DNA of 64,000 bases from Lachnospiraceae bacterium. Its GTDB lineage: Bacteria > Bacillota > Clostridia > Lachnospirales > Lachnospiraceae. The notes below the pieces were generated by a model. It worked only from the letters and a program-made list of their open reading frames with translations. It did no database searches and was not told the origin of the DNA. The position numbers were made by a program, and so were the translations under genes. Each line of letters begins with the position of its first letter. Within the stretch, counting starts at the first letter, position 1. The DNA is taken from positions 1-64,000 of the forward strand of contig JAJQEO010000010.1 in the NCBI GenBank assembly GCA_021201665.1, written 5' to 3'. This document shows, in pieces, positions 1 through 64,000 of the stretch.

Positions 1-1684
1 CCGCCGCCGCCGCCGATGCCTGCCCCGCCGTAGCCGAAGCCGTATGCAGTACCGCTGCTGCTCACGGCTTCTGCCGTGCCGCCGCCGGTGGCGGCCACAG
101 TGCCGCCGGTGATGGTGATGTCCGTGCCGCTGCCGCCGGCGGTGGAGCCTCCGCCGCCGATGCCCGCGCCGCCATACACAACAACACTTATGTTACTGCC
201 CTCGGTGGTGGTTGCGCCGCCGCCGTTGGCGGTCACGGTGCCGCCCTCGATGGTGATGTTCGTGCCGCTGCCGGCGGCGGTGGAGCCTCCGCCGCCGCCA
301 ATGCCCGCGCCGCCGTAGTTGCCTGCGCCGCCGGTGGCTTTCACCGTGCCGCCGGAGATGGTGATGTTGGAGCCGTCGCTGTCCGCGCCGCCGCCGATGC
401 CTGCGCCGCTGGTGCCGCCGGTGGCGGTGAGGCTGCCGTCGGTGGAGCCGTCGCCATTGGCGCTGGTGATGGTCAAGGTGTTATCGGTGGAGGTCTTTTG
501 CAGGCCCGCATAGCCGGAAGCAGTAGAGGTCAGCACGTTGGTACCGCTGAGGAGGATGGTCACGGCAGAGGTGGTGTTCACCTCCAGAGGGGAGGCGGTA
601 CTGCTGGTCACATTTATGCTGCTCAGGGTCAGGGTGATGTCGCCGCTGGCGCTTACCACGATTCTGTCCGCCGTGGTGAAGGTGACCCTATCTATCATGG
701 TGACGGTGTACTCGCCGCCACTGGTAAAGGTCAGCACATTCTCTGCATAGGTGAAGTCCGTCCCCAACTCACCGCCGGTGACGTAGAAGTTGCCGCACTC
801 CGTCCCTTCCCTGCTGTCAGGGAAACCAAGCCGCTGAAATAATCCAGTATCTCCCACAGCTCCCCGATATTCGACACCTGCTCCTGCTCATCCTCAGTCA
901 GCTCGTCATAATAAATATCGCAGATGTCCGACGCCTGTGTATAGACATCATTCTGTTCTTCCACATCCATTTGGGCGATTTCGTCCACGCCCGGCAGCTC
1001 GTCGATCAGTGCCTCCACTTCGCAGATCGCGCAGGTGTCCGCGTCATTGCCATGGTCGCAGAGCGTCGCTGCGGTACTTCCGAGGAGCAGGGCGGCTGTT
1101 TCCGTTTCAGTTTCTGTCTCCGCTTCCGTCCCGGTCTCCTGATGCGTCTCGGATTCTGTCTCACTGGAGATCCCGTCCGTCTCCGCCGATACCTCTTCCG
1201 TTTCAGCCTCTGTCCCGGACTCCGCTGCTGTCTCTGATTCCTCGGCCTGTGCGGCTTCTGTTTCAATTTCTGCCGCGGCCATAGTCTCTGTTTCCGTCTC
1301 TGCCGTCGTTGCATCTGTTTCAGCTTCGGCTTCTGTATTTGTCGTTTCTGCCGCAGCTTCCGTTTCTGAGTGATCTGTTTCCGCCGCAGTCTCCGTCTCT
1401 GACGTCTCCGCCTCCAACTGAGTTGCTTCCGTCGAAGCTTCCGTCTCTGTCTTTGTAGCTTCCGCCTGCGTTTCTCCTGTATCGGCCGTCTCCGCAGCCC
1501 CCGTCTCCTCCGATGCAGCCACCGCCTCACTTGCAGCCTCCGTAGTCGCCACTGCAGCGACCGTGCCCGCATCCTCCTGCGCAAAGACAGCATCAGGAAT
1601 CATCCCGGCAATCAGGCAAACTGCCAGCAGCACACTTAAGCTCTTCCTGATACGATTTTTCAACGTTTTTACTTTCCTCCTCAT
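1..1684 (-). CDS. Secreted Thr/Glu-rich, Gly-rich surface protein; frameshifted and cut by window edge
   Basis: The start at 1684 follows an AAGGAG ribosome site. Residues 1-35 form a signal peptide ending in AVFA. Then comes a low-complexity Thr/Glu/Ala stretch to about residue 200, a short Cys motif (CDHGNDADTCAIC) and an acidic segment. The first frame stops near 731, but from about 820 down to base 1 another frame stays open. It encodes beta-rich repeats such as ITISGGTV and GGAGIGGGG, beginning near CGNFYVTGG. The two halves fit one protein, so I infer a frameshift between about 790 and 830, from a real mutation or a sequence error. Such proteins are usually envelope-displayed. The Gly-rich repeats resemble those of the lipoprotein at 51633-53618. 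The 3' end lies outside the window, and the function is unknown. Confidence 0.7.
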
Positions 1685-1923
1685 AATCGACTCCTTCCTG
1701 GCAGCATAGCTGCCCCAATATATCTATACACTCTGTTTATAATCTCCATACCACTTTCTGTATCTTATTCCAAGCATACCATTTTTTCCCTTTTTAATGG
1801 AACCATTCGTGCTGTCAATCCCGGCCATCCGTGCCAAAATACCAAAAATGATTCTGCGTAACTTAAACTGTTTCAAAAGTCACTTTCGAAATGCGTGAGA
1901 GTGTTCCTGTCCCAAATCAGGCC

Positions 1924-3534
1924 TTAAATCATCTCAATCCGGCACCTGTGTACCTTATCCTTGCGGCTGTACCCGATTCCGACCAGAATAATCCTGCCGG
2001 TCGTTTTGGGCTGCTCGCCGAGCTTCCCCTGAAACTTCAGGGCATAGTTCTTGTCCTTGATCTGCTGCAGCGCGGTCTCAGGGGAGTCATCGACTTTCAG
2101 CTCGATGATAATGCCATCATCCGACCGGTTATGCGGATAAAAGATGTAGTCTACATAACCGATACCAGCCTGATCTTCTCGTTCTATATTATACTTATTT
2201 CTCGCTGCAATATAGGCAAGCTTCACACTGCCGGAAAGCTCAGCCTCGTCATTATAAGCTTTTAGCGGAGACTCCGTGGTATGGACAATAGCCAGTACCT
2301 TTCCGACCGTTTCCTCATCCCCGTCATACGTCGCCTGCAGGATGCGTGCGGACTCCTTTTCCAGCTCGCGCATATAGCTGTATTTCGGCTCTGTCCGTAT
2401 GATTTTGTCAAATTCGAGTTCAAGTTCTTTGTTTGGTATACGCACAGAATCATCATAGTAATTCAGATATCCGTATACGACCATGGCGGACAGAATTTCA
2501 TCCCGTTTTTCAAGAACGGGAGCTGTAGTGGCATATTCGGATATATCTGCTTCCACCGTCTCACCTGCAACCAGCAGCATCACCGCCTCCCGCACGCCAT
2601 CCACGTCATCCAGCACATAATCTTTCAGCTCATCATACTCCCCTGCTTTCGCCCAGTAATTATTGAGCTCGTCGCGAGTGAGGGCACGTACAACCGAATT
2701 CGGGTTATATATGCTGCTTCCGTCTTTTCTTTGATATCCATCATACCATCTGGCCAGCTCTTCCCGTGAGAATTCCGGTCTGATGTGATTTTTCAGATAG
2801 CGTTGATACAATTCATCTACTTCTTCGTTGGTAAATCCGAAGTATTCGTCATACATACTGCTATTCGCCATATTATGTTCGTCGAAATGATTCATCGTGT
2901 CGCTGGCAGAGTATTTCTTGATCGGAAGGACGCCGGTCAGATACGCCAGCTCGACATATGCCCTTCCCTTCGTGATATCCCCAAGGAAAGCAGTATATTT
3001 GCCTCTGTCTTCTTCTGTAAAGTATTTCCTGTGAAATACATAGTCCCATTCGTCAAATATCATCAGGAACTTTTCGTTCTTGTATGCCAGCGAGACAATG
3101 CGCAGGGTAGCTCCCAGGGAATCCCTTTCCCGAATCTTCGCTTCTGGATATGCTTCTTTTAAATCATCCAACAGGCGCATCTTAATTGTATCAATATATT
3201 CCTTATACGAACTGCATTCCGATACGTCCTTACTAAAATCAATGTAAATCAGATTATGCTGATTCAAATGTTTTCCATAATCCTGATTTCCGGCTACCTT
3301 AAGATGCGAAAACACTTCTGCACTGTCTGCGCCTTTTCCAAAGAAAGAGCCAATCATCGCAGCCACTACGGATTTCCCAAATCTCCGCGGTCTGGTGACA
3401 GAAATATAGTTTCGTCCCTGCTCTAACAATGTAATCATTTCTGATAACATCTCTGTCTTATCCACAAAATATGGCTTCTCAGTCTCGCCTTTATATAATT
3501 CAAGAACATCTTCCGGGTTCAGATAATACCCCAT
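1924..3534 (-). CDS. AAA-ATPase-like protein with C-terminal PD-(D/E)XK nuclease fold
   Basis: The N-terminus (YFVDKTEML, then SVTRPRRFGKS as the P-loop) is typical of the AAA-ATPase_like/DUF1703 family. The C-terminus carries a nuclease-like pattern, with Asp in GYVDYIFYP and ELK in IIIELKV, matching the PDDEXK_9 fold. I chose the ATG at 3534 because GGGGAGG sits 8 bases upstream; a GTG at 3543 overlaps that site. The length of about 536 residues is normal for the family. These proteins are abundant in gut Clostridia and Bacteroidia, and their cellular role is not established. A second member is at 18696-20471 and a decayed tail at 22874-22990. The gene stands alone on the minus strand. Confidence 0.85.
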   Translation of the reverse strand: MGYYLNPEDVLELYKGETEKPYFVDKTEMLSEMITLLEQGRNYISVTRPRRFGKSVVAAMIGSFFGKGADSAEVFSHLKVAGNQDYGKHLNQHNLIYIDFSKDVSECSSYKEYIDTIKMRLLDDLKEAYPEAKIRERDSLGATLRIVSLAYKNEKFLMIFDEWDYVFHRKYFTEEDRGKYTAFLGDITKGRAYVELAYLTGVLPIKKYSASDTMNHFDEHNMANSSMYDEYFGFTNEEVDELYQRYLKNHIRPEFSREELARWYDGYQRKDGSSIYNPNSVVRALTRDELNNYWAKAGEYDELKDYVLDDVDGVREAVMLLVAGETVEADISEYATTAPVLEKRDEILSAMVVYGYLNYYDDSVRIPNKELELEFDKIIRTEPKYSYMRELEKESARILQATYDGDEETVGKVLAIVHTTESPLKAYNDEAELSGSVKLAYIAARNKYNIEREDQAGIGYVDYIFYPHNRSDDGIIIELKVDDSPETALQQIKDKNYALKFQGKLGEQPKTTGRIILVGIGYSRKDKVHRCRIEMI

Positions 3535-3776
3535 TTCCCGCACCTCCCCATTTTACCGGATTCGCCTGACCGAATTCGCCTGACAATATACGAATTTACG
3601 CTTCTATACCTGTAGATTACTATGATATTTACGACAATTCAACCAGATTTCCATTTTCCCGCTGACCAGCCATCAGTCGCTTTGGGGCGGAAGATATCTA
3701 GAAATCGTCCTCGGCGTTTTTGTTTTACTATACCACGAAAAAACGGCTGTTTCCATCCTTTTTTTGCAAAAGAAAA

Positions 3777-3794
3777 AGCAGCCTCGCAGCTGCT
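3777..3794 (-). terminator. Intrinsic terminator downstream of the GtrA-like gene
   Basis: On the minus strand a stem AGCAGC/GCTGCT is followed at once by a TTTTCTTTT tract (3776-3768). It lies about 95 bases past the stop codon of the GtrA-like gene. Confidence 0.75.
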
Positions 3795-3818
3795 GTTCCT
3801 GTTTCATTTTTTTAATAA

Positions 3819-3866
3819 TGTTGTGTCCGAATGGTGCTTTGTCCAGATGGCACTGTGCCTGAATGA
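3819..3866. repeat. Three tandem 16-bp repeats after the GtrA-like gene
   Basis: Units begin at 3819, 3835 and 3851 and share the pattern (minus strand) CCAT-TC-GGACA-A-CA. The first two are close copies and the third is more diverged. They sit between the GtrA-like stop codon and its terminator, in otherwise empty sequence (3535-3889). Confidence 0.6.
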
Positions 3867-3889
3867 CGTTCTCTTTTTCGCCATCATTT

Positions 3890-4459
3890 TTATCCTTTTC
3901 TTCTTCCAAATCCTTCCGCGAATATGATCTTGTTCAGTACAAAGAACACGACCATTGACACGCCGCCGTTAAGGACAATTGTGACGATGTTATAGATCGC
4001 CGCCGGAACCAGATAGCCTGCCACTCCGACCCATACACTGTTGATGGAGTTTACGACCAGCGTAATCACGACCCAGCCCAGGAAATAGATCGGGATCTGC
4101 AGAACAAGCGGCCCCTTACTCCGGAAGGTGACGTTCCGCTGCAGTGGGAAGTTGATGCATTCTCCCAGAAAGCTGGATACCAGGTAGGCAAAAAGGTACG
4201 CCAGCCCTCCGTCCTCGACTGCGTAGCCGATCACATTAAAAGTAAAGGTGACGCCGAACAGGCTGCCCTGTATGGACGGCCAGCCCCAGCCAATGTTTTT
4301 GTAAGCCGCAAAAAGGGCCGGCAGAAACATCAGCATAAGGTATTTCGCAAATGTCACAACATAGCTGAAGAGGATAAACAGTCCGCCCTCGCGGAACCAC
4401 TGGGCGATTTTGGGATGTTTTTCTGTGTAGGTCAGCCAGTGACTTTTTACTGCTTCCAT
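3890..4459 (-). CDS. GtrA-like small membrane protein
   Basis: A 189-residue protein with four hydrophobic segments. The pattern FLGECINFPLQRNVTFRSK in the middle is characteristic of the GtrA family (PF04138), membrane proteins linked to moving lipid-linked sugars or to cell-surface polysaccharide assembly. The start is supported by AAGAAAGGAG upstream. Upstream DNA at about 4483-4515 holds three copies of a TTTTTGATTC-type 10-11 bp repeat. A terminator follows the gene. It precedes no glycosyltransferase here, so its substrate is unknown. Confidence 0.8.
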   Translation of the reverse strand: MEAVKSHWLTYTEKHPKIAQWFREGGLFILFSYVVTFAKYLMLMFLPALFAAYKNIGWGWPSIQGSLFGVTFTFNVIGYAVEDGGLAYLFAYLVSSFLGECINFPLQRNVTFRSKGPLVLQIPIYFLGWVVITLVVNSINSVWVGVAGYLVPAAIYNIVTIVLNGGVSMVVFFVLNKIIFAEGFGRRKG

Positions 4460-4646
4460 AGATGCTGCTCCTTTCTTGTTTTTTCTGATTCTTTTTGATT
4501 CTTTTTGATTCTTTCCTGTTTCTTTCTGTTTTTCAATGCAGTTATAATTCGCCCTTAATGATTACAGAAAAATATTTCTGTGCGCGATCAGCGAATTCCC
4601 TTTTTGCAGAAATCGTATCGGGTCCGGCGCAGGTCTGACTACCATT

Positions 4647-7535
4647 TCACCTTTTTATTCCAAGCTTCCCGGCATAGGCCTTGTTCAGCTTCCGATTTTT
4701 GAAAAAGCCCCCTATGATCATGCCCAGTCCGCGGAAGAAATGCCCATTCACTGCTGTGACCATTCCTTCAGCCATCCGGATGCTGACCATTCCGCCTGTC
4801 ATTTTGGCTACGCTGCGGAATGGCATATTGTAAATGAAAAGCACGTTCAGATCCGGCTTGCCCGCCTGCTCGCTTTTTTCTTTTTTGTTCTTCAGAATTT
4901 TGCAGATTCCGCGAGCCAGCGGGTTTCTGGCGGTGCTCATCTGGCAGATGGCGTCGTTGAGCGTCAGTTTTCCGTCGGATACTGACCAGCGATCCTCCGG
5001 AATCTCGCCGCCAAACATGGCCGCAAATTCTTCATCGCTCACATTCTGAATCTGACCGCTGCAGTAGCTCGAAAGCCGGCCGGCCGCAGCCGCCTCTTCA
5101 TACGGCAGCCGTTTTGTCGTCCCTTTTACGAAAAGGCTGCCTGTAAGCCGAATATCCTCTGCGTTCGCTCCGATCATGATCTGATAGTCTGCGCCCTCGA
5201 TGTCCCAGCGGTTCGTTCGTGTATTCCAGAAGCGGAACGCCTTGTCGTCGAGCGGGATGCTCACGCGGCGGCTTTCTCCGGCTTTCAGGAAGACCTTACG
5301 GAAGCCCTTCAGCTCTCTGGCAGGGCGGAAGATGCGGCTGTCCCTGCAGCCGATATAGAGCTGCGCAACCTCCGCGCCGTCACGTGCGCCGGTATTTGTC
5401 AGGGTAAAACGGACTTCCCTGTCTGATTCTGAAATTTTCAGATCCGAGTACGCAAAGGTCGTATAGGAAAGGCCGTAGCCAAACGGATAGCGAACCGGCT
5501 TTTGGGCGGTTGCGTAGTAGCGATAACCGACAAAAATGCCTTCCCGGTACTCGCTGTTTCTCTTTTTGGCAGGAAAATAGTTGTACGCCGGTGTGTCTTC
5601 GTAAGATACCGGATAGGTTTCGTTCAGCTTCCCGGAAGGATTCACCTTTCCTGTCAGCACGTCCAGTGTCGCACCGGCGCCTGCCTGGCCGCCGAGGTAT
5701 GTGTGTACGATGGCCTGGCACTGGCTTTCCCACGGCATCTCAATCGCGGAGCCGCCGCTTAAGACGCCGATCACCGGCTTTCCAGTCTTTGCAAGGATTT
5801 CCAACAGTGCAGTCTGATTTTCCGGAATCCGCATATGCCGCCGGTCAATTCCTTCCGACTCGCTGACCTCGTCGAGGCCAAAGAAGTAAAGAATCTGGTC
5901 TGCCTGGGAAGCAAGAGCGGCCGCTTCCTGCTCCAGCTTCTCATCCCGGCCGCTGTTCCGCCGATAGCCCTGCGCAAAGCCGGTGTAATGCATTCGCATG
6001 CGCTCATTGTCCTGTGTCAGACCGTCTCTTTCTTCTTCCTGTACCTCAGCCGAAACAGGACTTTTTGCAGGACCTACTGTTGCTTCTTTGCCAGCGGACT
6101 TCTCTGCTGCAGAATGGTTCGCCTGAGCCGCCTGAGCCGCTTCTATCAGCTCCAGAATCGTCTCCACCTTTGTGCTGTTGACACTTGAAGAACCTGCACC
6201 CTGATAGCGGGCCTCTCTGGCAAAATCGCCGATGATTACGGTCTTTTTCTGCAGATCGAGGGGAAGAATGTTTCCTTCGTTTTTCAGAAGGACAATGCTC
6301 TCCTGCGCCGCGCGGCGGGCGAGGGCATGGTGTTCGTGTACCTTTATTCCATAGCTGGCGGCTTTGTCCATGTTTCCGTCAGTTTGCGCGGCTGATCCGG
6401 GCTTTCCTGTCGATCTGGATCCTGATTTTTTCGAATCTGTCACTACGTTTTCCGCGTCTGTCTTTCCGCAGGCGCCAGGTTTCGTTTTTTTCAAATCAGC
6501 CGTTTCGATCTCCACATCCGCCTTTCCACTAGTGTCGAATGCGGCTTCTTTATTATCCGCGAGTTTCCTGGCTTCTCCCACAGACATTTTCTCCGCAGAA
6601 GCCTTGGCTGCCGGCTTTTCGGCCTTAGCCGCAGACATCCTCTTCTGGTTCCCCTTCAGCTTCAGCACCGCCTCCAAAAGCCGCCCCACGCATTCGTCGA
6701 TCTCGTCCATAGAAATGCGCCCGTCTTTGTATGCCTGGATCAGGCTCCGTGCAGAATCGTATCCGGGATTGGGCATCTCCAGATTGGAACCGGCACGGAC
6801 GCCCTCTACGTGGTCGTTTGAGCCGCCCCAGTCTGTGATAACTATACCATCATAGCCCCAGGCGTCCCGCAGGATGTCCTTCAGAAGATGGGGGTTTTCA
6901 TTTGCATAGGTGCCGTTTACTTCATTGTAGCTTGTCATCAGAGCCATCGGTTTCGCCTCGGTGACCGCGATCTCAAACCCGGTGAGATAGATCTCCCGGA
7001 GCGTCCGCTCGTCGACCACGGCATTCATCGCCATGCGCCGCTCCTCCTGGCTGTTGACAGCGAAATGCTTGGGACAGGCGGATACGCCCTGGCTCTGGAT
7101 CCCTTTTACGTATCCGGCGGCCATTTTCCCCGCCAGGTAAGGATCCTCTGAAAAATATTCAAAATTGCGGCCGCACAGCGGGCTGCGCTTGATGTTCAGG
7201 CCGGGGCCAAGGAGGAAATCAACCCCGAGTGCCTGCGCTTCCTCACCAAGCGCCATGCCCACCAGCTCAGCCAGTGCTTCATCCCAGCTGTTCGCGACTG
7301 TCGCCGCGCTCGGGAAGCAGGTCGCCGGAACCGATGGATTCAGTCCCAGATGATCGCCTGCTCCCTCCTGGCGGCGGACGCCGCTCGGACCGTCCGAACA
7401 GGTCGCGGACGGAATGCCGAGCCGCGGGATATCATGCGTTTCCCATTCATTCTTGCCCTCCAGAAGAGCCGCCTTCTCCTCGAGCGTCAGTTTTTTCAGC
7501 AGGTCTTTGATTTTTTTCGAGTTACTCATACACAT
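4647..7535 (-). CDS. Glycoside hydrolase family 3 beta-glucosidase, cytosolic, conventional domain order
   Basis: No signal peptide. Residues 10-290 form the GH3 N-terminal barrel, with ATCSDGPSGVRR, KHFAVNSQE near 157-165 and the nucleophile Asp in IVITDWGG at about residue 235. The GH3 C-domain follows (ESIVLLKNEGNILPL; FFGLDEVSESEGIDR, likely carrying the acid/base), then a fibronectin-III-like domain (VAQLYIG) and a C-terminal extension often seen in clostridial GH3 proteins. It should release glucose from beta-gluco-oligosaccharides. Two Lys/Ala/Ser-rich insertions, at about 295-400 and 470-520, are unusual; the first has imperfect internal duplication at about 6370-6520. The start may be the Met at 7535 or the one two codons later (AAGGACGAA upstream). 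It is separated from the next GH3 by a 299-bp gap rich in inverted repeats. Confidence 0.9.
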   Translation of the reverse strand: MCMSNSKKIKDLLKKLTLEEKAALLEGKNEWETHDIPRLGIPSATCSDGPSGVRRQEGAGDHLGLNPSVPATCFPSAATVANSWDEALAELVGMALGEEAQALGVDFLLGPGLNIKRSPLCGRNFEYFSEDPYLAGKMAAGYVKGIQSQGVSACPKHFAVNSQEERRMAMNAVVDERTLREIYLTGFEIAVTEAKPMALMTSYNEVNGTYANENPHLLKDILRDAWGYDGIVITDWGGSNDHVEGVRAGSNLEMPNPGYDSARSLIQAYKDGRISMDEIDECVGRLLEAVLKLKGNQKRMSAAKAEKPAAKASAEKMSVGEARKLADNKEAAFDTSGKADVEIETADLKKTKPGACGKTDAENVVTDSKKSGSRSTGKPGSAAQTDGNMDKAASYGIKVHEHHALARRAAQESIVLLKNEGNILPLDLQKKTVIIGDFAREARYQGAGSSSVNSTKVETILELIEAAQAAQANHSAAEKSAGKEATVGPAKSPVSAEVQEEERDGLTQDNERMRMHYTGFAQGYRRNSGRDEKLEQEAAALASQADQILYFFGLDEVSESEGIDRRHMRIPENQTALLEILAKTGKPVIGVLSGGSAIEMPWESQCQAIVHTYLGGQAGAGATLDVLTGKVNPSGKLNETYPVSYEDTPAYNYFPAKKRNSEYREGIFVGYRYYATAQKPVRYPFGYGLSYTTFAYSDLKISESDREVRFTLTNTGARDGAEVAQLYIGCRDSRIFRPARELKGFRKVFLKAGESRRVSIPLDDKAFRFWNTRTNRWDIEGADYQIMIGANAEDIRLTGSLFVKGTTKRLPYEEAAAAGRLSSYCSGQIQNVSDEEFAAMFGGEIPEDRWSVSDGKLTLNDAICQMSTARNPLARGICKILKNKKEKSEQAGKPDLNVLFIYNMPFRSVAKMTGGMVSIRMAEGMVTAVNGHFFRGLGMIIGGFFKNRKLNKAYAGKLGIKR

Positions 7536-7647
7536 TTCGTCCTTTTCGTATCATATGTCCGTACCCGCACAGCGAGTATAGACGCAGGCGATGTTCCGAT
7601 TTTCGAAGAAAATCGAGAACGGTACCGCGCCCCTCGCCGGGTTTTGC

Positions 7648-7697
7648 CCCCAATCTTTGATTGTGGAGCGTGGTATGTCCACAATCGAAGATTGGGG
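7648..7697. repeat. Long inverted repeat between two GH3 genes
   Basis: Arms 7648-7667 and 7678-7697 pair over 20 bases with one mismatch and a 10-base loop. The same 7536-7834 gap also holds the perfect palindrome CGATTTTC-GAA-GAAAATCG (about 7596-7614) and a GGGATG/CATCCC hairpin. There is no T-run, so this is not a typical terminator. It lies in the probable 5' leader of the 4647-7535 gene. Confidence 0.7.
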
Positions 7698-7834
7698 ATG
7701 TGGGCATCCCGACCGGATCTGCATCTTTTCCAGGTGCAGGCGCCCTGCCCGCCAGCGCATTTTCGGCTGCTTCGGCAGACCGCCTTCATCCATAAATGCT
7801 TTCTATATTTTTCGCGGCCACTAATTTTTCAGGG

Positions 7835-10800
7835 TCAATTTTTCGCGTCCTTTTTGCGCCGCTTTCCATAATCGACCGCCATGGCTGCCGCCGCTCCGAC
7901 TGTCAGTGCCGCGAATACCGCGATCAGCACTCTCAGCAGTGTCTCCCACCAGGTTGCCACGCGGATGATTTCCGAAGTGGAGGATACCCCGTTCATGGAG
8001 CTGCTGTAGTTTGCCATCACATACAGGATGCGGTGGCAGGCCTCGCGGATCTGGTTGGCAAAGGTCGCGCTCGTCTTATACTCAGCCAACGCATCCTCGG
8101 AGCCGGTGCCCAGGAACAGGTCGGTCCCGTTCATGTAGCCGTCGTCGTAGACCATATAGAGTGCGCCGTTTCCGGAGGCCATATCGGTCAGCACGATGCC
8201 GTCGAATCCAAATTCGTCCCGGAGAATCCCGTTTATCAGAGCGTCGGAGGCGCTTACCCAGAGGCAGCCCACACGGTTAAACCCGCTCATCACAGCGTGT
8301 GCGTTCCCCTTCGACGGTGATACCGCGTATTCAAACGCCTTCAGATAGATTTCGCGGGCGCTCTGCTCGTTCAGCCAGATGCAGATGCCGTTGCGGTTGT
8401 CCTCCTCATCGTTGAATGCCATGTGCTTTACATAAGGAATGACGCCCTTGTTCTGGATTGCCACAATCTCCGCCTCGGCAGCCACGCCTGTCAGGTATGG
8501 ATCCTCAGAGAAATATTCATGCGCTCTGCCGCCGAATGCGGTGCGGTGAATGTTGATGCCCGGCAGATACATTCCCTCGCAGCCGGCGTCCCGGGCGTCC
8601 TCCGCCAGCGCATCGCCGATCTTCGCGATCAGATCCAGGTTAAAGGTAGAAGCCCAGATTCCCTCGCTTGGGAAGGAAAGGTTTTCGTTGCTGCTCACCA
8701 CGCCGGTCGGGCCGTCATTCGCGGTGGTCGCCGGAAGACCGATGGAGGAAATGCCGCTCGTACCGTAGACTGCGTTCGTCACCAGAAGCGACTGCTCCTC
8801 GTAGGTCATCTGATCCAGCAGCGTATCCCAGCGCTCATCGTCGTAGGAAATTTCTTCCTCGTCCGTCGAGCGGAGCATGATCAGGGAGAAACCGTTGTCC
8901 GCCCCGTAGGTCGGCATTTCGGCATCCTCATCCTCGACGATTTCCTTGTTGCTGGCCAGGTCCGCCAGCATCGTCTCATCCGAAGCGCTGAATACAATCG
9001 CTTCCTCGGGCCAGGTGCCGGTCCAGTTGCTGCGCGAGACATAGGTTACTTCATTGTCACCGCTTCCATCGTAAGTATTCATGTCGGCAAAGTCAAGCTG
9101 ATTCGTGATTTCATTTCCCGTCTCCGCGGATACCGCGTAGGTCGTCGTATCCAGGGTAATGTCCTCTCCCACGAGGGAGGCAAACTCCGCATTTCCGTCC
9201 GCGTCCATTCCGTCCGCCGTGGTCATGCCCTTAGCCGCCAGAATGTTGTTCAGCGCGTCGTGTGCGCAGGTGCCGACTGCCAGATAATAATCGCCCTCTT
9301 CCAGAATGTAAGTCTTGTAACCATAAGAGTCATAGGTCTTGAAATTATCTTTTTCAACCGTCACAGTTACAGTCTCGGACTCTCCCGGAGCCAAAATCTC
9401 GGTTTTCGCAAATCCGACAAGCTCTACGGATGCCTTCTCAATGCCGGTGCTGATATCATAATCTGTATACGGCTTCTGCAGATAAACCTGGACGACCTCT
9501 TTGCCGGAATACGTATCCCCGGTATTGGTGACAGTCACCGTTATTTCATAGTCGCCGTCGTCCGTCTCGGTCACGCTGTAATCGCTGTATTCAAAGGTCG
9601 TGTAGGACAGGCCGTAGCCGAAGGAATACGCCACCACCGAGGAGTAATCATACTCACCCGCGTTGTCTGTACCGAGCACAACATCCTCGTATCTCGTCTC
9701 GTAGTACCGGTATCCTACATAAATGCCCTCCACATATACACCATAATACTGCTGCGTGCTGTTCAGGCCAAGCTCCTCATAATCGGAATAGCTGCTGGAA
9801 AATGTGCCGGTGTCGTTCAGAATCCAGGAGGCCATTGCCGGTGAAGAAAAATTATCTTTTACATATGTATCGGAAAGCTTTCCGGATGGCGTCACGTTTC
9901 CGACCAGCACGTCCGCCACGGCGTTGATTCCGGTGATGCCGGTGTTGCCGATCCACATGCAGGCGTCCACGTCAATCGTCTCGTCGCTGCCATCCAGAAA
10001 CGCGGTCTGGAACGCAAGCGCGGTATTCAGAAGAACAACGATCTTGTCAATCTCGCCATTCTGCTTCATGGTCGTGAGCTCCTGCAGGATCTCCTGCTCT
10101 TCCTCGGAAATGGAAAGGTAGCTGCCGTCAATTCCGTCACTGCCGGTCGCGGAGATGTCCGCGCCCTCGCCGCTCAGCCGCCCGATCACCACAATCGCCG
10201 TGCCGCCGGTCTCCACGATAGAATCCTTCGCTTCATCTGTGTAAAGCTCCCACGGAAGCGCATTCACCTTATAGACCATGGCCCGCGCCTTCCGGTCGTA
10301 GGTCTGTGCCGTCTCATAGGTGGTGCTTGTCGCGTTTTCATCTGTCTCGTAGAAATTCCACAGAGTTTCATTTACTTCCAGCCCGACTCCCTCGAGAGCC
10401 GTCTTCAGGTCGTCATATTTATCAGCGTCGATTTTTCCGGAACCGGTCGCGCCGTAATTGAGATTGGCCGAAGTCTGCAGTACGCAGCTCACACTGTCCC
10501 CGGAGGAAAGCGGGAGGGCGTTGTTTTCATTTTTCAAAAGCACCAGGCCCTCGGCCTCGGCCTCCTCGCAGACCTCTTTCGCGTATGCAGCTACTTCTTC
10601 TGTAGAATCATAGTCCGATGGGAAGTAATCGGAGTCGCTCTCCTCATCTCCATTATCCACCGTTGCGTAGGATGTAGTGCCCAGTGCATTATTGATTACG
10701 CTCGCGTTCGCTTCCGCTGCCTCATACACAACGCCGAACACGATCACCAGGCTCAGAAAGCTGACCGCCAGTCTCCGCCAGAGACGGGCGTACACAATCT

Positions 10801-11203
10801 TTTCTTTTTGTAAAATCGCGGATACCAGCATCAGCAAAAATCCCAGTCCCCCGATGACGATCGTAAGAACGACCGTCGTCGATATGGCAGAGCCGTCAAT
10901 TGCCGCAATCAGATTGGCAAAATAATTGACTTCCGTGACGATGTACTCCAGCAAAGCCCAGAGTCCCAGCATTGCCAGCAGGTATCTGCCAAGCTTGTAT
11001 TCGAAGACCAGAAGCAACAGCGAGCCTGCCAGACAGATCGCAAACAGCGCAATCACCTTCTGGGAGAGCGTCGGTGTGAATTCACTGACGCCCCCAGACA
11101 GATACAGCAGGAGTGCCGCCAGATAGCAGACGCAGGCGGCGATATTCAGAAAGAAGGACAGGCCATGCTTCCTTTCTTTCCAGTTTTTCACAAAATCGTT
11201 CAT
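7835..11203 (-). CDS. Membrane-anchored GH3 beta-glucosidase with permuted domain order
   Basis: The N-terminus has about five hydrophobic segments (to residue ~175), followed by the GH3 C-domain first (EGLVLLKNENNALPL; acid/base motif GRLSGEGADIS near 345). Then come a fibronectin-III-like domain and only then the barrel domain (GLPATTANDGPTG; nucleophile Asp in GIVLTDMASG near 1020). A final transmembrane helix and basic tail close the protein. This inverted order is known for some Ruminococcus and Butyrivibrio beta-glucosidases. Membrane tethering at both ends suggests hydrolysis at the outer face. The start is the ATG at 11203 (AAGAAGGGTGG upstream); a GTG at 11212 is less likely. It follows the 11233-12132 gene by about 30 bases, so the two are probably one operon. 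After the stop, the motif GAAAAATT recurs at 14-17 base spacing. Confidence 0.88.
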   Translation of the reverse strand: MNDFVKNWKERKHGLSFFLNIAACVCYLAALLLYLSGGVSEFTPTLSQKVIALFAICLAGSLLLLVFEYKLGRYLLAMLGLWALLEYIVTEVNYFANLIAAIDGSAISTTVVLTIVIGGLGFLLMLVSAILQKEKIVYARLWRRLAVSFLSLVIVFGVVYEAAEANASVINNALGTTSYATVDNGDEESDSDYFPSDYDSTEEVAAYAKEVCEEAEAEGLVLLKNENNALPLSSGDSVSCVLQTSANLNYGATGSGKIDADKYDDLKTALEGVGLEVNETLWNFYETDENATSTTYETAQTYDRKARAMVYKVNALPWELYTDEAKDSIVETGGTAIVVIGRLSGEGADISATGSDGIDGSYLSISEEEQEILQELTTMKQNGEIDKIVVLLNTALAFQTAFLDGSDETIDVDACMWIGNTGITGINAVADVLVGNVTPSGKLSDTYVKDNFSSPAMASWILNDTGTFSSSYSDYEELGLNSTQQYYGVYVEGIYVGYRYYETRYEDVVLGTDNAGEYDYSSVVAYSFGYGLSYTTFEYSDYSVTETDDGDYEITVTVTNTGDTYSGKEVVQVYLQKPYTDYDISTGIEKASVELVGFAKTEILAPGESETVTVTVEKDNFKTYDSYGYKTYILEEGDYYLAVGTCAHDALNNILAAKGMTTADGMDADGNAEFASLVGEDITLDTTTYAVSAETGNEITNQLDFADMNTYDGSGDNEVTYVSRSNWTGTWPEEAIVFSASDETMLADLASNKEIVEDEDAEMPTYGADNGFSLIMLRSTDEEEISYDDERWDTLLDQMTYEEQSLLVTNAVYGTSGISSIGLPATTANDGPTGVVSSNENLSFPSEGIWASTFNLDLIAKIGDALAEDARDAGCEGMYLPGINIHRTAFGGRAHEYFSEDPYLTGVAAEAEIVAIQNKGVIPYVKHMAFNDEEDNRNGICIWLNEQSAREIYLKAFEYAVSPSKGNAHAVMSGFNRVGCLWVSASDALINGILRDEFGFDGIVLTDMASGNGALYMVYDDGYMNGTDLFLGTGSEDALAEYKTSATFANQIREACHRILYVMANYSSSMNGVSSTSEIIRVATWWETLLRVLIAVFAALTVGAAAAMAVDYGKRRKKDAKN

Positions 11204-11232
11204 AAGTCCCACCCTTCTTTCAAAAATATTTA

Positions 11233-12132
11233 TTATTCTTCAATGTTCTCCGGATAATCGATGATCGTCACCTCTGTGCCGGTGTAAATGTACATGCAGT
11301 CTACGATCGGCGCCGCAGCATACATGGTTCCGCCGGAGCCTTTGATGTTGTTGTTGACCACCAGGCTGATCATGTTATAGCCTTCATAAAGCGTCACGCC
11401 TGTCGCAGCCACATAATCCGTAAAGTCGCGTTTGCCGTACTCGTTTTCCTCGATCAGGTCATATGCATCCGTAATGGAAAGTTCAAAATCATAGTCGTCG
11501 ATGTTTGCGCCGCTCTCATCCATAACCTCGACGAGCAGCTCGTCGCCGGTGACCTCCAGCGGATCATATTCCGCAGACAGCCGGAAGACGATTGTAACGT
11601 CGCTGACCTCTTCGGCCGCTTCCAGTTCAAAATCCACAGACGCGTTATTGTAATACAGCCATCCGACATAATAGCCGTTGCTGGCCGTGCCGTTTTCCGT
11701 GTTATCTTCCATAATCAGGTTGAGTCCGCTGCTCTCTCCGGAATAGCCTCTGCCCGGCTTTCCTTCCAGGTAGGTATATTCCGCCTCGAGCGTGTAGATC
11801 GTTCTCCACTTTGCGTACAGATCCTTGCTCTCCGTGCAACGCGCCTCAAACTCATAGGCGATGGTGCACTCCTCATCCTCGTACCAGCCGTCAAATACGT
11901 GATTCTCCCAGACCGGCTCCTCCGGCTCGTCGATCCATTTGTTTGACTCAAAAGTAATTGTCTCGTAAACATCATCTTCCTCGCCATTGTTCAGGTGGAA
12001 GACCGCGGTCAGCTCCTCCGACGCATCTTCGGACGCGTACGCTGTCGTTGCGAAGGAACCCGGGCCGCTTAAGCAGACCGCTGCGGCAAGCATGACGGCC
12101 GCTGTCATCTTTGCTGTTTTTTTACACCTCAT
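11233..12132 (-). CDS. Secreted protein with InlB-type repeat and CBM-like domain
   Basis: The signal peptide ends near TTAYA (residue 33). Residues 40-110 match the Listeria-Bacteroides/InlB B-repeat fold (VFDGWYEDEECT, DLYAKW). Residues 112-299 look like a beta-sandwich carbohydrate-binding module, with TLEAEYTYLEG, NGYYVGWLYY and GYNMISLVVNNN resembling CBM6/35-type proteins. No catalytic motif was seen. The start follows AGGAGGTAAATT. It lies directly upstream of, and is probably cotranscribed with, the membrane GH3, so I infer that it binds glucan at the surface for that enzyme. Confidence 0.75.
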   Translation of the reverse strand: MRCKKTAKMTAAVMLAAAVCLSGPGSFATTAYASEDASEELTAVFHLNNGEEDDVYETITFESNKWIDEPEEPVWENHVFDGWYEDEECTIAYEFEARCTESKDLYAKWRTIYTLEAEYTYLEGKPGRGYSGESSGLNLIMEDNTENGTASNGYYVGWLYYNNASVDFELEAAEEVSDVTIVFRLSAEYDPLEVTGDELLVEVMDESGANIDDYDFELSITDAYDLIEENEYGKRDFTDYVAATGVTLYEGYNMISLVVNNNIKGSGGTMYAAAPIVDCMYIYTGTEVTIIDYPENIEE

Positions 12133-12252
12133 AATTTACCTCCTGCTCTCTGTTTTTCATGCTATATCTGTCCTGAATAGTTACGTTTTTTCTTCTGATT
12201 TGCCCAGAAGCATCTGCTCCGGCAGTTTGTATGTACTCTGTCTGTGAGACCA

Positions 12253-12280
12253 GGCCGGAGGCTGAAATACGCCTCCAGCC
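12253..12280. repeat. Hairpin between secreted GH3 and CBM-like gene
   Basis: A ten-base stem with one mismatch (GGCTGGAGGC / GCCTCCGGCC, minus strand) closes an 8-base loop. There is no T-run, so it may be a processing or stability element in an operon rather than a terminator. The rest of the 12133-12414 gap holds only the TGAACCC/GGGTTCA inverted repeat near 12327-12365. Confidence 0.5.
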
Positions 12281-12414
12281 CGTCTGTTTATCGGTTACCT
12301 GTTCCTTTTCATTTTACGTTCATCCACTGAACCCATCTCACATAAGATGTTCTTTGATTCGGGTTCATGTAAGGGATTCTATCTCCCGCACCGGGCGGGT
12401 TTATTCTTTCCCCA

Positions 12415-15400
12415 TCACTCGCTGATCACAATCGTGCCGCTGTAGGTGTAGTACTCGCTGGAGGCCATGCTTCCGCCCCACTCGTTGGCGGTTTCTGAGG
12501 TCACCTCAATCTGCAGTGTGAAGTCCACCGAGCCGCTCTTGGTCGGCGTGCCGGTGATGTAGCCGTTCTCGCCCACCGTCAGACCATAGGACTCCAGGTC
12601 GCCTTCCAGAAGGGTGTAGGTTACCGCCGTGTAGGCCGTCTCTTCGCTGACCTTAAAGGTATCCGATGTGATCGCGGTGCGATATTCCTCACCGACGATT
12701 GCCGCATCCAGAGCATCCGCGCTCGAGGATACATAGAATGCGCTGTTTACGGTCAGTGTCTCTGTCGTTGTGAGACCCTCTACCAGCTCCGGTGTTACCC
12801 AGCCGTCGATCGTGCAGCTCACTGTGAAGGTGTAGGTGCCTGCCTCAGAAGGCGTACCGCTTAAGATACCGTCGGAGGATAATGTCACGCCCTCCGGAAG
12901 CTCGCCTTCTGTAATCTCATAGACTGCCGTGGATTCGCCAAGTTCTTCCTCTGTCAGTCCGAGATCCGCCTCTAAAGCCTCTCCCTGTGTCGTTTCGCTG
13001 TCTGTCGATGTCAGAGTCGTCAGGACAAACCCATTCCGGACGTCATTACTCTTGGCATCTGCGTACAGGATCAGCGCCGCTGTCTCACGCAGGTAATAAT
13101 ACTGAGTGCTGCTCTCCACTCCGTCTATGGTAATGTTGCCCATTCCGTCCCGCAGCGAGCCGTCCCACTCGCCTAACACATTCGGGACAGAGGATCCCAG
13201 CGGAAGCGGAATCACATGTGCGCGCAGCATGGTTTCCATAGTTGTGCAGTTCGATACGCCTGAGTAGCCGTCTGTGATGAAGAAGCCGTCCCAGCCCCAT
13301 TCATCTGCCACCAGGCTGACTGTGACCTGATTGTTCATGCTCATCGGAGTGCCGCAGAATCTCGCGAAGCCGGTCATTGCCGCGCTCGCGCCGCCTTCCT
13401 GCATCGCCATCTGGAATACCTTGAGGTAAATCTGGCGGGCCGCCTGCTCCGATACCCATACGTTATTGTTCATGCCATCACGGCAGGTCTCCATGTCATT
13501 GAAAGCAAAGTGCTTGATGTAGCAGGTCACGCCCTTGGATTCCATACCGGAAACAAGCGCTGCCGCGATATAACCGCCCTGGATACCATCCTGGGACAGA
13601 TACTCCGCGTTACGTCCGGAGAACGGAGAACGATGCGTGTTCATTTCTTTTCCGCCGTAGCCGCTCCAGCCATTGAGCACCTCAATGTTGCCGCGCAGCA
13701 GGCCGACTTTGTTTGCCAGATCGGTGTTCCAGGTCGCCGACAGTGTCGGAGAGTCTACCCAGAGGAACGTGCCGCCTGCGGTTCTTACATCGTTATAAGA
13801 GTCTGCCTGTGTGGAGGAAATCTTGCCGATCGTCTCGAGCGCGGTCGTCGTCCACATGCTGTTCTGGCGCTCGACCAGAGTCTTCAGTTCATCGACCGTC
13901 AGCTGATTCATAAACTCGTCCCACTCGGCGCTGAATCCACTCTCGGTCGTATCGTCATAAAGCTCAATCCCCATCATATCCGCCAGGGTAATTGCATAAA
14001 CACCATTTTCATCGGTCACGCCGGTTCCCTGCGTCCAGGTGGACGGAATGCTGTCGACATACCATGCGTCTTCTTCCGTGTCATCTGCGCTGAAATCATT
14101 CCAGTACTCCCAGTTCTCAATCACCTCTTCATTTAAGGTCAGGTCTCCTGATGTCGGGCCTTCCGGCTTGTAGGTCAGGATGTTTGATCTGGAAAGAAGG
14201 ATTTCCTCTGACTCGCCGTCTGCGGAGTAAGCAGATGTGCGCAGAGAGTTGTACACCGTATTGTGGTCTTCATCTGTAGATGCTGTATACTCGTCAATCT
14301 CATCCGAGAAAAGCGCGGTCGCCAGATTGTCGCTGTAGTCATCAAGCTGCAGGGCAACTGTGCTGTCCAGGGTAAATCTCACTTCGTCGTACGCGTCGGT
14401 CGTATCTTCCAGATCGGTCGCCACGTCATAGTGGGAGGTGTTCATGGCACGAATGACATACTCACCGGCCTCAAGCTCATATCCAAGGTTCTCATTTCCG
14501 TTCGCGTCGTTGTAGTCGAAGGAAGAGAAATCCTGTACATTTACCTTTACGTATACGGTCTGGCTTTCGCCCGGAGCGAGCTCGTCAGTCTTTTCATAGC
14601 CGGAGAGTACCACATAGGATTTCTCCAGGCAGGAGCTGTCGCTGTACGGAGCGGTCACATAGATCTCTACTACCTCTTTGCCTGCCACGCTGCCGGTATT
14701 GGTTACCGTCACCGGGATGTAAAGGGTCTTCACTTCTGCCGGGCTGCCTTCGCTGGAGGCAAACAGCTCTTCCAGGTTGGATTCGGTCAGAGAGAAATCA
14801 CTCACCGTTCCGTCATTGCCGGTCGCATAGAGCGCGTCGGTGTCAATGTTAAAGCTGAACGTTGTGTAGGAAAGTCCGTAGCCAAATGCGAAGGTCACGT
14901 TCTGCTCCCACCAGTCGTTCGCTTCCGCCGCCGCATCCTCTTCGCTGTAGCCTTCTGCGATCAGCGACTGATAATACTCATAGTAGTAGGTCTCCCAGTA
15001 GCTGTAGCCGAGGTAAATATCCTCCTCGTAATCTACGCCGTAGTAGCCTTCCTGCTCATGGGTTCCCCATTCAATGTCATCTTTGGAAACCACATTCCCG
15101 TCTTCATCCTCATAGTAATACATGTTCTCGCTGCCCACCTGCACGCCGTAACCGAAATTCGACCAGGTCGGGTCAGCCGTGAAGTCGGTGTTCCACTCAT
15201 CAACCAGCTTGCCGGATGGGTTTACTTCACCCGCGAGGATTTCGCCGACTGACATATGGCCGGTTTCGCCCGGACGTCCCATCAGCAGGATCGCGTTGAT
15301 ATTTTCATCCTCACGCAGGTTGTACATTTCCATCGCGTTCGCTGTGTTCAGCACGACGATTACCTTGTCAAAATGCTCCTCCACGTACTGGATCAGATCC

Positions 15401-16116
15401 TCCTCACTCTCGGTGAGCTCCAGATAGTGCTTGTACTCTGTCTCAGAGGTCTCATCATAGACACACTCAGAAACCGTATCTGAATAGGTGCCGCGGAACA
15501 GTGCCTCATGCTCCCAGCCGGCGTCCTCTCCGAGATAATCATTGTCTTCGACCTCATCGATGATCGTATCGGCGTCCGCGCCTTCTCCGGCGTTTCTGGA
15601 AATCACGATGATTGCCGCTTCGTTATAGAGAGAAAGGGAATCCTCCACCGCCGCTGTGAATTCCGTCACCTCATTGCCAATGTTGTCCGCTCCTCCGAGG
15701 TCGGAATAAAAATCTGCCAGGACTCCGTTTACCTTAAATCCTGCTCCGGTCAGACTGTCATAGATCGCGCCGCGCTCGCTGACGCCGGCCGCGTTTCCTA
15801 CCGAGTTGGTATTTTCCGTCGCGCCGACCAGCTCCGCGGAGCTAATGCCGAATACACTGACATATTCGCTTCCGGTCAGCGGGAGCGTCCCGTCATTCTT
15901 CAGCAGGACGTTGCCCTCCTCCGCGACCTCCAGGTTCAGCTCACCGGCCGCTTCCAGGGCCTCATCCAGAGAAGTAAAATCCGAATAGTATTTGCCTCCC
16001 AGCGTTCCGGCGGAAACCTGAATGGATGAAAGCGAAGTTGCAATCATGGTGGCGGAAAGTAAGATCCCCGACCCTTTTCTCAGCATTCTGGACAGCTTCG
16101 TGCTCTGTTTCTTCAT
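12415..16116 (-). CDS. Secreted GH3 beta-glucosidase, permuted, with C-terminal Ig-like domains
   Basis: 1233 residues. The signal peptide ends near IQVSAG (residue ~36). The GH3 C-domain comes first (EEGNVLLKNDGTLPL; ISRNAGEGADAD, likely acid/base, near 175), then a fibronectin-III-like domain, then the barrel (AFNDMETCRDG; GFFITDGYSG with the nucleophile Asp near 960). Two He_PIG/Ig-like modules follow, with ...LPEGVTLSSDGILSGTPSEAG and NGYITGTPTKSG patterns. It has the same permuted order as the neighbouring membrane GH3 but no transmembrane helix, so it is probably extracellular. The start is supported by AAAGGAGGAAC. The promoter region holds paired LytTR-type half-sites next to a LytTR/AgrC-like two-component system. 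Confidence 0.88.
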   Translation of the reverse strand: MKKQSTKLSRMLRKGSGILLSATMIATSLSSIQVSAGTLGGKYYSDFTSLDEALEAAGELNLEVAEEGNVLLKNDGTLPLTGSEYVSVFGISSAELVGATENTNSVGNAAGVSERGAIYDSLTGAGFKVNGVLADFYSDLGGADNIGNEVTEFTAAVEDSLSLYNEAAIIVISRNAGEGADADTIIDEVEDNDYLGEDAGWEHEALFRGTYSDTVSECVYDETSETEYKHYLELTESEEDLIQYVEEHFDKVIVVLNTANAMEMYNLREDENINAILLMGRPGETGHMSVGEILAGEVNPSGKLVDEWNTDFTADPTWSNFGYGVQVGSENMYYYEDEDGNVVSKDDIEWGTHEQEGYYGVDYEEDIYLGYSYWETYYYEYYQSLIAEGYSEEDAAAEANDWWEQNVTFAFGYGLSYTTFSFNIDTDALYATGNDGTVSDFSLTESNLEELFASSEGSPAEVKTLYIPVTVTNTGSVAGKEVVEIYVTAPYSDSSCLEKSYVVLSGYEKTDELAPGESQTVYVKVNVQDFSSFDYNDANGNENLGYELEAGEYVIRAMNTSHYDVATDLEDTTDAYDEVRFTLDSTVALQLDDYSDNLATALFSDEIDEYTASTDEDHNTVYNSLRTSAYSADGESEEILLSRSNILTYKPEGPTSGDLTLNEEVIENWEYWNDFSADDTEEDAWYVDSIPSTWTQGTGVTDENGVYAITLADMMGIELYDDTTESGFSAEWDEFMNQLTVDELKTLVERQNSMWTTTALETIGKISSTQADSYNDVRTAGGTFLWVDSPTLSATWNTDLANKVGLLRGNIEVLNGWSGYGGKEMNTHRSPFSGRNAEYLSQDGIQGGYIAAALVSGMESKGVTCYIKHFAFNDMETCRDGMNNNVWVSEQAARQIYLKVFQMAMQEGGASAAMTGFARFCGTPMSMNNQVTVSLVADEWGWDGFFITDGYSGVSNCTTMETMLRAHVIPLPLGSSVPNVLGEWDGSLRDGMGNITIDGVESSTQYYYLRETAALILYADAKSNDVRNGFVLTTLTSTDSETTQGEALEADLGLTEEELGESTAVYEITEGELPEGVTLSSDGILSGTPSEAGTYTFTVSCTIDGWVTPELVEGLTTTETLTVNSAFYVSSSADALDAAIVGEEYRTAITSDTFKVSEETAYTAVTYTLLEGDLESYGLTVGENGYITGTPTKSGSVDFTLQIEVTSETANEWGGSMASSEYYTYSGTIVISE

Positions 16117-16241
16117 TGAAAATGTTCCTCCTTTCGTTGTGTGCCGTTTCCGGAAAACCCGGCAGCCTCTTTCCCTCGTTCCTCCTTTCCGGTGCCGTTC
16201 TCTCCTTCACAGGCAACATTACCTTTTAAATGCTGAGAGGA

Positions 16242-16306
16242 GTATAACAAAATTCATCTTTTTTTCACGTTTCCTTCACAAACGGTCCGATTTTTGCACA
16301 AACGGT
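16242..16306 (-). promoter_or_regulatory. Secreted GH3 promoter with tandem LytTR-type sites
   Basis: Reading the minus strand, ACCGTTTGT occurs at 16306-16298 and again at 16286-16278. Both copies match the LytTR consensus ([TA][AC][CA]GTTN[AG][TG]) exactly, 20 bases apart. About 30 bases downstream is a -10-like TTATAC (16247-16242), with no good -35 at 16270-16265 (ACGTGA). A weak -35 with upstream activator sites fits positive control. A TTTTGCACAAAC/GTTTTTGTGCAAAA inverted repeat also spans about 16292-16357. The spacer of 11 is slightly shorter than the usual 12-13. Confidence 0.65.
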
Positions 16307-16403
16307 TGGAGAGTCTGTGCTTTTTCACAATTTTGGGCGGCGGTTTTTGTGCAAAATTCCAAAACAACTGTGAAGCGTAACCACTGATAAGTGCACACTC
16401 TAA

Positions 16404-16434
16404 GACAGGCCCGGGGAAAATCCCCGGACCTGTC
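16404..16434. terminator. Strong hairpin after the histidine kinase gene
   Basis: GACAGG-CCGGGG pairs with CCCCGG-CCTGTC around a short A/T loop, with one mismatch in the stem. The following T content is weak on both strands. It lies 37 bases past the kinase stop and probably ends that operon. Confidence 0.65.
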
Positions 16435-16470
16435 CTGTTTGCTTAATAATGTCCAATTTTCTTCTGCGCT

Positions 16471-17814
16471 TTATGATTCCCTCCCCTGCATGGGTATCAG
16501 GATCTTCAGATCAAACCAGTGATCCTTCACCGCAATATTGACCGCGCCGCCGTATTTTTTTACCGTATGCCGGATGCTCTTAATCCCATAGCCGTGAAAT
16601 CCCTTGTTTTCTTCCTTCGTGGTCGCCGGGACGCCGCCGCTCATATCCAGCTCTCCCTCAAAATAATTCTCAAATCGCATGATCAGAAAATTCTTCTGCG
16701 AAAAAATCGCCACATGAATCAGCCGCTTCTCCGGATCCTCTACCTTCACCTCGTACTCAATCGCGTTATCCAGCGCATTTCCGAGGATACTGGAAAGATC
16801 CATCACATCCATAAAATTAAGAAGTGATCCATCCGCCACGCAGTTCAGCACGATCTGATATTTCTGACAGGTAATAGTCTTGCCGGTCAGGATCGTGTCC
16901 AGTACCTTATTTCCCGTCTTATTCTGCGCCTCAAACTGGCGGATCTCCTCTTCCATCCCCTCCAGATATTCCTCCCGCTTCTGCGGATCCGGCTCCATGC
17001 GCAGCAGCTCAATCTGATGCTTCAGATCATGATATTTATAATGCACCAGCTCAATACTTTCCTTTGACTGCTGATATTGCTGATACTGGCTCTCCAGAAT
17101 GCCCTCCATGATCTTCAGCTCCTCACGGTCGTGCATCTCGCAGCGCATGACATAATGCGCATACATCATCGCCAGACCGCCCAGATCCATCATGGTGCGA
17201 AGCGTCGCCACAGACTCCCCCGACCCCGAGGTGAAAGGCGTCACAAGCGGAAAATAATTGGGAATGTAGCTGATATTGCTGACAAAAAAGGTCAGCAAAG
17301 CGATAAACACCGCCGTTCCGACATCCTTCACATGGATTTCCAGTACCGTTCCGTCTTTGTGCCAGCGGTGAAGCAGCCACCAGTAAAACAGATCAATGGA
17401 GATACAAAAAAGGAAGAAGAGCGGAAGGCCTCCCACAGTGGAAAGATTCTGGTAAAAGTAAAAGCAGTACACCTGCCAGGTCAGGGAGGTGACAAATTCT
17501 GCCAGGACAAAAGCCTGCAGAGCGCAGTAACAAGCCTCCCACCAGCTGACCCGGCAGGAGCTAAACAAATATAGTACCATCAGGCCTGCCGCCGCTGACA
17601 TAAAAAGAATCCACAGATAGTATACTTTAATGCTGCCTGTCAGCATCAGCAGCAGACACTGCAGCCCAAGCGCAGCCGCGCATGCAGCCGCCAGCTTCAC
17701 ACCCCGGAAACGTCTCGGGAGCAGAAAAAGGAAGATCATGCACGCGCCCCACTGGGCGATCGCCGTATAAAGTCTCGGTATATCCGGTAATTCATTGGAA
17801 ATTATAGTCGTCAT
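16471..17814 (-). CDS. AgrC-like membrane sensor histidine kinase (GHKL)
   Basis: About six hydrophobic segments in the first ~190 residues, a coiled region with the phospho-acceptor motif YKYHDLKHQ, and a GHKL ATPase domain with the N-box GNALDNAIEY and a Gly-rich end (GFHGYGIKSIRHTV). This is the HPK10/AgrC type that works with LytTR regulators. I place the start at the ATG at 17814, 8 bases after GGGGGAG. The longer frame opening with GTG at 17898 has no ribosome site, and its first residues (FMEALTNYWS) merely copy the 3' end of the regulator gene. The ligand is unknown; it may be a sugar or peptide signal. Confidence 0.85.
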   Translation of the reverse strand: MTTIISNELPDIPRLYTAIAQWGACMIFLFLLPRRFRGVKLAAACAAALGLQCLLLMLTGSIKVYYLWILFMSAAAGLMVLYLFSSCRVSWWEACYCALQAFVLAEFVTSLTWQVYCFYFYQNLSTVGGLPLFFLFCISIDLFYWWLLHRWHKDGTVLEIHVKDVGTAVFIALLTFFVSNISYIPNYFPLVTPFTSGSGESVATLRTMMDLGGLAMMYAHYVMRCEMHDREELKIMEGILESQYQQYQQSKESIELVHYKYHDLKHQIELLRMEPDPQKREEYLEGMEEEIRQFEAQNKTGNKVLDTILTGKTITCQKYQIVLNCVADGSLLNFMDVMDLSSILGNALDNAIEYEVKVEDPEKRLIHVAIFSQKNFLIMRFENYFEGELDMSGGVPATTKEENKGFHGYGIKSIRHTVKKYGGAVNIAVKDHWFDLKILIPMQGRES

Positions 17815-17855
17815 CGTATTTTCTCCCCCGTCCACGGTAGTGTCTCTGATCCGAT

Positions 17856-17966
17856 TGCTCCAGTAGTTCGTCAGCGCCTCCATAAACTGGTTCTTCACAT
17901 GCCGCTGTCATTCCCGCGCCCTTATCTCAGGTCGCTCCAGTAGTTCGTCAGAGCCTCCATGAACAG
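17856..17966 (-). repeat. Partial duplication of the regulator 3' end between regulator and kinase
   Basis: About 31 bases encoding FMEALTNYWS at the end of the response regulator gene recur 77 bases downstream with two mismatches, in front of the kinase start. The second copy is in an open frame fused to the kinase, which misleads start prediction. Confidence 0.8.
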
Positions 17967-18629
17967 ATTTCTCCGCGCCCGGCTGAGCATCAGCTCCTCG
18001 CCCTTCACTACCGCGCAGCCATCCTTCACGCTGTCCACGTGTGCCAGATTGATCAGGTAGCCTTTGTTTCCCCGGAAAAAATCATACGGCGTCAGGCTCT
18101 CCTCGATCTCCTTCATCGTCCCCGCGCCCTCATAGACACCGGAATTGGTGTGATAAATCAGCGTGTGTCCCTGACTCTCCACATAATAAATATCACCCGC
18201 GTCAATGCGGAGGACGCCTCCGCGGATATTCACCACGACATGATTCGACTGCCGGTGCTTCATGCGCCCGATCGCCCGGCCCAGCCGCTCGGAAAAAGCA
18301 AAATACGTGACCGGCTTTACGACATAGTCCAGCGCGTCCACCGCATAGCCGCGCAGCGCATACTGCCGCATGTTCGTAATAAAAATAATCACGACCTCCG
18401 AATCCTGCTTCCGGATCTCCTCCGCGGCCGCCATGCCGTCCATGAACCGCATCTGCACATCCATCAGGACAATGTCGAACTGTGCCTTATAATTCTCCAC
18501 AATCTCGTCCCCGTCCGTATAGCGGGTAATGGCAAAATTCTCCTGCTTCTCCGTTTCATAGCGGTGCAGATACTCCGTCAGCTGCTGCGCAAACGGCGCC
18601 TCATCCTCCACAATCGCAACCCGAATCAC
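17922..18629 (-). CDS. LytTR-family response regulator
   Basis: 235 residues. The receiver domain at 1-120 has acidic pocket residues in VEDE, the phospho-acceptor Asp at about 57 (IVLMDVQM), Thr in IFITN and Lys in VVKPVT. The LytTR DNA-binding domain runs from about 135 to 230 (IYYVESQGHTLIYHT, RGNKGYLINL). It lies just upstream of the kinase gene on the same strand and should form its partner. Its probable target is the promoter at 16242-16306, where two exact LytTR-type half-sites precede the secreted GH3 gene. Confidence 0.9.
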   Translation of the reverse strand: MIRVAIVEDEAPFAQQLTEYLHRYETEKQENFAITRYTDGDEIVENYKAQFDIVLMDVQMRFMDGMAAAEEIRKQDSEVVIIFITNMRQYALRGYAVDALDYVVKPVTYFAFSERLGRAIGRMKHRQSNHVVVNIRGGVLRIDAGDIYYVESQGHTLIYHTNSGVYEGAGTMKEIEESLTPYDFFRGNKGYLINLAHVDSVKDGCAVVKGEELMLSRARRNLFMEALTNYWSDLR

Positions 18630-18695
18630 GTACCTTCGCCCCCTTTATCTGCACGTTTTCTTTCCGAAAAGTTACAAACCAGCTGCCATTCTTCG

Positions 18696-20471
18696 CTATT
18701 CTTCCGGCGCGTAGTCTTCTTTCTCACACACGACCTTGCACTTTTTCTTAAAGCAGGCGATACCGTACTTGTAAATGGTACGATATCCCATCCGTTTCAG
18801 TTCGCGTGTATAATCCATTCGTTCGATCTGAGCCATCGCGTCCTCACATCCGGCGGTGAGCCGCGCGTGATCGGCATATTTAAACTCGATGATCATGCCG
18901 ATGTCTTCCTTTTCGATCTCGACCTTTACATCACAGTATCCGTCGCCGGTATCGGCGTTCGTCTTTGCTTTCCAGCCGTCGATGTTAGCCAGAATCCCGA
19001 TCATAAGACCATGATAAAGGATTTCCTTTTTATCCTTTTGGGTAGTGGAATCGCGAACTGTTATTGAATCATAAAGGTAAGAGGTCAGTAATTTTTGCGT
19101 ATTCGCCGCGTCACCGGTCTTCAAAGCCTCACAAAAGGCCTCAAACCGCTGGCTGTTCTTCCTGACCATGCTGTTAAAATACGCAGTGATCTGCCTGGTG
19201 AAAATCCTGCGGATCTCCTTATTCGGAATCACGAGCTGATAAATATTATCTTCATCCGCCTCACTGATCTGACTGGCAGGATCTTCATCCCTCTCCCCGC
19301 GCCGGGTTAAATATCCCGTCGCGAACAACACGCTCCACAGGTTGTTAATCGAATCGTAAAGCTGATTATAAGTCAGGTCCTCATAGATTTCTTTTTCAAT
19401 CGTCTCGCCCGCCACCAGTGCCTCGATTTCGCTCTTCGTCTGCTCATTGCCGGCCTTTTCGATTAAGCGGCGCACGGCATCGTTTCCGCTCGTGTTAGAC
19501 CAGTAATCCCTTGGCCGTGCATCCGGGCTTACAATCAGATCATAGCAATAACTGATCACATCCCATGGGCAGTAGACATCCATCTTGCCGAAATGGTATC
19601 CGTCATACCACTCTTTTATGGCATTATATTTTTCTTCGAATCCATAATAGCTGAGGAGTTTCCTCACTTCTGCATCAGTAAAGCCAAAATATTCATCAAA
19701 TCGAACCGTCGCGATTGAAAAAACAGTGAGATTATTCAATCCTGTAAAAATACTCTCTTTTGCGATTCTAAGGCATCCGGTAAGCACGGCAAAATATAAA
19801 TTATCATTTGTCTTCAGCGCCTGGTCAAACATACTGCGGATCAGATCTGCCATTTTTTTGTAATATCCCCGCTCATTTGCCTGTGCCAGCGGAACATCAT
19901 ACTCATCAATCAGAATCACCACTTTTTTTCCATAATGCTTCCGCAGCAGCATGGAAAGTGTCTGCAGGCTGCTCTTCAGAACGTCCCCGGACATCGAATA
20001 TACCGTTTCGCCAGATGGATCGGATGTAATCAGCTGCCGGTACCTGTTTTTCTCATTTTCCGAGAGCCGGTCACTTTCTGACAGAAATTCAAACCGGGAG
20101 GCCTCGTTTCCCATCACCTTGCACATCTGGGAGCACGCATCATCATAGTTCTCTCCGCCCACACTTTTCAAACTGATCGATATAACAGGAAATTTCCCCA
20201 TATAGGCATCGCACAGGGGCTTCTCCCGGGAAACCGCAAGTCCGTCAAATAAAGATTTGTCACAGCCAATTTCCAGGAACGCCTTCAGCATACTCATAGT
20301 CAGGGATTTGCCAAACCGGCGCGGACGCGTAAACAGATTCACCTTTCCCCATGCGCAAAGCAAATCCCTGATCATCGCCGTTTTATCTACATAATAAAAA
20401 TTTTCCGTACGAATTTCCACAAAATCTTCAATTCCAACAGGGAGCTTCTTTTTCATACTGATATTTTCCAT
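18696..20471 (-). CDS. AAA-ATPase-like protein with C-terminal PD-(D/E)XK fold (second copy)
   Basis: 591 residues. YYVDKTAMIRDLL, the P-loop NLFTRPRRFGKS and Walker B VVILIDEYDVPL mark the AAA-ATPase_like family. The C-terminus (GYCDVKVEIE...GMIIEFKYADH) keeps the D-EXK nuclease-like pattern, followed by the conserved KYGIACFKKKC ending. The start at 20471 follows GGAAAGGAG. It is transcribed from its own promoter (20573-20600), with a long palindrome in the first bases of the transcript. The role is unestablished; proposals for such families include defence or mobile-element functions. Confidence 0.85.
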   Translation of the reverse strand: MENISMKKKLPVGIEDFVEIRTENFYYVDKTAMIRDLLCAWGKVNLFTRPRRFGKSLTMSMLKAFLEIGCDKSLFDGLAVSREKPLCDAYMGKFPVISISLKSVGGENYDDACSQMCKVMGNEASRFEFLSESDRLSENEKNRYRQLITSDPSGETVYSMSGDVLKSSLQTLSMLLRKHYGKKVVILIDEYDVPLAQANERGYYKKMADLIRSMFDQALKTNDNLYFAVLTGCLRIAKESIFTGLNNLTVFSIATVRFDEYFGFTDAEVRKLLSYYGFEEKYNAIKEWYDGYHFGKMDVYCPWDVISYCYDLIVSPDARPRDYWSNTSGNDAVRRLIEKAGNEQTKSEIEALVAGETIEKEIYEDLTYNQLYDSINNLWSVLFATGYLTRRGERDEDPASQISEADEDNIYQLVIPNKEIRRIFTRQITAYFNSMVRKNSQRFEAFCEALKTGDAANTQKLLTSYLYDSITVRDSTTQKDKKEILYHGLMIGILANIDGWKAKTNADTGDGYCDVKVEIEKEDIGMIIEFKYADHARLTAGCEDAMAQIERMDYTRELKRMGYRTIYKYGIACFKKKCKVVCEKEDYAPEE

Positions 20472-20522
20472 GATTCAAACGCTCCTTTCCTGTATCAGAC
20501 ACCAAATTTATCAGCTGCTCGT

Positions 20523-20571
20523 TAACTTACGAAGTTCGCTCCCGCAAGCGCGGCGAACTTCTTGTAAGTTA
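20523..20571. repeat. Long palindrome at the transcription start of the AAA-ATPase gene
   Basis: Left arm 20523-20539 (TAACTTACGAAGTTCGC) pairs with right arm 20553-20571 with a two-base bulge. It begins about 2 bases past the -10 box on the minus strand, so it could be an operator or form the first hairpin of the mRNA. There is no T-run. Confidence 0.7.
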
Positions 20572-20572
20572 T

Positions 20573-20600
20573 ATTATACATAAATTTGAGCGTAAAGCAA
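20573..20600 (-). promoter_or_regulatory. Sigma-A promoter of the 18696-20471 gene
   Basis: The minus strand reads TTGCTT (20600-20595), a 16-base spacer and TATAAT (20578-20573). Confidence 0.7.
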
Positions 20601-20849
20601 CAGGAGCCAAACGCCAAAAAACTTTCGGAATTAAAAAAAGCCCATATTTTCCGATCAAAGCAAAGATCAGGTATGAAGTTCTTCTATTTCGATCGCCCGG
20701 CCAGAATGATACTGTGCTGGAGCAGTTTCTAATTTATTTCTAAATGATTTAATTTGAAATATTCCCATTTTATTATCTCCCCAACTCAATCCGTTATTTC
20801 TTCCCAGACTTTAATATAACCTGTTAAGGTTGCCATTTTCCTTAAATTA

Positions 20850-20894
20850 TACCGCTTAAATCGGTACTTTAAATGCGAACATTACCGCTTTAAT
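20850..20894 (+). promoter_or_regulatory. Likely operator and promoter of the XRE regulator
   Basis: TACCGCTTAAAT at 20850 and TACCGCTTTAAT at 20883 are near-identical direct copies 33 bases apart. The first is part of the palindrome TACCG-CTTAAAT-CGGTA. A -10-like TATAGA begins at 20899 and GAGAGGTG precedes the ATG. This layout fits autoregulation by the XRE protein. Confidence 0.55.
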
Positions 20895-20923
20895 TTGTAT
20901 AGAATATAGCGAGAGGTGAATTT

Positions 20924-21262
20924 ATGAACGAAGAGTATATCAGAAATCGTATTTCCAGCCTGCGAACAAAGAAAAATGTATCTGAATATAAGATGAGCCT
21001 TGACCTCGGACACAGCAAAAGTTATATTCAAAGCATTTCCTCTGGCAGATCTTTGCCATCCATGCCAGAGTTTCTTTCAATATGTGAATATTTAGGCGTA
21101 ACTCCCGAAGAGTTTTTTAACGAAAAAGCAGAAGAAGCATCCTTAATTCATGAACTCACAAATGAAGCTCAGCTAATGGAAAGAGACGACTTGATTGCTC
21201 TCATTTCAGTTGCAAAACGCTTGAATGCAAAAAATCAGGTGGTAAAAAACTCCACCCGTTAA
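20924..21262 (+). CDS. XRE-family helix-turn-helix regulator
   Basis: 112 residues. An HTH_3/Cro-like domain covers residues 5-65 (RISSLRTKKNVSEYKMSLDLGHSKSYIQSISSGRSLPS, then LGVTPEEFF), followed by a short helical tail. This is the size of stand-alone phage or plasmid-type repressors. The start follows GAGAGGTGAATTT. It lies divergent from the AAA-ATPase gene across a 450-bp gap holding palindromes on both sides, so it may repress both genes. That target choice is inferred. Confidence 0.85.
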   Translation: MNEEYIRNRISSLRTKKNVSEYKMSLDLGHSKSYIQSISSGRSLPSMPEFLSICEYLGVTPEEFFNEKAEEASLIHELTNEAQLMERDDLIALISVAKRLNAKNQVVKNSTR

Positions 21263-21522
21263 TTTTTGCACCTTACCTTTTGTTTTGATTTTTTCGATAT
21301 TCTGGCTGATTTGATTTGTTATTCGTCTAAAAACCATCATTGCCTACAGTCTCTGTGAAAAAAATCAGCCAATAATCTTCCAGGAAAACCCACCTGTCCA
21401 GAATCAAATTACTCCCTTAGAAAACGTTTTAAAAAGCAAGATGTTGTTTTCGCTACTTTCGTTTTCTCTTTTATACACTTCGGATTTTCTACATTCTTTA
21501 TGTTTTTTGTTTATTAATAATG

Positions 21523-21551
21523 TTGACTTATTTTTATTTATATGATATTCT
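21523..21551 (+). promoter_or_regulatory. Sigma-A promoter of the Rpn-like gene
   Basis: TTGACT, a 17-base A/T-rich spacer, then TATTCT. The rest of 21263-21522 shows no gene. Confidence 0.6.
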
Positions 21552-21614
21552 GTTGACCATACATAAAATACATTATTTAGTCCCAGTGACAAAATGTCAG
21601 AAAGGAGGATCCTG

Positions 21615-22820
21615 ATGAAAACGGATACTTTTGACAATATTGACAAAAGCACCGTTACAGAAGATAAAACGAAAGAGGCCCTGGAAAATGACGGACTTCC
21701 AAAGGGAATTCACACCGAGGCACAGCTATGGGACGAGATTCTAAAAAAGGAAGTTCTGGAAATGCCCTTCCTTCTCCTCCCGGTAATCGCGGAGGCTCAT
21801 GGGAAGCACTATCCCGCCGGCACAAAGATCACACCTGTCGGCACCGAATATTCCGTAGAGCGAGTTGTCACAAAGGATATTTCTTCTATTCGATCAGATG
21901 CCACCATTCGGATAGAATCGCAGCTTTTTCACTTTGAATGCGAGAGCAACACAGGTACAAAAATTGTAAAACGCGTGTTCGAATATGATTCTCAGGCCTC
22001 ACTTACCTACGCCGAAAAGGGAACAAATACAGCATCCTGGCAGCTGAATTTTCCATATTCCACGGTTTTCTTTCTTGAACCGCATACGCGTATCTCTGAC
22101 CATCTTTCCTGCGAGCTCCGTCTGCCGGTTTATTCCGCGGACACACGAGTTACAGAAATGAAAAGCATTGATTACGCCGTCCCGGCTATAAAAGTACAGA
22201 GCTATACTCTACAGGAAATTCGCGAAAAACAGCTTTTGCTCCTGATTCCTTTCACTCCGATTCGGTTCAGAAAACGGATGACCAAAAACACCAGAAAAGA
22301 GCAAAATTATGACCTAGATTCTGCAAAGTTGGAATTGACAAACTTCTTTCATGAGATTATAATGGTTTTAGATGAAGCAACGCTGGCGGGAGCGATCTGT
22401 GAAGTTGACCGAAAAGATATCCTGGCATTATTAAGAAAAGCTATGATTCGTGTTTTTCACAAAGACTTATTTTTACTGGAGGTGATAAACCATATGACAG
22501 CACCTGTTTTAGAGCTTGAGCGAGAAACCATCGTAAGACTGCAAAAAGAAATTGATGTCTTAAGATCCGAACGAGGCGTCGAAAAATCCAAAATGGATGC
22601 CGAAAAATCCAGAATGGATGCTGAAAAATCCAGAATGGATGCCGAAAAATCCAGAATGGATGCCGAAAAATCCAGAATGGATGCCGAAATGGATGCCTTA
22701 AGATCCGAGAGAGATGCTCTGAAATCCCAAAACATGGCTCTGATGACGGAGGTTGAATCATTAAGAGCTCCCAAAGGTCCATTTCGAAGCTGGAGAAAAC
22801 GTTTAAAGCGCAATTATTGA
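21615..22820 (+). CDS. Rpn-like PD-(D/E)XK protein with C-terminal heptad repeats
   Basis: The start at 21615 is set by AAAGGAGG six bases upstream; the earlier ATG at 21594 precedes that site. Residues 45-200 contain SDATIRIESQLFHFECES, an Asp/Glu pattern resembling the Rpn/PDDEXK transposase-associated nuclease fold. The middle is helical. Residues about 315-365 are a coiled coil built from five copies of MDAEKS(R/K), encoded by a 21-bp tandem repeat. The C-terminus is basic (FRSWRKRLKRNY). Rpn proteins are implicated in DNA cleavage and defence, but activity here is unproven. A typical Rpn protein lies at 61219-62100. A terminator follows. Confidence 0.7.
   Translation: MKTDTFDNIDKSTVTEDKTKEALENDGLPKGIHTEAQLWDEILKKEVLEMPFLLLPVIAEAHGKHYPAGTKITPVGTEYSVERVVTKDISSIRSDATIRIESQLFHFECESNTGTKIVKRVFEYDSQASLTYAEKGTNTASWQLNFPYSTVFFLEPHTRISDHLSCELRLPVYSADTRVTEMKSIDYAVPAIKVQSYTLQEIREKQLLLLIPFTPIRFRKRMTKNTRKEQNYDLDSAKLELTNFFHEIIMVLDEATLAGAICEVDRKDILALLRKAMIRVFHKDLFLLEVINHMTAPVLELERETIVRLQKEIDVLRSERGVEKSKMDAEKSRMDAEKSRMDAEKSRMDAEKSRMDAEMDALRSERDALKSQNMALMTEVESLRAPKGPFRSWRKRLKRNY
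22581..22688 (+). repeat. 21-bp in-frame tandem repeat, about five units
   Basis: Encodes MDAEKSR heptads. The units are almost identical at DNA level, so copy number is likely to vary by slippage without breaking the frame. Confidence 0.9.
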
Positions 22821-22833
22821 TAAATCGATCAGA

Positions 22834-22866
22834 ATAAGCCCAGGCATACCATGAGCCCGGGCTTAT
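22834..22866 (+). terminator. Intrinsic terminator of the Rpn-like gene
   Basis: ATAAGCCC-GG pairs with CC-GGGCTTAT, followed by TGTTTGCTT, 14 bases after the stop. Confidence 0.75.
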
Positions 22867-22873
22867 TGTTTGC

Positions 22874-22990
22874 TTAATGTTGCCCAAACGCCAGATCTTG
22901 TGCATACCCGCCATCCATTCTTACAGGCACGTAATCTTCCTTCACATGCACTGCCTTACGCCTTTTCTTAAAGCAGGCCTCGTGTTTTAC
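22874..22990 (-). pseudogene. Decayed 3' fragment of an AAA-ATPase/PD-(D/E)XK gene
   Basis: The minus strand encodes HEACFKKRRKAVHVKEDYVP and a stop. This matches the end of the 18696-20471 protein (ACFKKKCKVVCEKEDYAPEE). Upstream the frame is lost within a few codons. Only the tail remains, so a third family member once stood here. Confidence 0.7.
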
Positions 22991-23242
22991 GTGAGAATGC
23001 GGAACGGCCTCTCATCAGATCATTATCGATATCAAAAATTCATTATTCCAACTGACTTCTTGACAATATCTTAGCATAGGAATAAATTTAGGCTATATTT
23101 AATGAAAGGATATCTTCTTTTTCTCGCTCCTGCTCCACCACAATTACAACTGCAGCAGATGCAAGGATGCGGCGGGGATGAAGCTGCCGCAGGACCGAAA
23201 CTGCCGCAGCATAGATTATAGAAGAATCGGGCTAGCGTATCA

Positions 23243-24346
23243 ATGAATCAAACCACACAGGCAGCACCCCTGATCCTCGGCCTGCTGCAGGAAAAAACAA
23301 TTGCATCGGATTCGGAGCATGCGTCCGCGTTCGACCTTTCTATATGGAAAGCATCGGACCTGTCACTTTACAAGCTACACCAAAATCAAGGCGCAGTTTC
23401 GGGACTTTTCTACGAAGGAAGTGGCGCTGAAAAAAGTAGTGCTAAAAGTGCTTTATGGACAGAGAATGGCGGCCTTTTCTATGACCCAAAGGCGCTCGCT
23501 GCGTCCTTTCTGGAAAATCCAGAAGCTCTGGAAAAACAGTTTGCCGTGCTTTGTCTGGATGCCTTTTTTCAAAAATACGGAGGCGACAGTCCAAAGGCAG
23601 GGTTGTGTTTTTCCGGCGGCCATGGCGGGCATAGTGGAGAACACGGTGCAGGATCAGAAAAAGGCACTGCAGCGAAACAAGAAGCTGCCGCACTTTCCCG
23701 CCGCGATACGATCGATTACCGCACCCTTTTACGCCGCTTTTGTGTGCCCAGAGAGGAAGCGATCCCGGATCCGGATTCTTTTGACTACGCTCCTTATCTG
23801 TACGGACAGATGTATTCCGGGCAATATTCTGATGCCCCGGCAGCCACCTCCGACATGCGGCTCTGCCTGATCGAGCCGCTGGAATACAGCGAAGTCAACC
23901 GGCTGGATGAACTGGCGATTGCGATTGATACCTCCAGCTCCTGCTCCGGAGCGCTTGTGCAGCGTTTTCTGGAGGAAACGTGGAGCATCCTGCGGCAAAG
24001 AGAAAATTTCTTTTCGCGTATGCGTCTGCATCTGATCCAGTGCGACTCGATGATACAGGAGCACCGGATTTTCACCAGCGCAGAGGAATGGGAGGCAGCA
24101 CTTGGCAGCCTGAAAATACAGGGTTATGGAAGCACAGATTTCCGCCCGGTCTTCGAGCTGCTCGAAGACCAGATTGCGAAAAAAGAAATCCACACGCTCC
24201 GGGCACTGCTGTATTTTACAGATGGAGACGGGATTTACCCCCGCAAAGCACCGCCGTATGAGACCGCTTTCGTCTTTGTGAATCAGGAATCAATCAAGGG
24301 GAAGGTGCCAGACTGGGCGCATTGTATTGTGCTCGATGATATCTGA
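23243..24346 (+). CDS. VWA-like domain protein (DUF2201-type), N-terminus reduced
   Basis: The C-terminal half (residues ~215-367) is a VWA-like fold with a MIDAS-type motif AIDTSSSCSGAL, GYGSTDFRPVF and YFTDGDG, as in DUF2201 proteins. Family members usually carry an N-terminal metallopeptidase-like domain. Here the matching region (FYDPKALAASFLENPEALEKQF...) lacks a visible HExxH-type motif, so it may be degenerate. ATG 23243 is the first start after an in-frame stop, but its ribosome site is weak. The gene pairs with the MoxR-type AAA gene 445 bases downstream; VWA and MoxR proteins usually act together as chaperone-like complexes. Its 3' end is tandemly repeated. Confidence 0.75.
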   Translation: MNQTTQAAPLILGLLQEKTIASDSEHASAFDLSIWKASDLSLYKLHQNQGAVSGLFYEGSGAEKSSAKSALWTENGGLFYDPKALAASFLENPEALEKQFAVLCLDAFFQKYGGDSPKAGLCFSGGHGGHSGEHGAGSEKGTAAKQEAAALSRRDTIDYRTLLRRFCVPREEAIPDPDSFDYAPYLYGQMYSGQYSDAPAATSDMRLCLIEPLEYSEVNRLDELAIAIDTSSSCSGALVQRFLEETWSILRQRENFFSRMRLHLIQCDSMIQEHRIFTSAEEWEAALGSLKIQGYGSTDFRPVFELLEDQIAKKEIHTLRALLYFTDGDGIYPRKAPPYETAFVFVNQESIKGKVPDWAHCIVLDDI

Positions 24347-24431
24347 GTGCCGGGTGCACTTGTATTGTGCCCGGTGATTTCTGAGTGCCGGGCGCACTTG
24401 TATTGTGCCCGGTGATTTCTGAATGCCGGGA
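24317..24431 (+). repeat. Three tandem 38-39 bp copies of the VWA gene end
   Basis: Units start at 24317 (inside the gene), 24356 and 24394. Each contains CTTGTATTGTG, a C/G-rich step and ATTTCTGA; the first spans the true stop codon. Confidence 0.9.
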
Positions 24432-24584
24432 ATCCGTGTCGTAATTCCATACGCATTCTGCGCATTTTACACAAGCCTTTACGATGCGGTCTGCCAGCTC
24501 ACAATATCATTTTGTTCTGTCTGCGCATCATAGAAATAACGCTATATCAGCTGAATCTTTAAGTCAAATATCCGTGCAAGCTAT

Positions 24585-24671
24585 GTCATAAGGTGTCGGC
24601 TTGCCGACGGATCTACGCTTCGCTCCGGTCGGCACTTAACGAGTGCCACTGGCACTCAGTGCCCTTATGAC
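24585..24671 (+). other. Branched inverted-repeat element upstream of the MoxR-type gene
   Basis: Perfect nine-base outer arms GTCATAAGG (24585-24593) and CCTTATGAC (24663-24671) enclose two further hairpins, GTCGGC-TT-GCCGAC and GAGTGCC-ACT-GGCACTC. The predicted form is a three-way junction of about 87 nt. It may be a leader RNA structure or a DNA repeat. No known class was recognised. Confidence 0.55.
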
Positions 24672-24790
24672 TCCGGCTACCTGGCTCGTTGCTTCGCGGG
24701 AATAACAGTTCCAAGAGACAGCTCAGAACCTGGTTTGCTGCCAGTGCCAAACTCAATCGCACATAATTAATTTACGGAGACGATACCATC

Positions 24791-26536
24791 ATGAATATCC
24801 AGGAAGCACGCACAGAAATCATCCGCACAATCCGCGCCTATACGGCGAAAAAAGAGGACAGGACTCCCATCATCCCTTCTCTGAAACAGCGGCCGCTGCT
24901 TTTGATCGGACCGCCGGGCATCGGCAAGACAGCAATTATGGAACAGGCCGCCAGAGAATGCCGGGTGGGCTTTGTTTCGTATACAATGACGCACCACACC
25001 CGTCAGAGTGCGCTCGGCCTCCCTTATATCGAGCGGCGCAGCTTTAACGGGGAAGAATACGCAGTCACAGAATATACAATGAGTGAAATTATCGCCAGTG
25101 TTTACCGCTGCATGGAGGAAACCGGTGTCTCTAACGGGCTTCTGTTTCTCGATGAGATCAACTGCGTCTCTGAGACACTTGCTCCCGCCATGCTGCAGTT
25201 TTTGCAAAATAAGACGTTCGGAAGCCACCGGCTGCCGGATGGCTGGGTGCTCGCTGCTGCCGGAAACCCGCCAGAATACAACAAATCCGTACACGAGTTT
25301 GACATTGCTACTCTCGACCGTCTGAAATATATCCCAGTCGAGGCAGACTACGAAGCCTGGCGCTCTTATGCGCTCGGGGAGGCCATCCACGGCGCGATCC
25401 TCGTTTATCTGGATACGCATCCCGGCCAGTTTTATATTCTGAAGCAGACCTACGCAAGCCGCGCATTTGCGACCGCACGCGGATGGGAGGATCTCTCCTG
25501 CATATTGAAAGAATACGAAGCCCTCGGTTTTCCGGTCGATGCAAAGCTCGTGGTTCAATATCTGCAGGATCAGGAGCTCGCGGAGGATTTCTCTTATTTT
25601 TACCAGCTGTACCATTCAAAAGAACAGCATCTGCCGATAGCGCAGATGCTCACTGGAGACAATCAGGCAGCCGCAGCCTGCCAGAAACTGTTTTTGGAAA
25701 GTCCTTTCGAAGAGCAAATTTACCTGGTCCATCTGATGCTTTCCTGCATCAACGAAAAGCTGGATAGCTGGCGCGCGGCCAACCGGCGGAAAGCGCGGTT
25801 TCAGGACGCGGCTGAACGGCTGATGCGGTTCTGGAAGCAGCAGAGTATGCAGAAGAATCCGCCACAGAGTTTGCAACTCGGTTTACAGAAAGAAACATCA
25901 CAGGGTTTGCAGCCAGATGTACAGAGGAAGGCATCCCTGAATACTCAGTCCACACAGAAAATCATCGACGCATTTCTGGAAAAAGAGCGTGGAATTCTCA
26001 AAATACGACGGGATCACGGCCTTTCCCCCGATTCTGAACTGGAGGAAATGCAGCATGCACTTTCCGCCGTACAGCGTATGGGATATCGGCTGCGCGAAGA
26101 AGAAACAAAACAGAAAGCAGCTTCTGCGGCAATAGATCGGCAAACAAGCAGCCTGAAAACAACACCATACCGGAACACAGCCGAAGATTTTCTGCGGCAG
26201 GGCTGCATGGAGGAACTCCGGCAGATAGAAAGCGATTGCGCGGAAATTGCCAAGCAGATTCTGGAAATGCTAAAGTACGGTATTCAGACCATCCTTCCAG
26301 CGGAATCGAATCACTTAGATCATTCAGATAATTCCAGAAAGTCGGGCAAGCCACAAAATACAGGCTCTCCTGAAAGCGCCGCGCTGATTTTTTTCTTAAG
26401 TTCCCTTAAGCAAAATCCGCTCGCGGATATGTTTTTCAGAGAATATCCGAATAACCCCTGCGCACCTTACTGGGAATGGCTGGATTTTTCAGCGCGGGAA
26501 AAGGCAATCAGGAAGATGCTCACCGGCTCCAGCTGA
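24791..26536 (+). CDS. MoxR-type AAA+ ATPase
   Basis: 581 residues. P-loop LIGPPGIGKTAIM near 35-47, Walker B GLLFLDEINCVS near 113, and sensor LAAAGNPPEYNKS. The AAA core ends near 280, followed by a helical C-terminal extension. Residues about 357-392 are an insertion of three 12-residue Gln/Leu-rich repeats encoded by 36-bp tandem units. MoxR-family ATPases work with VWA-domain proteins; the partner is probably the upstream VWA gene. The start follows ACGGAGACGATACC. The stop lies 186 bases from a convergent DUF4143 gene. Confidence 0.85.
   Translation: MNIQEARTEIIRTIRAYTAKKEDRTPIIPSLKQRPLLLIGPPGIGKTAIMEQAARECRVGFVSYTMTHHTRQSALGLPYIERRSFNGEEYAVTEYTMSEIIASVYRCMEETGVSNGLLFLDEINCVSETLAPAMLQFLQNKTFGSHRLPDGWVLAAAGNPPEYNKSVHEFDIATLDRLKYIPVEADYEAWRSYALGEAIHGAILVYLDTHPGQFYILKQTYASRAFATARGWEDLSCILKEYEALGFPVDAKLVVQYLQDQELAEDFSYFYQLYHSKEQHLPIAQMLTGDNQAAAACQKLFLESPFEEQIYLVHLMLSCINEKLDSWRAANRRKARFQDAAERLMRFWKQQSMQKNPPQSLQLGLQKETSQGLQPDVQRKASLNTQSTQKIIDAFLEKERGILKIRRDHGLSPDSELEEMQHALSAVQRMGYRLREEETKQKAASAAIDRQTSSLKTTPYRNTAEDFLRQGCMEELRQIESDCAEIAKQILEMLKYGIQTILPAESNHLDHSDNSRKSGKPQNTGSPESAALIFFLSSLKQNPLADMFFREYPNNPCAPYWEWLDFSAREKAIRKMLTGSS
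25862..25969 (+). repeat. 36-bp in-frame tandem repeat in the MoxR-type gene
   Basis: Units begin at 25862, 25898 and 25934. The first two share CACAGNGTTTGCA and a TACAGA core; the third is diverged. Confidence 0.75.
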
Positions 26537-26602
26537 ATCAAGCACTTCTGAAGGAAACAATAACAACTGGTTACCTTCAATAACTACCATCCATAATACT
26601 GA

Positions 26603-26634
26603 CTTTTACTGATGAATTCATGATATAGTAAAAG
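26603..26634. terminator. Hairpin between convergent MoxR-type and DUF4143 genes
   Basis: CTTTTACT (26603-26610) and AGTAAAAG (26627-26634) are perfect eight-base arms in an A/T-rich convergent gap. The stem is weak and A/T-rich, so terminator function is tentative. Confidence 0.4.
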
Positions 26635-26721
26635 CATCAGCAAACCAATAAAACTTACAAATGATCTGCCTGTCAGGAAAAACAACGTCAAATGATCGAA
26701 ACATTTCAGCGAATCAAAATA

Positions 26722-28032
26722 TTACGAGGGTTCCTTAAGGAGGCTAAATGTCTCAATCGCATACAAAGGCAGATTCAAAAGCCACTCCTGTTTTCGGTAA
26801 TCCGACATGGATGTGCGCACGGAAATCTCCGGATGATATTTTTCAAAATAGGATCGCAGACTTTTCGCGCGCAGATTCTCCTCCGCTTTCACCTCCAGCG
26901 GAATCACCCGCTCTCCGTTATCGACAATAAAATCAATCTCACAGGTACCGCGGTCATTCGTATAATAGTAAATATTCAGATCCTCCTGTGTTTTCAGCTG
27001 CTGCAGTACAAACTGTTCTGTCAATGCTCCTTTGAATTCTTTAAAAAGGTCATTGCCGTCCAGAAGCACGCCCTGTTTAAGGCCAACCATACAGGAGAGC
27101 AGGCCTACATCCACCAGAAACAGTTTAAAGGCTTTTAAATCCTCATACGCTTTCAGGGGCAGTCCGGGCGCATTGACCCGGTTTACTTTGTGTACCAGTC
27201 CGCAGTCTGTCATCCACAGGATCGCCGTCTCATAATCCTTCGCCCTGGCTCCCTCCCGCAGCAGGCCATAAATAAACTTACGGTTTTCTTTTGCAAGCTG
27301 AGATGGGATGCTGTTCCAGACCATGCGGATTCTCGGGACAATCTCATTTGGGGCGTGTTTGGAAAAATCCTGCTCATAGTCTGAGAGGATCTGCCGCTGC
27401 ACGCTCCGCACTTCACTAAGATCTCCATTTTTCGCAAATCGGGACACTGCCTCCGGCATACCGCCGACAAAATAATACTGCTTCAGAGCGTCAATATATA
27501 CATTTTTGAATGCGGTAATCATCTCAAAGTCCTGCTTTTCCAGCAGTCTGGCATATTGTTCTTTGCCAGCAGCCATCAAAAACTCGCGAAAGGACAATGG
27601 CCCAAGGCGCAGGAAATCCACCTTGCCGACCGGAAAAGAGGTCCCCTCGTGCAGGGCAATTCCCAATAAAGACCCGGCACACACGATCTGATACTGCGGT
27701 GCGTCCTCATAAAAATATTTCAGGCTCGACAACGCCCTGGGAATTTCCTGCACCTCATCAAAAATCAGGAGTGTCTTATCCGGATCAATCTTTTTTTCCG
27801 CATAAATCTCCAGTCCCATGATCAGGCGTTCTATATTCAGATCTGCGGAAAACAGTGCCTCCATCCTGCTGTTTCGGTCAAAATTAATATAAACCACATC
27901 TTCATATTCTGTCCGCGCAAACTCCTTCATCAGCCATGTTTTTCCAACCTGTCTGGCTCCTTCTATAATCAGCGGCTTACGATACTCGCTGTCCTTCCAC
28001 TTTTTCAGATTTTCAATTGCAAAACGATACAT
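26722..28032 (-). CDS. AAA_14/DUF4143 ATPase
   Basis: 436 residues. P-loop IIEGARQVGKTWLMKEFA near 21-35, Walker B LLIFDEVQEIPRAL near 88, and VCAGSLLG. The C-terminal DUF4143 domain has a nuclease-like IDFIVDNGERVIPLEVKAEE motif near 380. Start supported by GAGGAGG. Common in gut anaerobes; role unestablished, with proposals including toxin-antitoxin-like or defence functions. A paralogue is at 48740-50083. Confidence 0.88.
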   Translation of the reverse strand: MYRFAIENLKKWKDSEYRKPLIIEGARQVGKTWLMKEFARTEYEDVVYINFDRNSRMEALFSADLNIERLIMGLEIYAEKKIDPDKTLLIFDEVQEIPRALSSLKYFYEDAPQYQIVCAGSLLGIALHEGTSFPVGKVDFLRLGPLSFREFLMAAGKEQYARLLEKQDFEMITAFKNVYIDALKQYYFVGGMPEAVSRFAKNGDLSEVRSVQRQILSDYEQDFSKHAPNEIVPRIRMVWNSIPSQLAKENRKFIYGLLREGARAKDYETAILWMTDCGLVHKVNRVNAPGLPLKAYEDLKAFKLFLVDVGLLSCMVGLKQGVLLDGNDLFKEFKGALTEQFVLQQLKTQEDLNIYYYTNDRGTCEIDFIVDNGERVIPLEVKAEENLRAKSLRSYFEKYHPEISVRTSMSDYRKQEWLLNLPLYAIETFSLLKEPS

Positions 28033-28301
28033 TCAGATCCTCCTCATATACAAAAACCGGCTCATTCCTGTCATCCGCTGCATCTGGTTTCTGTATAGTA
28101 TATCGCGCTTCAACATATTTTACAACGTAATTTTGTGAGGATTAACATTTTTTCATAGGAAAAAGTGATGAGAAGACTATTCAGACGCTGATCACACTCT
28201 TTTTTTGATTCCTTTTCAAAATTAGCTTCGAACTGCCCGAAGATCTGATCATAAGTGTATTTTGGTTTTTTCGGCACTTTTATTTTGAGTTTTTCGGCTT
28301 G
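28033..28301 (-). other. Gene-poor stretch with possible coding remnant
   Basis: On the minus strand about 28185-28270 an open stretch reads KYTYDQIFGQFEANFEKES, protein-like in composition but with no start or recognised family. GCCGAAAAA-CAAAATA occurs twice, 24 bases apart, just upstream. I see no complete gene. Confidence 0.35.
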
Positions 28302-28535
28302 TTAACTTGTCTTACTCAGCAGGGTACAGATGATCACATGAATGGTGCCCACACTGACCCCGGCTGTCAGGGCGATGCCCTGCACCATGACCGTAAAAGG
28401 ATCGGAGCCAAGATCCGTCAGTAAAAAGAGGCTGACTCCCAGATGGGCTACTGTCAACCCCAGAAAAAGTGCAATCAGTGCTTCGCACCAGCCTGCCAGG
28501 CTGCGTCCGGATGTATCCTTTGAAAACTGAGCCAT
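28302..28535 (-). pseudogene. Truncated YczE/YitT-like membrane protein
   Basis: Start at 28535 (MAQFSKDTSG) after GGAGGAGG. The two hydrophobic segments and LGSDPFTVMVQGI...SVGTIHVI resemble the first third of YczE-type membrane proteins, which are normally over 200 residues. The frame ends after 77 residues, so this is probably a 5' remnant, although expression signals remain. Confidence 0.6.
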
Positions 28536-28693
28536 AAAAGAAGGCCTCCTCCATGTCAGATGATTTTTAAAATCATAACATGGGGAAGGCATTTTTGTCT
28601 ATCCGTTTCTTTTTGCTGTTTTCTGTTTTCGCAGCCGTGCCGCTGTTGTTTTCACTGCAGTTTTCAATCTTTTGGTTCGAACCTGAAAACGCT

Positions 28694-29629
28694 TTAATAT
28701 TCCTCTTCCGGGATCAATTTCAGCACCGCCGTGCTCTGGTAGGTCATGGCTTCATCATGCACAAAGGCCACTGTGCTGTGTGCCGGAGCGTGCAGGGTGC
28801 TGCGGACGGTTCCAAGGTAGGGATCATAAATGCGGGCGAGCAGCTGCCCCTCGTCCACTTCCTCTCCAGGCTGCACAAGTGCCTCAAAAAATCCGGAATC
28901 CTCCGCGCGGACAGGGACAAAATCGCGGCTTTCTATCACACGGGAATGATATCCGGAATAGCCGCGGTAGCGGATGATTCCCTGTTTTTCCATAAAGCTA
29001 AGGATTGCCTCTTCGGCCTGTTTGGCGCTGACCCGGTCGACGCGCTGGGTGTTGGTCGTGTAGATGGAAAACGCGTGGGTCTCCCAGATCTGCCAGTTAT
29101 AGTTCAGGGTCGTGGTGTCAAAGGGGCGCGGCTCGTGCAGGACGATGTAGGGCAGGCCAAACTGCTGCGCGAGCGCGACGTTCTCAAAGCCGGTCTTCAT
29201 CATACGCACATGCGGTACAAAGGCTCCCGGCATATAAAAAGAAGCAAACTGCACGCCAAACTGGTAGTCCTGGATCGCCTCAAAAACGCCCGCCGCGATG
29301 CGCTGCGTTGTCTCGCCCTGGTCGTAGCCGGGAAACATGCGGTTGATATCCGTATTGTCAATGGTCCAGAAACGCTTTTTGATATTCATGGAATAGGGAT
29401 TCACGCAGGGAATCACCAGAATCTGTTTCCCCGGCAGGATGCGCCCGCGCTCTTCCAGCTCCATGAGCTTGCGGATGAGCCTCGAGCAGGCATAAAGCTG
29501 CTGATTTTCGTTGCCGCGCATGCTCCCGACGATGCAGATGGACGGCTCTCCGCTGCCAAAGGTAAAGCCGGTCACGCGGAAGTCGTCGCGGTAAAGTGCT
29601 TTTATCTCAAATAAAACGGTCCGTTTCAT
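28694..29629 (-). CDS. M14-type aspartoacylase/succinylglutamate desuccinylase homologue lacking metal ligands
   Basis: 311 residues from the ATG at 29629 (AAGGAG six bases upstream). The fold matches the AstE/AspA-like M14 group, including IDNTDINRMFPG. The first zinc motif, normally HGDE, is RGNE (SMRGNENQQ), and the normal DxHAS region is QFASFY. It has thus lost expected metal-binding His residues and may be a pseudoenzyme or regulatory partner. It is followed by a lipoyl-like C-terminal domain (VQPGEEVDEGQLLARIYDP). It lies 81 bases from an intact paralogue, likely in the same operon. Confidence 0.82.
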   Translation of the reverse strand: MKRTVLFEIKALYRDDFRVTGFTFGSGEPSICIVGSMRGNENQQLYACSRLIRKLMELEERGRILPGKQILVIPCVNPYSMNIKKRFWTIDNTDINRMFPGYDQGETTQRIAAGVFEAIQDYQFGVQFASFYMPGAFVPHVRMMKTGFENVALAQQFGLPYIVLHEPRPFDTTTLNYNWQIWETHAFSIYTTNTQRVDRVSAKQAEEAILSFMEKQGIIRYRGYSGYHSRVIESRDFVPVRAEDSGFFEALVQPGEEVDEGQLLARIYDPYLGTVRSTLHAPAHSTVAFVHDEAMTYQSTAVLKLIPEEEY

Positions 29630-29710
29630 GTCTTGCTCCTTGTGTTTATCCATTCATCAAATTCATTTTATTCATCATTTTACTACTGCCGTTCTCATTC
29701 CCTGCAGCGC

Positions 29711-30652
29711 TCACTGATTTTTCCTCAGAATCCGCGCGATCAGCGAGCCCTCGTCTACGACCGGATACTCGCGCACGGTAAAGAGCCAGCCGTCCACCGG
29801 GGCGGTGACACGGCCAATCAGGGTGCCGCGCAGCGGATCGACGATCTGTCCGATCTCGTCCCCTGCTTTAAGCATGCTGCCGTGGGAGCGTGTTTTGATG
29901 AAAATACCGGAAACCGGCGCGTTCAGAAAGGTGACGTCCTCCGGATCGCGGGAGATCACGGGCGTCCGCACTTCCTCCACCGGGCCGTCCCAGATGCCCA
30001 TCTCCTTCATCAGGCGGAAAATGCCGTCGGTAAGCTGAATTCCATATTCCCGGGTGATGCGCATGCCAACGCCCATCTCTACCACGAGCGTCGGCGTATT
30101 CCGGCTGTTCAGGCTGAAGGCAAGCGTAGATTCCAGCACCGTGCTCGTGCCATGCACCCAGATAAAGTCCACATTGGCCAGCTTCGCCCAAGGCATCAGC
30201 CAATCTTCATGCAGCTCGTTGATGCGGATCTGCGGAATCTCGGTCAGATAAATATTGCTGGCGTGGATATCGAGGCAGAGATCCGAGCCTTTGAGGTCGC
30301 GGATGATCTCTGAGGCCAGGTATTCATTCATATCTCCGTCTGAATTCCCCGGAAAAATCCGGTTCATGTCCAGGTCAAAAGCCGGAATGCCCCGGGTCAC
30401 AGAGTCGATGCCGAACGGATTCAGCGCCGGGTAGATATCGACCGTCCCCTTTAAATACTCCGGATGTTCCTCAATCCGGCGCGAAACCTCGTAGCAGACA
30501 TACTGCCCTTCCAGCTCGTCGCCGTGGATACCGGTGACAATGCTGATCCGCTTCGGACAGGTGAGCCTGTCAGAATCGGGCTGAATGCGGTTTTTGCGAA
30601 TGCACAGCACCTCATCCACCGGCATGTTGGTTTTTGCTATTGTCTGTATCAT
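29711..30652 (-). CDS. M14-type aspartoacylase/succinylglutamate desuccinylase family deacylase, intact
   Basis: 313 residues. It keeps the metal-binding motifs GIHGDELEGQYV near 44 and LCLDIHASN near 117, and NRIFPG. The C-terminal barrel (LKAGDEIGQIVDPLRG) resembles that of the neighbour. It should be a zinc-dependent amide hydrolase on a small N-acyl compound; the substrate is unknown. Ribosome site AGAAAGG. It sits between the transglutaminase gene and its degenerate paralogue, all on the minus strand, and may form a mixed complex with that paralogue. Confidence 0.85.
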   Translation of the reverse strand: MIQTIAKTNMPVDEVLCIRKNRIQPDSDRLTCPKRISIVTGIHGDELEGQYVCYEVSRRIEEHPEYLKGTVDIYPALNPFGIDSVTRGIPAFDLDMNRIFPGNSDGDMNEYLASEIIRDLKGSDLCLDIHASNIYLTEIPQIRINELHEDWLMPWAKLANVDFIWVHGTSTVLESTLAFSLNSRNTPTLVVEMGVGMRITREYGIQLTDGIFRLMKEMGIWDGPVEEVRTPVISRDPEDVTFLNAPVSGIFIKTRSHGSMLKAGDEIGQIVDPLRGTLIGRVTAPVDGWLFTVREYPVVDEGSLIARILRKNQ

Positions 30653-30733
30653 ATTTTACTGCCTTTCTTTTCATACAGCGTGTCTTTTTCTTTATGTTTG
30701 ATCGTTTCTACAGTCTCAGGGGCTGTCACAAAG

Positions 30734-31714
30734 TCAAAGCCCCATTGCTTCCTTCACCCGCACCGCCACCGTCTGCGTCTGCTTTGTGCGCCCCACAAAA
30801 ACACCCTGGCTGACGATACAGTCATGGTAGTCGCGTCCGGAGGAGATTTTGATGTGCTGATCATCCACGATCAGATTGTTGGTCGGGTCGATCGCGTACC
30901 AGCGGCTGCCGTCGCACACCTCGACCCAGGCATGGCTTAAGCCCTCGCCAATGAGCATGCCGACCACATAACGGCAGGGTATCCGGTGGATCCGGCAAAG
31001 AGAGAGCAGGATGTGCGCGTAGTCCTGGCAGACGCCCTTTCCGAGCGCCATCGCCTCCTCCGCCGTGGTGTGCACGTTCGTAACGCCCTTGACGTAAGAG
31101 AAATTCTCGTAGAGCGTGTGCATCATCGTTACCGCTAATTCCAACGTGGGCGTCATGTTTGTTCGCGTATCCTCATTTGCAACAGGATCCACGTCGTTTT
31201 CTGACACAATGGCAGTATTATCTCCGGCCTTCCCTGACGCAGGTTCAGTACATTCTCCGGCATTCCCTGATGCAGGCTCAGTATTATCTGGGGTGATCTC
31301 CTTAGAAACTGCAGCAGCTCTGCACGCTTCCTCGTATTTTCCCGCCGCCCCCTCAAACCGCTTCGCAAATTCCAGGATCGCCGGCCCCGGCCGGGTGTAG
31401 TCGGTCTGATATTTAAAGAGACCGATCTGATGCTCCTCCTTCGCCGGAAGGTATTCCGCCAGGCCGGTGCGCGCCTGTCCCCGGACGCGGGCGAAAAAAC
31501 GGTCGTGTTTGCCCTTCGTATAGCCGTAAATGCTGTAGTTGCCAAAGGAGTCTTCATCGGTTGACAAAAACTCCTTCGGATATACCTCCACATCGAGTCG
31601 ATTAATCAATTGTCGTTCGTCTGTCTGAGGAATGCATTTCAGAGTAAACCGATGCTCCTCCACAGGCGGTTCAAAGTCCAGATGCATGTCGTACTCAAAG
31701 AGCAGATCCTTCAT
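30734..31714 (-). CDS. Transglutaminase-like cysteine peptidase-fold protein
   Basis: 326 residues. The C-terminal transglutaminase-like core has Cys in GKGVCQDYAHI near 230, His in SHAWVEV near 267 and Asp in YAIDPTNN near 283, a complete triad. The N-terminal part is a beta-rich domain of the type found with this family. Residues about 143-178 are an inserted Gly/Glu/Asn-rich linker of 11-residue repeats. The start follows GGGAGGATTAGCGG. It belongs to the ATP-grasp, alpha-E and transglutaminase set commonly found together; the set's product is unknown, although peptide or amide chemistry is often proposed. Confidence 0.88.
   Translation of the reverse strand: MKDLLFEYDMHLDFEPPVEEHRFTLKCIPQTDERQLINRLDVEVYPKEFLSTDEDSFGNYSIYGYTKGKHDRFFARVRGQARTGLAEYLPAKEEHQIGLFKYQTDYTRPGPAILEFAKRFEGAAGKYEEACRAAAVSKEITPDNTEPASGNAGECTEPASGKAGDNTAIVSENDVDPVANEDTRTNMTPTLELAVTMMHTLYENFSYVKGVTNVHTTAEEAMALGKGVCQDYAHILLSLCRIHRIPCRYVVGMLIGEGLSHAWVEVCDGSRWYAIDPTNNLIVDDQHIKISSGRDYHDCIVSQGVFVGRTKQTQTVAVRVKEAMGL
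31215..31290 (-). repeat. 33-bp in-frame repeat in the transglutaminase gene
   Basis: Units start at 31215, 31248 and 31281 (partial), sharing CCGGC-TTCCCTGA-GCAGG-TCAGTA on the plus strand. They encode TEPASGNAGE-type peptides. Confidence 0.8.
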
Positions 31715-31837
31715 CCGCTAATCCTCCCAGTACCTGTTGTTTTTTGCCGATTCCTTCGATCAGTCATTCGGTAAGCACTTCCCTTTATATTTGGATGCGC
31801 AAGGAGTGCCAAACGCACTCCATTGCATGCAGGCTTT

Positions 31838-32515
31838 TCATTCCTGGCCTTCCAGCAGCCTTTCCGTTTTCTGTACGATCGCCAGATAGTCGATCCGCGG
31901 CTCTTCCACCAGCTGGCTCAGGTCGTCGAGGTAAGTCTGCCGGTATTTCAGGCAGGTGCGCCAGATCCGGCCGGAGAGGCGGTCGACCTCCCGCTTCATC
32001 TCCTCGCGGGACATCCGAAGCCGCGCGTACAGGTCGAGGCGCTCCACGCGCTTGCCGACCTTGATGATATTGCGGACATTTTCACTGTCGATTTCATCAT
32101 CCACAATGCCCCAGAAGGCAAGAATATCATCGAGCACACGCTGCAGCTCAATCAGCGGCGACGGAGAAATCCGCGCTTTGTTCATCTCATACATCGCCAG
32201 CTGAATGTAGGAAATCGTATCACTGCCGATCTCCTCGCGCAGCACGATGCAGTTGTCATACGCGCGAGTCAGGTTGGAATAGATCGAGTTCGGATCCTCC
32301 GGGTCAAAGCAGTATCGGGCGACAAAATCCTCCCCGGATGTATAGATATTCGGAATTTCGAGCTTTTTGCAGAACCCGTCCAGGCTGCCCAGCTCGTCCA
32401 TGTCAATCATGGAGTCAAAGCTTTCCGCAAATAATTTGATCGTCGTATAGACGCGCTCGCTGTACCGCCCAAGCCAGAACAGGCGGTCTGTGTTTTCTAC
32501 CGAGATAATACCCAT
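31838..32515 (-). CDS. Alpha-E domain protein
   Basis: 225 residues, all-helical. The opening MGIISVENTDRLFWLGRYSERVYTT and RLDLYARL match the alpha-E (DUF403) family, which accompanies circularly permuted ATP-grasp proteins. It overlaps the 3' end of the ATP-grasp gene by 19 bases, so translation is probably coupled. GGAGGAGG lies 12 bases upstream of the ATG. The enzymatic role is unknown. After the stop, a GGAGTGC/GCACTCC hairpin lies near 31803-31822. Confidence 0.88.
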   Translation of the reverse strand: MGIISVENTDRLFWLGRYSERVYTTIKLFAESFDSMIDMDELGSLDGFCKKLEIPNIYTSGEDFVARYCFDPEDPNSIYSNLTRAYDNCIVLREEIGSDTISYIQLAMYEMNKARISPSPLIELQRVLDDILAFWGIVDDEIDSENVRNIIKVGKRVERLDLYARLRMSREEMKREVDRLSGRIWRTCLKYRQTYLDDLSQLVEEPRIDYLAIVQKTERLLEGQE

Positions 32516-33825
32516 GTGTCTTTAAATCCTCCTCCCTGAGATGAGTTGACGATGAACGAATCCGGGTTGCGTGAGAATCGGGTCAGGCCGCTCTTCCACA
32601 CCAGCGGCTCGTCCGCCATCAGCACAAAGGCACGCAGATCGGCCTTGCGCGGCACGCATTCCCCGTTCTCAAAAATATCGATATCCAGGAAATCGATGAC
32701 CTCCTGCGCGATAAAACGCCGCGGCTCCCGCTTCAGAAGCGCGATAAAGTCTTCCTTTTCCTGCTTCGTCATCTTATTGCCGAACTGGACACCGTAGCCG
32801 CCGGCCTCCGCGACATCCTTGAGCACCAGGTCGTCAAAATGCTCCAGCACGTAGTCCATATCTTCCTTATATAAAGGCAGGTAGGTCGGCGCGTTGTGCA
32901 GAATCGGCTCCTCGCCGAGATAATACTTGATCATCTTCGGTACGAAATAATAAATGCCCTTGTCATCCGCGACGCCGTTGCCCGGCGCATTCAAAAGCGC
33001 GACATTGCCCTTGCGGAAAATATCGTACAGATGGGGAATCCCGATCAGCGATCCCTCATAGAAATTCATCGGATCCAGATATTCGTCCGAAATGCGGCGG
33101 TACACCGCGCCGACCGGCTCCTTGCGCCCGGAATAATCTTTAAAATACAGGTGATCATTTTCCACCAGAAGCTCGCTGCCGGTGACCAGATGCGCCCCCG
33201 TCTTTTCTGCCAGATAGGAGTGCTCAAAATACGCGGAATTGTAGCGGCCGGGCGTCAGGATGACCGTGTGCCCTCCCGTATTGACATGATCCATCGTCCG
33301 GCGCAGCAGCTGGGCGTAGTTTCGATTATCCTCAATGTGTGTTTTCTGGAAGGTGGACGGACTGCTCCTGCGGCACAGCTCCCGCGCAATCATCGGATAC
33401 GAAGCGCCCGAGGGCACGCGCAGGTTGTCCTCCAGTATGTACCATTCCTTATCCTTGCCCTGCACCAGATCGATACCCGCGATGTGCGCGTACACGCCCT
33501 TCGGCGGCATCACACCCTCGCACTGCGCCAGATAGCCGCTGGATGCGTAGATAAACTCCTCCGGCACGATTTTATCGCGGATAATTTTCTTTTCACTGTA
33601 AATATCCTTGATAAACAGGTTCAGCGCCGACACACGCTGCTTTAAACCCTTTTCCAGATAAGCAAACTCCTCCGCCTCAATCACACGCGGAATCGCGTCA
33701 AACGGAAACAGCTGCTCCTTGAATACATTGTTTTTGTAAATACCGAACTTCACACCGTAGCGGGCCAGCAGCTCGTTGACCGTGTCCGTATGGCGGTATA
33801 AATCCATTTCCTGCATTGATTGCAT
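32497..33825 (-). CDS. Circularly permuted type 2 ATP-grasp protein
   Basis: 442 residues. GIDLVQGKDKEWYILEDNLRVPSGASYP, TPGRYNSAYFEHSYLA, NAPGNGVADDKGIYYFVPK and LKDVAEAGGYGVQFG are hallmark motifs of the DUF404/DUF407 ATP-grasp family. Such enzymes ligate a carboxylate to an amine using ATP. Start at 33825 after GAGGAGGG. It is the first gene of an apparent operon with alpha-E, transglutaminase and two M14-type genes. A LysR gene is divergent, 293 bases away, and may regulate it. Confidence 0.9.
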   Translation of the reverse strand: MQSMQEMDLYRHTDTVNELLARYGVKFGIYKNNVFKEQLFPFDAIPRVIEAEEFAYLEKGLKQRVSALNLFIKDIYSEKKIIRDKIVPEEFIYASSGYLAQCEGVMPPKGVYAHIAGIDLVQGKDKEWYILEDNLRVPSGASYPMIARELCRRSSPSTFQKTHIEDNRNYAQLLRRTMDHVNTGGHTVILTPGRYNSAYFEHSYLAEKTGAHLVTGSELLVENDHLYFKDYSGRKEPVGAVYRRISDEYLDPMNFYEGSLIGIPHLYDIFRKGNVALLNAPGNGVADDKGIYYFVPKMIKYYLGEEPILHNAPTYLPLYKEDMDYVLEHFDDLVLKDVAEAGGYGVQFGNKMTKQEKEDFIALLKREPRRFIAQEVIDFLDIDIFENGECVPRKADLRAFVLMADEPLVWKSGLTRFSRNPDSFIVNSSQGGGFKDTWVLSR

Positions 33826-34018
33826 AAATACCCTCCTCTTCCCCTGTCCGATTTTTTTGAAGGGTTTGCACGCCGCCGTTCATGCGCATAAGAAAAGGCG
33901 CAATGCCAGTATGCAAAACGCCTTTGTTTCAAATATCATACACCGAAACCGCCGCTTCCGTCAACATTTTTTTGGGGCAATTTCTTCCAAACAAGAAAAA
34001 ATAAAAAATGAACTTTCA

Positions 34019-34047
34019 ATGACAATTGTTTTAAAATGTGTTACAAT
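34019..34047 (+). promoter_or_regulatory. Sigma-A promoter of the LysR gene
   Basis: ATGACA, a 17-base spacer and TACAAT, each one base from consensus, in the gap shared with the divergent ATP-grasp operon. Confidence 0.6.
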
Positions 34048-34118
34048 CATGTTAATTATACGGTCAAATATCTGTTAAGATTTGATGAATTAAAGATTTA
34101 ATAAAGAAGGGTACACGC

Positions 34119-35012
34119 ATGGATATCGAGTTTCTCCGGGAATTTCTGGTTTTAAGCAAAACCTGCAGCTTTCAGGAAGCGAGTGAAAAGCTTTACATCA
34201 CAAATTCGACGCTGTCGAAGCATATTCAGAAGATGGAGGCTGAACTGGGACATTCCCTGTTTGAGCGTTCTACGCGCAGGGTCGCGCTGACCAATGCAGG
34301 CAAAATCCTGCAGGATAAAGGAGAACAGATTCTTTCCCTCTATGATGAGGGGCTGATGCAGATCAATGCAGAGACAGCAAAGGCAACCAACACTCTGTCC
34401 ATCGCGTTTGCCGGCTCCCTGTTCCGTTTTGGTGTACTCGATACGATTCTCGCTTTTAAGGACGCACATCCGGATATTAATGTCCAGCTCACGGAGCTGG
34501 ATGAGCCGCCGCAGAAGTCTGTTTTTATCGAAAAACAGGCAGAGTTTATTTTTGCGGGAGATCTGAACCGCATGTCAAAGGAAGTCCTCCGCTATCCTTT
34601 CCGGAAGGAGGAGCTGGTTCTGCTCGTATCTGACCAGAATCCACTCGCCCAGAGAACATCCATGAAATTGCCGGAGCTCGCCAATGAACCCCTGATGCTT
34701 CCCTATAAGGATTTTTTGCAGAGCATTTTTCTCAAAGCATGTGCGGACGCAGACTTCACTCCCAACATCAGGCTCTGTACACAGAGTCCGCAGACTACGT
34801 TTCAGCTGGTTGCAAACAACTACGCCAGCGCGATTTTTCCACGCGACTGCCTGAAAGGCCACAGCGGCGGGGAAGCTCTGCACGCCATCAGCATTACGCC
34901 GGTCATTACCTTTGAGATTTACATGCTGTATCTGGACGGCCGTTCCTTTTCACAGGCCGGAAAGCTGTTTTATGATTATGTCTGCGGGGAAGCTTCAGAA
35001 GCTGTCTTATGA
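34119..35012 (+). CDS. LysR-family transcriptional regulator
   Basis: 297 residues. The N-terminal winged HTH (FLREFLVLSKTCSFQEASEKLYITNSTLSKHI) covers 1-60, followed by a LysR substrate-binding domain (FEIYMLYLDGRSFSQAG at the end). The ribosome site is GAAGGG. Being divergent from the ATP-grasp operon, that operon is the likeliest target; the effector is unknown. The last 14 codons are part of a four-copy 37-38 bp tandem repeat that runs on past the stop; the last copy ends in another frame with nearly the same peptide (YDYVCWNASKAVL against YDYVCGEASEAVL). Confidence 0.9.
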   Translation: MDIEFLREFLVLSKTCSFQEASEKLYITNSTLSKHIQKMEAELGHSLFERSTRRVALTNAGKILQDKGEQILSLYDEGLMQINAETAKATNTLSIAFAGSLFRFGVLDTILAFKDAHPDINVQLTELDEPPQKSVFIEKQAEFIFAGDLNRMSKEVLRYPFRKEELVLLVSDQNPLAQRTSMKLPELANEPLMLPYKDFLQSIFLKACADADFTPNIRLCTQSPQTTFQLVANNYASAIFPRDCLKGHSGGEALHAISITPVITFEIYMLYLDGRSFSQAGKLFYDYVCGEASEAVL

Positions 35013-35122
35013 TTATGTCCGCAGGGAATGCTTCGAAAGCTGTCTTATGATTATGTCTGCTGGAATGCTTCGAAAGCTGTCTTATGATTATGTCTGCTGG
35101 AATGCTTCGAAAGCAGTTTTAT
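34970..35122 (+). repeat. Four tandem 37-38 bp copies of the LysR gene end
   Basis: Each unit begins TTATGATTATGTC and ends near GAAAGC-GT. Unit 1 is inside the gene; units 2-4 are downstream and increasingly alike, which suggests recent expansion. Confidence 0.92.
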
Positions 35123-35344
35123 GAATTAGCCTTCCTCTAATCTGAACGCAATTTCTTCTATTGCAGTGTTTTCCGAACTTATTCTGCGGAAACCTGCAAT
35201 ATTTTTTTCGTTCTGGAAATAGAAGCAATCGTTCTTATCCTTCCGGAATACCTGCAATATTTTTTCATTTCTGCAAAATCTGCTGTATATTCCGCCTGAT
35301 TCTGGCAATCCTATAGTAAACGCCAAAAGTTATTTGTCGTTTCC

Positions 35345-35520
35345 TGATAACAGTACCGCGCGGCAGCCATGATTGCCGTCCGCGGCATTCCGTGGAGAAT
35401 CAACCGGGTGAGAGCTGCCTTTTATATGCGCAGGGCCGGGAAAGGCATTTTGCGGCTACAGCCGCCCCCGGCCCGATCTCTCAGTCCGTCGCGTACAGTA
35501 ATTTCTCGTGCGCAGCCACG
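35345..35520 (+). other. Candidate structured leader RNA of the M23-like gene
   Basis: The region before the M23-like gene can form CCGCG-GGCA/TGCC-CGCGG (about 35356-35384) and a long GGGCCGGG/CCCGGCCC stem (about 35433-35475) enclosing GCGGCT/AGCCGC. It also has a GGGTGAGAG element and a closing region CAGTCCGTCGCG. The arrangement recalls c-di-AMP (ydaO) riboswitches, which often precede cell-wall peptidase genes, but the match is by eye and partial. The 35123-35344 stretch shows only TGCAATATTTTTT-type repeats. Confidence 0.4.
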
Positions 35521-35546
35521 CAAAGAAAGAACGAGGTGAATGGATC

Positions 35547-36710
35547 ATGAATCGAAGAACGTGGAAAGAATTTATTACAAACCGAAGCACCATCTGGACT
35601 CTGAGCCTGTGTCTGGTCGGCGCGATTGTACTTGGAGGCATGGCTGCGGTAAACAAATCCCGGAACAATGACAATGCTTCCGGCGAGACAGAGCTCGGCC
35701 AGATTGCCTATCTTGAAGAAGAAGTGGATGACGGAGACGCGGAGGGCAGCATCATCTCGTCCGACGAAGAGGATCGTCTGGACGATGAAGAGAATGACCT
35801 GTCTGGTGAGGACAATCCTTCGGGCAGCACTGATTCCACCTCCGAGGAGGTCTCAGGCTCTGCTCTGAGTGAAAATACATCAGCAAATTCTTCTGCCGCG
35901 GCAGACAGCACGGACATGTCCGGTGATTCTGCGACGGCAGACAATACCGGGGCAGCTGGTGATTCCACCATGGCAGACAGTTCCGGCATGACAGATGCTT
36001 CCACCACGGCAGACAGCTCTGACGAGGCAGGTGCTTCCGCCACAACAGGCAGTTCAGGAGCAGCTGATAATTCTACTGCAGCGGATGCCGGTACTGTGTC
36101 CTCTGAAAACTCAGCCGATGAAAGTAATGATACGGTCAGCGACGCTGGTGCGGAATCTGCTTCGGATGCAGATGGCTCCGCAAACGAAAATGCAGATGCG
36201 GACAGCAATTCGGATGATAACACCTCCGCCGACAGCGAAGAAGCTTCTTCTGCCAGCATTATCTCCGAACAGGCGCTGATTGAAGCCGGTGTCAGCTTCA
36301 CGGCTGAGGACGCTCTGCTCTGGCCCTCGGCCGGAACCGTGATCATTGATTACAGCATGGACAAAAGTGTATATTTCTCCACGCTGAACCAGTACAAGTA
36401 CAACCCGGCGCTGATCATCAGCAGTGATACGGGGAATCAGGTGCTCGCTTCCGCGAAAGGAATCGTTGAGTCGATTTCGATCGACGAGGAGACCGGCACG
36501 ACTCTTGTGCTGAACATTGGGAACGGCTACAAACTCACCTATGGGCAGCTTATGGAACCGGCCGTATCGGAAGGCGACGTGGTGGAGGCCGGCGATCTGC
36601 TCGCCTATATCAGCGAACCAACGAAATATTACAGCACGGAGGGCAGCAATCTGTACTTTGCCATGACAAAGGACGGCGAACCGGTTGATCCTGTACTGTA
36701 TCTTGAATAG
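35547..36710 (+). CDS. Membrane-anchored M23/LytM-like protein with degenerate active site
   Basis: Start at 35547 after ACGAGGTG. A short cytoplasmic part, one transmembrane helix (TIWTLSLCLVGAIVLGGMAA) and a 200-residue Ser/Ala/Asp linker lead to a C-terminal LytM-type domain (LLWPSAGTVIIDYS ... GDVVEAGDLLAYISEP). The usual zinc ligands are gone: the HxxxD position reads YNPALIISSD and the HxH position reads NLYFAM. It may therefore bind rather than cut peptidoglycan, as proposed for SpoIIQ-like proteins. The linker contains five 12-residue repeats (ADSSGMTDASTT type). A possible structured leader lies upstream. Confidence 0.8.
   Translation: MNRRTWKEFITNRSTIWTLSLCLVGAIVLGGMAAVNKSRNNDNASGETELGQIAYLEEEVDDGDAEGSIISSDEEDRLDDEENDLSGEDNPSGSTDSTSEEVSGSALSENTSANSSAAADSTDMSGDSATADNTGAAGDSTMADSSGMTDASTTADSSDEAGASATTGSSGAADNSTAADAGTVSSENSADESNDTVSDAGAESASDADGSANENADADSNSDDNTSADSEEASSASIISEQALIEAGVSFTAEDALLWPSAGTVIIDYSMDKSVYFSTLNQYKYNPALIISSDTGNQVLASAKGIVESISIDEETGTTLVLNIGNGYKLTYGQLMEPAVSEGDVVEAGDLLAYISEPTKYYSTEGSNLYFAMTKDGEPVDPVLYLE
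35901..36080 (+). repeat. Five 36-bp in-frame repeats in the M23-like linker
   Basis: Units at 35901, 35937, 35973, 36009 and 36045, mostly opening GCAGACA. They encode a 12-residue Asp/Ser/Thr-rich unit. Confidence 0.85.
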
Positions 36711-36800
36711 GCTGACTGTGCTTCATGATACACCCCTATGCGCAAAGCTTAACCTGGTTGACCCGGTCCTGTACCTTGACCAGCCTGACTGCTCTAGTCA
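36681..36800 (+). repeat. Echo of the M23-like gene end, 73 bp downstream
   Basis: The gene end CCGGTTGATCCTGTACTGTA (36681) recurs at 36754 as CTGGTTGACCCGGTCCTGTA. The similarity continues through CTTGA-AG-CTGACTG. Confidence 0.7.
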
Positions 36801-36820
36801 GCAGTGTTCTGATGTATCAA

Positions 36821-36950
36821 CTGCAGGACAGCATGCAAAACCGGAACCGTTTCTCACGCAGCGGGCCACCATCCAAAGCTGGAACCGTTTCTCACACTGC
36901 AGGCCAGCACGTAAAACCGAAATCGTTTCTCACACAGCAAGCACGAAATC
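36821..36950 (+). repeat. 38-bp tandem repeats in the gap after the M23-like gene
   Basis: GGAACCGTTTCTCAC units start at 36843, 36881 and 36919, with a partial unit before them. No coding function is seen in 36711-37307. Confidence 0.85.
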
Positions 36951-37179
36951 CGCCCGCCCGCGTATACTGTCATAGGTTCATTTTCGCAAGGCAAGTATGG
37001 GCAAGAGCCTCTTCTGGCGCGAATCATGCTTCAGTTTTCGAAGGAACTCAAATACGGTACTACCCGCAGCCAGAGTTCAACAGTCTTTATCCTCCCGCAG
37101 CTGGCGTGTACTGATTGATACCCGCCGGCTGCACTCTTTTGGTGAAATACCTTTTTCCGGCTGCTTTAAAAATAGAAAT

Positions 37180-37200
37180 GGGATGGGCGCGCCCCATCCC
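37180..37200. terminator. Terminator downstream of dnaX
   Basis: GGGATGGG/CCCATCCC with a 5-base loop; on the minus strand it is followed by ATTTCTATTTTT. It could also stop plus-strand transcripts (TTTACAT). Confidence 0.7.
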
Positions 37201-37307
37201 TTTACATAAATGCATTGCAATATTGCTTTTATAAGCCCCGCACAGACTCGTCCGTACTCGCATTTCTTCATAAGAGCCGCAGGACAATCTCCATGAATCT
37301 ATAACCC

Positions 37308-39239
37308 CTAGTCCTCGATCTCGACTTCCATGTGCACCTGCTCCCGCACAAGCTCATCGATCTCAATTTCAGACAATCTGCCCCGCTGCAGACCTTCGTC
37401 TGCCGCAAGCACAAATTTCACTTCCACCTGCACCTTCGCCACGTCAGCGATCAGCTGCTCCAGCTCCTGTTTGCGCTGTTCATTGTTCAGATAGCGTTCC
37501 CCAAAAAAGTCCGGAAACACCACATAAAGCCTGGTATCGCTCTCATCCTGAGCGTTGTATTTCGGTGTCGCGTTTAACAAATGTGTTTGAAATGGCTGCG
37601 GCGCATTTTTAGCAACACTCTTCCACATCCCGCAGATTTTTTTCAGATCTGCGGAGGCAGCCACCGGAAGGACAGAAGCATTCCCTCCGGGCACACTTCC
37701 AGATCGAAACATCTCTGCACCGCCAGCATAGCCTTCTGGTGCGCCACTGCCAACAGTCCAACCATTTTGCATACCAGAGCCATACGCTGTCGCGCCCATT
37801 TCCTGCGCATCTGCGCCATATACCGCGCCGACACCATACCTGCCGTCTGCCCCCTGCGGAGCATTTCCATACATGCCGCCGGCACCCTGTGGAGCACCTC
37901 CATACATGCCACCGGCACTCTGCGGAGCGTTCCCCGCTGCTGCGGAAACGCCCCCTCGCCCTGGCTCGGCGGCAAGTCGCGGCGGCATTCCGAAAACTGC
38001 TTCGCAGTTGGCCGCCGCTGCTGCGGATGCGCCCCCTCGCCCCGGCTCGGCGGCAGTTCGCGGCGGCATTCCGAAAACTGCTTCGCAGTTGGCCGCCGCT
38101 CTTTCCAGCTTGCGGATCCGCTCGACCAGAGAAATCTCATCGCTTTCCGCCTCCGGCTTGCACATCCTGATCAAAGCCATCTCCACCTGTACGCGCTTGT
38201 TCGTGGAGAAACGGATCGCGCCGGAGAGCTCCGACAGGATGCGGATATAGCGCATCAGGGTATCGTTGCGGACCATGGCGCCTTCCTCGCGCAGACGCGC
38301 CAGGCTCTCGGTCGAGACGTCCAGCACGTCTTCCATGTCGTCCGAGGATTTGAGCAGCATCAGATTACGCAGATACCAGGTGAAATCTGTCACAAACTGT
38401 GTCAGGTCCCGTCCCTGGCGGACCAGCGCCTCCAATGTACGGATGGCGCCGACCACATCGTCACGCAGAATTTTGCGGAGCAGGTCGCTGTACACGTCTG
38501 TGTCCACCGCTCCAAGCACCTCCAGCGCCCGGTCGTAGGTCAGCGTCTCGCCGATATAGAACGCAATGCACTGGTCAAGCAGACTGACCGCGTCACGCAG
38601 AGAGCCGTCGCCCTTTCTGGCGATGTAGCGAAGAGCCTTTTCCTCCGCGTCGACCTGCTCAACAGCCACAAGCTCCTGCAGCCTGGCAAGGATCGTATCC
38701 TGCGCGATTCGGTGAAAATCATATCGCTGGCAGCGTGATAAAATCGTGATCGGTATCCTCTGCACCTCTGTCGTCGCCAGAATAAAAATCACATAGGAGG
38801 GCGGCTCCTCCAGCGTCTTCAGAAGCGCGTTAAACGCCGCGTTCGAGAGCATGTGTACCTCGTCGATGATGTAGACTTTGAAGTGCCCTTCCGTTGGGGA
38901 GTACGCCACCTCATCACGGATCTGCCGGACATCGTCGACACCGTTGTTGGACGCGGCATCGATCTCAATAACATTCATCGAACTCCCCGCCGCGATCGCG
39001 CGGCAGGTCGGACACTCGTTGCAGGGATTTCCGTCCACAGGGTGCTCACAATTGACTGCTTTGGCAAAAATTTTCGCTACAGAGGTCTTTCCGGTGCCCC
39101 TGGTGCCGCAGAACAGGTAGGCGTGTCCCAGACGGTCTGCCCGGATCTGATTGGTCAGTGTCCTGACAATCGCGTCCTGTCCTTTCACTTCATCAAAGGT
39201 GGCCGGGCGAAATTTACGGTACAAAGCGGTGTAGCTCAT
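37308..39239 (-). CDS. dnaX: DNA polymerase III subunit gamma/tau
   Basis: 643 residues. P-loop FCGTRGTGKTS near 44, zinc Cys cluster CEHPVDGNPCNECPTC near 64-79, Walker B VYIIDEVHMLS, and the SRC motif ILSRCQRYDF. This is the clamp-loader ATPase of the replisome. After the conserved domain III (to ~375) comes an Ala/Gly/Pro linker holding two 27-residue copies of AANCEAVFGMPPR... and several GMYG-NAPQGA repeats, before the tau-like C-terminus. Start after GGAAAGGGG. The usual ybaB-recR neighbours do not follow, so the common operon is broken here. Confidence 0.95.
   Translation of the reverse strand: MSYTALYRKFRPATFDEVKGQDAIVRTLTNQIRADRLGHAYLFCGTRGTGKTSVAKIFAKAVNCEHPVDGNPCNECPTCRAIAAGSSMNVIEIDAASNNGVDDVRQIRDEVAYSPTEGHFKVYIIDEVHMLSNAAFNALLKTLEEPPSYVIFILATTEVQRIPITILSRCQRYDFHRIAQDTILARLQELVAVEQVDAEEKALRYIARKGDGSLRDAVSLLDQCIAFYIGETLTYDRALEVLGAVDTDVYSDLLRKILRDDVVGAIRTLEALVRQGRDLTQFVTDFTWYLRNLMLLKSSDDMEDVLDVSTESLARLREEGAMVRNDTLMRYIRILSELSGAIRFSTNKRVQVEMALIRMCKPEAESDEISLVERIRKLERAAANCEAVFGMPPRTAAEPGRGGASAAAAANCEAVFGMPPRLAAEPGRGGVSAAAGNAPQSAGGMYGGAPQGAGGMYGNAPQGADGRYGVGAVYGADAQEMGATAYGSGMQNGWTVGSGAPEGYAGGAEMFRSGSVPGGNASVLPVAASADLKKICGMWKSVAKNAPQPFQTHLLNATPKYNAQDESDTRLYVVFPDFFGERYLNNEQRKQELEQLIADVAKVQVEVKFVLAADEGLQRGRLSEIEIDELVREQVHMEVEIED
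37936..38097 (-). repeat. Two 81-bp in-frame copies in the dnaX linker
   Basis: CCCCCTCGCC recurs at 37951 and 38032 with nearly identical sequence between, giving a 27-residue duplication. Confidence 0.9.
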
Positions 39240-39343
39240 TTATAATCCCCTTTCCAATACTGGATAACATAGAACTCCCTGTCTTGAAGCAAAACAGGGA
39301 GTCCATAATCACTCACATTGACAAAGTTAGAAGACAACCTTCC

Positions 39344-39459
39344 ATCACAGTCTCCGAAACAGATATCCATCCGTCTCAGTCGCCGAAACAGATGTCCATC
39401 CGTTTCAAACCTCGCATCAGATATTCAGCCGCCTCAGTCTCCAAAGCAGATATCCATCA
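39344..39459 (-). repeat. Four tandem 29-bp copies of the phosphofructokinase gene end
   Basis: Minus-strand units start at 39459, 39430, 39401 and 39372. Units 1, 3 and 4 carry GATGGA-ATCTG-TT-GG-GACTG, encoding MDICFGD and stop; unit 2 is diverged. Only unit 1 belongs to the gene. Confidence 0.92.
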
Positions 39460-40507
39460 GCTTCGCCTCAGCGATGATCTCGTCCTTCGGGGAGACGGTC
39501 TTCAGCTTGCCAGCCACCTCGCCGAGCGGCACCTTTTTCATCTTATTATTGACAATGCCGACCATGTAGCCATATTCTTCCTTCAAAATCAGATCCGCGC
39601 ACTTCAGGCCGATCCTGGTAGAAAGAACACGGTCATACGGGCAAGGGCTGCCGCCTCTCTGTGTATGGCCCGGAATCGTAATGCGCACCTCCGGTCCGTT
39701 TGCCGCTTTGATCTCGTCAGCCAGCTCATGCGCCACGGAAGCATTGCCTCTCTTCTGCAGCTTCGCCGCGTATTCCTTTTTGCTGAGCTTCGCGTCCTTC
39801 TTGGAAATCGCGCCCTCGGCTACCGCGATTACGGTGAAGCCCTTGCCGGCCTTCGTCCTCTTGTCAATCGCTGCTACGACCTTCTTGATATCATAGGGGA
39901 TCTCCGGGATGAGGATGATGTCCGCGCCGCCCGCAAGTCCCGCGTACAGCGTCAGCCAGCCGACCTTGTGACCCATAACCTCGACGATAAACACGCGATT
40001 GTGTGACGCCGCCGTCGTATGGATGCGGTCAATCGCGTCCGTCGCGACATTCACCGCGCTGTAGAATCCGAAGGTCATGTCTGTGCCGAAAATATCATTA
40101 TCAATAGTCTTCGGAAGATGGATGATATTCAGTCCTTCCTCGCGAAGCAGGTTCGCCGTCTTCTGCGTACCGTTGCCGCCGAGGATTACCAGGCAGTCCA
40201 GGCGGAGCTTGTAGTAATTCTGCTTCATCGCCTCGACCTTATTGAGCCCCTTCTCATCCGGCTCGCGCATCAGCTTGAACGGCTGCCTGGAGGAACCGAG
40301 GATCGTGCCGCCCTTCGTCAGGATCCCGGAAAAGTCCTTCGAGGTCAAAAGCCGGTAATCGCCGTAGATCAGACCCTTGTACCCATTCATAAAACCATAA
40401 ACCTCAAGCTCGTCCAGATTGCTCGAGAGTCCCTTCACCACGCCGCGCATGGTCGCGTTCAGTGCCTGGCAGTCGCCGCCGCTTGTCAACAGCCCAATTC
40501 TTTTCAT
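39434..40507 (-). CDS. pfkA: 6-phosphofructokinase
   Basis: 357 residues from the ATG at 40507 (AAAAGGATG upstream); a longer open frame to 40618 has no PFK sequence. Motifs: GLLTSGGDCQALNA, LGGNGTQKTA, LPKTIDNDIFGTDMTFG, IVEVMGHKVGWL and GHTQRGG. It phosphorylates fructose 6-phosphate in glycolysis. The Gly of GGNG favours ATP, while Lys in PKTIDND is the residue seen in PPi-type and some ATP-type enzymes, so the phosphate donor is not certain. Confidence 0.9.
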   Translation of the reverse strand: MKRIGLLTSGGDCQALNATMRGVVKGLSSNLDELEVYGFMNGYKGLIYGDYRLLTSKDFSGILTKGGTILGSSRQPFKLMREPDEKGLNKVEAMKQNYYKLRLDCLVILGGNGTQKTANLLREEGLNIIHLPKTIDNDIFGTDMTFGFYSAVNVATDAIDRIHTTAASHNRVFIVEVMGHKVGWLTLYAGLAGGADIILIPEIPYDIKKVVAAIDKRTKAGKGFTVIAVAEGAISKKDAKLSKKEYAAKLQKRGNASVAHELADEIKAANGPEVRITIPGHTQRGGSPCPYDRVLSTRIGLKCADLILKEEYGYMVGIVNNKMKKVPLGEVAGKLKTVSPKDEIIAEAKLMDICFGD

Positions 40508-40998
40508 ACCTGTCACATCCTTTTCTTTTATTCGCCGCAAAAATCCGCCGAAAAAAGGCGCCGCGTCTGTTGTCCCTGTAGCTTTGCCATTCTTCCTTGA
40601 GCATACTTTCTGCCGCATTTTCCATTTGCTGCAGGCCCATATTCGTGAGCCTTATTTCCGTGTGCTGCTACTTCCGGGAATCACCCGTCCCCGGACTTTC
40701 GTTCTGTCTTGTTTTTCCATGTTTTTTAGTATATCGCAAAATCCCGAATGACTCAACCAAATATTTCAATTTATTGTTCGTTTTTTTGCGTTTTTTGCGT
40801 AAAATTATGGTATACTGAGTCTGATGCAGTGTATATGCAGCTCCGACCGGCAAAATACCGTCGATTATCTGCGACCGCATAACGTGCGCATGCGGTTTCA
40901 GCCATGAGTGGCTGCTGCGGCCACATGGAACGCGCATGGGACATATAAGTGGTAAATACATGGTATTATCAGTGTACAGAAATCGAGGAAATCCATTC
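40508..40998 (+). promoter_or_regulatory. Divergent gap with extended -10 promoter and leader of the GPH symporter
   Basis: TGGTATACT at 40808-40816 is an extended -10 element. The following leader of about 175 bases can form ACCGCAT/ATGCGGT (40874-40896) and AGCC/GGCT (40900-40913) hairpins. No T-run follows, so no attenuator is evident. The 40508-40780 part holds the untranslated side of pfkA. Confidence 0.5.
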
Positions 40999-42321
40999 AT
41001 GAACATCACAGCAAAAACAAAAATCACCTACGCCGTCGGCGGCATGGGAAAAAATCTGGCGTACGGTTTTGTCGCCTCTTATACACTTTATTATTACAAT
41101 ACGATCCTCGGCATCAGTGCCTCCTTCGTCGGTATCCTGCTGATGGTGGCCCGGATTTTTGACGCCTTCAACGACCCGTTCATGGGCGTGGTCGTGGCAA
41201 AAACGAGGAGCCGCCACGGCCGCTATAAGCCATGGATCTTAAGCGGCGCGGTGCTGAACGCGCTGGTACTCTATGCAATGTTCGAAGTACCGGCAGCCTT
41301 AAGCGGCGGCGGGCTGAGAGCCTATGTCGTCGTCACCTACTTTCTCTGCGGAATCACCTACACAATGAGCGATATTCCCTACTGGTCCATCATCCCGGCG
41401 ATCACGCGGGCGGGAGCAGAACGCGAGAGCCTGACTGTCTTCGCTCGGACCTGCGCCGGATTCGGCGCGGTGCTGCCCACCGTCCTGACCATGAGCCTGC
41501 TGCCGCTGATCGGCGGCGGAACGGATACGGAACACTACCGCAAGGGTTTCGGTATGCTGGCGCTTGTCATCGCCGCCATCTATGTTGCAGCCACCATTGT
41601 CACCGTTCGGAACCTTCCCAATGACGAGCTGGAAGAGCCGCGGGACAGCTCCGTCCGGGAGCTTTTAAACGCCCTGCTCAAAAATGACCAGGCAATCAGC
41701 CTGGCCGTCATCATTATTCTCTTCAACTCGGCGATCTATATGACCACCAACCTTTTGCTGTACATGTTTCAATACGATGTCGGCGATGAGAGCCTGTATA
41801 CCCTTTTTATGCTTGTCAGCGGACTCGTGCAGTTTGTGACGATGACGGTCCTCTACCCTTTTTTCCGGAAAAAATACAGCAACCGGCAAATCTTTTCTGT
41901 TGCCTGCGTCGTGGGCATCATCGGCTATCTGGGGATGACCAGCCTGATCTTCGGCACACATATGACTCTGATAAAGCTCCTGATCCCGGGCGTCTTTATT
42001 TCTCTCTCAAACGGCATCGGTTATGTCCTGACCACCGTCTTCGTGGCCGACGCGGTCGATTACGGAGAGTCAAAAACCGGACAGCGCGAGGACAGCGTCG
42101 TCTCTTCTCTGCAAACCCTGATGGTCAAGCTCGCCACCTCCGTCGCTTCCTTTGTCGCCGGTATCGGCATCGACCTCACGGGAATCGACATCGCGGCCGA
42201 GACACAGACCGCCGCGGCGAAACTCTCCCTGCGCGTGCTGTTCGCCATTCCTTCACTGGTTTTAATGACAGGAGCATTCCTGGTATTTCTCCGAAAAAAA
42301 GAAATCGGGCGGACCGCTTAG
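40999..42321 (+). CDS. GPH-family sugar:cation symporter (MFS)
   Basis: 440 residues from the ATG at 40999 (CGAGGAA upstream). About twelve membrane segments. Signature ARIFDAFNDPFMGVVVAKTRSRHGRYKPWI between helices 2 and 3, and DAVDYGESKTGQREDS in the second half, are typical of glycoside-pentoside-hexuronide symporters. It probably imports a glycoside or oligosaccharide with sodium or protons and may feed the GH3 enzymes in this window, though it is not beside them. Its stop codon lies in a three-copy 26-27 bp tandem repeat. Confidence 0.88.
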   Translation: MNITAKTKITYAVGGMGKNLAYGFVASYTLYYYNTILGISASFVGILLMVARIFDAFNDPFMGVVVAKTRSRHGRYKPWILSGAVLNALVLYAMFEVPAALSGGGLRAYVVVTYFLCGITYTMSDIPYWSIIPAITRAGAERESLTVFARTCAGFGAVLPTVLTMSLLPLIGGGTDTEHYRKGFGMLALVIAAIYVAATIVTVRNLPNDELEEPRDSSVRELLNALLKNDQAISLAVIIILFNSAIYMTTNLLLYMFQYDVGDESLYTLFMLVSGLVQFVTMTVLYPFFRKKYSNRQIFSVACVVGIIGYLGMTSLIFGTHMTLIKLLIPGVFISLSNGIGYVLTTVFVADAVDYGESKTGQREDSVVSSLQTLMVKLATSVASFVAGIGIDLTGIDIAAETQTAAAKLSLRVLFAIPSLVLMTGAFLVFLRKKEIGRTA

Positions 42322-42390
42322 CCGACAGAATACAACAGACCACTTAAGCGGCAGAAATCAGATATCACGCTTAGCCGGCAGAAAAACGAA
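42312..42390 (+). repeat. Three tandem 26-27 bp copies of the GPH symporter gene end
   Basis: Units (about 42312, 42338, 42365) share CGCTTAGCCG-CAGAA. The first includes the TAG stop of the gene. Confidence 0.85.
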
Positions 42391-42470
42391 AAAGCGACTA
42401 TACAGACAAGCCCTTCCGCATACAGTGCAGCGCGGTTGCCCGCTCATAACTGCCGCCCCGTCACCATCCT

Positions 42471-43481
42471 TCACTGGAGCATATAATCTTTGAGCTGCTT
42501 TTTATCTGTAATACCCAGCTTTTCATAAATAATTTCCACATGCTTTTTGACAGCAGAGACAGAGATCTCCAGATGAAAAGCCACTTCCTTTTTTGTCCAG
42601 CCGCGGCTGTAGAGCATGGCTATCGTAAACTCCGTCGTCGTCAGATTGTCCGCGACATTTTTGGACGTCTCCAGGCTGTGCATTTTCCTCCAGCCGGAGC
42701 TGAATGTATAAGTAATTTCTGTAATACGCCGGTATTCCTCCGGCTCAGACTTTTTGAAAAAGATCTCAACCATGCCCTGCAGCAGACCGTGATGCTCCGC
42801 AAATGGCTCAATCAGATCATCCGGCTTTGCCAGCTCCCAGGCGATCCGAAAATGTTCCTTTGCCTCTTCCGTACGCTTCAGGCTCATCAGATCCATCACT
42901 GCGATCAGATGATTGTAAATGGCGGCAATCGGATAGACCTCTATGTACATGGAAAGCGCCATGTCCACGATCGCCAGAGACCGCTCGTAATTCTCGCCCA
43001 GGTATGCCTTGTGTGCCAGCAGGTACCAGGCCCAGAGCTGCTGTCCCGTCGGCAGATAGCGAATATAGCTCTCCAGAGGCAATGTCTCCGGTATCGGCAG
43101 ATGAAGCAGCACAGAAGCCGCCGTGGAAACCATCGCCGCCATCGCGCGGGACTGCGTGGGCGCGTCCTCCCGGCAAAGAACGGGCAGATCCTTCGAGACC
43201 TCGTTCATTGCAAACTGAGCCAGATGAATATGCCCGCGCGAAAGATTCGCAAATGTACAAATCAATGCGGCGGACAGGGCATGCGCCATCTCTTTGCTGT
43301 CAAGATAAGGCTCCACCGTCCTGGCCGCCATCTCAGCTCTCCCTGTAAAATAATAATATTCCCCGAGCGCGATATCCCGATCGCCCTCGTTCAAAAATCC
43401 CTCCGCGCACTTTCTGCAGCTCCCGACCGCAAACGAGCTGCCCAGCAGCGGCATCGGAATGTGGCATGATTCCTCTTCCAT
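42471..43481 (-). CDS. LuxR-type HTH regulator with helical-repeat sensor region
   Basis: 336 residues. Residues 1-260 are helical and TPR-like, without a P-loop. The C-terminal LuxR HTH (TTEFTIAMLYSRGWTKKEVAFHLEISVSAVKKHVEIIYEKLG) covers about 275-336. Start after AAGGAGAAAC. It is convergent with the GPH symporter; the target is unknown. Confidence 0.85.
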   Translation of the reverse strand: MEEESCHIPMPLLGSSFAVGSCRKCAEGFLNEGDRDIALGEYYYFTGRAEMAARTVEPYLDSKEMAHALSAALICTFANLSRGHIHLAQFAMNEVSKDLPVLCREDAPTQSRAMAAMVSTAASVLLHLPIPETLPLESYIRYLPTGQQLWAWYLLAHKAYLGENYERSLAIVDMALSMYIEVYPIAAIYNHLIAVMDLMSLKRTEEAKEHFRIAWELAKPDDLIEPFAEHHGLLQGMVEIFFKKSEPEEYRRITEITYTFSSGWRKMHSLETSKNVADNLTTTEFTIAMLYSRGWTKKEVAFHLEISVSAVKKHVEIIYEKLGITDKKQLKDYMLQ

Positions 43482-43651
43482 ACGTCTTAGTTTCTCCTTC
43501 AGTCTTTATTGCCCGAATCATCATATAATAAATCAAGCAAAAAAGCAACTGCCGGAATTTTTATGGGTATGGATCCATGACCCTTTCCAGGCAAGATATT
43601 GTTCCAAAACCAGAAACATAGCAGAAAACGCACAGAAACAAAAAAGCTTCT

Positions 43652-43720
43652 GGCCGAAACAGCTGCGGTGGTTTGATTAAATCGACCGCAGATTCGAAAC
43701 CGCACAGCAGTTTCTGGCTG
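43652..43720. repeat. Nested imperfect hairpin in a non-coding gap
   Basis: Outer arms GGCCGAAACAGCTG and CAGCAGTTTCTGGC flank a perfect inner CTGCGGT/ACCGCAG pair (43663-43669, 43685-43691). The 43482-43914 gap otherwise holds only the 43789 terminator. Confidence 0.5.
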
Positions 43721-43788
43721 ATGCGGCCGCGCCGATTTAGTACTTGATTAAAAAGGCAGACAACGACAAACTATTTGTACCTTCAAGA

Positions 43789-43818
43789 GGGCGGAGCCGG
43801 TATTTTCCGGCTCCGCCC
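43789..43818. terminator. Strong GC hairpin after the SGNH esterase gene
   Basis: A perfect 12-base stem GGGCGGAGCCGG/CCGGCTCCGCCC with a TATTTT loop; the T-run is weak. It lies about 100 bases past the esterase stop on the minus strand. Confidence 0.7.
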
Positions 43819-43914
43819 CTTCGTTTCGCAATATGTTCATTTCCCACACTGCACTGTTTGGCGCTTTTCCATTTCGGTGATTTTTATGTAATGGCGCCTG
43901 CCCGCTCATTCTTC

Positions 43915-44835
43915 TTACTCTGCAATGCTCTCACTCTCATAAGCGGACACCATCACAGCAGCAATCACTGTATGTCCCTCCGCGTTGGGGTGGAAGTCAA
44001 AATTAAAGGAATAGGTCGCGGCATCTATCTGAGCGTTTGTCAGGGTATCTTCACTGGCGGCAAACTCACTGCAGACATCCGCCACCGTGTAATCTGAGGT
44101 CTTCGAAATCGAGAGTCCCATGTTATAAGCATTTACGCCTGTCTCGAAAAGGAGCGCGATATTTTCATAAGTATCCCCCAGCCACTGATAAGGATTATAC
44201 TGATTCGCAACCACGATGACCGCGTCAGGATTTACCGCCTTTATCGCCGCTGCGATATTGTTGAGGTTTTCTATACATTCCGTAACAGCGTCTGTAAAGA
44301 CTGTCGATGTATCCGCGTCTGTCAGGTAGGAGCTCCAGTCACTGGCGTTCAGGAGATTGAGCAGACTGCTTACTGTCGTAAGGTTGTCACCGGCAGGATC
44401 TGCAAAGGCGGACTGGATCGTTTCGGCATCTACCGTCACACCATTGACGGCCGCAATCTCTGTCATAACCGTGTAAAACGCTCCCATCAAATCATTTCCG
44501 CCAATTGTAATTGTAATCACATCTGCCGCATTAATTGCCGCCATATAAGTAAGGTAGTCTGTTCCGGCAGTGTCCGTCAGGGCATCCTCAAGCATGGCAG
44601 CAGTCAGGCCATCTACCGCCGCGTTGACGGTAACAGCCGCTCCGATTTCCTCTGCAAACAAATCGGCAAAGCTTTCCCCGCTATCGTCCAGCCCATAGCC
44701 GGTGGTGATGCTGTCGCCCAGAGCCAGATAGGCAAGTGCACCGCTTTCCGCGTCGTCTGCCGCAAAGCTGGTGACCGGCAGCAGCGTAACAGCAAGGCAA
44801 AAACTCAATACAGCATTAAGAATTCTTTTTTTCAT
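43915..44835 (-). CDS. Secreted SGNH/GDSL esterase or lipase
   Basis: 306 residues. The signal peptide ends near TSFAADD. Block I ALGDSITTGYG (nucleophile Ser), the Gly-containing block II region, block III TIGGNDLMG (Asn) and the Asp/His block FDFHPNAEGH are all present. It hydrolyses esters; acetyl groups on polysaccharides are a plausible but unproven substrate. Start after GGAGGAAAC. The gene stands alone with a strong hairpin downstream. Confidence 0.9.
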   Translation of the reverse strand: MKKRILNAVLSFCLAVTLLPVTSFAADDAESGALAYLALGDSITTGYGLDDSGESFADLFAEEIGAAVTVNAAVDGLTAAMLEDALTDTAGTDYLTYMAAINAADVITITIGGNDLMGAFYTVMTEIAAVNGVTVDAETIQSAFADPAGDNLTTVSSLLNLLNASDWSSYLTDADTSTVFTDAVTECIENLNNIAAAIKAVNPDAVIVVANQYNPYQWLGDTYENIALLFETGVNAYNMGLSISKTSDYTVADVCSEFAASEDTLTNAQIDAATYSFNFDFHPNAEGHTVIAAVMVSAYESESIAE

Positions 44836-45060
44836 GTGGGGTTTCCTCCGTTTTCATGTAGTTGAACACTTTTCTCAATATATGTCTCACGATCGGAATT
44901 TAATTCCTTCGTGCGACAAGCTCAGGATCTTCGGCCTGTCATCCGGGAATCTGCCGACTCTGCCGCTTCTGACTGGCCGGATAAAAACATACAAACGCAT
45001 TTTCCAGTTCCCTTGCAAATGACTGGTCGCATTATAAACGATATGCCGCCTCCTTAACAG

Positions 45061-45101
45061 GGTCATTTAATGAAAAAAATGACCCCCCGTCTGAGCCGGG
45101 G
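45061..45101 (-). terminator. Terminator region after the Lon-like ATPase gene
   Basis: The minus strand forms CCCCG/CGGGG then GGTCATTTTTTTC. An overlapping GGGTCATTT/AAATGACCC pairing is also possible. Confidence 0.55.
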
Positions 45102-45200
45102 AAAAATTACACCTCTGAAAATCACATTCCGGCACAGCCGGATACCGCACTCGATGCTCCGATACGCATGATGCAAGCCGCACCTCCAAAACGCATTCCG

Positions 45201-45287
45201 GCGCAGTCTGAGAGCAAGCATCAGACTGCGCTGTGAGCATCAACAATAATAGCAGCAAATATCTGGCTGCGCTGTGAATATCAACAA
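45201..45287. repeat. Perfect 11-base hairpin plus 41-bp direct repeat
   Basis: GCGCAGTCTGA and TCAGACTGCGC (45201-45231) pair perfectly around a 9-base loop. CTGCGCTGTGA-ATCAACAA follows at 45226 and recurs at 45267. It lies between the Lon-like ATPase stop and its terminator. Confidence 0.75.
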
Positions 45288-45315
45288 TTTTGGGCAAGTC
45301 TAAAAGCAAACCCTC

Positions 45316-46806
45316 TCACGCCAGCAGCTTCCGCACCCCCTGCGCGTCGAAAACCACAGACGGCACGTGATTTACCTCGATCTGGTAAAGCGCGTTGGCG
45401 GCGATGTGCTCCGCCGCCTGCTCCAGGTCGCGGATACCGGTCGTATCGGCATACTTTTCAATCACTGCGTCGACCGCTGCCAGAGGAAGGATGCACTCGT
45501 CTTCGCGGATGCTCATGCGCCGCAGGACTTTGGGCAGGGCAAATTGTGAAAAGATGATTTTTTTCTCCTCCGGAGTATAGTCCGGAAGCTCGATGACGGC
45601 AAAGCGCGACATCAGCGGCGCGCTGATCTGGCTTAAGTCGTTTGCGGTCGCGATCGGGTAGACGCCAACCGTCGGCACCATGCATTCGATGTAGTTATCC
45701 GTGAAACCCAGATTATCCAGCAGTGTCAGCAGCACGTCAGCCGGGTTGCCGTTGCCCTTTCCGGCTGCCGCCTTGTCCAGCTCGTTGATGATAAAGACCA
45801 GGTTCGACTCGCCTGCCGCGGAAAATGCTTCCATAATAATGCCTGGCTTCGCGTTGGAATAAATGCGGGAGCTGCCGGTGAGCTGCTCCGGGTCGTTGAT
45901 CGAGCTCATGTCCAGCGTCGTCCACGGCAGCTTCAGGATGCGCGCCACCGCGTAGGCGATCTGCGATTTTCCCGTACCGGCCGGCCCCACGAGCAGCATC
46001 CCATAGGCCGGAAGGGTATGGGTGCGGTTGATCTGGATGATCGTCTCGATAATTCTCTGTTTTACCCGCTCCATTCCGTAAAGCTCCTCATCGAGGATCC
46101 GTCTGGCCTCCTGCGGGTCGATCGACTCAAAATAATTGCTCTTCCAGTGAATATTCAGCATGATGGAGAGCGCCCTCTGCGCATGCCGACGCTCCTCCGC
46201 GGTCACCTCATGGGAGCGTGCCACCGCCAGATTCCGCCGCGCCCACAGCCGGATATTGTCCGGCAGCGTCCGTCCCGCACAATTCAGGAAATCTGTGATG
46301 CTCTGCAGGCTGGTCAGCTTCATCTCATCGCCGGTCTCCTCCTGCTCATCCTCCTCCGGTTCCTTCTTTTCGGGCGCGTCACTGGCAAGCAGACGCTCGA
46401 TCATAAACTGCAGAAAACCATCCTCAGCGGAAAGCTTCGTCGCGCCGCCGTACGCAATCTCTCGGATCCGGTAGACGGCATACCCGTCCTCCCGGTTCGC
46501 CCCGGAGAGGCGCACCCGGATATGGCTCTCCCCGAGCCAGCGCAGCAGGCTGACAAACCGCGCGTCAATCTGCAGAATATCCGCGGACTCGGTGCCTCCC
46601 TCCTCGTCAAACTCAAACGCCGTCCGCTGGTCCGGCTTCGAAAAAATACCGTTCGAGTGGTGCTTCCACTGTCTCCGGCTGTTGTCCAGAACCAGAATCG
46701 GCCGTTCGGCTGAAGCCGACGGCGCATTCGATCGAACTATCGTATAAGTACACTCTGCGGCCTGCTCCCGCTTCTGCGGGATGCCGCTGAAATCAAAAAC
46801 CGGCAT
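45316..46806 (-). CDS. Lon-like AAA+ ATPase without protease domain
   Basis: 496 residues from the ATG at 46806 (GGGAGG nine bases upstream). The N-terminal ~230 residues match no family I recognise. The AAA+ domain has P-loop LLVGPAGTGKSQIA, sensor 1 IATANDLS and arginine-finger SRFAVIELPDYT. The layout and C-terminal helices resemble Lon/ClpX-type ATPases. The Walker B reads VFIINELDK, with Asn where Asp is expected, so ATP hydrolysis may be weak or altered. There is no Ser-Lys protease domain. It may act as a remodelling factor or a MoxR-like chaperone; the partner is unknown. Confidence 0.78.
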   Translation of the reverse strand: MPVFDFSGIPQKREQAAECTYTIVRSNAPSASAERPILVLDNSRRQWKHHSNGIFSKPDQRTAFEFDEEGGTESADILQIDARFVSLLRWLGESHIRVRLSGANREDGYAVYRIREIAYGGATKLSAEDGFLQFMIERLLASDAPEKKEPEEDEQEETGDEMKLTSLQSITDFLNCAGRTLPDNIRLWARRNLAVARSHEVTAEERRHAQRALSIMLNIHWKSNYFESIDPQEARRILDEELYGMERVKQRIIETIIQINRTHTLPAYGMLLVGPAGTGKSQIAYAVARILKLPWTTLDMSSINDPEQLTGSSRIYSNAKPGIIMEAFSAAGESNLVFIINELDKAAAGKGNGNPADVLLTLLDNLGFTDNYIECMVPTVGVYPIATANDLSQISAPLMSRFAVIELPDYTPEEKKIIFSQFALPKVLRRMSIREDECILPLAAVDAVIEKYADTTGIRDLEQAAEHIAANALYQIEVNHVPSVVFDAQGVRKLLA

Positions 46807-47433
46807 GTCTGTCCGCCTCCCTGTCATCTGCACATTTGCCCATCGCGAAGGCGATTTCATTGCAAGTGCTCGCTATTCTCACGTTCGCAGTATACAGGAA
46901 AGCTGTCTAAAACTCAATCTATTTTTTGCGCGTCAGAATTTTTCCCTGCTAAATATACATTTTCTAATATACTTCAAACGGGCTGTTCACGTTTCTGCCG
47001 ATTCCAATCGCGGACATAAAGGGTGCAGCCAGCGTCTGTAACATTGGCTGGTTCGCCATGTTTCGGCTGCAAATACCATATCGGTCTATCTGAGAAAAAG
47101 CTTTAAAGCTCACAGAAAAGCCTGACAAAACCGCAAAGATATATGAAGCATTCTTTCAGAATTTCACCTGCCTTATGACCAAAAAAGAAACCAATGATTA
47201 CATCAATCGTATCTTTTTTTCATAAATTTATTCCGATCATCTCCTGACAGCCTTCAATCTGCCGAATTTGATTTTTTGATAAAAATTTGACACTCAACTG
47301 AGAAAATGAGGCGTATAATGAAACCCGCGCAACGAAAAAACTCACAGTAACTCTTCAGAACTGTACTTCTCACCAGCCAAAAAAGGCGTCGGACAGTACG
47401 ACCCATTTTTCTGCACATACGAAGGGAAAAAGC
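46807..47433. other. Gap with no recognised gene; possible coding remnant and promoter
   Basis: Plus-strand bases about 47100-47224 encode an open tail, KTAKIYEAFFQNFTCLMTKK and so on, ending in TAA. It has no start and no family I recognise, so it may be a decayed gene end. A TTGACA/TATAAT pair follows at 47287-47319. The rest shows only a short GCCAGC/GGCTGG hairpin. Confidence 0.35.
47287..47319 (+). promoter_or_regulatory. Possible promoter of the PTS IIC gene
   Basis: Perfect TTGACA (47287) and perfect TATAAT (47314) are present, but 21 bases apart, too long for normal sigma-A use. The -10 may work with another -35 or an activator. Confidence 0.45.
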
Positions 47434-48525
47434 ATGGAAAAGGTAAAAGCATTCCTAAAAAGAAAAGACATCGAAATTTCTCTGAAACGCTACGGCATTG
47501 ACGCACTCGGGGCGATGGCCCAGGGACTGTTCTGCTCACTTCTGATCGGCACGATTATAAACACAATCGGCACACAGTTCCAGATCGGGTTTCTGACTCA
47601 GACAGTCGCCACCGTCAGCGGCGTGGATTACACGGTCGGCTCCCTGGCCTCCGCCATGAGCGGACCGGCGATGGCTGTCGCGATCGGCTATGCCCTGCAC
47701 TGCCCGCCGCTGGTTCTGTTTTCACTGATCACGGTCGGGTTCGCGGCAAACGCACTTGGCGGCGCGGGCGGACCGCTGGCCGTGCTCTTTATCGCGATCC
47801 TCGCAGCCGAAATCGGCAAGGCAGTCTCCAAAGAGACTAAGATTGACATTCTCGTGACACCGCTCGTCACCATAGGCGTGGGCATCGCGCTCTCCGCCTG
47901 GTGGGCGCCCGCGCTCGGCAGTGCCGCGATGAAGGTCGGCAATCTGATCATGTGGGCGACCAACCTGCAGCCATTTTTGATGGGCATCCTGGTATCCGTC
48001 GTCGTCGGCATCGCGCTGACCCTGCCGATTTCATCCGCCGCAATCTGTGCCGCACTCGGTCTGACCGGCCTGGCCGGAGGCGCCGCCGTCGCCGGCTGCT
48101 GCGCGCAGATGGTCGGATTCGCGGTCATGTCCTTCCCGGAAAACGGCTGGGGCGGACTCGTCTCCCAGGGAGTCGGCACCTCCATGCTGCAGATGGGCAA
48201 CATCGTCAAAAATCCCCGCGTCTGGATCGCTCCGATCCTGACCTCCGCCATTACAGGACCCATCGCCACCTGCGTCTTTCATATGGAAATGAACGGCACC
48301 GCCGTATCCTCCGGCATGGGCACCTGCGGCTTCGTCGGCCCGATCGGCGTCTATACCGGCTGGATGAGCGACGTCGCTGAGGGCGCCAAAGCAGCCGTCA
48401 CCGCATCCGACTGGATTGGGCTCTTTCTCATCTGCTTCATCCTGCCCGCCGTCCTCTGTCCGCTGATCAATCTCGTGGTCAGGAAGCTTGGATGGGTGCA
48501 GGATGGAGATATGAAGCTTGATTAA
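47434..48525 (+). CDS. PTS EIIC-2 family membrane protein
   Basis: 363 residues, about nine membrane helices rich in Gly/Ala. GLTGLAGGAAVAGCCAQMVG and MGTCGFVGPIG fit the PTS_EIIC_2 family (PF13303). No IIA or IIB domain or gene is nearby, as is common for this family, so the transported compound and even PTS dependence are uncertain. Ribosome site AAGGG. It is followed by paired hairpin elements and a bidirectional terminator. Confidence 0.82.
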   Translation: MEKVKAFLKRKDIEISLKRYGIDALGAMAQGLFCSLLIGTIINTIGTQFQIGFLTQTVATVSGVDYTVGSLASAMSGPAMAVAIGYALHCPPLVLFSLITVGFAANALGGAGGPLAVLFIAILAAEIGKAVSKETKIDILVTPLVTIGVGIALSAWWAPALGSAAMKVGNLIMWATNLQPFLMGILVSVVVGIALTLPISSAAICAALGLTGLAGGAAVAGCCAQMVGFAVMSFPENGWGGLVSQGVGTSMLQMGNIVKNPRVWIAPILTSAITGPIATCVFHMEMNGTAVSSGMGTCGFVGPIGVYTGWMSDVAEGAKAAVTASDWIGLFLICFILPAVLCPLINLVVRKLGWVQDGDMKLD

Positions 48526-48538
48526 AGCACACCGCGCC

Positions 48539-48668
48539 GGCCGCGTATGGCGTAAGCCACTAATTTCCTTTCGCGGCCGTGCGATCGAGTAGGAGGCGGC
48601 TGGCCGAACTCCTACTCGCCTGCGCGGGGGCGCATGTGGCGCAATCCACAATACTCCTTACGCGCCCC
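48539..48668 (+). repeat. Two copies of a structured hairpin element flanking a third hairpin
   Basis: Element A (48539-48578) has outer stem GGCCGCG/CGCGGCC and inner TGGC/GCCA. Element B (48627-48668) has outer stem GGGGCGC/GCGCCCC and inner GTGG/CCAC. Loop parts (GGCG-AA-CCA, T-CTT) and a trailing GTGC are shared, while stem bases differ but still pair. Between them, GAGTAGGAG/CTCCTACTC (48587-48617) forms a perfect hairpin. This is compensatory change in a repeated RNA- or DNA-fold element. Confidence 0.75.
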
Positions 48669-48682
48669 TGTGCATAAGAAAA

Positions 48683-48715
48683 ACCGCCGCATCTGAATTT
48701 ATTCAGCGCGACGGT
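48683..48715. terminator. Bidirectional terminator between PTS IIC and DUF4143 genes
   Basis: ACCG-CGC-CTGAAT/ATTCAG-GCG-CGGT, with TCTTTT on the plus side and TTTTTC on the minus side, in a convergent gap. Confidence 0.8.
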
Positions 48716-48739
48716 TCTTTTCATATACATTTCTATTTC

Positions 48740-50083
48740 TTACAGACACATCGTCATATAGACTGGCAGATGCCAGATCCCGTCCTTGACCTGAACATCT
48801 TTGGTGTAGAGGATGTACGCTTCCCCAATCTGAGAAGAAAACTTTCTGCGAAATTTATCCAGAGACGCATGAGAGCGATAATTTCCCGATTTCACTTCCA
48901 GCGGAACAACCTTTTTCTTCTGCGTAATCAGAAAATCTATCTCCATATGATTCTCCCTGTGTACCGAATCACAGCGGGAATAAAAATACAGCTTATGCCC
49001 ATTTTTCCGAAGCATCTGTGCCACGATATTTTCCAGGATCATGCCCTGGTTGATATTCAGCCTGTCAAACAAAATCGCTTTGTACAACTCATTCTCAACA
49101 TATGGACGATCCATAAAGGTCTGTGTAATCAACAGGCCGGTATCTCCCATGTAACATTTACGCGTCGCATAATCAGCACTAAGTGCCAGTCCCACACCCG
49201 GATCTGTAGAATTATAACAATTGTTTACAATCATGGCTTCTCCAAGCCAGTTGAAAGAATCCTCATAGTTTCTGGTACGCGCCGATTTACGAATCGTCGA
49301 AAGCCTGTATTTTTTCTCTTTTCTTGTAAGCTGGGCAGGAATGCCATCAAAAACAGCGAATACTTTATCCTCGTTTCCACTGGCAAATTTTGAAATGTCA
49401 TCCCGATAGAGATGCAGGATCCGGCGTTTTACGATATCCACTGCTTCAAAATCCTTCGTTTCCACATATTTTACAACTGCCTGCGGCATCCCGCCGACCA
49501 GAAGATATTGCCGGAAATCATTCATCACCTTCCGGTGAAGAGCCGGGCCCAACGGAACTCTTGCCTCAAAGCACTGCCGGATCAGGGCTGCCGTGCTCTC
49601 ATCCTGCATCGCCCACAGAAATTCCTCAAAATCCAGCGGATGTAATTCCAGATGATCTTCCTCTGAAGGAATAATAATATCCTTCACATTTTTCTTCAGC
49701 CGGATCAGGGAGCCTGTCTCAATATAATCATACCTTCCGTCCGCAACCAGATATTTAATCAGCTGCCTGGCTTTTGGAAATTGCTGGACTTCATCAAAAA
49801 TAATCAGAGATTTCCGCAGATGCAGAGATTTTCCATAAAATGCAGAAAGCTTGGCAAAAAACAGATCCAGGTTGGATGTTTCATGTTCAAATAAATCCAG
49901 AATCTCCTTTGAGACATTTCCGAAGTCCACCAGGATATAGCTGTCATACTCATTCTTTCCAAATTCTTCTACGATAAAACTTTTTCCAACACGCCTCGCT
50001 CCTTCAATCAATAATGCCGAAGAACCGGCAGCGGTATTCTTCCAGTTAAGAAGGCTGTCATAAATTTTTCGTCTCAGACGCAT
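48740..50083 (-). CDS. AAA_14/DUF4143 ATPase (second copy)
   Basis: 447 residues from the ATG at 50083, before the conserved RLRRKIYDSLLNWK; the longer frame to 50200 adds unrelated residues. P-loop LIEGARRVGKSFIVEEFG, Walker B LIIFDEVQQFPKARQL, IETGSLIRL, and C-terminal DUF4143 with EIDFLITQKKKVVPLEVKSG. The paralogue at 26722 has the same layout. Both are solitary; function unestablished. Confidence 0.87.
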   Translation of the reverse strand: MRLRRKIYDSLLNWKNTAAGSSALLIEGARRVGKSFIVEEFGKNEYDSYILVDFGNVSKEILDLFEHETSNLDLFFAKLSAFYGKSLHLRKSLIIFDEVQQFPKARQLIKYLVADGRYDYIETGSLIRLKKNVKDIIIPSEEDHLELHPLDFEEFLWAMQDESTAALIRQCFEARVPLGPALHRKVMNDFRQYLLVGGMPQAVVKYVETKDFEAVDIVKRRILHLYRDDISKFASGNEDKVFAVFDGIPAQLTRKEKKYRLSTIRKSARTRNYEDSFNWLGEAMIVNNCYNSTDPGVGLALSADYATRKCYMGDTGLLITQTFMDRPYVENELYKAILFDRLNINQGMILENIVAQMLRKNGHKLYFYSRCDSVHRENHMEIDFLITQKKKVVPLEVKSGNYRSHASLDKFRRKFSSQIGEAYILYTKDVQVKDGIWHLPVYMTMCL

Positions 50084-50218
50084 GCACAATACCTGCCTTT
50101 CCGGCTGCCACTTGCATATCTGCCCCTTCTGCGCTTTGTTTTGGTCGGCACAGCCGTAGGCAAATTCGATGCAAATGATCCATTTCCCTGCCATCTTCAC
50201 AGATTATATCATTGTAAG

Positions 50219-50302
50219 CACGAAAAAGCAACCTCGTTTAAGCTTGTATTGGCACGAAAAAGCAACCTCAGCATGCTCATTTTGACACGAAAAAGCAACC
50301 TC
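50219..50302 (+). repeat. Three direct 17-bp repeats upstream of the Fic gene
   Basis: CACGAAAAAGCAACCTC is exact at 50219, 50253 and 50286, with 17- and 16-base spacers. It is too small and lacks cas genes for a CRISPR array. The array is in the 50084-50455 gap, about 150 bases before the Fic start. Confidence 0.92.
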
Positions 50303-50455
50303 AAAAAGTTTTTTGGACTATTCCTTGAAGTAATGCTGTTGAGGTAAATCTTTGTACGCAGGGTGAAAACAGTGTAAAAATAGTGAAATTTTAATGGAAT
50401 TTTCTTTTCTGATGTGTTAAAATCAACTTATCTTATGTATACGGAGGATTTGCAT

Positions 50456-51553
50456 ATGATCAAAGTTGTACTGACTAATGAAATTCTTAAAAAGATTTCC
50501 GCTATTGATGAAAACCGTTTTTCTGTCAGCAAAACAAATCTGACTCCTGTAGCAAGGAACCGCCTGCGAAAGAATTCTAAAAAAAAGAGCTCCTACGCTT
50601 CAAACAAAATAGAAGGAAATCCTCTCACCGAAGCACAGGCCAATGAAGCCATTGAGAGCGATCCACACAGACATTTTCTGAAACCGGAACAGGAAATTCG
50701 GAATTACTTTCTGGCCCTCAATTTTCTGGAAGAAAAGATTAAACGCAGAGAGCCTTTTTCCAGACAATTAATTCTTGAGGTTCAGGCTCTGGTGGAAGCA
50801 GGTGCATCAAAAGAAAAAATCGGGTTAAGAGGAGCAATGCCGCCAGGTGTTCTGTTTGCGGTATATGATTCAGAAAGTGGTATTCCAGAGTATATTCCTC
50901 CGGAATATATCGACATTCCACAGCTGCTGGAGGAACTGGAAGACTATGTGAATCATACGGATGACCACCCTCTGATCGTAGCAGCGGTTGTCCATTATCA
51001 GTTGGTTACCATTCATCCTTTCGAGGATGGGAACGGAAGAACCGCCCGCCTGATGTCCGGCTATATTCTGGATTATTACGGCTATGGTTTTTATGGTATT
51101 GGCTCACTGGAAGAATATTTCGCATATAACCCGGATGAATATTACCAGTCTCTGCAGATGGGATTGCCTGCATTATATTACTCCGGGCGCGACAATCCGC
51201 CGCATCCAGAAATATGGATCAATTATTTTCTTCGAATGATGGAGCTTTATTCCAGCAAGATATGCGAGCTGTCAAAAGAGTCTGATAAAAACAGCCTGTA
51301 CGAAGGACTTTCGTATTTGACTGTAAGAGAAAAGGAGTTTCTGAAATTTCTCATTCAAAATCATATATACGAATTTACACCCATAGAAGTGAGCCGCCAG
51401 CTGGGCATTTCAAATAAGACGGTGATCAACCGCTGTGTAGCTCTGGCAAACAGTGGTTTTCTTATCCCTGTCATCGTCCAAAAAAGAATACGCAGATACC
51501 AGATGAGTAAATTCACAAAGACAAACGCGAAGCTAATCATGAAAAAGGGATAG
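50456..51553 (+). CDS. Fic-domain protein with N-terminal inhibitory helix and C-terminal winged helix
   Basis: 365 residues from the ATG at 50456 (GGAGGATTTGCAT). The Fic core motif HPFEDGNGRTAR near 190-201 is complete. The N-terminal SNKIEGN matches the (S/T)xxxE(G/N) inhibitory motif, so it is a self-inhibited class II Fic enzyme. The C-terminus has a winged-helix domain (TPIEVSRQLGISNKTVINRCVALANSGFL). Fic proteins transfer AMP, or sometimes other groups, to target proteins. The targets are unknown; the DNA-binding domain suggests autoregulation, perhaps at the 17-bp repeats. Confidence 0.92.
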   Translation: MIKVVLTNEILKKISAIDENRFSVSKTNLTPVARNRLRKNSKKKSSYASNKIEGNPLTEAQANEAIESDPHRHFLKPEQEIRNYFLALNFLEEKIKRREPFSRQLILEVQALVEAGASKEKIGLRGAMPPGVLFAVYDSESGIPEYIPPEYIDIPQLLEELEDYVNHTDDHPLIVAAVVHYQLVTIHPFEDGNGRTARLMSGYILDYYGYGFYGIGSLEEYFAYNPDEYYQSLQMGLPALYYSGRDNPPHPEIWINYFLRMMELYSSKICELSKESDKNSLYEGLSYLTVREKEFLKFLIQNHIYEFTPIEVSRQLGISNKTVINRCVALANSGFLIPVIVQKRIRRYQMSKFTKTNAKLIMKKG

Positions 51554-51632
51554 GAGAGAGAATCTCTCCCTCCCCTTCCTGAAACATTATACATTTTCAT
51601 ACGAAGCTGTGCGCCATATCAGAACGCAGGGA

Positions 51633-53618
51633 TTACACCCCTCCCCTGCCGCCTGCCATCTGGCCAGAGTTCTGGTTGCCGCCAAAGCCGCCTCCATAAT
51701 TGCCATATCCGCTGCTGCTGCCGGACCAGGAATAACTCCCGGCCACAGAGGTGAGCGTGATCTCGGCCGTGTCACCGTCTATCGTGATCTGGTAAGTGCC
51801 GCCCTCTTCCAGCTCCGGTGAGCTGAAGATGACAGAGGAAAATGTCCGTTCTGAGGTATGTTCGAAAAGCACATTTCCATCCGCGTCGCTGATCGTGATG
51901 GTGCTGCCCGCCGTATAATTTGCAGAAAGAGTGAGCATAAACGAATACTGCTCTGAGCTGCCCGAAAAGGTCTCTGCCATGCCGGACGAGCCGATCGCAA
52001 GCACTGTGCCGCCGCTGATCGTGCAAACGCCGCCGTTTTCCGATCCAGAATCAATCGCGCCGTTCATGCTGTCGGATGGGCCGTCTACCACAACCGTACC
52101 GCCCTCGATTGTCAGATCACCGTTGGAATCCAGCCCGTCGCCTTGGGCGTTAATCCAAAGTGTACCGCCAGTGATCAGCAGAAGCGGCATTTCTTCTGAG
52201 CTGCTCTGACCCTCTTCCGAGGCATTCTGGCTTGCCGTCTGACCCATTCCCATACCCCAACCCCAGCTGCTGCTGCCGCCGTTGGCATTGATGCCGTCGT
52301 CCGATGCGATCACGGAAATATCGCCGCCGGAAATCGTAATCTGATTGGCCTCCAGCCCTTCCACGGACTGCGTAACGGTAATGCTGCCATCTGACACGAT
52401 CAGCTCCGTATCCGCATGGACGCCATCATCGCCCGTAGAGACTGTAATACTGCCGCCGGATACCGTGATTGTCCCATTCGAATGCAATGCATCATCGTAC
52501 GCGTCCACAGCAATCGTGCCTCCGGAGACGAAAAGCTCACTGCCGGCCTTGATACCCTTGGTACTTTCCGTATCCTCGTCCTCCATATCCCAGCCCTCAT
52601 AAAAGCCGTTAAAGCCCCATCCTTCCGAACTTGCAACAGCGGTATCCCCGCTGCCGCCTCCGGCTGTAATCTGGATTTCCCCGCCAGAAATCGTCAGCAC
52701 CGTCTCCGCCTGGATTCCGTCGCATCTGCTCTCGATCTGGATCTCGCCGCCGCTGATTTCAATCACGCCGTATCCCTCGCCGGTGGTATCGTCCGATTTG
52801 ATCCCGTCCCCGCCGGAGGTCACCGCAATCGTCCCGCCGCTGATGGTCACAGAATCCTTTCCCTTAATTCCATGATTGACCGCATCCACGGTAATCGTCC
52901 CACTCTCGATCGTGAGATTATTGGAAGTCTGAATACCATTGTTGATAAAACCAATCACCTCAAGAGAGCCGCTGCCGCCGATCAGCAGATCGTCCTTCGC
53001 CCAGACTGCGCCGCCTTCAGCAGCATCGTCCGCCTCCCCTTCCGAAGCCAGACTTCCGGTATCCTCTCCGCTCACAATCCAATTCTCCGTACCTTCCGCC
53101 AGATAAAGAACCGTCAGACCCGCATTTTCTACATAAACAGCAGCTTCCTCCTTATTCGAAATTTCCGCTCCCGCCAGCAAAAGCACCACAGTATCATCTC
53201 CGTCAGCATCTACATAAATCTGCCCATCCGTCAGGCTTCCCGTGATCTGATAGGTGCCGCCTGCGCTGATCGTGACCACATTTTGGGACACACTCGCGCC
53301 GCTGCCGCCGGAAATGGTTGTATCATCAACCGATAGTATAATCTGCACCGCATGAGCGGTATCGGCATAGCTATCTGCGGCTGCTGTATCATTTCCTGCG
53401 GCTGCGGTTTGTTCATCATCAGCCGCTGGATTTTCCATATTATTCTCCGCCGCGGCAGTTTCCACCACATTCTCCACCGCGAAAGCTTCCGTCGTTCCTT
53501 CCAACGTCTCTCCTGTCTGTGAGCATCCGGCCGCAAATACCAGTGTCAAAAACAGGACTCCCGCAGTTTTCCCTGCGTTTTTAACTTTTTTCCACAACTC
53601 TTTCATTCTATCATCCAT
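51633..53618 (-). CDS. Cthe_2159-like carbohydrate-binding lipoprotein
   Basis: 661 residues. The lipobox VFAAGC near 25-30 predicts an outer-face lipoprotein. An Asn/Ala-rich spacer is followed by a long run of beta-helix strands (GNLTIEGGTV, ITISGGDI types) as in Cthe_2159/DUF4353 proteins. The Gly-rich tail ends GGRGGV. The Cthe_2159 prototype is reported to bind cellulose/pectin-like polymers. Start after GAGAGGG. It is the last gene of the VTC-DUF4956-Cthe_2159 set and probably transcribed with them. Confidence 0.85.
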   Translation of the reverse strand: MDDRMKELWKKVKNAGKTAGVLFLTLVFAAGCSQTGETLEGTTEAFAVENVVETAAAENNMENPAADDEQTAAAGNDTAAADSYADTAHAVQIILSVDDTTISGGSGASVSQNVVTISAGGTYQITGSLTDGQIYVDADGDDTVVLLLAGAEISNKEEAAVYVENAGLTVLYLAEGTENWIVSGEDTGSLASEGEADDAAEGGAVWAKDDLLIGGSGSLEVIGFINNGIQTSNNLTIESGTITVDAVNHGIKGKDSVTISGGTIAVTSGGDGIKSDDTTGEGYGVIEISGGEIQIESRCDGIQAETVLTISGGEIQITAGGGSGDTAVASSEGWGFNGFYEGWDMEDEDTESTKGIKAGSELFVSGGTIAVDAYDDALHSNGTITVSGGSITVSTGDDGVHADTELIVSDGSITVTQSVEGLEANQITISGGDISVIASDDGINANGGSSSWGWGMGMGQTASQNASEEGQSSSEEMPLLLITGGTLWINAQGDGLDSNGDLTIEGGTVVVDGPSDSMNGAIDSGSENGGVCTISGGTVLAIGSSGMAETFSGSSEQYSFMLTLSANYTAGSTITISDADGNVLFEHTSERTFSSVIFSSPELEEGGTYQITIDGDTAEITLTSVAGSYSWSGSSSGYGNYGGGFGGNQNSGQMAGGRGGV

Positions 53619-53630
53619 ACAGGTTCCCTC

Positions 53631-54293
53631 TCAGAGCATCTCCCTGTCCCCAAAGTCCCCGATCACAATATTCAGATTCCCATTCCGCGTCCGCAGCTCG
53701 TCGATAAAAGCCTTCGGCACCAGTTCTTTTGCAAACCGCGCCTGATAGGTCAGCTCGTAAAGTGTCCCCATATTCGTCGTCCGGATTTTCTCCAGAGTCA
53801 CGCTCACCTGATGTTTCTCAAAAATGTCGTCAAAAAGACCTTCGTAATTAAAATTCTCCGGAATAGTGATTTTCAGCTGCTTCTCCGTCCTCGGCGTCCC
53901 GCCGAAATCCAGCTGTGTGAGCAGCAGCGTCAATGCCGCCACAAAAACAAAAAACAAAACCGCCACGCCGACATACCCCATCCCGAGCGAAAGTCCCAGC
54001 GCCATCGTGGTAAAAATCGCGGCGATCTCCCGCGCTGTCCCCGGCACGCTCCGGAAACGGATCAGCGCAAAGGCTCCGGCCACCGCCACGCCGGTGCCAA
54101 TATTTCCGTTCACCATCATAATGATCATGCAGACCGTCATCGGCAGCAGCGCCAGTGTCAGTGAAAAGCTCGCACTGCTCCGGCTTTTAAACAAAAACAC
54201 CAGGGCAGTCAGCACACCCAGGACCATGGCCGTACCCAGGCAGATCAGCAGAGGCTGCAGCGTAATCGGACTCGTCATAATACTGTCCAGCAT
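53631..54293 (-). CDS. DUF4956 membrane protein
   Basis: 220 residues with four membrane segments in the first ~140, including GNIGTGVAVAGAFALIRFRSVPGTAREIAAIF, the DUF4956 hallmark. A C-terminal soluble ferredoxin-like part follows (residues ~145-220). Start after TAGGAGG. It sits between the VTC gene and the lipoprotein gene, 12 bases from the latter. A role with polyphosphate or surface assembly is inferred from context only. Confidence 0.88.
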   Translation of the reverse strand: MLDSIMTSPITLQPLLICLGTAMVLGVLTALVFLFKSRSSASFSLTLALLPMTVCMIIMMVNGNIGTGVAVAGAFALIRFRSVPGTAREIAAIFTTMALGLSLGMGYVGVAVLFFVFVAALTLLLTQLDFGGTPRTEKQLKITIPENFNYEGLFDDIFEKHQVSVTLEKIRTTNMGTLYELTYQARFAKELVPKAFIDELRTRNGNLNIVIGDFGDREML

Positions 54294-54344
54294 CGTTTGT
54301 TCCTCCTAATTTTTCCTGCTTTTAATCGGACAGGGGAAGCTCTC

Positions 54345-55172
54345 TCACCCTGTCCGGGGTTCTCGATTTGCTTCGCAAATCGGAACATACGCCGCGCAAG
54401 CCGGGGCGGCCTTGGCCGCAGCTTCCTTACCAGCACTGCGCATCATAAAGAATGTACCCTGACACATTTCCGCGCCGAGCGCAGCCGCAATATATTTCTT
54501 ATAGCAGGTTCCATACTTCGAAAACGAATTCGGGTAAATCTGGTTTTCACTCAGCAGATGTGAAATCCACAGCGGCATCGCCCGGGCAATCTTTACCTCC
54601 ATCACGATCCGCTCCTCATCAAGCACCGGATCGCCCTCGTCCCCATATGTCAGATCCAGATGCTTTCCGCGCCAGCGGATATTCCAGTCAAACGTAATCC
54701 GCAGGCCGTTCTTCTCTCTCCCCAGAAACGCCCGCCGGTCATAAGCGATAAACACCTTCGGCACCGGCCGGTAGCTGCGCATAAAATAATGAATTTCGCC
54801 CTGAATCTGCTCATCATGCGGCAGATCCCTTTTTTCCTCCAGAAACTCCTGGATTTCTGCAGGCCGCCCCTCTACTCTGCGCTTATAAACGATTCCCTGA
54901 TACTTTTTCTTGATCTCCGCATATATGTAATCGTCACTTCCGGGCACGCCATAACTCCGCAGCCGGAATTTTTCCTTATACACCGGCGCCTCAATAGACG
55001 CGCGAGCCAGCGCATAGGTCGGCGTATCATAATAAACACTGCAGACCGTATGTAATCCGTAGATTTCTTCATCCATCCGCTCCCGCAAAGCAGGCAGAAT
55101 CGTTTTATACTGTTCTGGTGTCAGAAGAAATTTTTTCTCAAATCTCTGAAAAGAGTGTTGTATCTCCGCCAT
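54345..55172 (-). CDS. VTC-domain (polyphosphate polymerase-like) protein
   Basis: 275 residues. RFEKKFLLTPEQY, KFRLRSYG, EIKKKYQGIVYKRR and VMEVKI fit the VTC/TTM tunnel fold, with basic and acidic residues lining a triphosphate-binding tunnel. It may polymerise phosphate or cleave a triphosphate at the membrane face. Start after GGGGGAGG. The stop codon lies inside a GGACAGGG/CCCTGTCC hairpin; DUF4956 follows, so the three genes form an operon. Confidence 0.85.
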   Translation of the reverse strand: MAEIQHSFQRFEKKFLLTPEQYKTILPALRERMDEEIYGLHTVCSVYYDTPTYALARASIEAPVYKEKFRLRSYGVPGSDDYIYAEIKKKYQGIVYKRRVEGRPAEIQEFLEEKRDLPHDEQIQGEIHYFMRSYRPVPKVFIAYDRRAFLGREKNGLRITFDWNIRWRGKHLDLTYGDEGDPVLDEERIVMEVKIARAMPLWISHLLSENQIYPNSFSKYGTCYKKYIAAALGAEMCQGTFFMMRSAGKEAAAKAAPACAAYVPICEANREPRTG

Positions 55173-55554
55173 GGCAGATCACCTCCCCCGGCCATCCGAA
55201 ATGCATTTTCAGATATTGTTTTCGGGAAAATTAATAATCAAAGATTCCTTTCAGAAAAACATCCTTAAAAATCTTTTTACGGAGGTTTTTCGAAAACATT
55301 ACATACAGAAAAATATAAAGAACATATGTAAGATTTCTGTAAAAGATTTGTGAAAAGTATGTGAAAGTGTAGAACTAACGCAGAAAAAGCCCCCCGCGAG
55401 GGACGGCCTTTGAAGTACGATCGTCTATGTTTATTTGCAATTTCAATTCGTCACATTGCGCGCTGTCAGATCGGCGTTACAGTAAATTCGTATTTGTAAT
55501 AAATTATGTTGCATTTCTTTGAGATTAATGCTGAGATTGATATATAAAAAGGAT

Positions 55555-55583
55555 TTGACATTCTACCCTTATGTTCATATAAT
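55555..55583 (+). promoter_or_regulatory. Perfect sigma-A promoter of the structured RNA
   Basis: TTGACA, exactly 17 bases, TATAAT. Start of transcription expected near 55590. Confidence 0.85.
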
Positions 55584-55589
55584 ACAAAC

Positions 55590-55844
55590 GGAAACAGTAA
55601 ATGTTTCTCGTGTGGCGGCACGTAAAAGCTGTACTGTGCCTGGGCAGGGTAAATGCCAGGACTGATTAGATATTCGGAAGGATATCGCGCCCACACCTGG
55701 GAGATACGGTGAGTCCGCGCCGGGGACTTTCATTTCCGGCGACTGAATGTGCATCCGGAAGGTTGCCGCGGCTGACAGCCAGCATAAAACCGCTGATGAA
55801 ATTTTTAAGCCGGACGATTTTTATTGTCCGGCTCTTTCTGTCTT
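55590..55844 (+). ncRNA. Candidate structured RNA or leader with intrinsic terminator
   Basis: About 255 nt from the promoter to AGCCGGAC/GTCCGGCT (55808-55833) plus TCTTTCTGTCTT. Stems seen: GAAACA/TGTTTC at the 5' end; GTGTGG (55610)/CCACAC (55691) closing a multi-branch loop with GGCAC/GTGCC, CCTGGGCA/TGCCAGG and GATAT/ATATC; then CACC/GGTG, CGCCGG/CCGGCG and GCGG/CCGC with GGCT/AGCC. It could be an attenuating leader (riboswitch-like) of the PBECR4-like gene or a free RNA. I do not recognise a known class; a faint cobalamin-like string is noted but unconvincing. Confidence 0.6.
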
Positions 55845-55869
55845 AACTATACAGGAGATATCAAAAAGG

Positions 55870-56490
55870 ATGGAAATGAAACAGGATAGAATTGATATCG
55901 TAGATGCAATAAAAAAAGCCTCTTTATTATACAAAAATAATCTTGTCGGAAAACGTTTTATGTATGTTTTCGAGGATCGATACATAGAAGTAATCTACAA
56001 GGCAGAAAATTTCCGTCACCTGACTGGTGTGGATACAAAGCTTTCAGCACAGCAGTTTTACAAATATGCTGTTAGCGGAAAGCTGGAAGCCTCCCAGATC
56101 TGGTTCAGCCATGCGCATCCTTTTAAACTATGCAAGCGGAAGGTACAGCATATTGGTGATATTGCTCAGCTTGCCAGCACGGAGTGTTTTCTGCTCGAAG
56201 AAATACAGACAGATACGACTACCTATAAATTTGGCACGACAGATTTAAATTTTACACTTTGCCTGAACAAGGAAACAGACTCACAGGGTGTAGAAAAAAG
56301 CGAATGTTTCGTTGTTCACTCCCTGCGTGATGGGGACTGCTTCTCAAAAAGCGGCGAGGCTTATGAGGTAACTCATATTTTTTCAAGACAGAATGACAAG
56401 AAAAAATATACCGATCTTTTGTATATGGATGATACTTCCAGTCTGGAGTCTTTACCGCTCCAGATTAAGAATATGCTGGAGATAGAGTAA
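55870..56490 (+). CDS. PBECR4-like (phage Barnase-EndoU-ColicinE5/D-RelE-like) nuclease-domain protein
   Basis: 206 residues from the ATG at 55870 or 55876; AGGAGAT and AAGGATGG lie upstream. The open frame back to 55747 overlaps the terminator and is rejected. GKRFMYVFEDRYIEVIYKAENFRHLTGVD, LSAQQFYKYA and TTYKFGTTDLNFTLCL resemble PBECR4 proteins, a predicted RNase-toxin fold found in phage and mobile DNA. No membrane segment or signal is seen. It is expressed, if at all, past an intrinsic terminator, so read-through would be the control point. Whether it is an active nuclease is untested, and no immunity gene is visible. Confidence 0.6.
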   Translation: MEMKQDRIDIVDAIKKASLLYKNNLVGKRFMYVFEDRYIEVIYKAENFRHLTGVDTKLSAQQFYKYAVSGKLEASQIWFSHAHPFKLCKRKVQHIGDIAQLASTECFLLEEIQTDTTTYKFGTTDLNFTLCLNKETDSQGVEKSECFVVHSLRDGDCFSKSGEAYEVTHIFSRQNDKKKYTDLLYMDDTSSLESLPLQIKNMLEIE

Positions 56491-56709
56491 ACCATAAAAC
56501 GCCATGACAGGAAAACCGCAGTATATCCCCTTTTACCCTTTTTTTACCCTTCTTTACACAGCTTCTGACAAACCCCGATAAATTTTCAAAGTCCTGAAAA
56601 TCCTTGATTTCAGCGGCTTCCGGAGCTTTGACGAATGGCGATAACCTTTGATAAATCTGTGATTATATCCGTAAGATTTCTGTAAAAGATTTGTGAAAAG
56701 TATGTGAAA

Positions 56710-56734
56710 AAGCCGGGATGTTCCTGCCCGGCTT
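56710..56734 (-). terminator. Terminator of the ABC transporter operon
   Basis: AAGCCGGG/CCCGGCTT on the minus strand, followed by TTTTTCACATACTTTT, which is the edge of the 39-bp repeat. Confidence 0.8.
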
Positions 56735-56779
56735 AACACAACCACTCTCTATTTTTTCCAATCCGTTCTGCCGGAGCTT

Positions 56780-58624
56780 TCATGTCTGATTCCCGGCAAA
56801 CTGCGCCATGTAGAGACCGTAGTAGGCGCCCTGCTTTTTCAGCAGCTCCTCATGCGTCCCGGTCTCGACCACCCGGCCTTTGTCCATGACCACGATCGCG
56901 TCCGCGTCCTGCACGGTGGAAAGACGGTGCGCGATGATGAGGCTGGTGCGGTTTTTCATCAGATTCACCAGCGCGTCCTGGATCCTTTGCTCGGTGCGGG
57001 TGTCCACGGAAGAGGTGGCCTCGTCCAGGATCAGGATCTTCGGGTCGGCGATGAGGGCGCGCGCGATGTTCAGCAGCTGCCTCTGGCCGTGGGAAAGGCT
57101 GGCGCCGGCCTGCTTCAGGACGGTCTGATAGCCTGCCTTCAGGCGGCGGATAAAATAAGCGCAGTTGCTCGTCTCGGCGGCGTTTTGAAGAGCCGTATCG
57201 TCCGCGTCCGGATTGCCGTAGCGGATATTGTTTTCGATCGTATCGGAAAATAGTACCGTGTCCTGTAAAACGATGGCGGTATTGTGACGCAGCCAGTCTC
57301 TTTTCAGATCCATGATATTTTTCCCGTCAATAAGAATTTCCCCCGAGTCGGCCGGATAAAAGCGCATCAGCAGATTCACGACGGTCGTCTTTCCGCTGCC
57401 CGTCGCGCCGACCAGCGCGATCTTCTGCCCGGATTTTACTTCCAGGTTAAAATCATGCAGCACCTGCTTGCCGGGCAGATAGGAAAAATTGACGTGGCGG
57501 AAGGAAATGTTTCCCTCCATCTGTTCGATGGTCTCCGTGCCGCTGTTGTCCTCATCAGGCTGGTCCATCAGGTCAAAGACGCGCTCCGCGCCGGCTACCG
57601 CGGTCTGCACGGAGCCATAAAGCTGTGCGATCTCGTTGATCGGCCGCGAAAACTGCTTCGCATAAATGATGAAGGCGGAGATTACGCCGATGGTGATCAT
57701 CCCGTTCAGAGCAAAATACCCTCCGCACGCGGCCACGATGACAAACCCGAGGCTGGAAATCGCGTTCATCAGCGGCCCCATGCTGCCGCCAAGGATTTCC
57801 GCGCGGATGCCTTCCTTTGTCAGACGATCAGACAGCTCTGTGAATTCCTCTTTGGTCCGCTCCTGCCGGTTGTAGGCGAGCACCGTGCGGTAGCCGGAAA
57901 TCATTTCCTCCGAATGCCCATTCAGCCGTCCGAGCGCATTGGCGCGTCTCCGGTAAACGACGCGCATCTTTTTGGACATAAAGGTCGTCACCAGCACTGT
58001 GAGAATCACCGTCACCATGGTGATCAGCGTCAGCTGCGGACAATACCAGAACATGATCGCGACGGTCCCGATGATTGTCAGCACGCCCGAGATCAGGGAG
58101 CCAAGGCTCTGCGATACCGTGTTCGAGATATTCTCGATGTCGTTCGTCATGCGGCTCATCACATCGCCGTTGGAGTGCTGATCCAGATAAGCGATCGGCA
58201 GATGGTCAATCTTGCGAAACAGATCGTAGCGCATGTGGCGCACAATACTCTGACTCAGGCGCGCGGCAAGCAATGTCTGCGCCAGGCTGAACAGACTGTT
58301 GGCCACGAAGGTAATCAGCAGCAAAATCAGCAGTGTACGAAATTCCTGCCAGGAGCGCTCCGTGATCGCGTCGATCACCTGTCCCTGGAGCGAGGGCGCG
58401 ATCAGCGAGGCGATGGTCACCGCCACGACCGCAATGATCAGCCCGATCAGCAGATTTTGGGACTGAATAAAATAGCGCACCAGCCGCCCGAGGGTTTCCC
58501 GCATGTTTTTCGGTTTCTCCACCTGCTGCCCCATCGGCGCACGGCGGCGCAGATCCACCCTGGGCGCAGATCCCGCAGCGCCTGCATTTCCCATATTTCC
58601 TGCGGCTCCATTATTTCCTGCCAT
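56780..58624 (-). CDS. ABC half-transporter (membrane and ATPase domains fused), second of pair
   Basis: 614 residues from the ATG at 58624 (AAAGGAGAGG). A Gly/Ala/Asn-rich N-terminus leads to six membrane helices, then the nucleotide-binding domain with Walker A LVGATGSGKTTVV, signature LSHGQRQ and Walker B ILILDEATSSVD. It is an ABCB/MdlB-type exporter half, expected to pair with the 58788-60593 protein. The cargo is unknown; drugs or peptides are usual. Confidence 0.92.
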   Translation of the reverse strand: MAGNNGAAGNMGNAGAAGSAPRVDLRRRAPMGQQVEKPKNMRETLGRLVRYFIQSQNLLIGLIIAVVAVTIASLIAPSLQGQVIDAITERSWQEFRTLLILLLITFVANSLFSLAQTLLAARLSQSIVRHMRYDLFRKIDHLPIAYLDQHSNGDVMSRMTNDIENISNTVSQSLGSLISGVLTIIGTVAIMFWYCPQLTLITMVTVILTVLVTTFMSKKMRVVYRRRANALGRLNGHSEEMISGYRTVLAYNRQERTKEEFTELSDRLTKEGIRAEILGGSMGPLMNAISSLGFVIVAACGGYFALNGMITIGVISAFIIYAKQFSRPINEIAQLYGSVQTAVAGAERVFDLMDQPDEDNSGTETIEQMEGNISFRHVNFSYLPGKQVLHDFNLEVKSGQKIALVGATGSGKTTVVNLLMRFYPADSGEILIDGKNIMDLKRDWLRHNTAIVLQDTVLFSDTIENNIRYGNPDADDTALQNAAETSNCAYFIRRLKAGYQTVLKQAGASLSHGQRQLLNIARALIADPKILILDEATSSVDTRTEQRIQDALVNLMKNRTSLIIAHRLSTVQDADAIVVMDKGRVVETGTHEELLKKQGAYYGLYMAQFAGNQT

Positions 58625-58787
58625 TATGCTGACACCCCCTCTCCTTTCCGACAAAATTTCTCTCTGCCGGCCAGAATGCCACTTATATGTCTGCCTGAAA
58701 ATTTTCTCAAAACATCATCTTTATAACTCCCTGCAATCCTACTGTAAGGCATCACCAGCAAGAACTGCATTGTTCCACTTTCTGCCA

Positions 58788-60593
58788 TCATGCCCCGATC
58801 TCCCCCTTCTTCAGCTGAGACTTACAGATCTCCCGGTATACATCCGAGCTCTGCAGCAGCTCCTCGTGCGTGCCGGACGCACAGATACGCCCATTATCCA
58901 GCACGAGAATCCGATCCGCATCTTTGACGGAAAAAATCCGCTGTGCCACAATGATCCGTGTTGTATCCGCGAATTCCCGGTTCAGAGCCTCATAAAGTGC
59001 TGCCTCGGTCTTCAGATCCAGCGCACTGCCGGAATCGTCAAATATCAGGATTTCCGGATTTTTAATGACCGCGCGGGCGATGGAGATCCTCTGCTTCTGC
59101 CCGCCGGAGAGCGAATGGCCGCCCTCGGTCACCTGCGTCTCATAGCCGTCCGGCGTGCGCAGGATGAACTCCTCCGCCTGCGCAATCCCGGCGGCGCGGC
59201 TGACAGGATCTGGTACGCCATAGACTGCGGAAAAATTATCGGTTCCATCCGCAGCCGCACAGGCCGCAATCTCCTCATATTTCTCCTCGCTGCCCCAGAG
59301 GATATTTTCGCGGATGCTCCGGGAGAAAAGCTCTGTCTTCTGCTGCACGATCCCGATCTTATCCCGAAGCATCTGCATCGGGTACATGCGCACGTTCTGG
59401 CCGTCCACCAGAACCTCGCCGTCTGTAGTGTCATAGAAACGTGGGATCAGCTGCACCAGGCTGGTCTTTCCGCTTCCGGTCGAGCCGATGATGGCGATGG
59501 TCTCTCCCTGCTTTGCGCGGAAGGAAATGTGATCCAGCACCAGATTCTCCGGCGCGTCCGGAAACGCGAACGAAACATCCCGGAACTCGATTTCGCCTGT
59601 TTGTCCATCTGCCTGTGCAGGCACACCGCCAGAACTCTCATCCACCTGCGTCTGCACCACCGGCGTGTCCAGCACCTCCCGGATACGCCGCCAGGATGCG
59701 GACGCCCGTGTAAAGGTCTGGAAAATGTTTGCAAAAAACACAATGCGCATCAGTATCAGAGACAGGTACGTGATCGCCGCCATCGTCTGTCCCGGCGTGA
59801 TGCCGCCGTCCTGCCGCACCGTATAGCCGCCGACGTAGAGGACGCCGACCACGCATAGATTCAGGATAATATTGACAGAAGGATTCAGAAATGCGAGAAT
59901 CGTCTGCGCCTGAAGATTCGTGTCGCACAGAGAATCATTCGCCCCGGAAAAGTGCTCCAGCTCATAATCCTCCTTGACGTAAGCCTTTACCACCCTGGCT
60001 CCGGCAATATTTTCCTGCATACAGGAATTCACCCGGTCCAGCTTCTGCTGGATGACCGTATAAAGCGGCGAAACCTTTTTCAGCGTAACCACCACAATCA
60101 CCGTCACAAACGGCAAACCGCAGGCTGCCACCAGAGCAAACTGCGGCGACTGGCGGTACAGCATATAGATGCCTCCGACAAACATAAGCACACACCGCAC
60201 CAGCGAGCGCACAGACATCATCACCATCTGCTCCACCTGCGTCACATCATTCGTAATCCTCGTCACCAGCGAGCCTGTCGTAAAGCGGTCAGTCTGCTCA
60301 AAGGAAAAATCCATAATCCGCGAAAACAGCGCTTTTCGGATATCATTGCCAAACTCCTGCGCGGCAATATTCGCAAAAACACCGCACAGCACCCCGCAGG
60401 TTCCTCCAAACACCACCAGCAGCACCATGCGGACGCCCTCCGTCAGAATGACCTCCATATTTGACGCGAGCACTCCGTCGTCCACAATCGTCGCCATCAT
60501 GTCCGGCTGCAGCAGATCCATCGACAGCTCGCCCATCATAAACAGCGGCGCGAGCAGGCAATAAAACCAGTATTTTTTCAGATATTTCAGCAT
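58788..60593 (-). CDS. ABC half-transporter, first of pair
   Basis: 601 residues. Six membrane helices, Walker A IIGSTGSGKTSLV, signature LSGGQKQRI and Walker B ILIFDDSGSALD. The Walker B Asp is present but the following catalytic Glu is replaced by Asp (FDDS), typical of the degenerate site in heterodimeric exporters. It overlaps the MarR gene by 7 bases. An extra stretch between Walker A and the signature (about 420-460) is also unusual. Confidence 0.92.
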   Translation of the reverse strand: MLKYLKKYWFYCLLAPLFMMGELSMDLLQPDMMATIVDDGVLASNMEVILTEGVRMVLLVVFGGTCGVLCGVFANIAAQEFGNDIRKALFSRIMDFSFEQTDRFTTGSLVTRITNDVTQVEQMVMMSVRSLVRCVLMFVGGIYMLYRQSPQFALVAACGLPFVTVIVVVTLKKVSPLYTVIQQKLDRVNSCMQENIAGARVVKAYVKEDYELEHFSGANDSLCDTNLQAQTILAFLNPSVNIILNLCVVGVLYVGGYTVRQDGGITPGQTMAAITYLSLILMRIVFFANIFQTFTRASASWRRIREVLDTPVVQTQVDESSGGVPAQADGQTGEIEFRDVSFAFPDAPENLVLDHISFRAKQGETIAIIGSTGSGKTSLVQLIPRFYDTTDGEVLVDGQNVRMYPMQMLRDKIGIVQQKTELFSRSIRENILWGSEEKYEEIAACAAADGTDNFSAVYGVPDPVSRAAGIAQAEEFILRTPDGYETQVTEGGHSLSGGQKQRISIARAVIKNPEILIFDDSGSALDLKTEAALYEALNREFADTTRIIVAQRIFSVKDADRILVLDNGRICASGTHEELLQSSDVYREICKSQLKKGEIGA

Positions 60594-61018
60594 TTCGGCA
60601 GCTCCTTCTCAATAATGTCGGAAAGCTCCCACATCCGCTCCATAAGCTCCCGCTCACGTTCGGGTGTAAGAAGCTCTGTAATCCTCTCATCCGCCTTGCG
60701 AAGCTTCCCGTGAAGTTCTCTGGCGCAGTCCTCCCCTTTCGGGGTCAGATACAGATTCACATACCGCTGATCCTTCGGATCCGTCCTCTTCTCCAGATAG
60801 CCGGTCAGCTCCATCTCCTTCACAATCTGACTGACCGAAGCTGTCGTAATATTCCGGAATTCCGCCAGCTCCTTCTGGCTCGCGCCCGGATGCCGCAGCA
60901 GAAAGGGCAGGATCAGACGATACGAATCCGGAATGCCCGCCTCCATGGCAATCGATTTCATATAGTCCGTCCAGAGCTTACACGTATCCCTGACCGTTCG
61001 CATTAATGTCTTTTCCAT
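60587..61018 (-). CDS. MarR-family repressor
   Basis: 143 residues. The winged HTH (HPGASQKELAEFRNITTASVSQIVKEMELTGYLEKRTDPKDQR) is classical. Start after AGGAGAG. It is first in the MarR-ABC-ABC operon, with an inverted repeat 19-40 bases upstream, so it probably represses its own operon until an exported compound binds. Confidence 0.92.
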   Translation of the reverse strand: MEKTLMRTVRDTCKLWTDYMKSIAMEAGIPDSYRLILPFLLRHPGASQKELAEFRNITTASVSQIVKEMELTGYLEKRTDPKDQRYVNLYLTPKGEDCARELHGKLRKADERITELLTPERERELMERMWELSDIIEKELPKC

Positions 61019-61036
61019 AGCTAAATCTCTCCTGAT

Positions 61037-61058
61037 TAATTAGTTTCCTATCTAATTA
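61037..61058 (-). promoter_or_regulatory. Probable MarR operator
   Basis: TAATTAG (61037-61043) and CTAATTA (61052-61058) form a perfect 7-base inverted repeat just upstream of the MarR start. Confidence 0.65.
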
Positions 61059-61218
61059 TACTGCATGATTTCATTTTTTCAAGATGCCTGCTGCAAAAAA
61101 TATTCGTTCAAAAATTATAGCCGCCCTCTGGAGCATTCGTCCGGAACAGCGGCTATTGCAAAGTTTCCTGTATTCGCGATTTCTGTTGCACTTTTGTCAT
61201 TTTCAGTTTCTGAATAGA

Positions 61219-62100
61219 TTACGCTTCCTGCAGCATTTCTTCTTCAATTTCTCTTACCCTTTCTACAGATACCTGCTGGCATTCGGCAATATCCTCAATT
61301 GACAGCTTGCCAAGCTTCAGTAACCTTTTTACAGACGCTTCCTTCTCTTCCTTTGCAGCCTTTTCTGCAGCAATCTTTTTCTCACTTTCAACATGAATCT
61401 TCCAAATACGATCCTGGTCATATAAATCCATCATCATGGTAATAACCTCCTTTTCCCTGGATGCAAGGTATTCTTTCAAAATATCGCGATCCATGCAGAT
61501 CCGAATCGTTTCGGCTACTGCCTCTTTTGTCCTCCCATGCAGCCGAACCTGTTCATTATAAACTTTCGTAAATAACACATACTGCCCGATGATATCTTCG
61601 CCATGCGACTTATCCGGGTCTACAGTGCCGTAAAGCATTTTTACTTTTACATCAACTGCCGATACTTTATTTTTAAAAAATTCCTCTGCCAGAGAAATTA
61701 TCTCTGGATGCTTTACGCGATCTCCGGTATAAATCACATATAATTCGGATTCTGGCAATTTTACTTTGCGGCTGCCATAGAGATCCTCGCCTTCCTTATC
61801 TAAGTATTCCTGCAGAGACTGCGCATAGTACAGCAATGCCCTGACGATGATATTCATCGTCCATGTAGACTGTGCTTCCGTCAGGATCATTAGCTTCCCT
61901 CGTACCATAAATCCGAGATCATTGTATTGCCCCTCGACCAGAACATTATTGATCGTAATATCCGACAAGGAATCTTCTGTAACCTTTTTATCCTCCGGAT
62001 GAAGCGCCTGATATAGCTGGAGCAGATACTTCTTGTTCTGAAACAGGTCGGTAAAAACGCTGTCCTTCGCCGTATATTTGGCCACTTTTGTTTCTTGCAT
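61219..62100 (-). CDS. Rpn-family PD-(D/E)XK protein (PDDEXK_2)
   Basis: 293 residues from the ATG at 62100 (GGAGGTGGTGTG). KYTAKDSVFTDLFQNKKYLLQLYQALHP and YNDLGFMVRGKLMILTEAQST carry the Asp and Glu-x-Gln pattern of the Rpn/PDDEXK_2 family. The tail is a Lys/Glu-rich coiled coil (KKIAAEKAAKEEKEAS), as often seen, with a short HTH-like end. Rpn proteins promote recombination and some act in phage defence. It stands alone, with no transposase. Confidence 0.88.
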   Translation of the reverse strand: MQETKVAKYTAKDSVFTDLFQNKKYLLQLYQALHPEDKKVTEDSLSDITINNVLVEGQYNDLGFMVRGKLMILTEAQSTWTMNIIVRALLYYAQSLQEYLDKEGEDLYGSRKVKLPESELYVIYTGDRVKHPEIISLAEEFFKNKVSAVDVKVKMLYGTVDPDKSHGEDIIGQYVLFTKVYNEQVRLHGRTKEAVAETIRICMDRDILKEYLASREKEVITMMMDLYDQDRIWKIHVESEKKIAAEKAAKEEKEASVKRLLKLGKLSIEDIAECQQVSVERVREIEEEMLQEA

Positions 62101-62356
62101 CACACCACCTCCGTAAACGAATCCTGCGGATCACATGCTTTCGCTTACACTCATTGAAAAACATGAAAATCCAGTATATTTGTTACTTTCTCCGACGAAT
62201 CTCGTCGCTTCTCTTTGGTATGATGCAGCCGGAAGATCTCTCTCAGCCACTTGTTTTTTATTATAGGCGAAATACTGCTAAACTGCAAGAAACATTTGAG
62301 CGAATTGTTACACGAATACATTAGGAATATATAGACAAATCTGGCTATACTATAAC

Positions 62357-62385
62357 TTGCATATATGACAAAATTATGCTATATT
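62357..62385 (+). promoter_or_regulatory. Sigma-A promoter of the FMN/FAD reductase gene
   Basis: TTGCAT, 17-base spacer, TATATT; start expected near 62392. Nothing else is seen in 62104-62356. Confidence 0.65.
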
Positions 62386-62499
62386 CAAAAAATCCAGAGA
62401 AAAGGCGGAACACCAGAGGCATGCGGACGGAAAGATTCTCGTTAACTGATACTGATGCTGCGCTTTTTCTCACTACAAAGATCAAGGAGGACTACTAAA

Positions 62500-64000
62500 A
62501 TGAAAAAGAAGCTTTTGGCAGGACTGCTTGCGCTTGGCATGGCAGTCGGAATGGTCGGAGGCGCGCTCCCTGCCGCTGCGTCGGAGGGCGTGGCCGGGAC
62601 GTATGAAGGCGTCGGGACGGGCCGCAACGGAGACATCGTGGTAGAGGTCACACTCGACGATGACGGCGTGATCACGGACATCGAGGTGACGGAGCATGAG
62701 GAGACTGACGGGGTCGGCACCCTCGCATTCGATCTGATCGATACGATGGTTGAGAACAATACAATCGCTGTCGATGCGGTAAGCTCAGCGACACTTTCCT
62801 CGGAGGGACTCATTGAGGCCGTGACGAATGCGCTGATCGCGGCGGGCGTGGACCCGGCAGATTATGAGAATGACGTCGAGGCCGAACAGGGCATGGATAC
62901 GACCTACAACGTGGATGTTATAGTGGTAGGCGCCGGCGGAGCAGGCATGGCTGCGGCTGCCAGCGCGGCGGAGCAGGGCGCAAGTGTTCTGGTGCTGGAG
63001 AAGAGCGCGGCGATCGGCGGCAACACGAAGCTTGGCGAGGGCACCTACAACAGCGCTGACCCGGAGCTGCAGGCGTCCATTGAGATGACCGCGGACAACT
63101 GCGCGGAGGTCGAGGAGGCGCTTGCCACAGAGACAGACGACCCGGAGCTGCAGGCACTGATTGATGATGTCGCCGCGGACTATGCCGAGTGGCAGGAGAC
63201 CAATGGCGAGACTTTATTTGACAGTGTCAACTGGCACGCGCTGCAGACCTATATCGGCGGCGGCTCCATTGATAACATCGAGTTGATCCGCCTGTACGCA
63301 GAGCAGGCTCCCATCACGCTGGAATGGCTGGAGGACGAAATCGGCATCCCATTCAAGAGCGACTACATTTTTATGGCGATCGGCGGCAAATGGGCACGCG
63401 GCCATCAAGTCGATCTGGTGGCGGCTACCGGCGCTGAGGGCGACAACGGCGGACGCGTTTACATTGACAAGCTGGAGGAATACGCGACCGAGCGCGGCAC
63501 GATCATCGAGACCAACTCTCCTGTGACCAGCCTTCTCGTAAATGAGGACGGCGCTGTGATCGGCTGTGAGGCTACCCGCACGGACGGCAGCGTCATTACC
63601 GCGTACGCGACGAGCGTCATCCTGACGACCGGAGGATACGGCGCGGATTCCGAGCTGGTCCTGAAATACAGCGACGGCGCGATTACGACGACCCTGCACA
63701 GCTGCGCGGTGACCAGCACCGGCGACGGCCTGTCACTGGCGGAAGCCGTGGGCGGCAATCTGATCAACCTTGACCAGATTCAGGTACATCCGCTGGGCGA
63801 CCCGATTGATGACTGCGGCTGCGTGAGCGAGTTTGTCGGAAACTGGCTGAGCGCAACCGAATACCTCTTCGTAAACAAAGAGGGCGAGCGTTTTATCAAC
63901 GAGGACAATACCCGCTACGCGATCAGCATGGCGGAGCTGGAGCAGACAGACGGCGAGATGTGGCTGATCGTGGACAGCAGCGAGATCGCCGACGACGATA
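62500..64000 (+). CDS. Secreted FMN-binding/FAD fumarate-reductase-like flavoprotein, 3' end outside window
   Basis: Start at 62500 after AAGGAGG. The signal peptide ends near LPAAASEG. Residues ~28-125 are an FMN-binding domain with a covalent flavin motif (DAVSSATLSS, Thr as attachment site). Residues ~140 onward form the flavocytochrome c/fumarate reductase FAD domain, opening with DVIVVGAGGAGMAAA and VLVLEKSAAIGG. Such extracellular enzymes reduce fumarate, urocanate, cinnamates or similar acceptors using electrons from an FMN-carrying membrane donor (as shown in Listeria and Shewanella). The substrate-determining C-terminus is cut off, so the acceptor is unknown. Confidence 0.92.
   Translation, partial: MKKKLLAGLLALGMAVGMVGGALPAAASEGVAGTYEGVGTGRNGDIVVEVTLDDDGVITDIEVTEHEETDGVGTLAFDLIDTMVENNTIAVDAVSSATLSSEGLIEAVTNALIAAGVDPADYENDVEAEQGMDTTYNVDVIVVGAGGAGMAAAASAAEQGASVLVLEKSAAIGGNTKLGEGTYNSADPELQASIEMTADNCAEVEEALATETDDPELQALIDDVAADYAEWQETNGETLFDSVNWHALQTYIGGGSIDNIELIRLYAEQAPITLEWLEDEIGIPFKSDYIFMAIGGKWARGHQVDLVAATGAEGDNGGRVYIDKLEEYATERGTIIETNSPVTSLLVNEDGAVIGCEATRTDGSVITAYATSVILTTGGYGADSELVLKYSDGAITTTLHSCAVTSTGDGLSLAEAVGGNLINLDQIQVHPLGDPIDDCGCVSEFVGNWLSATEYLFVNKEGERFINEDNTRYAISMAELEQTDGEMWLIVDSSEIADDD

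What the first reader, a model, noticed from the sequence alone, without database searches (positions are those of the whole stretch)
55328..56709. Repeat-bounded module carrying structured RNA and PBECR4-like nuclease gene
Two exact 39-bp direct repeats enclose a unit with its own perfect promoter, folded RNA, terminator and toxin-fold gene, but no recombinase. Such a self-contained unit could be a mobile cargo or a defence cassette not described before. The abutting ABC-operon terminator suggests the pre-insertion site was the terminator's T-rich flank.
Basis: partly seen in the sequence, partly recalled or inferred. Interest (0 to 1): 0.78.

Follow-up and report, generated by a model that had tools for sequence, protein, structure and literature searches.

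The report
RNA-paired nuclease toxin module, repeat-bounded
This short DNA insert in a gut bacterium carries a folded RNA followed by a predicted RNA-cutting toxin gene, and related genomes show that such RNAs and this toxin family travel together, which suggests a new family of RNA-guarded toxins and a role for a known but unexplained RNA called drum.

Summary
Observation confirmed. Two exact 39-bp repeats (55328-55366, 56671-56709), found nowhere else in the assembly, bound a promoter, a structured RNA, a terminator and a PBECR4 gene (PF18813, E 2.7e-24). G214 has an empty site with one repeat copy; G206 has the same two repeats around other cargo. The right end resembles DNA beside a tyrosine-integrase ORF.

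The RNA (class A) is not in Rfam, shows strong covariation and, in 25 of 39 distinct loci, precedes PBECR4 or its remains. In 397 family genomes 59 of 93 PBECR4 loci have one of three RNAs directly upstream: Rfam drum RNA (31), a pseudoknotted two-unit class B (22) or class A (6). From the RNA side, 31 of 43 drum hits are so placed; wrong-side controls gave 0. RNA class follows the toxin tree (3 changes, the minimum; shuffled mean 31.4). Three Enterococcus/Streptococcus plasmids carry drum plus PBECR4, an Erysipelothrix phage class B plus PBECR4.

Best reading: a type III-like toxin-antitoxin superfamily with RNA antitoxins. Toxicity, neutralisation and nuclease activity are inferred, not shown.

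The parts
55328..55366 (+). left 39-bp direct repeat (putative att site copy)
   Evidence: exact copy; only two in the assembly; single copy with one mismatch in G214, two exact copies in G206
55374..55507 (.). left-end remnant shared with the other insert at the same site in G206
   Evidence: 85% identity to L045 3900-4034; about 450 bp nearer the repeat than in G206, so the window copy has lost DNA here or G206 gained it
55555..55583 (+). consensus sigma-70-type promoter
   Evidence: 12 of 12, spacer 17
55582..55833 (+). structured RNA, class A, ending in an intrinsic terminator (stem 55808-55833)
   Evidence: model R1 match 55582-55800, 219.8 bits (the window is one of the sequences R1 was built from); covariation; terminator; no Rfam match
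55870..56490 (+). PBECR4 gene, 206 aa, predicted nuclease toxin
   Evidence: PF18813 E 2.7e-24; AGGAG ends 12 nt before the start
56533..56670 (.). right-end region like the ends of tyrosine-integrase elements
   Evidence: 91% to G206 (216 aligned bases, repeat and flank included); 77% to L054 5803-5938, about 860 bp from an integrase ORF; 74% (repeat included) to L053 4177-4350, on a contig whose ORFs look like phage terminase by eye
56671..56709 (+). right 39-bp direct repeat (putative att site copy)
   Evidence: exact copy
56710..56734 (-). terminator stem-loop of the ABC operon whose T-rich tail is the repeat (insertion site)
   Evidence: read by eye; same arrangement at the empty site of G214

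Best explanation
The unit is an integrase-type insertion that lost, or never carried, its integrase. It sits between two att-like 39-bp repeats and carries a two-part toxin module. The RNA is transcribed from its own strong promoter and mostly stops at the terminator; occasional read-through makes the PBECR4 mRNA. The RNA is kept in excess and binds and inactivates the PBECR4 protein, as type III antitoxins and RCd22 (with AbiF) do. When transcription or RNA supply falters (phage infection, or loss of the element), free PBECR4 cuts cellular RNA and stops growth. This gives abortive infection or keeps the element in the population. Shown here: the anatomy, the empty site, RNA conservation and covariation, linkage of three RNA classes to PBECR4, and the match between RNA class and toxin clade. 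Inferred: transcription, RNA-protein binding, toxicity, RNase activity, trigger and benefit.
For: From the protein side: of 93 PBECR4 loci found by Pfam in 397 genomes, 31 have drum, 22 class B and 6 class A directly upstream; the sets do not overlap. From the RNA side: drum, an outside Rfam model, 31 of 43 hits (41 of the 43 are over its gathering score); class A 6 of 16, the window included; class B 22 of 43, but 16 of the 22 were among the sequences its model was built from, so 6 of 27 others. Wrong-side control 0 for each. Layout: 27 of 27 testable upstream regions, from the 30 best-scoring PBECR4 loci, hold a promoter-like site and 19 of 27 a terminator, against 5 and 3 of 29 control ORFs. 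RNA class follows toxin clade: 3 changes for 4 classes, shuffled mean 31.4. RNA outlives toxin: 7 of 38 RNAs without a PBECR4 hit have a PBECR4 remnant behind them, none in the reverse-strand control below E 1; several class A RNAs stand before a truncated or frameshifted PBECR4. The two class-A-type PBECR4 copies in the genus without a class A RNA are both broken pieces. The window's genome holds three modules with three RNA classes. Class B: two tandem units and three interlocked 4-bp loop pairings in 20 of 20 sequences, as type III antitoxins are pseudoknots (PMC5086642, PMC4627078, passages). Plasmid and phage carriage.
Against: No expression or activity data. PBECR4 is a nuclease only by Pfam's name: no PDB sequence match, a modest model (pLDDT 68.6), no informative fold match. 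34 of 93 PBECR4 loci have none of the three RNA classes; of the 28 that I read, 7 carry 34-36-nt repeats, others other hairpin-rich leaders, and several (L180, L182, L196, L236, L237) show none that I could see, all by eye. 21 of 43 class B hits and 12 of 43 drum hits have no PBECR4 hit behind them, and 14 of 39 distinct class A loci have neither PBECR4 nor a remnant; of 38 RNAs without a PBECR4 hit that I checked, 31 showed no remnant. So these RNAs may do more than guard PBECR4. Class A itself has no clear tandem repeats. In the tree class B is not one clade (2 changes; one origin in 1% of bootstrap trees). Mobility rests on one empty site and one differing insert.
Confidence: 0.7

Rival explanations
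1. The RNA is a cis-acting leader (attenuator or riboswitch) that controls read-through into a PBECR4 gene and has no trans function.
For: RNA, terminator and gene lie in that order on one strand; RCd22 also acts partly at the level of transcription (PMC12373285, passages).
Against: RNAs persist where PBECR4 is gone or broken; several quite different RNA classes precede one protein family and follow its clades; three RNA classes cluster without a visible PBECR4 in L103.
Confidence: 0.17
2. The RNA is an activating cofactor or guide for PBECR4 rather than its inhibitor, as in RNA-directed effectors.
For: Co-inheritance of RNA class and protein clade fits any obligate RNA-protein complex.
Against: RNA kept while the protein gene decays; layout and loop pairings match type III antitoxins.
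Confidence: 0.08
3. The repeats arose otherwise (for example by duplication), and G214 lost the DNA by recombination between them; the unit is not an inserted element.
For: Only one empty site and one differing insert are known; direction cannot be read from three genomes.
Against: G206 has the same two exact repeats around different DNA, and the right end is homologous to DNA near an integrase ORF.
Confidence: 0.12

Closest known systems
AbiF-RCd22 of Clostridioides difficile (abiF RNA motif RF03085)
   Same: Promoter, RNA, Rho-independent terminator, then toxin gene; the RNA neutralises the toxin in cis and in trans (PMC12373285, abstract and passages).
   Different: The toxin is an Abi_2/AbiD/F protein, not PBECR4; the RNA family differs; no Rfam abiF match in the sources scanned here.
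Type III toxin-antitoxin systems ToxIN, CptIN, TenpIN
   Same: Layout; tandem units and loop-to-linker pairings across A-rich linkers in class B; 34-36-nt repeats in class F by eye.
   Different: Known type III toxins resemble MazF/Kid in fold (PMC5086642, passages); PBECR4 has no sequence match to any PDB chain and belongs to another Pfam family.
drum RNA (RF02958)
   Same: It is the RNA upstream of one large PBECR4 clade.
   Different: The window RNA (class A) does not match it. I found no stated function for drum in the passages read: it is named as a metagenome-based Rfam family and studied for its covariation and kink-turn.
Cis-mobilizable elements (CIMEs)
   Same: att-like ends without a recombinase.
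   Different: No integrative partner at the same site seen; about 1.3 kb only; movement not shown. The concept is recalled; the term was seen in a search listing only.

Membership tests
Type III toxin-antitoxin system | RNA gene directly upstream of the toxin gene, one promoter in front | tested here: met
   Sequence layout only, no transcripts:
Type III toxin-antitoxin system | Rho-independent terminator between RNA and toxin gene | tested here: met
   Window 55808-55833; 19 of 27 loci against 3 of 29 controls
Type III toxin-antitoxin system | Antitoxin RNA made of tandem repeats | tested here: inconclusive
   Class B has two tandem units, class F short repeats by eye; the window's class A has only two similar hairpins with alike loops
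Type III toxin-antitoxin system | Pseudoknotted antitoxin | tested here: inconclusive
   Class B: helices 2-6 paired in 100% of cells, helix 1 in 70%; number of pair types not above shuffles. Class A: only a short loop-to-3'-end complementarity read by eye
[quoted passage not shown]
   No PDB sequence match; fold comparison uninformative; Pfam assigns PBECR4
Type III toxin-antitoxin system | RNA binds and neutralises an RNase toxin | not testable with these tools
   needs kill/rescue and binding assays
PBECR4 family (PF18813) | Match above the curated cut-off | tested here: met
   87 bits, cut-off 27; 18 of 18 ORFs of A4 match PF18813 at E up to 0.001
PBECR4 family (PF18813) | BECR nuclease fold and RNase activity | tested here: inconclusive
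   Model pLDDT 68.6, low in 105-126, 155-165 and 174-190; no informative match
drum RNA (RF02958) | Covariance-model match of the window RNA | tested here: not met
   Searches (gathering; E up to 5) list no drum match in the window RNA
Insertion without its own integrase (CIME-like) | Direct-repeat att copies, empty site with one copy, no recombinase inside | tested here: met
Insertion without its own integrase (CIME-like) | Mobilised in trans by a related integrase | not testable with these tools
   only homology of the right end to DNA near an integrase ORF

The most novel reading that the evidence does not exclude
PBECR4 proteins are the toxins of a large superfamily of RNA-neutralised toxin-antitoxin systems. 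Its antitoxins include the orphan drum RNA, the new class A and class B RNAs and short tandem-repeat RNAs, and toxin clades have their own RNA architectures. Class B, the RNA of Erysipelothrix phage phi1605 included, closes on itself through three loop-to-linker pairings that are kept while their letters change. Copies of these RNAs without a toxin, such as the drum, class A and class B cluster in Clostridium sp. AT4, act as stand-alone shields against incoming PBECR4 elements.
Probability: 0.45. Interest if true: 0.9.

Novelty: new variant of a known kind. Interest (0 to 1): 0.82.

Why it matters
It gives a testable partner and function to drum, a structured RNA for which I found no stated function. 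It adds at least two RNA classes that matched no Rfam 15 family in my scans, and turns PBECR4, known by a predicted-nuclease name, into a candidate toxin with RNA antitoxins on chromosomes, plasmids and a phage. The review that I saw in passages sorts type III systems into three families whose solved toxins share one fold (PMC5086642), with AbiF as a recent relative; this would be a large further branch, with several antitoxin architectures for one toxin family. PADLOC-DB 2.0.0 gave no match for the three PBECR4 proteins tested.

Full report
What is there. Two exact 39-bp direct repeats lie at 55328-55366 and 56671-56709. A scan of the held assembly with 3 mismatches allowed found no other copy, and none of the reversed control pattern. 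Between them, on the plus strand, are a 12-of-12 promoter (55555-55583), an RNA with a terminator stem at 55808-55833, and an ORF of 206 codons (55870-56490) that matches Pfam PBECR4 with E 2.7e-24. I saw no recombinase among the ORFs listed between the repeats. The right repeat is the T-rich tail of the minus-strand ABC-operon terminator (stem 56710-56734, read by eye).

The insertion. In G214 the flanks overlap by exactly 39 bp: one repeat copy with one mismatch, an empty site. In G206 two exact 39-bp copies enclose about 2.7 kb of other DNA with a 605-aa ORF (HATPase_c_4), and share with the window a left-end remnant and about 126 bp before the right repeat. That right end is 77% identical to DNA about 860 bp from a tyrosine-recombinase-like ORF in G213 (L054; best NCBIfam match 76 bits, under that model's cut-off) and 74% identical, repeat included, to a contig end in G218 whose ORFs look like phage terminase by eye (L053). 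For the other 44 genomes the listed matches do not show the flanks together. So the unit looks like an integrase-type insertion without its integrase; gain here and loss in G214 cannot be told apart from these genomes.

The RNA (class A). Rfam 15 has no match. A pattern from its core found 20 stretches in a collection of one genome for each of 84,980 species: 19 are this RNA, in Lachnospiraceae, Oscillospiraceae and other Clostridia (two of them halves of one split locus), and one (Mycobacterium) I judged a chance coding match by eye. Viral contigs gave 0. On 16 aligned RNAs 97.4% of 799 cells pair, 16 of 50 pairs show changes on both sides (shuffled mean 9.0, 0 of 500 as high), and sliding the partners drops pairing to 38.5-49.1%; the number of pair types, 36, is not above shuffles, 35.2. 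A covariance model (R1) found it in 9 of 47 congeneric genomes and 16 of 397 family genomes, one of them the window's in both. Of these, 20 have a PBECR4 ORF behind the terminator, intact, truncated or frameshifted (18 confirmed by Pfam; L096 and L100 by eye); 5 only a remnant (L116 and L117 by profile; L097, L125 and, weakest, L050/L088 by eye); 14 none.

PBECR4 genes at large. An independent Pfam search found PBECR4 in 72 of 397 family genomes (65 over Pfam's cut-off), 97 rows that merge to 93 loci. Reading upstream of these genes showed leaders of several unlike classes. Of the 30 best-scoring loci, given to a script, 27 had enough upstream DNA: 27 of 27 hold a promoter-like site and 19 of 27 a terminator, against 5 and 3 of 29 other mechanical ORFs in the same loci (simple patterns). 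Rfam named the leader drum RNA, RF02958, in 9 of 19 loci scanned, each over its gathering score. A search for drum in the 397 genomes gave 43 hits in 36 genomes, 41 hits over the gathering score; 31 of 43 have a PBECR4 domain starting 14-204 nt downstream on the same strand. Class A gives 6 of 16, the window included. A second new class, B, was aligned from 20 leaders and searched as model R2: 43 hits in 35 genomes, 22 with PBECR4 92-207 nt downstream. Sixteen of those 22 were among R2's own sequences, 19 of its 20 having been picked upstream of PBECR4, so from the RNA side only 6 of 27 others count. An RNA downstream of, or opposite to, PBECR4 within 500 nt was not seen (0 drum, 0 A, 0 B). 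The three sets do not overlap and cover 59 of 93 PBECR4 loci. Of the other 34 I read 28: 7 carry 34-36-nt tandem repeats (class F), others other hairpin-rich leaders, and at least 5 nothing visible, all by eye; 6 were not read.

The genus. In the 47 congeneric genomes a PBECR4 profile gave 17 loci. Class A RNA lies before 6 and, weakly (26 bits), before a seventh, L138; class B before 7, three of which (L140, L143, L145) were not used to build R2. L139 has neither. The last two, L135 and L136, are class-A-type pieces without an RNA, and both are broken fragments.

Structure of class B. It has two tandem units. Three 4-nt pairings join hairpin loops to linkers: the 5' hairpin loop with the 3' end, the loop of unit 1 with the start of unit 2, the loop of unit 2 with the start of unit 1. 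All three pair in 20 of 20 sequences, with compensatory changes in each. The stem of the 5' hairpin pairs in 70% of cells in this alignment, and the number of pair types, 11, is under the shuffled mean, 14.1. The RNA before the PBECR4 of Erysipelothrix phage phi1605 (L245), not in the alignment, matches R2 with 59.3 bits and keeps the three complementarities with other letters, read by eye: CUUGA/UCAAG, UUGG/CCAA, CAAG/CUUG. Loop-to-linker pairing with an A-rich linker recalls type III antitoxin pseudoknots (PMC5086642 and PMC4627078, passages).

Co-inheritance. A tree of 62 PBECR4 proteins (64 chosen for their RNA class, two with stops dropped; class F by eye; class A loci and three plasmid copies from outside the 397 genomes included) needs 3 changes for 4 classes, the fewest possible; shuffled labels need 31.4 on average. 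Drum, A and F each form one side of a well supported branch; B needs 2 changes, with L171, a long branch whose R2 match is weak (28.4 bits), lying apart. The program warns that the long A and F branches meet and that near-copies alone make labels cluster. The window's own genome holds three PBECR4 modules, one each of classes A, B and drum.

RNA without toxin. I checked 38 RNAs that lack a PBECR4 hit (17 of 21 class B, 11 of 12 drum, 10 of 10 class A): 7 have a PBECR4 remnant behind them at E below 0.2, while the reverse-strand control has none below 1. In Clostridium sp. AT4 (L103) a drum, a class A and a class B RNA lie within 700 bp with no PBECR4 among the ORFs listed. Loss of toxin with RNA kept is what a toxin-antitoxin pair predicts; a cis-only leader would have little reason to stay. 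Most RNAs without toxin, however, show no remnant (31 of 38), so other roles remain open.

Carriage. Of 22 plasmid records with a PBECR4 match (1, 21) I opened four: three Enterococcus/Streptococcus plasmids have drum over its gathering score directly upstream; the Butyrivibrio plasmid pCY360 has a 485-bp stretch without annotated gene before PBECR4, with no match to Rfam, R1 or R2.

How it most likely works. By analogy with ToxIN and with RCd22-AbiF, where the RNA neutralises the toxin in cis and in trans (PMC12373285, abstract and passages), I propose that the RNA holds PBECR4 inactive and that loss of RNA supply frees it. Layout, covariation, linkage, clade match and RNA-only relics are shown; toxicity, binding, RNase activity and the trigger are inferred. 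Against it: the nuclease label rests on Pfam; the structure model is modest (pLDDT 68.6) and gave no informative match; no PDB sequence matches; class A lacks clear tandem repeats. Membership in type III proper is therefore open, while working like type III is well supported.

Novelty. In the open library no paper holds the word PBECR4, and the drum searches gave no functional report in what I saw; the passages read concern its covariation and kink-turn and its entry into Rfam. The original drum paper was not available. PADLOC-DB gave no match for three PBECR4 proteins; PHROGs lists the family as unknown function.

Noticed in passing
window 37940-38023 (-): GA-cis RNA (RF02987), 53.6 bits, in the same window; GA-cis also lies near class A RNAs in L109 and L113.
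   Followed up: no
L103 1639-2317: Clostridium sp. AT4: drum, class A and class B RNAs clustered within 700 bp, no PBECR4 among the listed ORFs; possible antitoxin-only island.
   Followed up: partly
L086, L098, L092, L101: Class A RNA in four genomes; in L086, L092 and L101 a parB-like gene lies downstream (by eye). PBECR4 is present in L086 and L098 and not seen in L092 and L101.
   Followed up: partly
L119 386-1711 (-): Class A RNA 128 nt upstream of an Abi_2/AbiD gene instead of PBECR4.
   Followed up: no
L111 33-1773: The RNA-PBECR4 unit lies between two cobalamin riboswitches.
   Followed up: no
L045 4189-6006 (-): Different cargo between the same 39-bp repeats in G206: 605-aa protein with HATPase_c_4.
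   Followed up: partly
L208, L217, L212: Class B RNAs without PBECR4 sit beside what look like other toxin-antitoxin gene pairs, judged by eye from the ORF starts.
   Followed up: no
control genome: The PBECR4 family also rings in the Lactococcus lactis control genome; whether an RNA precedes it was not checked.
   Followed up: no
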